This document shows positions 1 through 24,438 of a DNA stretch of 24,438 bases, one piece after another. The stretch is from the IMG/VR virus record IMGVR_UViG_3300042391_000182, positions 1 to 24,438 of that record; one strand, given 5' to 3'. The notes beneath the pieces are model-generated. The model was given only the letters and a program-made list of their open reading frames with translations. It did not search any database and had not been told where the DNA came from. How positions within the stretch are numbered: position 1 is the stretch's first letter; every line of letters begins with the position of its first letter. The DNA comes from a virus. The position numbers and the translations under genes are program-made.

Positions 1-282
1 ATCGGGAGTCAATACTACATCGTCATTAGCAATAATTAGTGAATCGTAATGCCCTGTAGAGAAGGCATAGGAGACAATCTGATTATACGCATCTCCGAAA
101 TTGGCAGAAATATTTGGTCTGAACACGACTCGATTGTTTTTAAGTCTGCCTCTAACTTCTGCCCACAACTCCAGACTATTTGCACTAACGTAAACTGGCA
201 ACTCTCTTGCATATTGATTAATGCTCTCCAATAGTACGTGGATGGCTGGACTATCTACCGTAGCGATTACGATTGCTTGCAA
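1..282 (-). CDS. Glycosyltransferase-like protein, 5' part (cut by left edge)
   Basis: The reading frame is open on the minus strand from a TTG at 282 to the window edge, 94 codons. The TTG is chosen because AGGAG lies 5 bases upstream and no ATG or GTG exists between the upstream stop (325-327) and this codon. The N-terminus (LQAIVIATVDSP) looks like the first beta strand of a GT-A nucleotide-sugar fold. Around residues 84-92 it has IIANDDVVL, where the NDD resembles the metal/nucleotide-binding acidic motif of family-2-like glycosyltransferases. The rest lies outside the window. It follows the SAM methyltransferase gene in the same direction, separated by about 165 bases. A sugar-transfer role, on phage DNA, virion or host surface, is inference. 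It could also be another GT-A-like enzyme. Confidence 0.68.
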   Translation of the reverse strand, partial: MQAIVIATVDSPAIHVLLESINQYARELPVYVSANSLELWAEVRGRLKNNRVVFRPNISANFGDAYNQIVSYAFSTGHYDSLIIANDDVVLTPD

Positions 283-381
283 GTAAGCTCCTGACTGTAA
301 ACTTAAAAGGTATCCACTATAAACTTAATACGACTGACCACTGCTCTTTTCCCGTCTTGCTACCACCAGCCTTCCTAGGTG

Positions 382-453
382 CTATGGCTTCCCGCTTCTG
401 GGTGGAGTCCGCTTTACGTTTTCGCGTCCAGCAATGGTCATGCGTATTAACAT
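382..453 (-). CDS. Possible 23-aa peptide or remnant of a frameshifted small basic gene
   Basis: An ATG at 453 overlaps the TAA stop of the methyltransferase gene (ATGTTAA) and reads 23 residues beginning MLIRMTIAGRENVK before a TAG. A second minus-strand frame is open from 457 to 317 and encodes a strongly basic, gene-like stretch (TRKRKADSTQKREAIAPRK, then GGSKTGKEQW), but it has no ATG, GTG or TTG. A two-base deletion or one-base insertion near the GCGAAAACG run at about 421 would join MTIAGR to KRKADST. This is therefore either a tiny peptide, a gene broken by an indel, a sequencing error or chance. Nothing else is visible in the 283-446 interval. Confidence 0.25.
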   Translation of the reverse strand: MLIRMTIAGRENVKRTPPRSGKP

Positions 454-983
454 TTAGTTAAAACTACCTTCATTGAATCTACTGCTCGTGGAGTACGCAT
501 AATCTCGTCGGCATTAATACCGTCATCCATCATATCCTGACCTAATACTGACATCATAAATTCCATTGACGTTAGATTAAACCGATCTTCCCAACCTAAA
601 TACCAGTGCCAGTCAGTATAGTACAGCCAGCTATTCTCGTTGAACGCCCTAACATGAGTCGGGTCTTGCCATGCACCTAAACTCAGCTCATACGGTACGC
701 TAATGTGAAACTCACCACCAACCTCCAGCAAGTCCTTACAGTTAGTCATTGCTTGAATTAAATCCGGTATATGCTCTAAAACGTCATTTGCGACGATTGT
801 TTTAAACATCCCTTTTGTAATCTCGACCTTTCCGAACCTCGGTGTATCAATAATCTGACCAAACTCTACCTTAGATATATCTACCCACCAATCAGGATTT
901 ACTCTAAGCAATATATCTGCATTAAAGTAAGAATCTTTCCAGTCTTTGCCGGAGCCTAGATTTAACGTCTTTGGAATCACCAC
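447..983 (-). CDS. Class I SAM-dependent methyltransferase
   Basis: Predicted cytoplasmic S-adenosylmethionine-dependent methyltransferase of about 178 residues. The N-terminal LNLGSG (residues 7-12) matches SAM-binding motif I. ANDVLEHIPD (about residues 65-74) matches the acidic motif with the following helix common in class I enzymes. DLLEVGGEFHISVP is the usual strand after it. The later DPTHVRAF segment is typical of the small methyltransferases found beside glycosyltransferases (COG4627-like). The substrate cannot be read; the neighbouring glycosyltransferase suggests a shared carbohydrate or cell-surface/DNA modification task. The start is GTG at 983 or the adjacent GTG at 980, with AAGG a few bases upstream. 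The gene overlaps the preceding one (stop at 977) by a few bases, so it is probably translationally coupled. Confidence 0.8.
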   Translation of the reverse strand: MVIPKTLNLGSGKDWKDSYFNADILLRVNPDWWVDISKVEFGQIIDTPRFGKVEITKGMFKTIVANDVLEHIPDLIQAMTNCKDLLEVGGEFHISVPYELSLGAWQDPTHVRAFNENSWLYYTDWHWYLGWEDRFNLTSMEFMMSVLGQDMMDDGINADEIMRTPRAVDSMKVVLTKC

Positions 984-1228
984 TTAACCTTATTAGCCCA
1001 GAATGCAGCACTCATCTTGCCTTTAGAGATATTACCCGCATGACGAGCCTTAAAAGCCTCATTACGCTTGCTACCGTCTGGACTACCACTAACACCTTGC
1101 TGACCGAAACGAATCAATTTAACCTCGTCTCCTGCCTTTGCAAGTACCGCATGACTCTTGGTAGGATGATTAGGGGTTTTCTTTGGCTTGTTGTAACCAG
1201 CAAATTCCTCTTTACCACGCTTAATCAT
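977..1228 (-). CDS. Small basic conserved phage protein
   Basis: An 83-residue protein rich in Lys, Arg and Gly. It has the segments KTPNHPTKSHAVLAK, VKLIRFGQQGVSGSP and a C-terminal KGKMSAAFWANKVKW. This layout recurs in a family of small proteins of unknown function that I have seen in aquatic tailed phages; I do not assign a family number. The ATG at 1228 overlaps the stop of the gene before it (ATGA), and its own stop overlaps the start of the methyltransferase gene, so it sits in a coupled series. It has no membrane segment or signal peptide. The high positive charge would allow nucleic-acid or virion contact, but that is inference. Confidence 0.8.
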   Translation of the reverse strand: MIKRGKEEFAGYNKPKKTPNHPTKSHAVLAKAGDEVKLIRFGQQGVSGSPDGSKRNEAFKARHAGNISKGKMSAAFWANKVKW

Positions 1229-1377
1229 TTTTTCCTCGGCTTGGCAGTCTTGGCAGCATCTTTAAAGTCAGCCTTAGTCGGTGCACCTTTAGTACCAGGC
1301 TTACGCATCTTTTCTCCGCTACCTTCAGCTATGCGCTTTTTCTTGGCTGCAATATTTGCGTATAGTCCTGTTTTCAT
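1225..1377 (-). CDS. 50-aa Lys-rich phage protein
   Basis: A 50-residue frame from ATG at 1377 to TGA at 1225. The sequence starts MKTGLYANIAAKKKRIAEGS, continues GEKMRKPGTKGAPTKADF and ends in a Lys-rich tail. It is coupled at both ends: its ATG overlaps the stop of the gene before it (ATGA), and its TGA overlaps the ATG of the gene after it (ATGA). The GLYANI...KRIAxGSGEKMRKPG pattern occurs in many phage small proteins of unknown role. The strong basic charge and the coupled position among two other basic proteins argue that this is a real gene despite its size. Confidence 0.78.
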   Translation of the reverse strand: MKTGLYANIAAKKKRIAEGSGEKMRKPGTKGAPTKADFKDAAKTAKPRKK

Positions 1378-1568
1378 TTCTTAGCCTTGTTCTTAGCTGT
1401 ACGTTGACCACGCTTAGGCAATGATTTACCAGCCTCACTAAGTGCAATTGCAACTGCCTGTTTTTGAGACTTAACTACAGGACCACCTTTGCCAGAATGA
1501 AGTTCACCCTTGCCGAACTCAGTCATTACCTTAGCTACCTTCTTCGCAGCTTTCGATTTCTTCATCAT
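1374..1568 (-). CDS. DUF6496-like small basic protein
   Basis: A 64-residue protein with the core KKVAKVMTEFGKGELHSGKG followed by KSQKQAVAIALSEAGKS, then a Lys/Arg-rich C-terminus. The pattern of a short helix ending FxxGxLxSGxG followed by KQAxAIALSEAGxS is what I know as the DUF6496 domain of small phage and bacterial proteins of unknown function. The ATG at 1568 is preceded by AAGGA with an 8-base gap, although a second ATG follows directly. The gene overlaps the end of the HNH nuclease gene by 38 bases in another frame, and both frames look like real protein in the overlap. Function unknown; binding to nucleic acid would suit the charge. Confidence 0.82.
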   Translation of the reverse strand: MMKKSKAAKKVAKVMTEFGKGELHSGKGGPVVKSQKQAVAIALSEAGKSLPKRGQRTAKNKAKK

Positions 1569-1845
1569 TTAACATTTCCTTTACTTGTTCAAATAGTTGC
1601 TGTTCGGTAGTTTCGTGCTTCTTTTCCCAAGCCTTACGCCCCATTCCGTGATAACCAGTGTTACCTCTATGATGCTCAGGACAAAGCGGAATGACATTAT
1701 CATGCGAGTTTCTGACACCCATTCCTAACCCTAAGCCACGAATGTGATGTATCTCTGCCGGAGTGCCTGCATACCCTAAACGATAGCAAATTATACAACC
1801 TATGTCTGCTACTTTAGACAGATATTGCTTTTCTCTTTTCTTCAT
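1531..1845 (-). CDS. Ref-like HNH nuclease (RecA-dependent nuclease family)
   Basis: A 104-residue HNH-type metal-dependent nuclease. A zinc knuckle CIIC (C17, C20) pairs with LCPEHH (C55, H58/H59). The catalytic-type IHH (H33-H34) and the later HRGNTGYHG segment match the compact HNH arrangement of the phage P1 Ref protein (RecA-dependent nuclease family), in which the last part is TGxHG. In P1, Ref cuts DNA in a RecA-filament-dependent manner and stimulates recombination; a similar role here is inference from the family. The C-terminus is a charged helix. The ATG at 1845 overlaps the stop of the Zn-ribbon gene (ATGA). It sits in the same transcription unit as the VRR-NUC protein. Confidence 0.8.
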   Translation of the reverse strand: MKKREKQYLSKVADIGCIICYRLGYAGTPAEIHHIRGLGLGMGVRNSHDNVIPLCPEHHRGNTGYHGMGRKAWEKKHETTEQQLFEQVKEMLNDEEIESCEEGS

Positions 1846-2039
1846 TTTTCTACTTTATAGCTAGTAAAGCTCTCACCCTGGTTACATTCCGGACAGCAAG
1901 TAACCGTTCCATCAGAGCACCACGGATTATCGTTAACCACCGGAATTTCATCCCAATCATCAATAAATCCACAGTAGTCACATTTTGCTAAATTGCTATC
2001 ATCTATTACATTATCATTTAGGAAAGTATCTTTATTCAT
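1842..2039 (-). CDS. Small zinc-ribbon protein
   Basis: A 65-residue protein with a four-cysteine metal site, CDYC (C20, C23) and CPEC (C49, C52), with extra cysteines at 41 and 48. The rest is acidic. I place the start at ATG 2039, because an AGAGA element lies about 8 bases upstream; a longer start at 2069 has no Shine-Dalgarno within normal distance. Its stop overlaps the start of the Ref-like nuclease gene. Proteins of this type are often small DNA- or RNA-binding or protein-contact modules, but no specific function can be given. Confidence 0.68.
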   Translation of the reverse strand: MNKDTFLNDNVIDDSNLAKCDYCGFIDDWDEIPVVNDNPWCSDGTVTCCPECNQGESFTSYKVEK

Positions 2040-2076
2040 AGTTTTTCTCTCTATTAACGTAAATTTCATTTAAGTT

Positions 2077-2085
2077 TGCTACTAT
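2077..2085 (+). promoter_or_regulatory. Candidate extended -10 promoter for the acidic gene
   Basis: TGC TACTAT reads as an extended -10 element (TGn followed by a one-mismatch TATAAT). No good -35 hexamer is present at 17 bases. Transcription would begin near 2092, giving a very short leader that already contains the Shine-Dalgarno GGAGGA (2095-2100). It is the only visible way to express the isolated plus-strand gene that follows. Confidence 0.38.
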
Positions 2086-2103
2086 TTCTCCACTGGAGGA
2101 TAT

Positions 2104-2403
2104 ATGTACGGCATATCTATCGATGGTCAAGATTTCTGGTTTGAAGCTGAAGAAGTCGAACTCATGCAAATGGATGATGATGGCATAGTCTGGAAATACG
2201 ATAACGAAGCCTGTGTCTGGATGTACTTTGATGACGATGCAGACGAGTGGCTGTTATACGACGAGGATAAGTTTGATCCGTTCACAAAGTCGCTCTTTCA
2301 ACAGCACGATTCGACGCCTCCATCGACCGCCAGCAATCAATCCGAGCCTGAGCAGCGACCAGCATCCAACGTAATCTCTCTGCCTCTGCAACAGCTTCTC
2401 TAA
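2104..2403 (+). CDS. Highly acidic, aromatic small protein; possible DNA mimic or anti-defence protein
   Basis: A 99-residue plus-strand gene isolated inside a minus-strand cluster. It has a strong Shine-Dalgarno (GGAGGA, 2095-2100) just before the ATG. The first 60 residues hold 20 Asp/Glu against two Lys, plus 13 aromatic residues. They include three spaced blocks, VWKYD (29-33), VWMYFDDD (38-45) and WLLYDED (49-55), which look like a degenerate 9-10 residue repeat. The last 40 residues (Ser/Thr/Pro/Gln-rich) overlap the minus-strand gene at 2282-2608 and may be only a consequence of that overlap. Dense negative charge with aromatics is seen in DNA-mimic proteins such as Ocr or ArdA-type antirestriction proteins. 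No sequence match to them is claimed and the function is unknown. Confidence 0.7.
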   Translation: MYGISIDGQDFWFEAEEVELMQMDDDGIVWKYDNEACVWMYFDDDADEWLLYDEDKFDPFTKSLFQQHDSTPPSTASNQSEPEQRPASNVISLPLQQLL

Positions 2404-2608
2404 GCCCTTCTACGCACGTCTTATAGTCATCCGTAGTATAAGCATCAGCTTCCTTCTCAGCCATCGTATTTTTAAGGCTACGCTGAAACCCTAGAGCCTT
2501 GACCGTCTTACGATGCTCCGTTAAGTACGTTACATCTGCCTTAGCTTGTGCATACTTCTCTGCGTTCTTAATCATAAAGTTAATTGCTTCATTTGGATCA
2601 ATATTCAT
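2282..2608 (-). CDS. Conserved helical phage protein, unknown function
   Basis: A 108-residue, mostly helical protein. The pattern is familiar from phages of Proteobacteria: an N-terminal NEAINFMIKNAEKYAQAKAD, then YLTEHRKTVKA, and a C-terminal LREAVAEAERLRWMLVAAQA followed by RIDCWRSMEASNR. Its role is not known to me. It lacks signal peptide, membrane segment and cysteine clusters. The ATG at 2608 overlaps the stop of the VRR-NUC gene, so it belongs to the same operon. Its 3' end overlaps the convergent acidic gene by 122 bases; of the two frames there, this one carries the conserved-looking sequence. Confidence 0.78.
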   Translation of the reverse strand: MNIDPNEAINFMIKNAEKYAQAKADVTYLTEHRKTVKALGFQRSLKNTMAEKEADAYTTDDYKTCVEGLREAVAEAERLRWMLVAAQARIDCWRSMEASNRAVERATL

Positions 2609-2879
2609 TTGTTAGTTTCCATAATAGTAATTTAGCATCATCAGCACTTGTCACTACATTTACCTGACCTTTCCAGAGCTTGTGCCAGTTAACTTGATCT
2701 GGAGTAAGTACCTTTTTATCACCATCCTTGATTTCAAGCAACAAGTTTTTACCTTTGAAGCCTACAACAATATCAGGACAACCCTTTCCTACTGCATGAA
2801 GATGCTGAACCACCGCGCCTAAGTCTCTTAGTGCCTTAACAACCTTGGATTGATTATCGTCTACCCTTTTATAAACCAT
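2598..2879 (-). CDS. VRR-NUC-like nuclease
   Basis: A 93-residue protein with the compact PD-(D/E)xK nuclease core of the VRR-NUC family. GKGCPDIVVG (about residues 31-40) gives the catalytic Asp, LLLEIKDG (about 46-53) gives the E-x-K pair, and an N-terminal helix contains the QSKVVKALRDLGA segment. Family members include structure-specific nucleases that act on branched or flapped DNA, and phage ones are often short single-domain proteins like this. It would act on replication or recombination intermediates. The ATG at 2879 lies inside the end of the preceding gene (19-base overlap), with AGGAG about 10 bases upstream. It is near the Ref-like nuclease and the helicase gene, consistent with DNA processing. 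Confidence 0.85.
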   Translation of the reverse strand: MVYKRVDDNQSKVVKALRDLGAVVQHLHAVGKGCPDIVVGFKGKNLLLEIKDGDKKVLTPDQVNWHKLWKGQVNVVTSADDAKLLLWKLTNEY

Positions 2880-3094
2880 ACACCGTCATCTCCTCTTGAT
2901 CCTTGCGTCCATTGTTCCCTGCAATCTTTTTCTAATATCTGAGCCGTTCTATCTCCGCGTTTATTGCGGACAATAGAGATATATTCAATGGCTTTGTTTC
3001 TATCCTCAGTACGCCACTTTAATACTTGCCGGACTTCGCACCGATGCCTATGCTGTTCAGACCAATTGAAATGAGTTTTGTCGTAAACGTTCAT
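2861..3094 (-). CDS. Small conserved phage protein, unknown function
   Basis: A 77-residue protein with the core HRHRCEVRQVLKWR, KAIEYISIVRNKRGDRTAQI and a C-terminal REQWTQGSRGDDG. I recognise this as a recurring small phage protein (possibly the DUF7696 group) but know no function. It is basic in the middle and predicted to be helical. It begins within the last 38 bases of the DNA methyltransferase gene, in another frame, with only a weak GAGAAA element upstream, so the exact start is uncertain. Its 3' end overlaps the VRR-NUC start. Confidence 0.7.
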   Translation of the reverse strand: MNVYDKTHFNWSEQHRHRCEVRQVLKWRTEDRNKAIEYISIVRNKRGDRTAQILEKDCREQWTQGSRGDDGVWFIKG

Positions 3095-3890
3095 TTTGTA
3101 ATTTCTCGTAATCTTGATTTAATTCACAACCTAAATATTTTCTTCCATGTTGTAAGGCTACTTGTGCTGTAGTTCCACTACCTATAAATGGATCAAGCAC
3201 AATGTCATTCGCTCTACTTCCAGCAAGTATGCAGGGTTCAATCAAAGCAGGTGGAAATGTAGCAAAGTGCGCTCCTTTGTATGGACGAGTAGCAACTGAC
3301 CAAACACTACGACGATTTCTTGTTTCTCTTGCACCTATTTTTGCAATATTTTTTTGAGCACTTCCATTAACATAAATTCCTAAATTTGAATGTCTATGTG
3401 TTTTATTTCCCGGACCTTCTGGTCTGTTAGCCGTTTCCTGCATTGCTTCACTATCAAAAAAATATTTATTTGATTTTGATAATAAAAAAATATACTCATG
3501 CGCTTTAGTGCAACGATCTTTTACTGATTCAGGCATTGGATTTGGTTTATGCCAGATAATGTCTTGTCGAAGCACCCAACCATCTGATTGCAGAGCAAGT
3601 GCAAGCCGCCAAGGAACTCCTATTAATTGTTTACCACTTCCGTAACTATCTCCAATGTTTAGCCAAAGTGTTCCGTCATCAGCTAATACATCCCATACAC
3701 ATCGAAACACTTCAACCATTGCATTGATATATTCCTCTGAAGTTTCTTCTAATCCTATTTGCCCTTCATGACCATAATCACGCAAACCATAATAAGGAGG
3801 ACTTGTCACGCAAGTTTGAACTTTAATACCATCAGAAGCCCATTTACGCATTGTTTCTCGGCAATCACCAAATTCAATTTTATTAAACAC
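3057..3890 (-). CDS. Beta-class DNA adenine/cytosine-N4 methyltransferase
   Basis: A 277-residue DNA methyltransferase of the N6-adenine/N4-cytosine family. The catalytic motif IV is TSPPYYGLRDYG (residues 29-40), placed before the SAM-binding motif DPFIGSGTT near the C-terminus (about 233-241), so the order is that of the beta class. SPPY favours N4-cytosine methylation but does not exclude adenine. The start is put at GTG 3890, giving MFNKIEFGDCRE, because GGAG lies 6 bases upstream; a TTG at 3911 would be longer but has poor signals. It overlaps the helicase stop by 8 bases. No restriction enzyme is adjacent, so it is an orphan enzyme, probably guarding phage DNA from host restriction. Target site unknown. 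Confidence 0.9.
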   Translation of the reverse strand: MFNKIEFGDCRETMRKWASDGIKVQTCVTSPPYYGLRDYGHEGQIGLEETSEEYINAMVEVFRCVWDVLADDGTLWLNIGDSYGSGKQLIGVPWRLALALQSDGWVLRQDIIWHKPNPMPESVKDRCTKAHEYIFLLSKSNKYFFDSEAMQETANRPEGPGNKTHRHSNLGIYVNGSAQKNIAKIGARETRNRRSVWSVATRPYKGAHFATFPPALIEPCILAGSRANDIVLDPFIGSGTTAQVALQHGRKYLGCELNQDYEKLQNERLRQNSFQLV

Positions 3891-4884
3891 GAAACGCTCC
3901 ACGATTATCAAAGTCTATAGGCTGACCACCTTGTACCTCAATGAACTGCTGGCTGTTGTGCTCGAAATACAATCCGTAAAACTCCTCAGCTTCACCGTTC
4001 CTCTGCTTTTGGCACATTAGAAACATATCTGGCTGCTTCTCGTCATAATCCTCATTGTTCCTACGTGCGTTCTCTTTCTTCTTATTACGCCAGACTAAGA
4101 ACACGTTATCCACCTGATCCGCAATTGATCCTGAGCCTTTTAAATCAGTCTTGCCAGGCTGTATCTCCTCAGATTGCAACTTACGTATATGGTGAACCAG
4201 ATGAATGTGTACGTTATGGTCTCTCGCTAATGCACAAAGTTCGTCAACAAAGGATTTCTGCTCGTTTAACGCATCCTCACCGCTAACGCACTTCATTAAT
4301 GAGTCAATAAAGATATGCTGTATCCCTAACTCAACCGCACAGTACCGAGCCATTGCTATCGTTTTCTGAGCAGTCGTAGAACCTTGCTGATCGTAAAGAT
4401 ATAGATTCTCGTCAATGAATCCTGTGAATCTACCCAATAACGACCGTATGTAGCCTTCCTTGTCATGCGTTAACGGAATACTAATATTCTCACCAGCAAA
4501 CTGCCTGAGCATCCTAACAATGGTAGTTACAGGTTTCATTTCATAACTAGCAATGCAAACCTTTAAGTTCTGCTTAATCAATCCTAGTGCTATCTGTCCT
4601 GTTACAAGGCTCTTGCCGCCTCCGTTCCCACCTGCGTATACGGTAACCTCACCTAGCCTGAATTTAACGTCTGCGTGAGTCTTAGACCACGGCATAACAG
4701 CATCTGCTGTCTGCTCTGGGTCGATATAGTTCTGGTATATCTCATCAAGCCAGGTAGCCGCAGATTTAACCTGTGCCGATAAGTCTGTGCCTTTGAGATA
4801 TTTGTCTACATCAATGTTCTGAGACTTGATGATATTGCGATCATCGTAAAGTCGTTCCGCTATTGCAAAAATATTATCCGACAT
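3883..4884 (-). CDS. DnaB/gp4-like replicative helicase (RecA-fold ATPase)
   Basis: A 333-residue hexameric-helicase-type ATPase. The Walker A motif GGNGGGKS is at residues 85-92, followed by the typical LVTGQIALGLIKQNLKV segment. ASYEMKP (about 112) resembles the DnaB/gp4 H1a region, IFIDSLMK (about 195) is Walker B, and HLVHHIRK (about 230) matches the H3 motif. KGSGSIADQVDNVFLVWRN fits the H4 region. It would unwind the fork 5' to 3' as in DnaB and T7 gp4. The N-terminal 65 residues are not a recognisable primase; the zinc-finger primase fragment is encoded by the gene immediately before it, overlapping by 11 bases. Together they resemble a gp4 protein split in two. Confidence 0.9.
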   Translation of the reverse strand: MSDNIFAIAERLYDDRNIIKSQNIDVDKYLKGTDLSAQVKSAATWLDEIYQNYIDPEQTADAVMPWSKTHADVKFRLGEVTVYAGGNGGGKSLVTGQIALGLIKQNLKVCIASYEMKPVTTIVRMLRQFAGENISIPLTHDKEGYIRSLLGRFTGFIDENLYLYDQQGSTTAQKTIAMARYCAVELGIQHIFIDSLMKCVSGEDALNEQKSFVDELCALARDHNVHIHLVHHIRKLQSEEIQPGKTDLKGSGSIADQVDNVFLVWRNKKKENARRNNEDYDEKQPDMFLMCQKQRNGEAEEFYGLYFEHNSQQFIEVQGGQPIDFDNRGAFRV

Positions 4885-5284
4885 ATTTAACTGCCTCCAT
4901 TATTCGATCGTGTGCCATTTTCATCCTAGTTTTATCGACCTCTGATAGTTTCTCGCCCTTTGACATTGAATAAGCTGCTACCGATACAACCAAAGCCTCA
5001 AATTCAATAACTCTAAGCAAGTCTGAAGCATAATATCTTTTCTTAACTGGAGGCAAGTCTTTATTTACGTTAGGGAACAGATCGTTTATATCCATTCCTA
5101 TTGCACCCATGATTTCTTGGATGCTGCAATTAGCAAAGCATTTCAATAAGATACGACCATCATCAACTTCTCTTATCGCTAAGCTAGGAGACTTATCCGT
5201 ATGAGCAGGACAGCAAGCTGTGTACGCTCCGTTACGACCTTTAACCTTCTCTAGGCGGCTGAGTATGTTCTCAATCATTTCCAC
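4874..5284 (-). CDS. CHC2 zinc-finger primase-like protein lacking TOPRIM
   Basis: A 136-residue protein whose first half is a primase-type zinc-binding domain. CPAH (C25, H28) and CFANC (C49, C53) form the CHC2 ligand set, followed by the usual helix SIQEIMGAIGMDINDLFP. In primases this domain selects the priming site on single-stranded DNA. The catalytic TOPRIM domain does not follow. The second half is a helical segment (YYASDLLRVIEFEALVVSVA...) seen in stand-alone phage versions. The gene overlaps the helicase downstream by 11 bases and the DUF1376 gene upstream by 10, suggesting coupled expression of a replication complex. Where the primer-synthesising domain comes from (host DnaG or a gene outside the window) is unknown. 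Confidence 0.85.
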   Translation of the reverse strand: MEMIENILSRLEKVKGRNGAYTACCPAHTDKSPSLAIREVDDGRILLKCFANCSIQEIMGAIGMDINDLFPNVNKDLPPVKKRYYASDLLRVIEFEALVVSVAAYSMSKGEKLSEVDKTRMKMAHDRIMEAVKYVG

Positions 5285-5934
5285 CCCATCAATGGCTTTT
5301 GAGTAGCTCCAGCTATTTCATCTTCCCATCGTTTAGCATTAAGCCAGGTAGCCGCATGAGGAATAAACTGTTGTTCTCGTTCAGATAACTTTTGATCTTT
5401 TACAGCTTTTGTAATTTTTGCAATAAGTTCATCGTTAGGTTTAATCTTTATCCAAGCCTTCTTAGCATTTTCTTTAGCTGTCTTTTTTGGATAGACTTTC
5501 CAAAACGTCTCAAACTGATCGATAGATATATGGTTATTGGTTATTGGTTTATGGTTAGTGGTTAGGGTTATTTTGGGTTCGGCTTGGGTTAGGCTTGGGT
5601 TAGCAGTGGGTTTGGTCTGGCTTCTTGCTGGTCTGCCGCCTAGCTTTCCATTAGCTTTCTGCTTCTCTAAGTATGAATGATAAGCACGTATTTCTTCATC
5701 TGCTCTACTATTCTTATATCCAAATTCAGTATATTCAAACATATCATTCAACACAGATTGAATAATCTCTGAACCCAAACGTAACCTACGGGATACCCAT
5801 TGGATATCGATAGGTATTGGTTTTTCTGTGTCGTAATACATATCAAGCAAACGCCTGTATGCTAAATCTTCGTCATTGCTTAAATGGGATGTGGCAGACA
5901 AATAGTCGCCAATATGGAATTGGTAGTAATGCAT
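5275..5934 (-). CDS. DUF1376 (YdaU-type) phage replication protein
   Basis: A 219-residue protein with an N-terminal DUF1376 domain (about residues 3-95: YYQFHIGDYLSATSHLSNDE, LAYRRLLDMYYDTEKPIP, a winged-helix-like fold). Then comes a Thr/Asn/Pro-rich linker (about 103-137), then a C-terminal FWKVYPKKTAKENAKKAW module with HAATWLNAKRWEDE, found in phage replication and helicase-loading proteins. It probably recognises the origin and brings in the helicase encoded two genes downstream. The linker DNA contains two tandem repeat arrays, listed separately. The ATG at 5934 has a GAGGTATATATG context (GAGG 6 bases upstream). No membrane or secretion signals. Confidence 0.85.
   Translation of the reverse strand: MHYYQFHIGDYLSATSHLSNDEDLAYRRLLDMYYDTEKPIPIDIQWVSRRLRLGSEIIQSVLNDMFEYTEFGYKNSRADEEIRAYHSYLEKQKANGKLGGRPARSQTKPTANPSLTQAEPKITLTTNHKPITNNHISIDQFETFWKVYPKKTAKENAKKAWIKIKPNDELIAKITKAVKDQKLSEREQQFIPHAATWLNAKRWEDEIAGATQKPLMGWK
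5531..5572. repeat. 7-bp tandem repeats inside the replication gene
   Basis: On the plus strand TGGTTAT, TGGTTAT, TGGTTTA, TGGTTAG and TGGTTAG follow each other at exactly 7-base steps from 5531 to 5565, then a shifted GGTTA (5566-5570). They encode part of the Thr/Asn/Pro linker of the DUF1376 protein. They sit immediately beside the 11-bp array and beside a T-rich stretch at 5470-5490, so they may be binding sites or the melting side of an origin. Confidence 0.75.
5574..5617. repeat. 11-bp iteron-like tandem repeats; candidate replication origin
   Basis: TGGGTT recurs at 5574, 5585, 5596 and 5607, a strict 11-base step: TGGGTTCGGCT, TGGGTTAGGCT, TGGGTTAGCAG, TGGGTTTGGTC. A weaker TGGCTTCTTGC follows at 5618. 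Eleven bases is about one turn of B-DNA, so each copy would face the same side of the helix, as iterons do. Phage lambda carries its origin iterons within its replication gene O, which makes the location suggestive. A purely protein-level cause (a low-complexity linker) remains possible because the period is not a multiple of three. Confidence 0.62.
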
Positions 5935-5959
5935 ATATACCTCACGTTATCGGTAATCG

Positions 5960-6022
5960 TTACAAAATAGGTGGTATGGCAGGACGGTAACGAATCGTCT
6001 TTTCAGGAGCTACCCTAGCCAT
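5960..6022 (-). CDS. Possible 20-aa peptide
   Basis: ATG at 6022 to TAA at 5960 encodes MARVAPEKTIRYRPAIPPIL. The composition looks like protein, but there is only a weak GGA directly before the ATG. A further short frame, TTG 6069 to TAG 6010 (LQKARRLDIVVNDLPEWLG), overlaps its start. Either could be a translated microprotein or chance. The remaining bases from 5935 to 6047 hold no other gene that I can see. Confidence 0.22.
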   Translation of the reverse strand: MARVAPEKTIRYRPAIPPIL

Positions 6023-6047
6023 TCCGGTAAATCATTTACGACTATAT

Positions 6048-6212
6048 CTAAACGCCTCGCTTTTTGCAAGTCCGGCAAATATTAGAATTTACAAACTGTA
6101 TTGCAGATCGTGATCTTTTGCAACTTGAGCATATTTGCGTATTAAAGTTATATTTCGTTTTCTCTTTGGAATCTGACGTTTGATCTACAGTTTTTAAATT
6201 GACGTCTTTCAA
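6048..6212 (-). CDS. 54-aa zinc-finger protein
   Basis: A small gene starting at TTG 6212, preceded by AGAGG with an 8-base gap, and ending at TAG 6048. The C-terminal half is a four-cysteine zinc module, CSSC (C28, C31) and CRTC (C46, C49), with basic residues (KRSR, KKRG) around it. The N-terminal half is Lys/Asp/Thr-rich and overlaps the end of the winged-helix gene by 65 bases in another frame. No ATG exists in this frame between the upstream TAA and the finger, so the TTG is the best start. CX2C-x14-CX2C with flanking basic residues suggests nucleic-acid binding. Function unknown. Confidence 0.62.
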   Translation of the reverse strand: MKDVNLKTVDQTSDSKEKTKYNFNTQICSSCKRSRSAIQFVNSNICRTCKKRGV

Positions 6213-6528
6213 TTGGTTGACCTCTAGGGCTTATAGTAGGTGGAAATGTTTTAAGTGGCGTAAAAGGTACAGCTTCTCTAGGCGGCACTAAGTTCTTAGG
6301 TTCAGCCTTATACGCTGGCTTTTCCTGCTCAACTGAGAAGAATACATTACCTATTTGGTTAATGCACTTAAATCTTGCTAATTTCCTAAGCTCGCTAGTG
6401 ATAGCCCATACGTTAAGAAAACCCATAGTTCCATACGTTTTAGCTATGTGTTCAGCAGTAATACCACCTGATTCGTTGACGATTTGCAACATTCTTTCTC
6501 TGCGACTGTCTTTTCTTGGCTGATACAT
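6148..6528 (-). CDS. Winged-helix-like protein at the divergent promoter
   Basis: A 126-residue protein not matched to a known family. Residues 9-68 (RRERMLQIVNESGGITAEHI, then AKTYG, NVWAITSELRKLARFKCI, then GNVFFSV) have the rhythm of a winged helix: three helices followed by a beta wing. The second half is Pro-rich and basic, probably disordered. It is the first gene of the leftward early operon and starts about 90 bases from the rightward early operon, a position often held by a regulator or replication accessory protein. ATG at 6528 lacks a clear Shine-Dalgarno (only A/T-rich sequence upstream). Its 3' end overlaps the zinc-finger gene. Confidence 0.65.
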   Translation of the reverse strand: MYQPRKDSRRERMLQIVNESGGITAEHIAKTYGTMGFLNVWAITSELRKLARFKCINQIGNVFFSVEQEKPAYKAEPKNLVPPREAVPFTPLKTFPPTISPRGQPIERRQFKNCRSNVRFQRENEI

Positions 6529-6548
6529 AAATTTATTTTAAAAAGTTG

Positions 6549-6578
6549 TTGACATACAAGATTGTGATGCGTTATAGT
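6549..6578 (+). promoter_or_regulatory. Sigma70-type early promoter
   Basis: TTGACA (6549-6554), an 18-base spacer and TATAGT (6573-6578) form a near-consensus sigma70 promoter facing the plus-strand operon that begins at 6622. ATTGTG (6561-6566) in the spacer and CACAAT (6594-6599) after the -10 form an inverted repeat that could be an operator. No equally good promoter is seen for the leftward gene. Confidence 0.78.
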
Positions 6579-6605
6579 TTCTTCACTGCAACACACAATA
6601 TTAAT

Positions 6606-6619
6606 TCACTAGGAGAATA
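6606..6619 (+). repeat. Repeated translation leader (copy 1)
   Basis: TCACTAGGAGAATA precedes the ATG at 6622 and is exactly repeated at 6814-6827 before the ATG at 6830. Both contain the Shine-Dalgarno. A second leader pair, AGGAATCTAA, occurs at 7583-7592 and 8243-8252 before the ERF and SSB-tailed genes. Confidence 0.7.
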
Positions 6620-6621
6620 AA

Positions 6622-6813
6622 ATGAACAGCGAAAAAATAGTAGAACTTTTTTTAGATGGTGCATATCTTGAAGATTGTAAATTGCATCATCCTAGCTTTC
6701 GCAAAGGCTGGAGAAAAATGTCTAGTGGAAATATTTCATTTTTAGCTGCTAAAAATAAACTTCAAAAAATTGGTAAGCGCGTGCAATATCAAGACAGAAA
6801 ATATTTTTTGTAA
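6622..6813 (+). CDS. Small basic protein, unknown
   Basis: First gene of the rightward early operon, 63 residues, with AGGAG 6 bases before the ATG. It starts MNSEKIVELFLDGAYLEDCK and continues with a basic helical stretch, then KLQKIGKRVQYQDRKYF. No family is recognised, and there are no membrane segments. First genes after a strong early phage promoter are often small host-takeover or anti-defence proteins, but nothing in the sequence shows that here. The 14 bases before its ATG recur before the next gene. Confidence 0.65.
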   Translation: MNSEKIVELFLDGAYLEDCKLHHPSFRKGWRKMSSGNISFLAAKNKLQKIGKRVQYQDRKYFL

Positions 6814-6827
6814 TCACTAGGAGAATA
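6814..6827 (+). repeat. Repeated translation leader (copy 2)
   Basis: Second perfect copy of the 14-base leader TCACTAGGAGAATA, two bases before the ATG at 6830. Confidence 0.7.
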
Positions 6828-6829
6828 CT

Positions 6830-7135
6830 ATGAATCGCTACGAATTTGAACAAGATGCACTGCAATCCATATTAAATAAAGAACCTGATGACTTTACGCA
6901 AGACTTTACTGATGGTGAGATGCGTGAATCATTGAATGAATTTTTAATAATATGGGCTACCCATAGGCACGATCCCGTAGTTATGGCAGCAGGTATTAGC
7001 ACTCACATAGCGCGCATGATTTCGTACCAAGCTAAGTATTCAAAGAGAGTAGACGACACATTGACTACTAGTGATCTGTGGAACTACAACCAAGATATGA
7101 AAACTCAGCAGTGGGAGAATCGCCATGACAAGTAA
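6830..7135 (+). CDS. Hypothetical early protein
   Basis: A 101-residue acidic, helical protein. It has an acidic N-terminal third (NKEPDDFTQDFTDGEMRESL) and a middle with FLIIWATHRHDPVVMAAGIS. No known family is recognised. A Shine-Dalgarno AGGAG lies 7 bases before the ATG, in the repeated leader TCACTAGGAGAATA. Its stop overlaps the next start by 11 bases, so it is coupled to that gene. Confidence 0.65.
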   Translation: MNRYEFEQDALQSILNKEPDDFTQDFTDGEMRESLNEFLIIWATHRHDPVVMAAGISTHIARMISYQAKYSKRVDDTLTTSDLWNYNQDMKTQQWENRHDK

Positions 7136-7322
7136 TATGCATAATTGGGAAGTAGCCGAAATTGTTTATGCCTTGCGACTCCTGGCAGATAACCTAGAGA
7201 ACAAACCTAAGAGTATTGAAGAACTTGAAATACTAGGCATAGCTTACGAAGCGTTAATGATTGCTCCTAGAGAAATACACGAATTAGTTAACATTTTAGA
7301 ATCAGGTGACAACTATGAATAA
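7125..7322 (+). CDS. Hypothetical early protein
   Basis: A 65-residue acidic helical protein (NWEVAEIVYALRLLADNLEN, then KPKSIEELEILGIAYEAL). No known domain is recognised. The ATG at 7125 has GGGAG about 7 bases upstream, inside the end of the preceding gene. Its 3' end overlaps the start of the small membrane peptide gene at 7315. Confidence 0.62.
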   Translation: MTSNMHNWEVAEIVYALRLLADNLENKPKSIEELEILGIAYEALMIAPREIHELVNILESGDNYE

Positions 7323-7413
7323 ATTGCTCAATACTAATGATTTCTTTGCTAGACGTCCTATATTGTGTGGTGTAATAATAGTTCTTCTGTACATTATTGC
7401 GTGCTCACTATGA
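7315..7413 (+). CDS. 32-aa single-pass membrane peptide
   Basis: ATG at 7315 to TGA at 7413 encodes 32 residues: a short polar N-terminus with two arginines (FFARRP), then one hydrophobic span (ILCGVIIVLLYIIACSL) reaching the C-terminus. The gene overlaps the stop of the preceding gene by 8 bases and its TGA overlaps the ATG of the next (ATGA). That places it as a coupled gene in the operon. Expected topology is N-terminus inside. Function unknown; very small early phage membrane peptides can target host envelope proteins, which is only a possibility here. Confidence 0.55.
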   Translation: MNKLLNTNDFFARRPILCGVIIVLLYIIACSL

Positions 7414-7580
7414 CCGATGAAAAAAATATCTTATATAAAAAAGACTATGTTACGGCTGCTAAAACGGACATTCGTAAAACTTTCGCTAAATTTAGGAAGG
7501 AGCAAAAAGAGGCTACAAAAATATCTACTATTGAGAAAACACAATCTACCAATGTGGTTCAGTATAAAAAATTCAAATAA
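7410..7580 (+). CDS. Small Lys-rich protein
   Basis: A 56-residue basic protein starting at ATG 7410 (MTDEKNILYKKDYVTAAKTD), with a helical KTFAKFRKEQKEATK segment. Earlier GTG or TTG codons in the same frame would add a Cys/Ser-rich stretch that is just the other frame of the membrane peptide gene. The ATG is preferred because it overlaps the previous stop (ATGA). No Shine-Dalgarno is seen, so translation is probably coupled. It lies directly upstream of the ERF gene; function unknown. Confidence 0.6.
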   Translation: MTDEKNILYKKDYVTAAKTDIRKTFAKFRKEQKEATKISTIEKTQSTNVVQYKKFK

Positions 7581-7593
7581 ATAGGAATCTAAT

Positions 7594-8256
7594 ATGAATA
7601 ACGACTATCAATTACAAGAGCAGCACGAACAACAACAGTGGCGTGTATATAGCAAGCTACAAAAAGCCAGAGTTTTATTGCAGGAAAAACCATTAAAAAA
7701 ATCAGGCTATAACAAATTTCAAAATTATAAATATTATCAACTAGATGATTTTTTACCATCTATTAATATTATTTTTGATAATTTAGGTTTATGTTCGGTT
7801 TTTAGTATTAACGATGATATGGCTACGCTACGTATTTTTGATTCTGAATTTGGTGGGGTTATTATTTTCCGTAGTCCTATAGCAGATGCAAATAGCGGTA
7901 AATCATTGCCAATTCAAGCCTTAGGAAGCCAGCATACTTATTTACGTCGTTACCTTCTGTTAAATGCTCTTGAGATAACTGAGCATGACGCTATAGATGC
8001 AGAAGATAATAAAGAATACCCTAAATCATCCCAATCAATTACAACAGATGAATTTAATAAATTATCAAAAAAGCAGCAAGATGAATTGCGTTCTTATGCA
8101 ATTGAGCCAAAAAGTTTACTGGCAAAAAAAGATGTAGCTGGAGCAATTAAATACATTGAAGATTTAGAACTTGAGGCAACAATGCAAACAGCTTTTTGGC
8201 ATTTATTTGAGTCATCCGAAAGAAGCATAATGAAAAAACATAAGGAATCTAAATAA
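7594..8256 (+). CDS. erf: ERF-family single-strand annealing protein
   Basis: A 220-residue recombinase of the ERF (essential recombination function) superfamily. The N-terminal part includes KKSGYNKFQNYKYYQLDDFL, typical of ERF proteins. The core LPIQALGSQHTYLRRYLLLN followed by ALEI, with the acidic TEHDAIDAED tail, is the family signature. ERF proteins such as P22 Erf form rings that anneal complementary single strands and help circularise or recombine phage DNA. The C-terminal third is a charged helical region likely to serve protein contacts. AGGAA lies just upstream of the ATG. It is followed, with a TAATG overlap, by the SSB-tailed gene, a frequent functional pairing. No exonuclease is adjacent. 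Confidence 0.92.
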   Translation: MNNDYQLQEQHEQQQWRVYSKLQKARVLLQEKPLKKSGYNKFQNYKYYQLDDFLPSINIIFDNLGLCSVFSINDDMATLRIFDSEFGGVIIFRSPIADANSGKSLPIQALGSQHTYLRRYLLLNALEITEHDAIDAEDNKEYPKSSQSITTDEFNKLSKKQQDELRSYAIEPKSLLAKKDVAGAIKYIEDLELEATMQTAFWHLFESSERSIMKKHKESK

Positions 8257-8516
8257 TGGAATTCGATAATACTGATCGTGGCGTTTTATACCGTAACGGA
8301 AACAAGACTACTGACAAGCATCCAGACTACAGTGGTAGCGTTAACGTAGCAGGTAATGATTACTGGCTCTCAGGCTGGCTTAAAGAGTCTAAGACTGATG
8401 GCAAGAAGTTCTTTAGCTTGTCGGTACGTCCTAAGAATGACGCAGCACCTAAGCCTGTCAATAAGCCTGTAGTTACATCTGAGCCTAACGACTTCGATCA
8501 AGATATACCTTTCTGA
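8256..8516 (+). CDS. DUF736-like protein with SSB-type C-terminal tip
   Basis: An 86-residue protein whose first 60 residues (NTDRGVLYRNGNKTTDKHPD, SGSVNVAGNDYWLSGWLKES, KFFSLSVRPK) resemble the small beta-rich DUF736 family. A Pro-rich linker follows. The last eight residues, DFDQDIPF, match the acidic tip of bacterial SSB (DFDDDIPF), which recruits RecQ, RecO, PriA and other host repair and replication proteins. It does not look like a standard OB-fold SSB. It probably binds DNA or stands in for SSB during ERF-mediated annealing. The start at 8256 overlaps the ERF stop (TAATG), with AAGGA upstream. Confidence 0.8.
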   Translation: MEFDNTDRGVLYRNGNKTTDKHPDYSGSVNVAGNDYWLSGWLKESKTDGKKFFSLSVRPKNDAAPKPVNKPVVTSEPNDFDQDIPF

Positions 8517-8528
8517 GGAGCAACTATT

Positions 8529-8675
8529 ATGAAATACATACTCGCAGCCTATTTAGCGTTAACAGCAACATTTGCTTATGCTTCATGCACAACAAATAGC
8601 TATTCATACAATGGTCAATACGTAACGTGTACTACGTGTTGCTATGGGAATAGTTGCTCAACTAACTGCTACTGA
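8529..8675 (+). CDS. Small secreted Cys-rich protein
   Basis: ATG at 8529 to TGA at 8675, 48 residues, with GGAG about 10 bases upstream. The first 20 residues form a signal peptide (KYILAAYLALTATFAYA, cleavage expected after Ala). The mature part is only about 30 residues, with six cysteines in the pattern C...C-TTCC...SC...NC and many Tyr, Asn and Ser. The paired cysteines suggest a disulfide-bonded periplasmic peptide. Similar short CTTN...CTTCC proteins occur in other proteobacterial phages and hosts, with no known role. It is the last gene before a strong terminator. Confidence 0.72.
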   Translation: MKYILAAYLALTATFAYASCTTNSYSYNGQYVTCTTCCYGNSCSTNCY

Positions 8676-8681
8676 TCTCGC

Positions 8682-8704
8682 AGCCACACTCCTCCGTGGC
8701 TTTT
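8682..8704 (+). terminator. First hairpin of a tandem terminator
   Basis: AGCCAC (8682-8687) pairs with GTGGCT (8696-8701) around an 8-base loop and is followed by TTT. A moderate rho-independent terminator directly after the Cys-rich gene. Confidence 0.6.
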
Positions 8705-8705
8705 A

Positions 8706-8733
8706 ACAGGGGCTTCGGCTCCTGTCTTTTTAT
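8706..8733 (+). terminator. Strong rho-independent terminator
   Basis: ACAGGGGC, a TTCG tetraloop and GCTCCTGT form an 8-bp stem (one G-T pair), followed by CTTTTTATT. This is a textbook intrinsic terminator. It stands in the middle of the plus-strand operon, only about 20 bases before the next gene, so downstream expression needs read-through, antitermination or a hidden promoter. Confidence 0.88.
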
Positions 8734-8745
8734 TCTGGGGTAACC

Positions 8746-8937
8746 ATGAAATTGTTAGACGCAGTAAAAGAACGCTACGCAATCAAGAATGATGCTGAAC
8801 TTAGTAGAAAGCTGGACGTACCACCGCCTACGATTAGCAAGATACGCAGCGGTAAAGTTAATGTTTCCGCAGATATGATTCTACGCATACATGAGACGTT
8901 TGATATGCCAGTTAAGGAAATACGTGAACTATTATGA
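8746..8937 (+). CDS. Cro/CI-type HTH regulator
   Basis: A 63-residue protein composed almost entirely of a Cro/C1-type helix-turn-helix. KNDAELSRKLDVPPPTISKI (about residues 14-33) gives helices 2 and 3, with the recognition helix PPTISKIRSGK. MILRIHETFDMPVKEIRELL forms the remaining helices. At this size it should be a dimeric DNA-binding repressor acting in the cytoplasm, probably on phage early promoters. GGGG lies about 9 bases before the ATG. It comes directly after the double terminator, suggesting separate control. No CI/Cro divergent pair is present, so this alone is not proof of a temperate lifestyle. Confidence 0.85.
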   Translation: MKLLDAVKERYAIKNDAELSRKLDVPPPTISKIRSGKVNVSADMILRIHETFDMPVKEIRELL

Positions 8938-9131
8938 AAATATTAATATTTATGGGAGCTACTTTAGGGGCTATCTGGCTGTTTTCTAGTATGGTGACTG
9001 ATAAGGTTCAGGTAGCCTATAAAAAAGGCTATAGAGACGGTTTTAATGCCCTTGCTGTTGATTCTCAATGTGCTGCTTGGCTAATGGACTCTAATTTAAA
9101 ACAGGCTAAGGAAAGAATATGCGGAAGATGA
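8934..9131 (+). CDS. Small membrane-anchored protein
   Basis: A 65-residue protein with an N-terminal hydrophobic segment (KILIFMGATLGAIWLFSSMV, residues 2-21) acting as a signal anchor. A basic and polar soluble part follows (VAYKKGYRDGFNALAVDSQC) and ends in ...ERICGR. The start overlaps the HTH stop (ATGA). Tail-anchored or signal-anchored small proteins of this type are common in phage early regions; the function is unknown. Confidence 0.65.
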   Translation: MKILIFMGATLGAIWLFSSMVTDKVQVAYKKGYRDGFNALAVDSQCAAWLMDSNLKQAKERICGR

Positions 9132-9328
9132 CACAAAGTGACATTATGGGATTAGCTGCTGAGGCTAATTTATGGGTAACTAGTGATGAACGATTAGACG
9201 CTGTTAAAAAGTTTGCTGCGTTAGTTGCAGCAGCAGAGCGTGAAGCTTGTGCACAGATTGCATTTAACGCAAAGACATATCTTGAAGCAGCAGAAGCTAT
9301 CCGCGCAAGGGGGCAGCATGGAGACTAG
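9119..9328 (+). CDS. Small conserved phage protein
   Basis: A 69-residue helical protein, LxxFAALVAAAEREACA in type (here KKFAALVAAAEREACAQIAF), ending AEAIRARGQHGD. The AALVAAAEREACA...AIRARGQ motif recurs in many small phage proteins of unknown function. The start may be ATG 9119 (GGAAAG 5 bases upstream) or ATG 9128, which overlaps the previous stop (ATGA). No metal site or membrane segment. Confidence 0.72.
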   Translation: MRKMTQSDIMGLAAEANLWVTSDERLDAVKKFAALVAAAEREACAQIAFNAKTYLEAAEAIRARGQHGD

Positions 9329-9560
9329 ATTCTGCACCAGTTGCCAATGCACAAGGGAAGTCGATGGTGGAGTATTCCGAAAGACTCGTACTAGTGGTCG
9401 ATGGATATGTCAGCCATGTTCTCAGCATAAGACAGAGAGTATTTATAAGAATAAATCAGGACAAATTGCTGACGTTAAAAAGATCATGGAAAAACTGTAT
9501 CGTAATGCTGCACTAAAAAATATGAATACAATTTCTGAGAAGAATGGGGAGTTATTGTGA
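9318..9560 (+). CDS. Zinc-finger protein (CX2C...CX2C)
   Basis: An 80-residue protein with a four-cysteine module in its first 35 residues: CTSC (C6, C9), then a basic loop (FRKTRTSGRW), then CQPC (C31, C34). A helical, Lys-rich tail follows. The start is ATG 9318, preceded by GGGGGC; the reading frame continues upstream but there it merely shadows the previous gene. Such treble-clef-like modules with a basic loop usually bind nucleic acid. It overlaps the previous gene by 11 bases and the next gene (GTGA). Confidence 0.75.
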   Translation: METRFCTSCQCTREVDGGVFRKTRTSGRWICQPCSQHKTESIYKNKSGQIADVKKIMEKLYRNAALKNMNTISEKNGELL

Positions 9561-9802
9561 TTACTCTTACACGCGAAGAAGCGCAGCAAGTATTGCATTC
9601 GTTGCTAAATTATCCAATGACTGAAGGCAAAGCAATTCAATTACTCAGAGCTAAACTAAACGAACCTCCTTGCAAAACAGGTAGTTCATGTACTAATAAA
9701 TGTGAACGCTGTGGAGAAGTTAATCCAACAGAAATACATACGTGTACACCAGAGCCAATGATAGATGGTTATCCTTTGTACTCAGGATTACCAAATGGAT
9801 AA
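9557..9802 (+). CDS. Small conserved phage protein with Cys cluster
   Basis: An 81-residue protein starting at GTG 9557, which overlaps the previous stop (GTGA) and has GGGGAG about 6 bases upstream. The N-terminal half TREEAQQVLHSLL...AIQLLRAKL is a helical segment frequently seen in small phage proteins. The second half contains C39, C45, C49, C52 and C63, with CERCGE as a likely zinc knuckle. Function unknown. Confidence 0.72.
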   Translation: MITLTREEAQQVLHSLLNYPMTEGKAIQLLRAKLNEPPCKTGSSCTNKCERCGEVNPTEIHTCTPEPMIDGYPLYSGLPNG

Positions 9803-9989
9803 GTTTGCCCAAGCCACTACCGATCAGCTTTACTTCCGTGATCCGGCTATAGAACCACCACCAAGAGGAACCAGTATGCTATTGCTTAACCCTGGTGGAG
9901 TATGTGTAATCGGCGTATGGGATGATAGTTGTATCGGATGGTGTCCTAAACCTAAAGTACCTAAATCATTGAAAATAAAAAATGCATAA
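9795..9989 (+). CDS. Small conserved phage protein
   Basis: A 64-residue protein from ATG 9795, overlapping the previous stop by 8 bases. It has RDPAIEPPPRGTSMLLLNPG followed by GVCVIGVWDDSCIGWCPKPK. The pattern WRDPxxEPPxxGTxxLLL...GVWxxxxxxxWxPLPK is typical of a small beta-rich phage protein family (DUF551-like). The role is unknown. The longer frame beginning at 9765 is disfavoured because it overlaps the previous gene without a Shine-Dalgarno. Confidence 0.72.
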   Translation: MDKFAQATTDQLYFRDPAIEPPPRGTSMLLLNPGGVCVIGVWDDSCIGWCPKPKVPKSLKIKNA

Positions 9990-10215
9990 GAAGAAAATAG
10001 ACTATGACTGGCAAGCCGTTATAGACGGCAATCGCATTGGAATTATCAATGTAATTGATGGTATTCGTCGGGGTGAAGTAGATGAACTAGAACTAGAGAA
10101 ACTTAATAACTTTGTGCAATTCTCACTAGCGTTAATGCAACTATCAGGACCACAGAAATGGGCACAAGCAAAGATGAACGCTGAGATGATGCATTATTTA
10201 AAACCGCATGACTGA
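9982..10215 (+). CDS. Hypothetical helical protein
   Basis: A 77-residue protein, MHKKKIDYDWQAVIDGNRIG with a helical remainder, ending MNAEMMHYLKPHD. No known domain. Its ATG lies inside the last codons of the previous gene (ATGCATAA), and it ends about 40 bases before the MazG-like gene. Confidence 0.6.
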   Translation: MHKKKIDYDWQAVIDGNRIGIINVIDGIRRGEVDELELEKLNNFVQFSLALMQLSGPQKWAQAKMNAEMMHYLKPHD

Positions 10216-10233
10216 AATGTATATACAAATTTC
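10214..10233. promoter_or_regulatory. Near-palindrome upstream of the MazG-like gene
   Basis: GAAAT, then the perfect 8-base palindrome GTATATAC (10219-10226), then AAATTTC form a near-palindrome of 20 bases. It lies in the only gap (about 40 bases) in this part of the operon, about 20 bases before the AGGAG of the MazG-like gene. It could be an operator for the Cro-like protein; that is a guess. Confidence 0.3.
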
Positions 10234-10254
10234 GGACACTATAAGGAGAGTAAA

Positions 10255-10575
10255 TTGAGTTGGAATGAAACAGAAATGGACGTTATCCGATGGAGTGAAG
10301 CCAGAGGAATCATACCGAATAGCACTTCAATAGCTCAATATCGTAAAGCTCAAGAGGAAATGCATGAACTCCACACAGCACTTATCAACCGCGACCGTAG
10401 AGGAATTATTGATGGAATTGGCGACGTTCTTGTATGCCTCATTAATGTTGCTGCTCTTGAGAACGTCACTTTAACTAGCTGCTTAAAGTTCTCGTATGAA
10501 GAGATAAAAAACAGAAATGGCTATCTAAATGCTGGTGGCATCTTCGTCAAACAACCTCAATCACCTGACCTCTGA
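10255..10575 (+). CDS. MazG-like nucleotide pyrophosphohydrolase
   Basis: A 106-residue all-alpha protein with the MazG/NTP-PPase metal-binding pattern EExxE...DxxGD: E34, E35, E38 in KAQEEMHEL and D53, D57 in IDGIGDVL. These residues bind Mg and the triphosphate. Phage MazG-like enzymes hydrolyse (d)NTPs or alarmones and may shape the nucleotide pool or the host starvation response; which one is not shown. The start is TTG 10255, preceded by AGGAG with a 6-base gap. It is the last gene of the plus-strand operon and its 3' end overlaps the convergent phosphoesterase gene by 29 bases. Confidence 0.8.
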   Translation: MSWNETEMDVIRWSEARGIIPNSTSIAQYRKAQEEMHELHTALINRDRRGIIDGIGDVLVCLINVAALENVTLTSCLKFSYEEIKNRNGYLNAGGIFVKQPQSPDL

Positions 10576-11503
10576 AGTATACTAATCCCTCGGAGATAAC
10601 CTCGCACAGTTCTGGTGGCATGAGCTTTCCTTCCCAAAAGGTTAGAACAGCAAAACCGCTTCTCCAGTTCTTAGGGTTATCCTCCGCATAATCAAAGCCA
10701 GGATCATCTATATTCGCTAAGGTTCCTGTATCTACACCGTATCTACTACCATTGTAGTCAGTCCACGGAGTTACCTTCAAACTATGCAAGTGCCCTGTAA
10801 CGATAGAAGTACCTGACTTCATTGTGTTATTGTAAACAGCATGGATACCGTTATGCCATCGATGCTTAATCATCGTATGCTCGTTAACCATAATCGATGT
10901 AGAGAACTTCCATCGTGGGAAGTGATCTGACAGATTAAATCCTTGTACACCTTCAAATGCAGTCCCAACTTGGGACGCTAGACGAGTATTAAATCGCATG
11001 TCGTGGTTTCCCCAAGTCCAATGCAATTTAGCATTCTTAGACGCTGCCTCAATCTCTGCTAGACGATCATGGCAAGCCTCTAACTCCTGCTGTACTGTCG
11101 GGGTTTTCTGCCAGCCTATAGGATCATGCCTAGATGCTGATGCACCGTCGAATACGTCACCATTCATTACGATTATTCGTGGCTTTAATTCTGGTATTAG
11201 CTTAACGAAAGCCTTATGAGCCGTTGATATAATTCCAGGGTAATAATGGCAGTCTGATGCCACCATAATCACGCCTTCGTCCATTTCTACCTTAGTTCTA
11301 ACGCCATTACCAGGAACCGTTATATTGAATGTAGGACTACGAACGTCTGATGACTTTAGCTCAATTGAATACTTACTTTCTATAGATTTACGTCTAGCAA
11401 ATACATTACGGACGTTCATATCTAACATTCTAGCTATTTGAGCAGCCGATCCGTATTTATTCCACATGGAAATAAAATCTTCATCTGAAACTTTCTGAGC
11501 CAT
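10547..11503 (-). CDS. Calcineurin-like metallophosphoesterase with N-terminal HTH
   Basis: A 318-residue protein. Residues 8-42 form a helix-turn-helix-like segment (AAQIARMLDMNVRNVFARRK). After a linker comes a metallophosphoesterase domain with all five blocks: SDCH (D84, H86), NGDVFD (114-119), GNHD (165-168), MIKHRWH (about 211-217) and GHLH (237-240). These residues bind two metal ions and cleave phosphomono- or diesters, including nucleic acids. Proteins with this layout are widespread in phages without a settled role. It is the last gene of the late leftward region and converges with the MazG-like gene (29-base overlap). The HTH suggests it acts on DNA. Confidence 0.87.
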   Translation of the reverse strand: MAQKVSDEDFISMWNKYGSAAQIARMLDMNVRNVFARRKSIESKYSIELKSSDVRSPTFNITVPGNGVRTKVEMDEGVIMVASDCHYYPGIISTAHKAFVKLIPELKPRIIVMNGDVFDGASASRHDPIGWQKTPTVQQELEACHDRLAEIEAASKNAKLHWTWGNHDMRFNTRLASQVGTAFEGVQGFNLSDHFPRWKFSTSIMVNEHTMIKHRWHNGIHAVYNNTMKSGTSIVTGHLHSLKVTPWTDYNGSRYGVDTGTLANIDDPGFDYAEDNPKNWRSGFAVLTFWEGKLMPPELCEVISEGLVYFRGQVIEVV

Positions 11504-11504
11504 G

Positions 11505-11699
11505 TTAGTTTACTTTCCGTATGAATTCACCACACCAATCGGATCGCTCAGTCACTGGATAGCAACTGTCGTATTCATCTTCAATTTGGAATAGTGTAGG
11601 AGGATAACGTCGGCAAATGCCTAAGTCATCTTTGGGAGATATATCAAAGAAAGCACACGATACACACGCAGGCATACAATCGTCAGGGATTTTTGCCAT
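11505..11699 (-). CDS. Small Cys-rich metal-binding protein
   Basis: A 64-residue acidic protein with six cysteines (8, 12, 15, 29, 46, 56). The layout CVSC...CRRYPP...DWCGEF is a recurring one, resembling small iron-sulfur or zinc proteins (HiPIP-like four-Cys spacing). The cofactor cannot be decided from sequence. It begins within the end of the Rz gene (ATGG in the last codons) and is followed directly by the phosphoesterase gene. No signal peptide is present, so it is expected in the cytoplasm. Confidence 0.75.
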   Translation of the reverse strand: MAKIPDDCMPACVSCAFFDISPKDDLGICRRYPPTLFQIEDEYDSCYPVTERSDWCGEFIRKVN

Positions 11700-12162
11700 T
11701 CATTTCTTTTCTAATGGTTTCGTATTGGGAGTAGCACTGCTTGAGACTGATTCTGAGTTCGTCTGCTTCTCTAGCGATCCCGATAAGAACAGCCCCATCC
11801 TCTCGGTAAAGCTCTTTTCCGGTACAGCCGTTTGTTCCATTGCTGGCACTCTGGGACACTCCACTACTCTCGGTGCGGTTGGGACGGTGCTGCAAGCTGT
11901 TAAGCAAAGCGGTATTACGAGCATTAGCTTCTCTAAGTTCACGATTCTTGTCCTCTCGTAGCTTGTCTGCATTACCTTGCATTACCTGTTCTTTCTCACG
12001 CATAAGAGCAACATTAGCAGCATATTCAGCAGCTAATTTAGCCTTCTCTTTATCCCATTGAGACTGAACTTTAGCCTGCCCTGCTGTATCGCCCTGCCAG
12101 TGACCTGTACCATAAGCACAGACCACCGCTAAGACAGTACCAGCAATGAAGTATGGGTTCAT
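11683..12162 (-). CDS. Rz: Inner-membrane spanin (Rz-like)
   Basis: A 159-residue protein with an N-terminal membrane anchor (YFIAGTVLAVVCAYGTGHWQ, residues 4-23) and a periplasmic coiled-coil region (KVQSQWDKEKAKLAAEYAA and onwards to about residue 90). The tail contains Cys and ends in a charged helix. This is the classic i-spanin layout, which bridges inner and outer membranes with its lipoprotein partner at the last step of lysis in Gram-negative hosts. The partner gene is nested inside it in another frame. The ATG at 12162 overlaps the stop of the small secreted protein gene. It follows holin and endolysin in transcription order, as in many phages. Confidence 0.88.
   Translation of the reverse strand: MNPYFIAGTVLAVVCAYGTGHWQGDTAGQAKVQSQWDKEKAKLAAEYAANVALMREKEQVMQGNADKLREDKNRELREANARNTALLNSLQHRPNRTESSGVSQSASNGTNGCTGKELYREDGAVLIGIAREADELRISLKQCYSQYETIRKEMNGKNP
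11700..11924 (-). CDS. Rz1: Outer-membrane spanin lipoprotein (Rz1-like), nested in Rz
   Basis: A 74-residue lipoprotein encoded entirely inside the Rz gene in another frame. It has a short signal (MLVIPLCLTAC) with lipobox LTAC, so the mature protein starts at Cys11, followed by STVPTAPRVVECPRVPA, which is Pro-rich as usual for Rz1. The ATG at 11924 is favoured because AGAGAAG lies just upstream and it gives a normal-length signal; the frame could start earlier (11972), which would add a charged N-terminus. The lipoprotein sits in the outer membrane and fuses membranes together with Rz. Confidence 0.85.
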   Translation of the reverse strand: MLVIPLCLTACSTVPTAPRVVECPRVPAMEQTAVPEKSFTERMGLFLSGSLEKQTNSESVSSSATPNTKPLEKK

Positions 12163-12317
12163 TTAGTAGGAACCTTAGTACCCTCTAATTTCTTATGAAC
12201 CTTGATAGTCTTGCAAACTTGCTTGCCTTTCTCATCGTGGCAAACCTTTTTTAGTTCACCACCAGCAAAGACGAAGTTTACAGTCAACATTAGCAAAGTA
12301 ACTAATACAATTTTCAT
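12159..12317 (-). CDS. Small secreted protein in the lysis cassette
   Basis: ATG at 12317 to TGA at 12159, 52 residues. A signal peptide (MKIVLVTLLMLTVNFVFA, cleavage expected after Ala18) is followed by a short basic mature peptide (GGELKKVCHDEKGKQVCKTI) with two cysteines, C25 and C34. It is one disulfide candidate between the holin-candidate gene and Rz. Its stop overlaps the Rz ATG (ATGA). Its place in the lysis cassette suggests a periplasmic accessory function; nothing more can be said. Similar two-Cys periplasmic peptides with KVCHDxKGKxVCKTIK are common in bacterial and phage genomes. Confidence 0.75.
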   Translation of the reverse strand: MKIVLVTLLMLTVNFVFAGGELKKVCHDEKGKQVCKTIKVHKKLEGTKVPTK

Positions 12318-12319
12318 AA

Positions 12320-12715
12320 TTAAATCTCCGGTTGTGGTGCGGCAGGTGGAGCAGGCTTACCGCCAAATCCCATACTTACTACAGGAGCAGTCGATATAGG
12401 CTCTAACTTAGGCTCTATACGTTCTTTAGGCTCACACTTCATAGCCTCCTCACGTTCTTTAGGAGTCGTTAGATTAGGCGGCACGAACTGATCCTTACCC
12501 TTAACTGCTATCAATGTAGCTAGAGCACCTAATATGTACTTACTCATGTCAGAAAGTAGCAAGAAAAATTGCTTATCTGCTGGAGCCATACCACTCATGG
12601 GCTGAGTAACAAATACGACTGAGTACATAGATAGACTAGCCATCATCATCAGAATCATGCAAAAACAGATACCAATAGCAAACTTTAGCCAGGCGTTTAG
12701 ACTTTCTTCGTTCAT
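12320..12715 (-). CDS. Holin candidate (two membrane segments)
   Basis: A 131-residue membrane protein. Hydrophobic segments lie at about 9-37 (WLKFAIGICFCMILMMMASL and following) and 51-71 (FLLLSDMSKYILGALATLIA). A charged and Pro-rich cytoplasmic tail follows (KEREEAMKCEPKER, GGKPAPPAAPQPEI). Two transmembrane segments, small size and its place just before the spanins and just after the endolysin gene suggest a class II-type holin, which makes the pore or lesion that releases the endolysin. Other membrane proteins in the cassette (13416-13718 and 14310-14495) are alternative holins. Confidence 0.65.
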   Translation of the reverse strand: MNEESLNAWLKFAIGICFCMILMMMASLSMYSVVFVTQPMSGMAPADKQFFLLLSDMSKYILGALATLIAVKGKDQFVPPNLTTPKEREEAMKCEPKERIEPKLEPISTAPVVSMGFGGKPAPPAAPQPEI

Positions 12716-12918
12716 TTAGTCACCTTCTCAGGTTTAGTTACATCGTCAGGACAGGTTTGCGTAGCTGTACATATAGGTGGCTTACAATCTGTGGTCTCCC
12801 AGTTAGCAGGGTCTTGACACTTATATCGAAACCTATCTTCACAAGCATTAAGCACCAAGCACATGGAGAGCGTGCTCATAATGTTTCTTACGATCTTCGA
12901 GTCCAATTGTGCCCCCAT
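12712..12918 (-). CDS. Small lipoprotein
   Basis: A short lipoprotein with lipobox LNAC (residues 23-26 of the longest frame) preceded by a hydrophobic stretch (IMSTLSMCLV). The mature part has five further cysteines or so (YKCQD, DCKPPICTATQTC). The start is uncertain: ATG 12918 lacks a Shine-Dalgarno, TTG 12906 follows GGGGG at 5 bases and keeps two basic residues before the hydrophobic core, and ATG 12879 would give a very short signal. It overlaps the end of the endolysin gene by about 30-70 bases in another frame. Possibly a second lysis or superinfection lipoprotein; not known. Confidence 0.65.
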   Translation of the reverse strand: MGAQLDSKIVRNIMSTLSMCLVLNACEDRFRYKCQDPANWETTDCKPPICTATQTCPDDVTKPEKVTK

Positions 12919-13468
12919 TAATACGTTTCGTTAATGTCAGAATATCGCCAGCATCAGCCCATTGATTGAGCTTATTTGTTTCCCAGAACCAGCAAGCAGA
13001 CTGAGCAGCACCTTCGAACGTGGCTAGATACTCAGGAACATCGTTAATGTTCATCTCTAACGAGTCTGCAAAGGCTTGATAATTAGATTTACCTGTAAGC
13101 TGAATTAATCCTCGACCGCAAAATTTCCAGCCTTCTTGACTAGCCTCATCACCATTACCCATACGGTTAGCGTAAACCTTCGATGCTATGGCAACCTGCT
13201 TATTAGGACGAGATGCGTAATCCTGAGCTATCTGATCGTTAGGGAAGTATTTAGGGAATATCTTTCGGAGAGTCGCAGCCTTATAGTTTAGATTCTCTTT
13301 AAGAACCATAAAACCACCAGACTCATGACTACATTGAGCGATAAAAGCAGCCATACGTTTAGGCGTATTAATATCGTAGTCAGGGAATAATTGTTCTAGT
13401 GCATGATGCCAATGTTCAACGTACGGATTCTTCGGTAGGAGTTGTTTGAGTTGGCTCAAAGTTAGCAT
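12848..13468 (-). CDS. Endolysin, glycoside hydrolase family 19 (chitinase/lysozyme-like)
   Basis: A 206-residue lytic enzyme. AAFIAQCSHESGGF (about 40-53) holds the catalytic Glu49, and ENLNYKA follows. KFCGRGLIQLTGKSNY (about 115-130) is the GH19 signature loop, and TKRINGGTIGLEDRKKHY is the C-terminal family block. GH19 phage endolysins cleave the glycan strands of peptidoglycan. No signal peptide is present, so export should depend on a holin. The ATG at 13468 has GAGGA 6 bases upstream and lies within the end of the previous membrane protein gene. Good fit in length and motifs. Confidence 0.92.
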   Translation of the reverse strand: MLTLSQLKQLLPKNPYVEHWHHALEQLFPDYDINTPKRMAAFIAQCSHESGGFMVLKENLNYKAATLRKIFPKYFPNDQIAQDYASRPNKQVAIASKVYANRMGNGDEASQEGWKFCGRGLIQLTGKSNYQAFADSLEMNINDVPEYLATFEGAAQSACWFWETNKLNQWADAGDILTLTKRINGGTIGLEDRKKHYEHALHVLGA

Positions 13469-13718
13469 TTTTATCCTCTAAATCACGCAACATTAAGTTA
13501 CGTATTCTTCTCATACGATCTATTTCGACAATAGCAGCATTAGTCGCATTATTGGCATCCATAATAGCTAAACCTACTAATGGCAAAGCAATAGCAAGCA
13601 CTAAAACCATAGCAAGCAAACATATTAGTAATACCCAAGGTATGCCGTCTTGCTCGTCTTTATCATTATTAGGACGCTGATTAGCCATAGTGTTACGAAT
13701 AGAACCGCTCCAAACCAT
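13416..13718 (-). CDS. Single-pass membrane protein in the lysis cassette
   Basis: A 100-residue protein with a polar N-terminus (ANQRPNNDKDEQDG), one long hydrophobic segment (IPWVLLICLLAMVLVLAIAL, extended by PLVGLAIM) and a basic helix (RMRRIRNLMLRDLEDKNANF) after it. ATG 13718 has AGGGA about 9 bases upstream; ATG 13688 is an alternative. It overlaps the previous gene by up to 94 bases and the endolysin gene by 53. Its position just before the endolysin is typical of a holin or antiholin-like membrane protein, but that is inference. Confidence 0.65.
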   Translation of the reverse strand: MVWSGSIRNTMANQRPNNDKDEQDGIPWVLLICLLAMVLVLAIALPLVGLAIMDANNATNAAIVEIDRMRRIRNLMLRDLEDKNANFEPTQTTPTEESVR

Positions 13719-14308
13719 GTAACATTTTCCCTAAACTTTCTAATCATTCTTCTGCGTTTAGTAGCGGCTATTTGCTGTAATTTAAGTTCTTCTATTCTTG
13801 CTATCTCTTGTTGCTTGTTAATACGCTCAACTGTCTTTTCATACTTACCCCAAAGTGAACCCAGCTCTGGCGGTGCTCTATAAACCATCGTCTCACGCAG
13901 CTCTGCCATCATTGAATCCAGCCTAGCCTCTATGATGATCTTACGTAATGCTCTGCGACCTAATGACTCTTGACCTTTGTATACAGTTGTATTCGCTAAT
14001 TCTTCTGCCAATAACGCTTTGGCTAATTGATCTTGTGCATCTAATAAAGCACCAAGTTGATTACCAATCTCTGTAAATACATCATTAGGATCAGCTTTTG
14101 CTATTTCCTGAACTCTAACTACTTCTTGATTATATTGAATCTTCTGTTCATTAGTAGGATTAGGTATCTTATGAAACTGAACCTTTAAATCGTCTAATAC
14201 TTCCTTTACATCACCAGCCGCACCTTTAATATCTTTATAAAGTTGACAGCCTTTCTTACAAGCAGCTACAGCAGCATTAGCTAACGCAAGTAATGTAAGT
14301 GGGTCCAC
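13625..14308 (-). CDS. Coiled-coil protein with C-terminal membrane anchor
   Basis: A 227-residue protein with a short hydrophobic N-terminal helix (DPLTLLALANAAVAACKKGC). A long helical and charged region follows (LAKALLAEELANT, EKTVERINKQQEIARIEELK). A C-terminal transmembrane segment (WFGAVLFVTLWLISVLIMIK) comes before a short tail. The start is GTG 14308, with nothing better upstream. The family is not recognised; similar proteins stand between tail fibre and lysis genes in some podoviruses. It might be a membrane-associated lysis or entry protein. Confidence 0.65.
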   Translation of the reverse strand: MDPLTLLALANAAVAACKKGCQLYKDIKGAAGDVKEVLDDLKVQFHKIPNPTNEQKIQYNQEVVRVQEIAKADPNDVFTEIGNQLGALLDAQDQLAKALLAEELANTTVYKGQESLGRRALRKIIIEARLDSMMAELRETMVYRAPPELGSLWGKYEKTVERINKQQEIARIEELKLQQIAATKRRRMIRKFRENVTWFGAVLFVTLWLISVLIMIKTSKTAYLGYY

Positions 14309-14309
14309 A

Positions 14310-14495
14310 TTATTTAGGCAATTGACCGTTACCAGCTAACCAGATCATGAGACCTAATGCACCGGCTCCAACAATCCAGAATATCTTTTTAACGACAGAG
14401 CGACCTACTTCTTCATAGATTCGTTTAAACGCAACTTCTGCTGCGCGCTCTGCTATATGGTCGATCTGCTCGTCAGTAAGTTGTATCTTTTCCAT
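14310..14495 (-). CDS. Small tail-anchored membrane protein
   Basis: A 61-residue protein from ATG 14495, which overlaps the fibre gene stop (TAATG). It has a helical soluble part (KIQLTDEQIDHIAERAAEVA, then a basic FKRIYEEVGRSVVKK) and one membrane segment (IFWIVGAGALGLMIWLAGNG) near the C-terminus. An ATG 18 bases further upstream is less likely because it lies within the fibre gene. Could be a holin-type or membrane protein of the late region; no known family named. Confidence 0.65.
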   Translation of the reverse strand: MEKIQLTDEQIDHIAERAAEVAFKRIYEEVGRSVVKKIFWIVGAGALGLMIWLAGNGQLPK

Positions 14496-15232
14496 TATGC
14501 AACTCGCTTCCACATATAAACAGTAATATAAGGTTGTAAATTAGCGTTAGTACCTGATGAACCAGTTGATTGAATAGATATGCCAGTAGATGCAGATTCT
14601 GTGTTCATTGAATCAGTTCTTGTTGTTCCTGACGTTAATGTTGCTGCACCGCCATTATCACTACCACGTTGAGCACTAACTGAATCAGAATTACCATGAG
14701 AGTGTTCAGGATCACTAACTGAGTGAGTATGGCTTACTACGATAGCGTCTTTAGAACCACCAGTTTCTTCAACAGTATCAAATGACGAATCACTTGCGTT
14801 AAGACCAACTAATACACGACCAGCACCAAATGCAGTCCATGTACCAAATCCAAACAATGTAGCTGGATTAGTGCTAACGGAGGCATTGATATATATTGAG
14901 CCTACTGGATAAGCAATAGCTACAGAGTTTGCAACGTAAGCAGTCGTAGCTACCTTAGTAGAGTTATCATTTGCCGATTGTGTAGTAGCCGTAGCTGATG
15001 CGCCTAACGCCACAGTAGAGCTAAATACAGCAGCACCAGTACAAGTAAATGCACCGCCTACGGTAAGACTGTCACCATCAGAACCAGTCTGTAAGTCTTT
15101 AACCTGAGCCATTAATTCGCGTATAGCGTTATTAATTCCACTAGGAGCGCAACCCTCAGCTATGTTGATGCCTGAGATGTCGGTATTATTTGACGCTGTA
15201 GCTGACCATTCGCTAACTTTATTCTTTGCCAT
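14495..15232 (-). CDS. Tail fibre/collar protein
   Basis: A 245-residue structural protein. The N-terminal region SEWSATASNNTDISGINIAE, followed by GINNAIRELMAQVKDLQ, is typical of the phage-attachment end. A Ser/Thr/Ala-rich shaft with TKVATTAYVANSVA follows, then a collar-like domain: YPVGSIYINA, GFGTWTAFGAGRVLVGLNAS, and SHTHSVSDPEHSHG (about 167-180), a His-rich HxH metal-site as in T4 gp12-type short fibres. The C-terminus LQPYITVYMWKR is the usual end of that domain. It probably forms a trimer on the virion and contacts the host surface. AT-rich spacing of about 10 bases separates it from the upstream gene. Confidence 0.85.
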   Translation of the reverse strand: MAKNKVSEWSATASNNTDISGINIAEGCAPSGINNAIRELMAQVKDLQTGSDGDSLTVGGAFTCTGAAVFSSTVALGASATATTQSANDNSTKVATTAYVANSVAIAYPVGSIYINASVSTNPATLFGFGTWTAFGAGRVLVGLNASDSSFDTVEETGGSKDAIVVSHTHSVSDPEHSHGNSDSVSAQRGSDNGGAATLTSGTTRTDSMNTESASTGISIQSTGSSGTNANLQPYITVYMWKRVA

Positions 15233-15242
15233 GATTTAACCC

Positions 15243-17150
15243 TTATTGACCTAATAGCCCTGTTACAGTACCCAAAGCAGCCGCACCAGGTACTACCCCT
15301 ATCGGTTTCATTCCTTGAGTTCTCTTACGTAGTTCTTCAAGAATTGCTCTTTGTTCAATAGGATCAGTAGTAAATAATCTTTTTTGAAGTTCTGACGAAG
15401 TTTCTCCGCTAATACCTTTAGTTCTTGCTAATCCTTGACGAGCAATGTCCATAGCAACGCCAGTTAAACCACCTCTAGCGTAGTTCTGAGCCAATGAACC
15501 TAACTCAGCAGCACTCTCACCAGTAGCCAATCTTTCACCAGTAGGAGAGCCACGAATAATATTTTTTGCAGTTTTAGATTGCTCCTCTAAACCTGTTATA
15601 TATTTATTAAATTCATTAAATTTTGCTTCATCTGAAAAAGCATATCTCATTAATGATTTTTGTTTAGGGCTCTTGAATATCTGACGAGAAAAATCACCAC
15701 CTTTAAAATTAGAAAGTCGCTCGTTAACATCAGCCATCATACCAAGACGGAAAGACTCTTTTTCTGAATCATTCATCTTCTTTAATTTGTCTAGTGCTTC
15801 TTTAGGATCAAGTCTTTGATATTTCTGACCAGTAACAAATGCACTTTGTATTCTTTCTGAATCTGCAAATTGAGCATTAGCTTTAGCATAGTCAGGATTT
15901 TTTGCTTTAATTAAATCATTAAATTCCCTGCGTACTTGAGACACATCTCTACCGTAAGCAGTAACCTTGCCTGTTATGTCTGTTTGACCTTCAACAATAC
16001 GATCTAAGCCAATCTTCATTTGATGCAATACGTCAGTAGGAACAAACTGAGCATTACGAATTTGCTCTAAGTCTGGCAACGTATTGCCTTTAACACCAGC
16101 TCGTTTGACAGCTTCTTCGTATGCTTGCTGGAATACAGGACGATCTACATATTGTCTAAAATCTCTAGCATCTATGGCTTTGCTATACGCTTTTGGGTAA
16201 GCCTGACGAGCAGCAGATTGCTGGTTAGAAATTAAAGAGTTTAAATATTCATAACCACTAACATTTTTACCTAAACCTGCTTTTTCTACTAATCCACTAA
16301 CAATATCGCTAGGCTGGTCTATTAGCCTATCCTCAAGGAATCTTTCAGTTGCACCTTTTTGTTTCGATGGCACAACATAACTAGCGTAGCCTAAATCACG
16401 TAAACTTTTGCCAAGATCAGCAATAACAGGATTAGGTACTCCAATCTTTCTTAGATCATCAAGTGTAGCTTGAGCCTCATCAGGAGTTAAATCATCCTTT
16501 TGCAGGCGGTTCATAATCATTTTAGAGGCAGCACCAGGTTGATCACCAACACCAGATGCAGTTAATACATTCTTAATTACAGTGCCAGCACCACGCAACA
16601 CTAAAGGAACCGTACCTCCAACAACACCACCAAATACACCAGACTCTAATGCCTTGCCACCAATATCAGTCTCAGCAGTACCAGCACCAGTTAATGCGCC
16701 TGTAGCAGCACCAGTAGCAACACCTCTAGTAATTTGACCTGGTATTGTTGCACCTGTAATAGCTTGCTGTACAGCAGGAGCAGCACGACCTAATGCTTTA
16801 AACGCACCAAATGGAGCAGCTAAAGCACCGCCAAACTCTGTGACCGTTCCTGTTACTGGATAATCTTGCTGAAATTGTTTTTGTTGCGCTCGTAATGTAT
16901 TACGCAATTCTTCATACTGTTGACCTGAAATAGCACCAGTTCGTAGAGCAGATTCTATTTCTTCACCAAATCCAAGCGTAGCACCACCAGCAGCCGACCT
17001 CAATGCTTCCGCTCTTGGAGAAAATGGCACAGGAGCAGCCATTACAGAACCCTGCATGCCTGATTTAATAACATTGGCTATTTCATCATTAGACATTGAG
17101 TCAGGAAATTCAACATCTCCAACGCCGGGTATTTCAACAATCTTAGCCAT
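15243..17150 (-). CDS. Large ejection/internal virion protein
   Basis: A 635-residue protein. The N-terminus IVEIPGVGDVEFPDSMSNDE has the short motif found at the start of many internal virion proteins. A Gly/Ala-rich, weakly hydrophobic region (about 110-200: GATIPGQITRGVATGAATGA, GVFGGVVGGTVPLVLRG) could insert in membranes. The middle and C-terminal parts are long charged helices. It is comparable in size and position to the last ejection protein of podoviruses (P22 gp16/T7 gp16-like), although no enzyme domain is seen. It is expected to leave the capsid with the DNA and help build a channel. Confidence 0.7.
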   Translation of the reverse strand: MAKIVEIPGVGDVEFPDSMSNDEIANVIKSGMQGSVMAAPVPFSPRAEALRSAAGGATLGFGEEIESALRTGAISGQQYEELRNTLRAQQKQFQQDYPVTGTVTEFGGALAAPFGAFKALGRAAPAVQQAITGATIPGQITRGVATGAATGALTGAGTAETDIGGKALESGVFGGVVGGTVPLVLRGAGTVIKNVLTASGVGDQPGAASKMIMNRLQKDDLTPDEAQATLDDLRKIGVPNPVIADLGKSLRDLGYASYVVPSKQKGATERFLEDRLIDQPSDIVSGLVEKAGLGKNVSGYEYLNSLISNQQSAARQAYPKAYSKAIDARDFRQYVDRPVFQQAYEEAVKRAGVKGNTLPDLEQIRNAQFVPTDVLHQMKIGLDRIVEGQTDITGKVTAYGRDVSQVRREFNDLIKAKNPDYAKANAQFADSERIQSAFVTGQKYQRLDPKEALDKLKKMNDSEKESFRLGMMADVNERLSNFKGGDFSRQIFKSPKQKSLMRYAFSDEAKFNEFNKYITGLEEQSKTAKNIIRGSPTGERLATGESAAELGSLAQNYARGGLTGVAMDIARQGLARTKGISGETSSELQKRLFTTDPIEQRAILEELRKRTQGMKPIGVVPGAAALGTVTGLLGQ

Positions 17151-18592
17151 TATTCAATTCTCCCTTTTTCAGGGTTAAATTTTAATTTTGGCTGAGGAGT
17201 TTCTAACTCATAAAAATCAGCTAATCCACTAGTATCTGGACGTTTACGTAAACGCTCCAAATTAGTCTTATGAGTGGATATTTTCTTTTGCGATACCTTC
17301 TCTAATGCACCAAGCAATCCTAAAACTTCTTTTTGCGTGAGTTTAGCTAAATCACCACCTGCCGCCCTAGCAATCAAAGTACGCTCAAAGTCCGTAATAG
17401 CTCCTTGACCTTTCATAGCTTCAGCAGCTTGTAACTCTAATTGAGCCAAGCCCTGCATAGCTTGAGTAGTCGCATTTAACTTTTCTTGAGTAGTGCCTGA
17501 CGTAATGCCAAACTTAGCACCTAATCGACTGATTGTCGCTTCAGACTCAGACAATGGACCAGAGAACACATTACCTTGAATTAATGGCTTAATTGTTGCA
17601 ATGGTAGACAGTGTAGTTTGTGCGGATTGAGCTTTGTTAAATGTATTTTCTACAGCACCAGCAGTAGCTGTACCAAAAGCCTCGCCAAATTTTTTGTCAG
17701 AAGGAGATACATTCACAGTTGTTTTAGGAGTTTTTGCTACTCCTCTGCGCTCCGCCTCAGCACTAACAGCGGCTCTTTGTTGGGCATTTAGTTTAGAAAC
17801 ATCAGCAGTACCAAATAAATCCAATGCAACATTTCCGTACTCACCTGAAAACGATTCTGGTTTTTCTGGCTTAGTTTCAGTAGGAGCAGTAAATAATGCT
17901 TTGCCTTCTGGACTAACTAAAGTAGCACCCTGACTAACGACTGTAGGCTTACGTAAAGCAGCCTCACGTTCCGAAACAATACGGAAAGCACCAGCAGGAT
18001 TAGTATCAAACTCGTCAGCTAAGTCAGGATACTTCATCTTCATAGCCTGAACACCAGCTTGTTGACGCTGTTGTAATGCCAACTGTTGAGCCTGACCATA
18101 GTTCTGTAGCCCTTGCTGATATTGTTGACCAGCAGAGCCATAACCAGCACCTAAAGCACTAATAATATTTTGAGCAGCAGAACGTCTACCGCCTTGTTTA
18201 CCCATGCCTTGAACCAATGCAGCAGCAGCACCTAACAAGCCAGCAATATTAGACTGCCTTGATAATGCTTGAGACTGAGCAGGTCCTAGTAAACCTGCAT
18301 ATATTGGATTCTCTTGACCAAATACATTAGGCAGACTTGTAGGAATATATTTACCTATAGTGCTTGCACTAGGAATGTAATCAGACAAACTTCTATTATT
18401 AGCTGCAATTGGTTGATTAACTTGCGCGCTAGAATCGTTCATTTGTGGTGCAGATTGAGGAATATTACGCAAAGACTGATATGGGTCTACATAACTTTTA
18501 GGGTTAATGTAATCAAGAAGCGTCATTCCTCTAGGTTTATCACCATAACCTGCGTAAAACTCAGCATTTATTTCTTCAGGAGTTAGAGCCAT
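17150..18592 (-). CDS. Ejection/internal virion protein
   Basis: A 480-residue protein, Gln/Ala-rich, with a weakly hydrophobic Gly/Ala segment (about 108-160: NIAGLLGAAAALVQGMGKQG) and a Gln-rich helix (YQQGLQNYGQAQQLALQQRQ). The C-terminal half is helical (KLNATTQAMQGLAQLELQAA, LLGALEKVSQKKISTHKTNL). No enzymatic motif. It lies between two other ejection-type genes, adjoining the next by one base. GGGG lies 6-8 bases before the ATG. The composition fits proteins that pass through the tail, as in P22 gp20, but homology is not shown. Confidence 0.68.
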   Translation of the reverse strand: MALTPEEINAEFYAGYGDKPRGMTLLDYINPKSYVDPYQSLRNIPQSAPQMNDSSAQVNQPIAANNRSLSDYIPSASTIGKYIPTSLPNVFGQENPIYAGLLGPAQSQALSRQSNIAGLLGAAAALVQGMGKQGGRRSAAQNIISALGAGYGSAGQQYQQGLQNYGQAQQLALQQRQQAGVQAMKMKYPDLADEFDTNPAGAFRIVSEREAALRKPTVVSQGATLVSPEGKALFTAPTETKPEKPESFSGEYGNVALDLFGTADVSKLNAQQRAAVSAEAERRGVAKTPKTTVNVSPSDKKFGEAFGTATAGAVENTFNKAQSAQTTLSTIATIKPLIQGNVFSGPLSESEATISRLGAKFGITSGTTQEKLNATTQAMQGLAQLELQAAEAMKGQGAITDFERTLIARAAGGDLAKLTQKEVLGLLGALEKVSQKKISTHKTNLERLRKRPDTSGLADFYELETPQPKLKFNPEKGRIE

Positions 18593-18595
18593 ACA

Positions 18596-19078
18596 TTACC
18601 CCAATAGTGAAATTTGTGGTGGACGGATAACAGACTGCTGCTGAGGATTTAGCAAACTCATGTAATCCATTGGCTGAACTTGACCTCTATTAACTTGTCC
18701 ACTAGGAGCCATTTGCATAGGTTGTTCAGGCTCAAATGCACTCTTAGCTAAACTCATTCCTGCTTGTGCCGTAAAAGGGTTTTGATTCATAAACGTATTA
18801 GCACCGCTAAACATATCTTTAACACCCATTGCTCCACCACTAAGTTGTTGCATAAATGTAGGAGAAGCAACTTGAGGAGCATATCCAGCAGCACTACCCA
18901 TAATTCCAGTTGGAGCAGCACCAGCAGCACCACTAAATCCACCAGCAAAACCGCCACCGATACCACCAGTAGCACCGCCAATTAATGCAGCTTTAAGTGG
19001 GTCTTGACCTTTAATAGCAGCCGTACCACCACCCATTGCAGCACCTATCAAAATCCCTGTAGTAACTGGATCACCCAT
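18596..19078 (-). CDS. Gly/Ala-rich ejection-type virion protein
   Basis: A 160-residue protein with a long Gly/Ala-rich hydrophobic region (about 7-70: GILIGAAMGGGTAAIKGQ, KAALIGGATGGIGGGFAGGF), like the glycine-zipper membrane-inserting segments of podovirus ejection proteins. A Met/Gln/Pro-rich second half follows. It begins with AGGGGG just upstream of ATG 19078. The role is inferred from composition and position. Confidence 0.7.
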   Translation of the reverse strand: MGDPVTTGILIGAAMGGGTAAIKGQDPLKAALIGGATGGIGGGFAGGFSGAAGAAPTGIMGSAAGYAPQVASPTFMQQLSGGAMGVKDMFSGANTFMNQNPFTAQAGMSLAKSAFEPEQPMQMAPSGQVNRGQVQPMDYMSLLNPQQQSVIRPPQISLLG

Positions 19079-19812
19079 TATTTACCCCCTGTAGGTGTAG
19101 CTTGCTGTACCGTAGTCGTTCCCTGTGGGACGCTAGAGAACAGGTTAGCAAACTGACTTAATTTAGCTTGCGGAAGGTTCTGCTGGAAGTTAAACCTATT
19201 CATAGCATCTTGTAATTCAGCAGCACTCTGAGCCTCTCTAGCACCACCAACGCTAAGTAATCGCTGTATGTCAGCATAGTCAGCCTGAGCCATCTGAGGA
19301 GCAGCACCAACCGCAGCCATTTGACGAGCACGTTCAGCCTCAGCCGAGTTATAAGCTAACTGACCACCTTGTTCCGCTAGTGCTCTAGCAAATACGTCTT
19401 GAGCCTGACCTGTTAGCTGACCTTGAGCAGCAGAGCCATAACGACCAGCAGAGGCAGCACCAGATTGAAGTTTTTGAATGTTACGTAGATAATCCTCACC
19501 CGCTAAACGATTGGTCTGCTCTAAAGCACCCGCTAGGAATGGATTAACGCCTCGCCCTTGAATCGTAGCTAGTGTCTCAGCCTGTGCAGCACCTGTTAGC
19601 GGAGAACCCTGCATAGCTCGATCCTGAGCCATCTGTAGAGCTTGCTGAGTCTGTGCCGATGGACTGACATAAGTCTGACCAGGGAAGAATGATGGGGAAC
19701 CTGTTTCATAGAGACGTTTAGCCTCCTCAAGTCCATAAGTAACATACGGTTTGATCGCTGGATCAATGCTCGTAGTTGTCGTGCTCTCTTGTTGTCCGCC
19801 GCCACCACCCAT
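19078..19812 (-). CDS. Ejection-type virion protein
   Basis: A 244-residue protein from ATG 19812, chosen because GAGGTG lies just upstream and immediately after the previous stop; the longer frame to 19857 reads into the GNAT-like gene. It has an N-terminal MGGGGGQQESTTTTSIDP and then Ala/Gln-rich helices. Motifs seen in related phage virion proteins include PYVTYGLEEAKRLYETG, FFPGQTYVSPSAQTQQAL and SAASAGRYGSAAQGQ. The helices are amphipathic and lack enzyme motifs. It is the first of the Gly/Ala-rich ejection set. Confidence 0.72.
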   Translation of the reverse strand: MGGGGGQQESTTTTSIDPAIKPYVTYGLEEAKRLYETGSPSFFPGQTYVSPSAQTQQALQMAQDRAMQGSPLTGAAQAETLATIQGRGVNPFLAGALEQTNRLAGEDYLRNIQKLQSGAASAGRYGSAAQGQLTGQAQDVFARALAEQGGQLAYNSAEAERARQMAAVGAAPQMAQADYADIQRLLSVGGAREAQSAAELQDAMNRFNFQQNLPQAKLSQFANLFSSVPQGTTTVQQATPTGGK

Positions 19813-19813
19813 A

Positions 19814-20212
19814 TTACACCTCACAAATCCATTGTCGTGGACGGAATCCGTAATCAACCGCCCTTTTAGCCCAACCCCGCCTATGGCTAGAAAATGTTAT
19901 ATATTTGACTTTAGCTTCTGCCGCCATACCTTTTATATATTTTAAGGCATTTTCGACAACATCATAACTATTTTCTAACGTATAAGCAGCCCATAGATGC
20001 ATAGTCTCACCTTGTGGTTGCAGGACAAAGAAGCCAGCGTAGTGGTTATTCTCTATCAGTACAAATAACAGACTCTTTTGATTAAAACAGTCCGTATATA
20101 CATCTTCAACTATCCAATTTTCTGGACTCTTACTTTTAATCTTATCTAAACCAGGCTTTACACTAGCCCACCATTGTCTTAGTTCCTGTGGAGCAATATA
20201 TCTATACTCCAT
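19814..20212 (-). CDS. GNAT-fold-like protein within the virion gene cluster
   Basis: A 132-residue protein with the strand/helix order of GNAT acetyltransferases. VYTDCFNQKSLLFVLIENNH, then AGFFVLQPQGETMHLWAAYT and a C-terminal KVKYITFSSHRRGWAKRAVD, then GFRPRQW, resembles motifs A and B. The Q/R-x-x-G-x-G/A loop is not clear, so catalysis is uncertain. Similar proteins are found between structural genes in podoviruses, and their function is not settled. It is coupled by a TAATG overlap to the gene before it and ends directly before the ejection-protein start. It is probably a virion-assembly or virion component. Confidence 0.68.
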   Translation of the reverse strand: MEYRYIAPQELRQWWASVKPGLDKIKSKSPENWIVEDVYTDCFNQKSLLFVLIENNHYAGFFVLQPQGETMHLWAAYTLENSYDVVENALKYIKGMAAEAKVKYITFSSHRRGWAKRAVDYGFRPRQWICEV

Positions 20213-21015
20213 TAGCCCACCACAATATAGCCGTACTTTCTACCAGATACAGCATTAGCAGGATGAGATATAACCGCACTACCTCTGGCTTTGGATAATA
20301 TATAGGGTTCAGTAAATGTGTTAGTTGTATATCCATTAGACGATACGTGTTGTATGGTTGCAATAACTGATGGAGTAGATGGTCTAGTCGGACTAGTTTG
20401 TGCAGCAATAGTCTCTAACTTAACTGCCGTATTGCTAGCCTTCCACATTATTTCTACATAATCATCTTTAGCCATTGGCAAAAAGAAATTAAGAGCAGCA
20501 ATCAATGTACCATTAATCGATCCATGTTTATTACTTATATTAAATTCACTATTTGATGCCGCTACATCTGTTCCGTTCTTTCTAAACCAGATACTTATAT
20601 CTTGAATTTGTGAATCAGTATTAGTAAATTGAGCACTAAACTGAATATTATATAAACCAGAATAATCTACTTTAATACGTGAACTATTACTAACTGATAC
20701 TCCTAAAGCATAATCAGTTACATCTAACTTCATTGCATACGCAACAGTAGTACTAGCAATAGTTTGAGTCGTATTATCTTGGAAAGCACCATAAGGAGGA
20801 TATGCAGTAGCAGCAGCAGAATTTACAGGCATTAATAAAATAATACTGTCGTAACCTATGCGATCATCATAAATAGTCGTAGTTGATGCACCAGCAGCAG
20901 CCAAATCAATCGTGCCAGTGTTATTAGTCTTACCGTCCATAATTCCACGAACGACTTCGCTAACCTCACGTTCATCAGCACCGAATACAGGTAGAGTACG
21001 AAACTGACGAGTCAT
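20212..21015 (-). CDS. Virion protein with C1q/TNF-like trimer domain
   Basis: A 267-residue protein. The N-terminus QFRTLPVFGADEREVSEVVR, followed by GIMDGKTNNTGT, is the usual beginning in this family. The middle (about 80-190) has the strand pattern of a C1q-like domain: SGLYNIQFSAQFTNTDSQIQ, DISIWFRKNGTDV, AALNFFLPMAKDDYVEIMWK. These domains form trimers and appear in phage head-decoration or tail proteins. The ATG overlaps the stop of the preceding gene (ATGA). The position beside the hub protein supports a structural job; receptor binding is possible. Confidence 0.78.
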   Translation of the reverse strand: MTRQFRTLPVFGADEREVSEVVRGIMDGKTNNTGTIDLAAAGASTTTIYDDRIGYDSIILLMPVNSAAATAYPPYGAFQDNTTQTIASTTVAYAMKLDVTDYALGVSVSNSSRIKVDYSGLYNIQFSAQFTNTDSQIQDISIWFRKNGTDVAASNSEFNISNKHGSINGTLIAALNFFLPMAKDDYVEIMWKASNTAVKLETIAAQTSPTRPSTPSVIATIQHVSSNGYTTNTFTEPYILSKARGSAVISHPANAVSGRKYGYIVVG

Positions 21016-22436
21016 CGAACACCTTGCGGAGTAATCTCAATCTCGCAACCGATAATAGTTTCCCAGTTGGCATTAGTCGGAGTTACCTTGATACGATGGT
21101 AATTACCGTTAGCCCTCAATGGCACTCGGTTGTCTGAGTCTGGTGTAGCTGTCGTTCCGAACTCGATACTTTCTGACAGTAGTTTTCTGCTGGCAACTGC
21201 AACTGATGCAGTTCCATTATCGATAATAGGCTTTGCCAATGTGATAATAGAACGTCCAATGTCTATATCTCCAGAAGTAACGTAAGCAGCTAAGTATGCA
21301 CCAGAGAAAACTACAATCTTCTGGTTTCTTACTCCTACGAATATAAGCTGACCACCAGCCCATGTTCTTGAGTCTAGTGGAATATCTAATAAATCTAAGT
21401 TGTTATTGTAGTTATCTATCTGCTCAAGTGTGGCACTAGGTGTCAGACCATAAGCTAGATAGTTAGTATCCGTTAATCCGTATGACCACTTATTCAAGTC
21501 AATGGAGTAATACAGCAGGAATCGTTTGCCGAAGTTATTCTTAAAGTTCCAGATGACTAACTTACGTACTGGATCAATAGTTGCACTCATACCAGTCTGG
21601 ATTTCGCTCAAACTGACGTTATTAAAGAACCAACGGTTAACCTTCTCTAGTCCTATGTTCGTTACTGACTTACCATCGCAAGCATAAAAGCCATCATCCG
21701 ATAGAAAGTACGTTAAACCACCGAACTGAGCTACTGAGCCGTTAGACATACAGCCTAGAGTCCTAGAAATAGCGTCAAATTGGAAGAAAAACGGACTACC
21801 AGCATACGTCATACGATAGATAGCACGTTCCAAGAAGATTAGACCGTACTCACCGCCTGCTAGACCAGTAATGTCACCGCCATCAGGCATAACCTGAGAG
21901 TCAGACTGAGATGCTGCTCCAGGAGTCCAATCAGTCTCGTCATTAATATCCGACCAATAGACCTTATTTTCCTCACCGCCTACGTTAGCAGCGACAACAA
22001 AGTCACGAACTACCGTTACATACTTAGCAGCAGGAGCCGCAGCAGCCAAATCAGCAAAGTAAGTCGATGATCCTAGATCATAAGCCTGTAATTGATCCGC
22101 ACCGTTTGCTAAGATCATCTTAGAGCCGAACTGAGTTACATCCCATGAGTCAACAGCCGTATAACCTGTGGTTGTCAGAGCATCTAAGCTCGCATCACTA
22201 GAGTCAAACTTATAAATCTGTGTAGCACCAGCAGCAAATAACGTTGATGCACCTGCAAACTTACCCGCGAACGTAATAAGCAAGTTCTGACCTGCATTGC
22301 CTGAATAATCTACCGCCTCACGTAATGGACTATAGCCATTAGTAACTGGATAGCAGTTATAAGCATCTGTTACCGCACCTGTAACGCCAGGCTGATCCGG
22401 CAACCACTCACCAAAGATAATCTTTTGCTTTGCCAT
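21012..22436 (-). CDS. Tail hub / DNA-stabilisation-like beta-propeller protein
   Basis: A 474-residue beta-rich protein beginning KQKIIFGEWLPDQPGVTGAV. Repeated blade-like segments with Asn/Trp and hydrophobic strands include YTAVDSWDVTQFGSKMILAN, RDFVVAANVGGEENKVYWSD, LIFLERAIYRMTYAGSP and LTYFLSDDGFYACDGKSVTN. The pattern is that of the hub proteins that close the portal after packaging in podoviruses (P22 gp10-like or tail tubular-like). No enzyme motifs. It is flanked by the repeat protein and the C1q-like protein. Assignment is from fold-like pattern, so the exact counterpart is uncertain. Confidence 0.72.
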   Translation of the reverse strand: MAKQKIIFGEWLPDQPGVTGAVTDAYNCYPVTNGYSPLREAVDYSGNAGQNLLITFAGKFAGASTLFAAGATQIYKFDSSDASLDALTTTGYTAVDSWDVTQFGSKMILANGADQLQAYDLGSSTYFADLAAAAPAAKYVTVVRDFVVAANVGGEENKVYWSDINDETDWTPGAASQSDSQVMPDGGDITGLAGGEYGLIFLERAIYRMTYAGSPFFFQFDAISRTLGCMSNGSVAQFGGLTYFLSDDGFYACDGKSVTNIGLEKVNRWFFNNVSLSEIQTGMSATIDPVRKLVIWNFKNNFGKRFLLYYSIDLNKWSYGLTDTNYLAYGLTPSATLEQIDNYNNNLDLLDIPLDSRTWAGGQLIFVGVRNQKIVVFSGAYLAAYVTSGDIDIGRSIITLAKPIIDNGTASVAVASRKLLSESIEFGTTATPDSDNRVPLRANGNYHRIKVTPTNANWETIIGCEIEITPQGVR

Positions 22437-22906
22437 TACTGTCTAGCCCAATTGGTTGATTCTGGACTAACTACAGTCCACTCATAAGCAGTAGAACTAC
22501 CGATAGCCTCAACAGTTGCATTAGCTGTTACAGAGGCACGACCACCAATAATATAGCTACCAGCAGCCGTAACAGTGGCAGTTCCATTAATAGACGAAGC
22601 ACCTACAGCCACAAATACACCATTAGCCGTGACAGTAGCAGTTCCACTGATACTCGCTCTTACTGCCGCAGCAGCATCACCTATAGCCGTTACAGTAGCC
22701 GTACCTGTAATGCTTGATATACCGCTATATATCGCTAATCCTGATGCCGATACCGTAGCTTCACAAGTGATAGACGCGTTAATACCTTCGTTCTCACAAT
22801 AGCCAGAATCCCAATAGCCAGAGACAACGTATAGATCGGGTTGGCTTAGGTCTCCTTCACCATAGCCCTGAACCCAATAATCAAAATCGACATAATTTGT
22901 AGCCAT
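22436..22906 (-). CDS. Tail/virion repeat protein (five 20-residue repeats)
   Basis: A 156-residue protein. Residues 1-44 are rich in Tyr, Trp, Asp and Gly (DFDYWVQGYGEGD, SGYWDSGYCENEG). Residues 45-144 are five repeats starting at 45, 65, 85, 105 and 125, exactly 20 residues apart. Each is of the form S-I-x-G-T-A-T-V-T-A-x-G followed by eight hydrophobic or small residues. A short Trp-containing tail follows. The repeats predict regular beta strands, perhaps a small solenoid or trimeric shaft. It lies between the fibre-chaperone gene and the hub gene. ATG 22906 overlaps the previous stop (TAATG). Confidence 0.78.
   Translation of the reverse strand: MATNYVDFDYWVQGYGEGDLSQPDLYVVSGYWDSGYCENEGINASITCEATVSASGLAIYSGISSITGTATVTAIGDAAAAVRASISGTATVTANGVFVAVGASSINGTATVTAAGSYIIGGRASVTANATVEAIGSSTAYEWTVVSPESTNWARQ
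22475..22774. repeat. 60-bp tandem repeat block (5 units)
   Basis: Five 60-base units encode the 20-residue repeats of the virion protein. The units are partly diverged at DNA level; the best-conserved bases are those coding GTATVTA. An in-frame period of 60 allows gain or loss of units without a frameshift. Confidence 0.8.
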
Positions 22907-23358
22907 TACAGTCCGCTAATTTGCTCTGACGTTAATGTTTCAACTTGTTGGTTATTTGTATTTGATACTGCTGTAATTAATTCTTCAACTGTAGTAGATG
23001 CAATAATAGCCGCTTCTTTAGCATTAGCCTCTGTAATAATTGCCGCTCTTGCTATAACGGTAGCATCTGGAATAGCCACATCACGTTCAGCTTTACGAAT
23101 AACCATCCAATCAGTCTGAGCCAGTAAAGAACCAGCCACAGCTTTAGTCTGCTTAATCCAATCTGACTTTAGTTGATCCAAGTCTTTAGGATTATCCACA
23201 CCCCAATAGAATCGCTGATCGTATTGCTCTGGATCAGCTACCTCTACTACGCCTAATAGTTCGCGTACTTCTGGACTACGTAGATGCGGGTAAGTCACGC
23301 CTTCCTCTGTCGTGTATGGGTTGTCAATTGATACTGCCGTACCGTTTAAAGTAAACAT
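22906..23358 (-). CDS. Tail fibre assembly/chaperone-like protein
   Basis: A 150-residue protein starting MFTLNGTAVSIDNPYTTEEG. Its core LLAQTDWMVIRKAERDVAIP is a hallmark of phage tail fibre assembly and XkdW/DUF4376-like proteins, which help fold trimeric fibres or occur at their end. The C-terminal part is a helical Ala/Ile-rich stretch. It lies directly after the large receptor-type gene in transcription order, the usual place for a dedicated chaperone. ATG 23358 follows the previous stop at 23361 by two bases. Confidence 0.78.
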   Translation of the reverse strand: MFTLNGTAVSIDNPYTTEEGVTYPHLRSPEVRELLGVVEVADPEQYDQRFYWGVDNPKDLDQLKSDWIKQTKAVAGSLLAQTDWMVIRKAERDVAIPDATVIARAAIITEANAKEAAIIASTTVEELITAVSNTNNQQVETLTSEQISGL

Positions 23359-23360
23359 TA

Positions 23361-24438
23361 TTACCTCGCTCTACTGTAATTAAATGGAGCCTCGGCGAAG
23401 GCTATAAAAATGTATGCTCGACTTGCGTTAGTTGCTGCGTCTGTACTTCTTAACTTAAACCCATTGGAAAGAATATCAGCAACATTATCGCCGGTGCTTT
23501 CTGCATTTGCTAAATTTGGGAATAATCTTGCGTTTGCTACGTTATGAGTATTTCGCGCAGCATCAATAATTGTCCAAGCCTCTGTGCCTGCATCTGTATT
23601 TTTACAAAGTATCCAACGTGGTCTAAATCCGCAGTACACAAACGGACCATCAGCAGAACCATTGCCTGTGTATGAACCAATCTTAGAGAATCCAGCTACT
23701 TCAGCAAATGCATAAGCAACGCAAGCACCAGCAGCACCTAATATTGCTGATTGCTTAATTGTAATAAGCGATGATGTTGGCCCAGTTCCAAAACAACCAG
23801 AAGATGATGTTGATGCATCTGTTGTGTTAAGTTTTAAAAACGCACTAGCACCTACTGATTCGTGATACACGCACCAGTTTGATACCTGCGTAGTAAATCT
23901 AGTGATAAAAAGTTTTGGTACAACTCCAAGTCCATGACCAAAAGTAAAATCACCGCTTCCTGATGGAGCTGTGTAGGTTATTACACTAATACCAGCCGTA
24001 GAATTTGCGCTTACTGTGCTAGTGATTGATCCGCTAGTATTGGAGACAGTACCGTTGCCGCCCTTCCATTGCCAACCGACAAACGTAGCCCCCGGTGCAT
24101 TAGTTCCTTGATTGGTTGTGCCATTGTCTTGAACAGTAAATCCGTTAGACAAAAAGGCTGTCATGCTCGTATAGTTTGCTTCTACATTTGTGACGTTTGA
24201 AAACAGCGGCTTGTTTACGCCTCTAATCGGGTCAAACAATTCATGCCAGTAAGCACCAGACCTGCCCTTAATCCATACTAGATCAGGCTGGAAAGCACCA
24301 GAGTTCGTTATGTTTTGCGCTGTAGTTCCTGTGCCTGTCCAAATGTTTACATCAAAGTTTTTGTTAGCCAACGTACTACTCGTCGCACCAATAGCGGGAG
24401 TAGGTAGATTCTGTGTGCAGAGTGCTTTGAATCCTGAT
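23361..24438 (-). CDS. Receptor-binding/tail protein, 3' part (cut by right edge)
   Basis: The frame is open through the right edge of the window. A TTG at 24371 has no reason to be a start, because the upstream codons (GFKALCTQNLPTPAIGATSS) are well-formed protein of the same family. The gene is therefore partial. The visible part is beta-rich and holds two related modules: FQPDLVWIKGRSGAYWHELF with a following LSNGFTV, and FRPRWILCKNTDAGTEAWTI with LSNGFKL. These are typical of phage proteins with FxPDLVWIKxR domains thought to be tail-fibre or surface lectin-like modules. The C-terminus ends FAEAPFNYSRAR. It is followed by a chaperone-like gene. The receptor role is inferred. Confidence 0.78.
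   Translation of the reverse strand, partial: SGFKALCTQNLPTPAIGATSSTLANKNFDVNIWTGTGTTAQNITNSGAFQPDLVWIKGRSGAYWHELFDPIRGVNKPLFSNVTNVEANYTSMTAFLSNGFTVQDNGTTNQGTNAPGATFVGWQWKGGNGTVSNTSGSITSTVSANSTAGISVITYTAPSGSGDFTFGHGLGVVPKLFITRFTTQVSNWCVYHESVGASAFLKLNTTDASTSSSGCFGTGPTSSLITIKQSAILGAAGACVAYAFAEVAGFSKIGSYTGNGSADGPFVYCGFRPRWILCKNTDAGTEAWTIIDAARNTHNVANARLFPNLANAESTGDNVADILSNGFKLRSTDAATNASRAYIFIAFAEAPFNYSRAR

Follow-up and report, generated by a model that had tools for sequence, protein, structure and literature searches.

A head-on acidic-aromatic accessory gene in a phage replication operon: a candidate nucleic-acid mimic

Background

What is a small gene for an extremely acidic, aromatic protein doing on the plus strand of a phage replication operon that is otherwise read from the minus strand? 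The question is raised by a virus record of IMG/VR (IMGVR_UViG_3300042391_000182), of which a stretch of 24,438 nucleotides, here called the window, was analyzed. The acidic-aromatic gene (2104-2403, plus strand) runs from an ATG at 2104 to a stop at 2403, encodes 99 amino acids and lies inside the minus-strand operon, head-on to the genes around it.

Its divergent neighbor encodes a 75-residue protein with CxxC motifs (1842-2069, minus strand), and the same operon carries an HNH nuclease of the RecA-dependent nuclease family (1531-1845, minus strand; PF16786, 9.6e-11; phrog_1588, 1.1e-28). The convergent neighbor (2282-2608, minus strand; 108 residues) is found with or without the acidic gene. 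Further minus-strand genes encode a Holliday-resolvase-like nuclease (2598-2879), a DUF7696 protein (2861-3094), an orphan N6/N4 DNA methyltransferase (3057-3911) and a DnaB-like helicase (3883-4884), and primase/primosomal genes also belong to the cluster. Matches to the window's helicase, to its 635-residue protein and to a relative's capsid protein are phages of various hosts. An int-alpA RNA (Rfam RF02996; 5958-6025, minus strand; 36.5 bits, gathering score 35.8) lies immediately upstream of the primosomal gene 5275-5934.

A sequence-only reading of the window had singled out the acidic gene as a possible DNA mimic directed against host defence. Here, we compare the gene with its relatives and weigh this proposal against other explanations.

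Results

The acidic gene and its leader

The first 60 residues of the protein (calculated pI 4.05) contain 20 Asp/Glu, two Lys, no Arg and 13 aromatic residues, exactly the counts given previously, and the W-x-Y/F repeat that had been described is present (W30-K-Y32, W39-M-Y41 and W49-L-L-Y52). The gene is also, as stated, the lone plus-strand gene between 1 and 6528: other plus-strand ORFs of at least 60 residues in this region (49-234, 273-461, 971-1384 and 4065-4286) were judged spurious because they lie opposite or across minus-strand genes.

A search for the gene in other phages and their neighborhoods, as the sequence-only reading had suggested, was productive. A scan of IMG/VR yielded 27 contigs with a close relative (76-95% identity), and the gene order around it is the same wherever the contig extends far enough. 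An uncharacterized 99-residue protein of an uncultured Caudovirales phage (A0A6J7WIK2; UniProt/BFVD) is 85% identical over 99 columns; it is the same gene at the same length, and its entry carries no name or function. No paper describing the family by title or abstract was found in the literature searched, which covered few subscription journals. The family thus appears uncharacterized, with one homolog already deposited.

The gene had been credited with a strong Shine-Dalgarno sequence of its own and an extended -10 candidate, and both are borne out in the window's clade (clade A). The Shine-Dalgarno sequence, GGAGG (2095-2099, plus strand), was read directly from clade-A leaders. The extended -10 element TGCTACTAT (2077-2085, plus strand) is invariant in 28 of 28 such leaders; the bases TTTGCTACTATTT are identical in all 28, and the spacer to the Shine-Dalgarno sequence varies in both sequence and length. 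A -35-dependent consensus scan did not list 2077-2085 among its sites, so the case for a promoter rests on conservation and not on a consensus score. From this conservation we infer that the acidic gene is transcribed from the extended -10 element. A short hairpin, CTCC-ACT-GGAG (2088-2098, plus strand), could form in the leader and would cover the Shine-Dalgarno sequence, but the pairing is weak and is not conserved across clade A (e.g., it is missing in L002 and L004). No terminator-like site was found in 1800-2700.

A selected core and an overprinted tail

The core of the acidic gene (codons 1-59; 2104-2280, plus strand) is under strong purifying selection: among 24 distinct sequences, pS is 0.402 and pN 0.041, a ratio of 0.10. 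In a second clade (clade B), the corresponding ratio is 0.057 (11 sequences).

The rest of the frame is different. From codon 60, the acidic frame (2281-2403 with its stop, plus strand) lies antisense to the final 41 codons of gene 2282-2608, i.e., its 3' part. In this overlap, pS of the plus frame is 0.046 and pN 0.100 (ratio 2.14), as would be expected if constraint fell only on the opposite frame. Residues from about 60 to 99 bear no sign of selection, and AlphaFold2 gives pLDDT below 50 from residue 66, predicting disorder. The acidic genes of clades B and C, which occupy this site too, stop within a few bases of the neighbor's stop. The tail is therefore incidental antisense read-through of the neighbor, and the simplest history is that an ancestral stop was lost in clade A, which makes this clade a clean case of a gene tail born by overprinting. 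A functional domain in the tail was considered and rejected for lack of evidence: the neighbor's synonymous rate in clade A is low in the overlap (pS 0.226 versus 0.573 outside it), but this is equalled or undercut in matching regions of clade B, where there is no overlap (0.114 versus 0.427).

This shadow of 40 C-terminal codons is the one feature that a chance ORF opposite the neighboring gene would explain. For the core, such an origin is rejected. The ratio of 0.10 is found outside the overlap, the promoter-like element and Shine-Dalgarno sequence are conserved, and homologs occur at other genomic sites; together with the 27 relatives, these values make the gene more than chance. We consider a chance ORF extremely improbable and treat 2104-2403 as a real gene.

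An accessory gene that does not travel with the methyltransferase

In the IMG/VR searches, the matches considered were the best 80 of 172 for gene 2282-2608, the best 80 of 406 in another search and the best 80 of 109 for the family profile. Among the best 80 of 172 relatives of gene 2282-2608, the acidic gene lies beside it in 46 loci and is missing in 34, two of which have little downstream sequence (L090, 132 nt; L116, 314 nt). In L073, whose copy of gene 2282-2608 is 79% identical, the site is empty and the next operon gene begins about 9-10 nt past the stop. In this locus and in L070, also empty, a homolog of the 75-residue gene 1842-2069 directly follows gene 2282-2608. The acidic gene is thus accessory: close relatives can lack it at this locus.

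One part of the sequence-only reading holds, namely an extremely acidic, aromatic gene with a promoter-like element of its own, which proves to be small and accessory. The other part, which connected the gene with the orphan methyltransferase and hence with host restriction, was not supported: a methyltransferase lies between the DUF7696 and helicase genes in one of 23 spanning loci (L020) and so does not travel with the acidic gene. The methyltransferase is itself accessory, occurring among these 23 loci only in L020 (1835-2824) besides the window copy (3057-3911).

A wider family at several genomic sites

The family profile matched 109 places in IMG/VR, of which the best 80 were kept. Besides clade A, the family was seeded by clade B (16 contigs), clade C (29 contigs) and three members that are more distantly related. 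Identity to the window protein is 26-41% in the other clades. Across the family, the proteins have variable N-termini and a common part, EYDEDGVAxWFDEExEVWYxYDEExDDW; E14, D24, G27, W39 and W49 are invariant in 34 aligned rows. In 65 distinct family proteins, which include some with wrongly chosen starts (shortest 43 residues), Asp/Glu account for 21-53% (median 41%) and aromatic residues for a median of 21%, Lys/Arg number 0-5 (median 0), and the net charge ranges from -18 to -45. Negative charge is thus a family trait, conserved as composition. Tandem copies of the acidic-aromatic module were seen in L267 and L276 (both 5001-5330), L290, L309 and L312.

The family occupies three or more genomic sites, and at two of them related phages without the gene are known. 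In a second site class (D), the acidic gene lies between the major capsid gene (in L228, Phage_capsid_4, 6e-11) and the next structural gene; in another position, it follows a metallophosphoesterase gene. In three isolates with related capsid genes, Pag-Yong1, HTVC023P and DSL-LC04, the examined stretch contains no family member (best E 3.4). At class-E sites, a related uncharacterized gene of 100-111 residues is convergent to the acidic gene (L302 4765-5100 and L318 5285-5587, both minus strand); the L302 gene has no match in Pfam or PHROGs, and the L318 gene none in PHROGs. L302 also matches phage PhiPA3 at the DNA level (16% of the query, E 2e-4), but inside an unrelated gene, and this match was set aside.

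Genes for HNH-like nucleases are frequent nearby. Among loci with 1 kb on both sides, 101 of 112 have one within 1 kb (A 25/25, B 15/15, C 34/34, D 22/23, E 5/15), counts in which some contigs were entered twice under different locus identifiers. In class D, the HNH gene lies 0-42 nt from the acidic gene and was convergent to it in the loci inspected. The example in L228 (5144-5629, minus strand) adjoins the acidic gene and is HNH by PHROGs 3106/2255 (phrog_3106, 5.6e-18). In L255 (4257-4826, plus strand; 5141-5503, minus strand) and L228, the acidic gene that follows the capsid gene is bracketed by endonuclease VII-like and HNH genes in a homing-cassette-like arrangement.

The acidic protein might be inherited and move together with an HNH homing endonuclease, serving as its partner, its inhibitor or an immunity-like protein that restrains the nuclease by filling its DNA-binding cleft. 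The counts in classes A to D and the tight spacing in class D speak for such a role, and the three isolates that lack the acidic gene also lack an annotated HNH gene there. The linkage in clades A-C is uninformative, since their HNH is an operon gene that is also found in loci without the acidic gene (e.g., L073). As the types of HNH also differ between loci and two thirds of class-E loci have none within that distance, we regard this role as quite unlikely.

A family-specific leader outside clade A

Leaders outside clade A combine a -10-like TAnnAT, a hairpin and a Shine-Dalgarno sequence. A best stem score of at least 9 was reached by 71% of 70 distinct leaders (clade A included), compared with 9% of dinucleotide shuffles. 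Of these 70, 48 were aligned, leaving out 15 from clade A and seven with wrong or doubtful starts; omission of near-duplicates reduced them to 35, and splitting by stem register gave sets of 18 and 16. Paired cells amounted to 97.2% (18 sequences) and 89.8% (16 sequences) for structures that had been derived from these same sequences. Each register has three pairs with changes on both sides, and its covariation score was matched by none of 500 shuffles. Other measures were less discriminating: 40 and 163 of 500 shuffles reached the number of pairs changed on both sides, the 18-sequence set had no more additional pair types than its shuffles (500/500), and sliding this set by +3 gave 12 double-change cells versus 13.

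Covariance models of the two registers were run on 605 kb drawn from 76 sources. Each of their 67 matches immediately precedes a gene of the family, with no match at any other position. The leader also offers a handle for finding more members. Eight of 75 loci had no leader match; five of these are at or near a contig end and three belong to clade A. The models (R1 and R2) have no match in the window either. The hairpin could stabilize the mRNA 5' end or act as an operator. Its absence from the window's own clade counts against the explanation that we favor below.

Homology and predicted fold

No known family of the unrelated kind that would have told against the sequence-only reading was found for the acidic protein: sequence searches of Pfam, PHROGs and the PDB gave nothing significant. 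In the PDB, the single sequence had no match up to E 10, and a 34-row profile reached E 1.4 at best, with unrelated proteins. Ocr, ArdA, Ugi and other solved DNA mimics are in the PDB, and these searches found no sequence relation to them. A tblastn search of annotated phages with four family members returned nothing relevant, a weak negative because the BLAST low-complexity filter may mask such acidic sequences. Pattern scans of prokaryotes, one genome for each of 84,980 species, gave 88 and 75 candidate stretches, none of which was confirmed.

With 34 sequences of the family as input, AlphaFold2 predicts that the core is a beta meander of six short strands, at a mean pLDDT of 82-91 over residues 1-50. 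A second run on a clade B protein (30 of the same sequences, trimmed; mean pLDDT 76.6, pTM 0.54) gave the same arrangement minus one strand. In the model, 16 of 20 core acidic residues lie outside the strands and 10 of 12 aromatic residues inside; this placement of acids carries little weight, because acidic residues prefer turns in any protein. Comparison with a fold library gave a best Z of 3.2, none of 5 or more and many weak beta-propeller blades, and Foldseek against the PDB a best E of 2.3. No fold match to a known DNA mimic appeared in the structure libraries, whose matches were weak and either beta-propeller-like or unrelated. Weak or missing matches of this kind are uninformative and do not argue for a new fold.

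The conserved D-x-D-G turn and the W/Y ladder weakly resemble cell-wall-binding repeats, and this bears on another explanation, i.e., that the protein binds metal (Ca2+) or is a structural or accessory beta protein whose DEDG-type turns hold cations while its aromatic strands pack on a partner. Choline_bind_1 had a best E of 0.32 with five of 34 members, which is not significant; for PF01473, the choline-/cell-wall-binding repeat, a clade B member scored 11.5 bits against a cut-off of 20.5 and the window protein was unmatched. Class D, where the gene adjoins the major capsid gene, would suit a structural role. Such a role fits poorly with the gene's other positions, in replication regions against the operon and beside a phosphoesterase gene, and no family match was significant in any search. 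We judge this explanation unlikely.

Discussion

The data describe an accessory gene with a strongly selected core, a promoter-like element of its own, several genomic sites and an extreme composition. We propose that its product is a polyanionic protein that blocks a nucleic-acid-binding protein by mimicry, and place the probability of this reading at roughly 0.45, a little short of even. According to this model, a "moron"-like accessory cassette would sit head-on within the phage replication operon; its own conserved extended -10 promoter would drive transcription, and its strong Shine-Dalgarno sequence translation. The product would be a beta meander of about 58 residues, nearly free of Lys and Arg, with aromatic residues mainly in the strands and carboxylates mainly in the turns; the last 40 residues, added as antisense read-through once the ancestral stop had been lost, would be incidental. 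Acting stoichiometrically as a polyanion (nucleic-acid) mimic, the protein would cover the surface by which a host protein binds DNA or RNA, and so help the phage; this host protein may be a defence nuclease, RNA polymerase, or a repair or nucleoid protein.

DNA mimicry is plausible because the negative charge is extreme and conserved as composition and there are almost no basic residues, as in Ocr and the DNA-mimic region of Gp44; the family shares strong acidity with few basic residues with DNA-mimic proteins. The kind of target is likewise our suggestion. The most strongly fixed positions, D24, G27, W39 and W49, look like fold anchors and not like a phosphate-like array, which counts against mimicry.

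Small acidic early phage proteins that regulate transcription are known, and the acidic protein could act on host or phage transcription through RNA polymerase or a sigma factor, without DNA mimicry in particular. A promoter-like element and Shine-Dalgarno sequence of its own would suit such a regulator, but searches by sequence and by fold turned up no related regulator, and we think this explanation very unlikely. The mimicry model can also be extended to a widespread but so far unrecognized phage family of self-contained counter-defence or host-takeover cassettes, with a family-specific promoter and 5' hairpin, a nucleic-acid-mimic beta protein of new fold, at least three sites, partly beside HNH homing endonucleases, and lengthening by overprinting in the window's lineage. 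We regard this larger picture, taken as a whole, as doubtful.

A compact, D/E-rich family with almost no K/R, found in many environmental phages together with a leader of its own, is a good candidate for a new inhibitor of beta-meander architecture directed against the host or its defences, and it may be compared with several known systems. Morons are present in some relatives only, and patchy presence and head-on orientation are common to their loci and the acidic gene. One example of a moron-type locus is described as having its own promoter and as independently transcribed, antisense to lytic genes (PMC7067206). Moron loci have their own terminator, whereas the acidic gene, with no terminator-like site found nearby, runs into its antisense neighbor; the term "moron" is therefore used here only as a likeness.

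T7 gp5.9 is small, acidic and a coiled coil, and no similarity was found between it and the beta meander of the acidic family. This RecBCD inhibitor is described as countering a host nuclease (PMC9836394). T7 Ocr, a DNA mimic active against type I restriction, has 34 acidic and 6 basic residues of 116 by the account in PMC4872106. Like the acidic protein, Ocr is a small, very acidic phage protein; in contrast to it, the acidic family has no sequence match, is richer in Asp/Glu, is nearly free of Lys/Arg, is rich in aromatic residues and is predicted to be all-beta. The DNA-mimic region of SPO1 Gp44 is described as 57% Asp/Glu without basic residues, and as a disordered part of a 27 kDa protein with DNA-binding activity as well (PMC8208478), whereas a folded core is predicted for the acidic family. 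If the acidic protein is a DNA mimic, it would provide a small folded scaffold unlike Ocr, the Gp44 region and gp5.9.

Follow-up and report, generated by a model that had tools for sequence, protein, structure and literature searches.

Examination of a 24,438-bp virus record from IMG/VR, the whole of which is referred to here as the window, points to a probable replication origin of bipartite organization, which occupies positions 5516-5623 and lies inside the gene for its own putative initiator, a protein of the DUF1376 family. Two arrays of short tandem repeats, one of 7-bp and the other of 11-bp units, follow each other within the coding region of this gene. The letter-for-letter retention of these repeats in at least 100 distinct genes of bacterial viruses, although other spellings of the protein are possible, suggests that replication starts within the gene. 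A search of the literature recovered no paper linking DUF1376 to an origin and no experiments on this origin, and we regard the segment as a well-supported candidate for an origin of a generally known kind, with a two-array layout that is apparently undescribed.

The candidate initiator gene (5275-5934, minus strand) codes for 219 aa, and its membership in DUF1376 is apparent from a Pfam match that exceeds the curated cut-off (PF07120, aa 2-82, E 1.4e-21, 77.1 bits against 30.1). The PHROG profile 'primosomal protein' extends across aa 1-207 (2.5e-45), and two families labelled 'replication initiation protein', phrog_270 and phrog_9474, match at about aa 94-210. With regard to a possible homology with lambda O, the only Pfam family reported for the protein is DUF1376. 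The protein can be divided into a winged-helix-like N-terminal DUF1376 domain (aa 2-82), a disordered linker coded by the repeats (aa ~98-133) and a C-terminal domain (aa ~134-210). In the AlphaFold2 model the N-domain is predicted with confidence, the linker across the arrays is of low confidence (residues 103-110, 116-123 and 125-128) and the C-domain is helical. Structural matches for residues 5-89 are winged helices with Z up to 6.4, among them the plasmid initiator domain 4pt7 (Z 5.0); as none has a Z above 8, the predicted winged-helix fold, common in DNA-binding initiators, is a modest assignment. Foldseek gave weak matches alone (E 0.75 or worse), and no sequence relatives with solved structures were found.

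Downstream on the same strand lie a DnaG-type zinc-ribbon protein of 136 aa (4874-5284; Pfam, PHROG) and a DnaB-like replicative helicase (3883-4884; PF03796, 4.4e-18, with PHROGs for primase/helicase and DnaB-like proteins), in agreement with the preliminary description made from the letters of the window, which had placed a primase fragment and a helicase after the DUF1376 gene. Pfam and PHROG found no TOPRIM domain in the zinc-ribbon protein; no catalytic primase part was seen among the genes scanned, and the zinc-ribbon protein adjoins the separate helicase. The same profiles identified both an ERF gene and a gene for a single-strand binding protein. Upstream of the DUF1376 gene an ORF of 126 aa (6148-6528) has no Pfam or PHROG match, although the region 6626-5834 is well kept in relatives. 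Leader DNA resembling TCACTAGGAGAATA occurs in two copies (6607-6626 and 6816-6835), each directly 5' of the start codon of one of two small consecutive genes, with matches of 20-24 bp in the relatives L004, L005 and L011. The whole window had no megablast match among phage records.

On the gene (minus) strand the heptad array comprises five perfect AACCANN units between 5531 and 5563 (AACCACT, AACCATA, AACCAAT, AACCAAT, AACCA), whose AACCA cores start at 5531, 5538, 5545, 5552 and 5559; this candidate strand-opening or single-strand element corresponds to the five 7-base units that had been noticed earlier. Next to it is an 11-bp phased array (5564-5612, minus strand) of putative double-strand initiator sites, in which AACCCA recurs at 5607, 5596, 5585 and 5574 in 11-bp steps, followed after a 10-bp step by AACCCT at 5564. 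The four 11-bp-spaced units had been correctly placed before, but that list was incomplete in omitting the unit at 5564; an outer unit described as weaker is indeed present at 5618-5623 as a degenerate AAGCCA (TGGCTT on the other strand, one mismatch), at an end of the array where relatives of the same class (A) often have a full ACCCA unit. Similarly, the T-rich left flank of the preliminary description is borne out as AT-rich DNA that borders directly on the C-terminal end of the heptads, albeit over a short stretch of 15 bp (5516-5530), a candidate start of melting. Beyond the 11-bp array, codons at 5624-5652 (minus strand) specify NGKLGGRPAR, the segment after the DUF1376 core.

The arrays are also recovered by repeat-finding procedures, with TRF reporting a period of 7 at 5531-5572 and of 11 at 5573-5603 and 5585-5612, and a repeat search giving an 11-bp family spaced 11, 11 and 11. 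Four perfect consecutive AACCANN units occur at a single site in the window and in 0/100 dinucleotide shuffles. When codons were permuted synonymously within the gene, which leaves the protein unchanged, five heptads in a row arose in 20/20,000 permutations, at least three ACCC pairs spaced by 11 bp in 21/20,000, and the observed count of 5-mers at lag 11 was reached in 1/20,000. Neither strand of the array has an ordinary hairpin, as scored by a tool that does not evaluate quadruplexes.

To place these arrays in the wider family we collected relatives by protein searches, which yielded 80 viral and 4 genomic loci and, after removal of redundancy, 49 genes. One of the six seeds used, NHKPITNN, contained the motif and favoured array-bearing relatives, a bias that a DNA-only scan of IMG/VR and a family profile search in Burkholderiales were meant to offset. 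Within the heptad motif of the 49 genes codon choice is frozen, whereas the same residues use alternative codons freely elsewhere: Asn is AAC in 50/50 cases against 277/596 outside the motif, Pro is CCA in 50/50 against 186/482 and Thr is ACC in 48/51 against 234/627, while heptad His is always CAT (37/37) and Lys always AAA (33/33). The mean heptad run in these genes is 4.67, compared with 1.10 under synonymous shuffling. As 7 is not a multiple of 3, successive units fall in each of the three reading frames in turn, and constraint at every codon position speaks for the DNA rather than the protein. In an enlarged set of relatives arrays have 3 to 9 units, five being commonest, and AACCA is present in 499/503 units, a descriptive figure because the AACCA pattern itself had served to select part of this set. 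Immediately behind the heptads, a 15-bp slot averages 71% AT across the family against 65% under synonymous permutation (z=8.2).

Scanning IMG/VR at the DNA level for AACCANNAACCANNAACCANNAACCA (four AACCANN units) returned at least 120 stretches, with 121 arrays among the matches listed. An ORF with a DUF1376-type N-domain holds 111 of these 121 listed arrays, which ties the heptad array near-exclusively to the DUF1376 gene family; in four of the other ten the DUF1376 gene is cut by the contig end, bringing the tally to 115/121 among the matches listed, and the leftover listed arrays look like simple tandem repeats or lie in unrelated ORFs. The possibility raised at the outset that relatives might conserve the linker and lose the DNA spacing is the opposite of what is seen, in that both the unit and the spacing of 7 bp hardly vary and the motif codons are frozen. 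This conservation of unit and spacing and the DNA-only scan lend support to the earlier reading of an in-gene origin, with the DUF1376 protein as its presumed binder. A variant heptad, ACCCANN in place of AACCANN, was observed in L009-L012, L048, L050-L052 and L065; these genes have 11-bp units similar to class C, and their C-terminal domain resembles that of the window or its neighbours.

The 11-bp spacing likewise proved to be general at the DNA level in the comparison of relatives that the preliminary description had proposed. The 80 bp preceding the heptads, taken over 97 non-redundant array-bearing genes, contain 694 matching 4-mers at period 11, where within-gene synonymous permutation predicts 127 (z=37), with harmonics at 22 bp (z=25.5) and 33 bp (z=13.6). 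The order of elements is fixed in relatives, namely the 11-bp array, the heptads and the AT-rich 15 bp, and the last 11-bp unit mostly abuts the heptads in fixed register. The sequence of the 11-bp unit falls into a few classes: AACCC (A), GTTCAACG (B), AACGCAATGC (C), ATCAGATCTGA (D), CCCCTA (E) and a few others. The repeats described at first as a single set of iterons are real, but they behave as two elements, a widely shared 7-bp one and a variable, class-specific 11-bp one.

The peptide after the DUF1376 core varies along with these classes, being NGKxGGRPxK in class A, AGKASAxRR in B, and of the ARW, ANQIR and GAAKRW types in C, D and E, respectively. Peptide class and 11-bp class coincide in 77 of the 80 assigned genes, a descriptive count given that the regular expressions for both were written after inspection of the data, and 27 changes of 11-bp class are counted on the core tree. 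A k-mer/alignment test that dispenses with hand-made classes gave, when the core was controlled for, a partial correlation of 0.54 between the similarity of segments and that of arrays, a value attained in 0/999 permutations; the corresponding figure for core and array given the segment is -0.005, and the simple correlation of C-terminus with array is -0.001. With the segment cut back beyond the coding of the array the partial correlation fell from 0.52 to 0.24, 0.15 and 0.12 (permutations at most 0.09), so that array-coded residues account for some of its original strength; its direction holds and its size is modest. Since shared descent of a contiguous block can give the same signal, the association supports recognition without proving it, and the class A segment NGKLGGRPAR is a candidate specificity segment that may read the 11-bp units.

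Comparison of the window with its relatives revealed module joints. Five loci (L002-L005 and L007) share about 80-92% identity with the window in the part that runs from 5563 across the C-terminus, the primase part and the helicase. Their alignment to the window resumes between about 6600 and 5834, and no similarity to it is detectable from 5834 to 5563. The same pattern of exchange is found in L009, L010 and L012, with joints at 5565 and 5904, and a similar one in L011, with a joint at 5574; these joint-bearing loci may represent three independent events rather than nine. The reverse arrangement is displayed by L006 and L013, which are homologous from 6025 to 5534/5535 and then continue into a different C-terminus. 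As judged from these alignments, the joints of both types of exchange fall at the edges of the heptads, the N-domain and the 11-bp array moving as one cassette and the C-terminus moving with the helicase.

Several other explanations for the arrays were weighed. It is barely credible that the repeats merely mirror a low-complexity Asn/Pro/Thr linker maintained by selection on the protein: translation of the heptads does yield a recurring peptide, N-[HQ]-x-P-x-T-x, but synonymous codons are frozen in the motif and free outside it, and the 11-bp periodicity is largely lost upon synonymous permutation. These codon and permutation tests refute a protein-level cause, unless the codon bias had some other origin, and agree with the earlier remark that a duplicated amino-acid motif does not simply account for the arrays. 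A structured element formed by the G-rich strand with its TGGTT and TGGGTT runs, such as a two-layer G-quadruplex, would fit the four or more GG runs per array and the nearly G-free complementary strand; yet the A/T positions on either side vary as little as the GG itself, arrays with no more than three units exist (L213) and ordinary hairpins are missing from both strands, making this proposal very improbable. The use of heptad edges by both kinds of module swap, together with the presence of ERF and single-strand binding protein genes, might mean that the heptads are kept chiefly as a recombination junction between N- and C-terminal modules, for instance via an Erf-type phage annealing protein. 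We consider this quite unlikely, in that it leaves unexplained both the adjacent 11-bp-phased array of varying sequence and the invariance of the unit in phages without shared flanks, and use as a junction may itself result from conservation.

The arrays could, alternatively, be binding sites through which the DUF1376 protein exerts control (autoregulation, copy control or incompatibility), with replication starting elsewhere in the genome. Conservation at the DNA level and the matching of classes speak for recognition and not for initiation as such, and the gene is unmarked by GC skew. Against such a role, which we hold to be improbable, the arrays lie deep in the coding region, about 320-400 bp past the start codon and far from the usual position of a promoter, a short AT-rich stretch abuts them, and helicase and primase parts adjoin the gene. 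Cumulative GC skew, suggested at first as a check, proved uninformative: in the window it turns at ~5000-6600, where gene orientation changes, and therefore cannot be read as an origin signal, and among eight phages with a DUF1376 gene there was no consistent extremum at the gene. With the eight phages inconsistent and effects of gene orientation dominant, a skew extremum at the array was dropped as a mark of the origin.

For the replication origin that we favour, the following mechanism can be envisaged. The DUF1376 protein, by way of its winged-helix domain and the basic segment after it, would most likely bind the 11-bp units, and because these are one helical turn apart the bound subunits would form a row along a single face of the duplex. 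The resulting nucleoprotein complex would abut the heptads, which are followed by the short AT-rich stretch; in these two elements the strands may open, the heptads then being held single-stranded in a sequence-specific manner. A spacing of 7 bp is tight for winged-helix proteins side by side on duplex DNA, and on this reasoning a single-strand role of the heptads is favoured. Recruitment of the adjacent DnaB-like helicase, together with the zinc-ribbon primase part, could then fall to the C-terminal domain.

The lambda origin, located within gene O (PMC6022878) and comprising four O-bound iterons of 19 bp (PMC3985674), offers the nearest parallel for an origin inside an initiator gene. In both cases direct repeats in the coding region of the initiator (here a candidate, with repeats kept at the DNA level) lie near helicase-loading genes and are flanked by an N-terminal DNA-binding part and a C-terminal partner part. 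The systems differ in the protein family, DUF1376 here, and in that two arrays of 11-bp and 7-bp units take the place of four long iterons, with the 7-bp unit common to many phages and the 11-bp unit varying by class. A second parallel is provided by origins that combine double-strand initiator sites with short single-strand repeats, such as DnaA boxes with the DnaA-trio, ori2/RctB of V. cholerae and iteron plasmids with DUE repeats; the DnaA-trio, RctB and plasmid Rep systems hold these repeats single-stranded (PMC10797057). They resemble the present case in having winged-helix initiators and a layout of double-strand sites, very short repeats and AT-rich DNA, which here takes the form of short tandem repeats between the putative double-strand sites of the 11-bp array and the AT-rich stretch. 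The repeat unit is 7 nt here against 3, 6 or 13 in those origins, the element lies inside a phage gene, and its single-strand binding is putative.

Beyond the viral sample, a profile search of 150 Burkholderiales genomes detected 17 DUF1376 loci, of which about a third have AACCANN and the rest variants or none, such as CACCANN in L210 and L212 and a 6-bp CCCANN run in L215; 11-bp-phased repeats, judged by eye, are present in many of the 17. Short tandem units in the heptad slot of L210, L212, L215 and L221 include NTAAAGAA (7/8 bp). The full array is found in three named isolates, Methylophilaceae phage P19250A, Vibrio phage 1.183.O and Thalassomonas phage BA3; it lies at about 32.48 kb in P19250A and at about 31.76 kb in BA3. 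In the Vibrio phage (L229, MG592549.1) a 'CRISPR spacer' is annotated at 27814-27843, in the DUF1376 gene and adjoining the heptads, which is probably a repeat-finder artefact of the arrays. The Rac prophage of E. coli has an active origin, oriJ (PMC3945230). Its DUF1376 protein YdaU resembles the phage cases in carrying a class B peptide, AGKASVQARR, beside GTTCAA/GTTGAA repeats that have a DNA-level period of 12 bp (0/300 permutations as strong), and differs in that AACCANN heptads are absent from ydaU; no exact placement of oriJ with respect to ydaU was found in the papers examined.

It is possible, albeit at somewhat less than even chances, that the DUF1376 proteins form a large family of phage initiators, each of which carries its own origin in two parts. 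A specificity cassette of core, segment and 11-bp array, open to exchange, would be combined with a shared AACCANN opening element recognized as a single strand, and a fixed joint would connect these to swappable helicase-recruiting C-modules, the whole being the phage counterpart of the DnaA-trio/RctB element. So far DUF1376 has been annotated in many phages and prophages as being of unknown function or, loosely, as a 'primosomal protein'. If the origin reading is true, both the role of DUF1376 as a replication initiator and the position of the origin would be readable from the sequence of any array-bearing phage. The 11-bp classes would constitute a readable set of protein-DNA specificities, and the 7-bp element a compact, testable strand-opening sequence. 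Furthermore, the exchange of cassettes at fixed joints would explain the mosaicism of replication modules and a possible incompatibility of origins between co-infecting phages.
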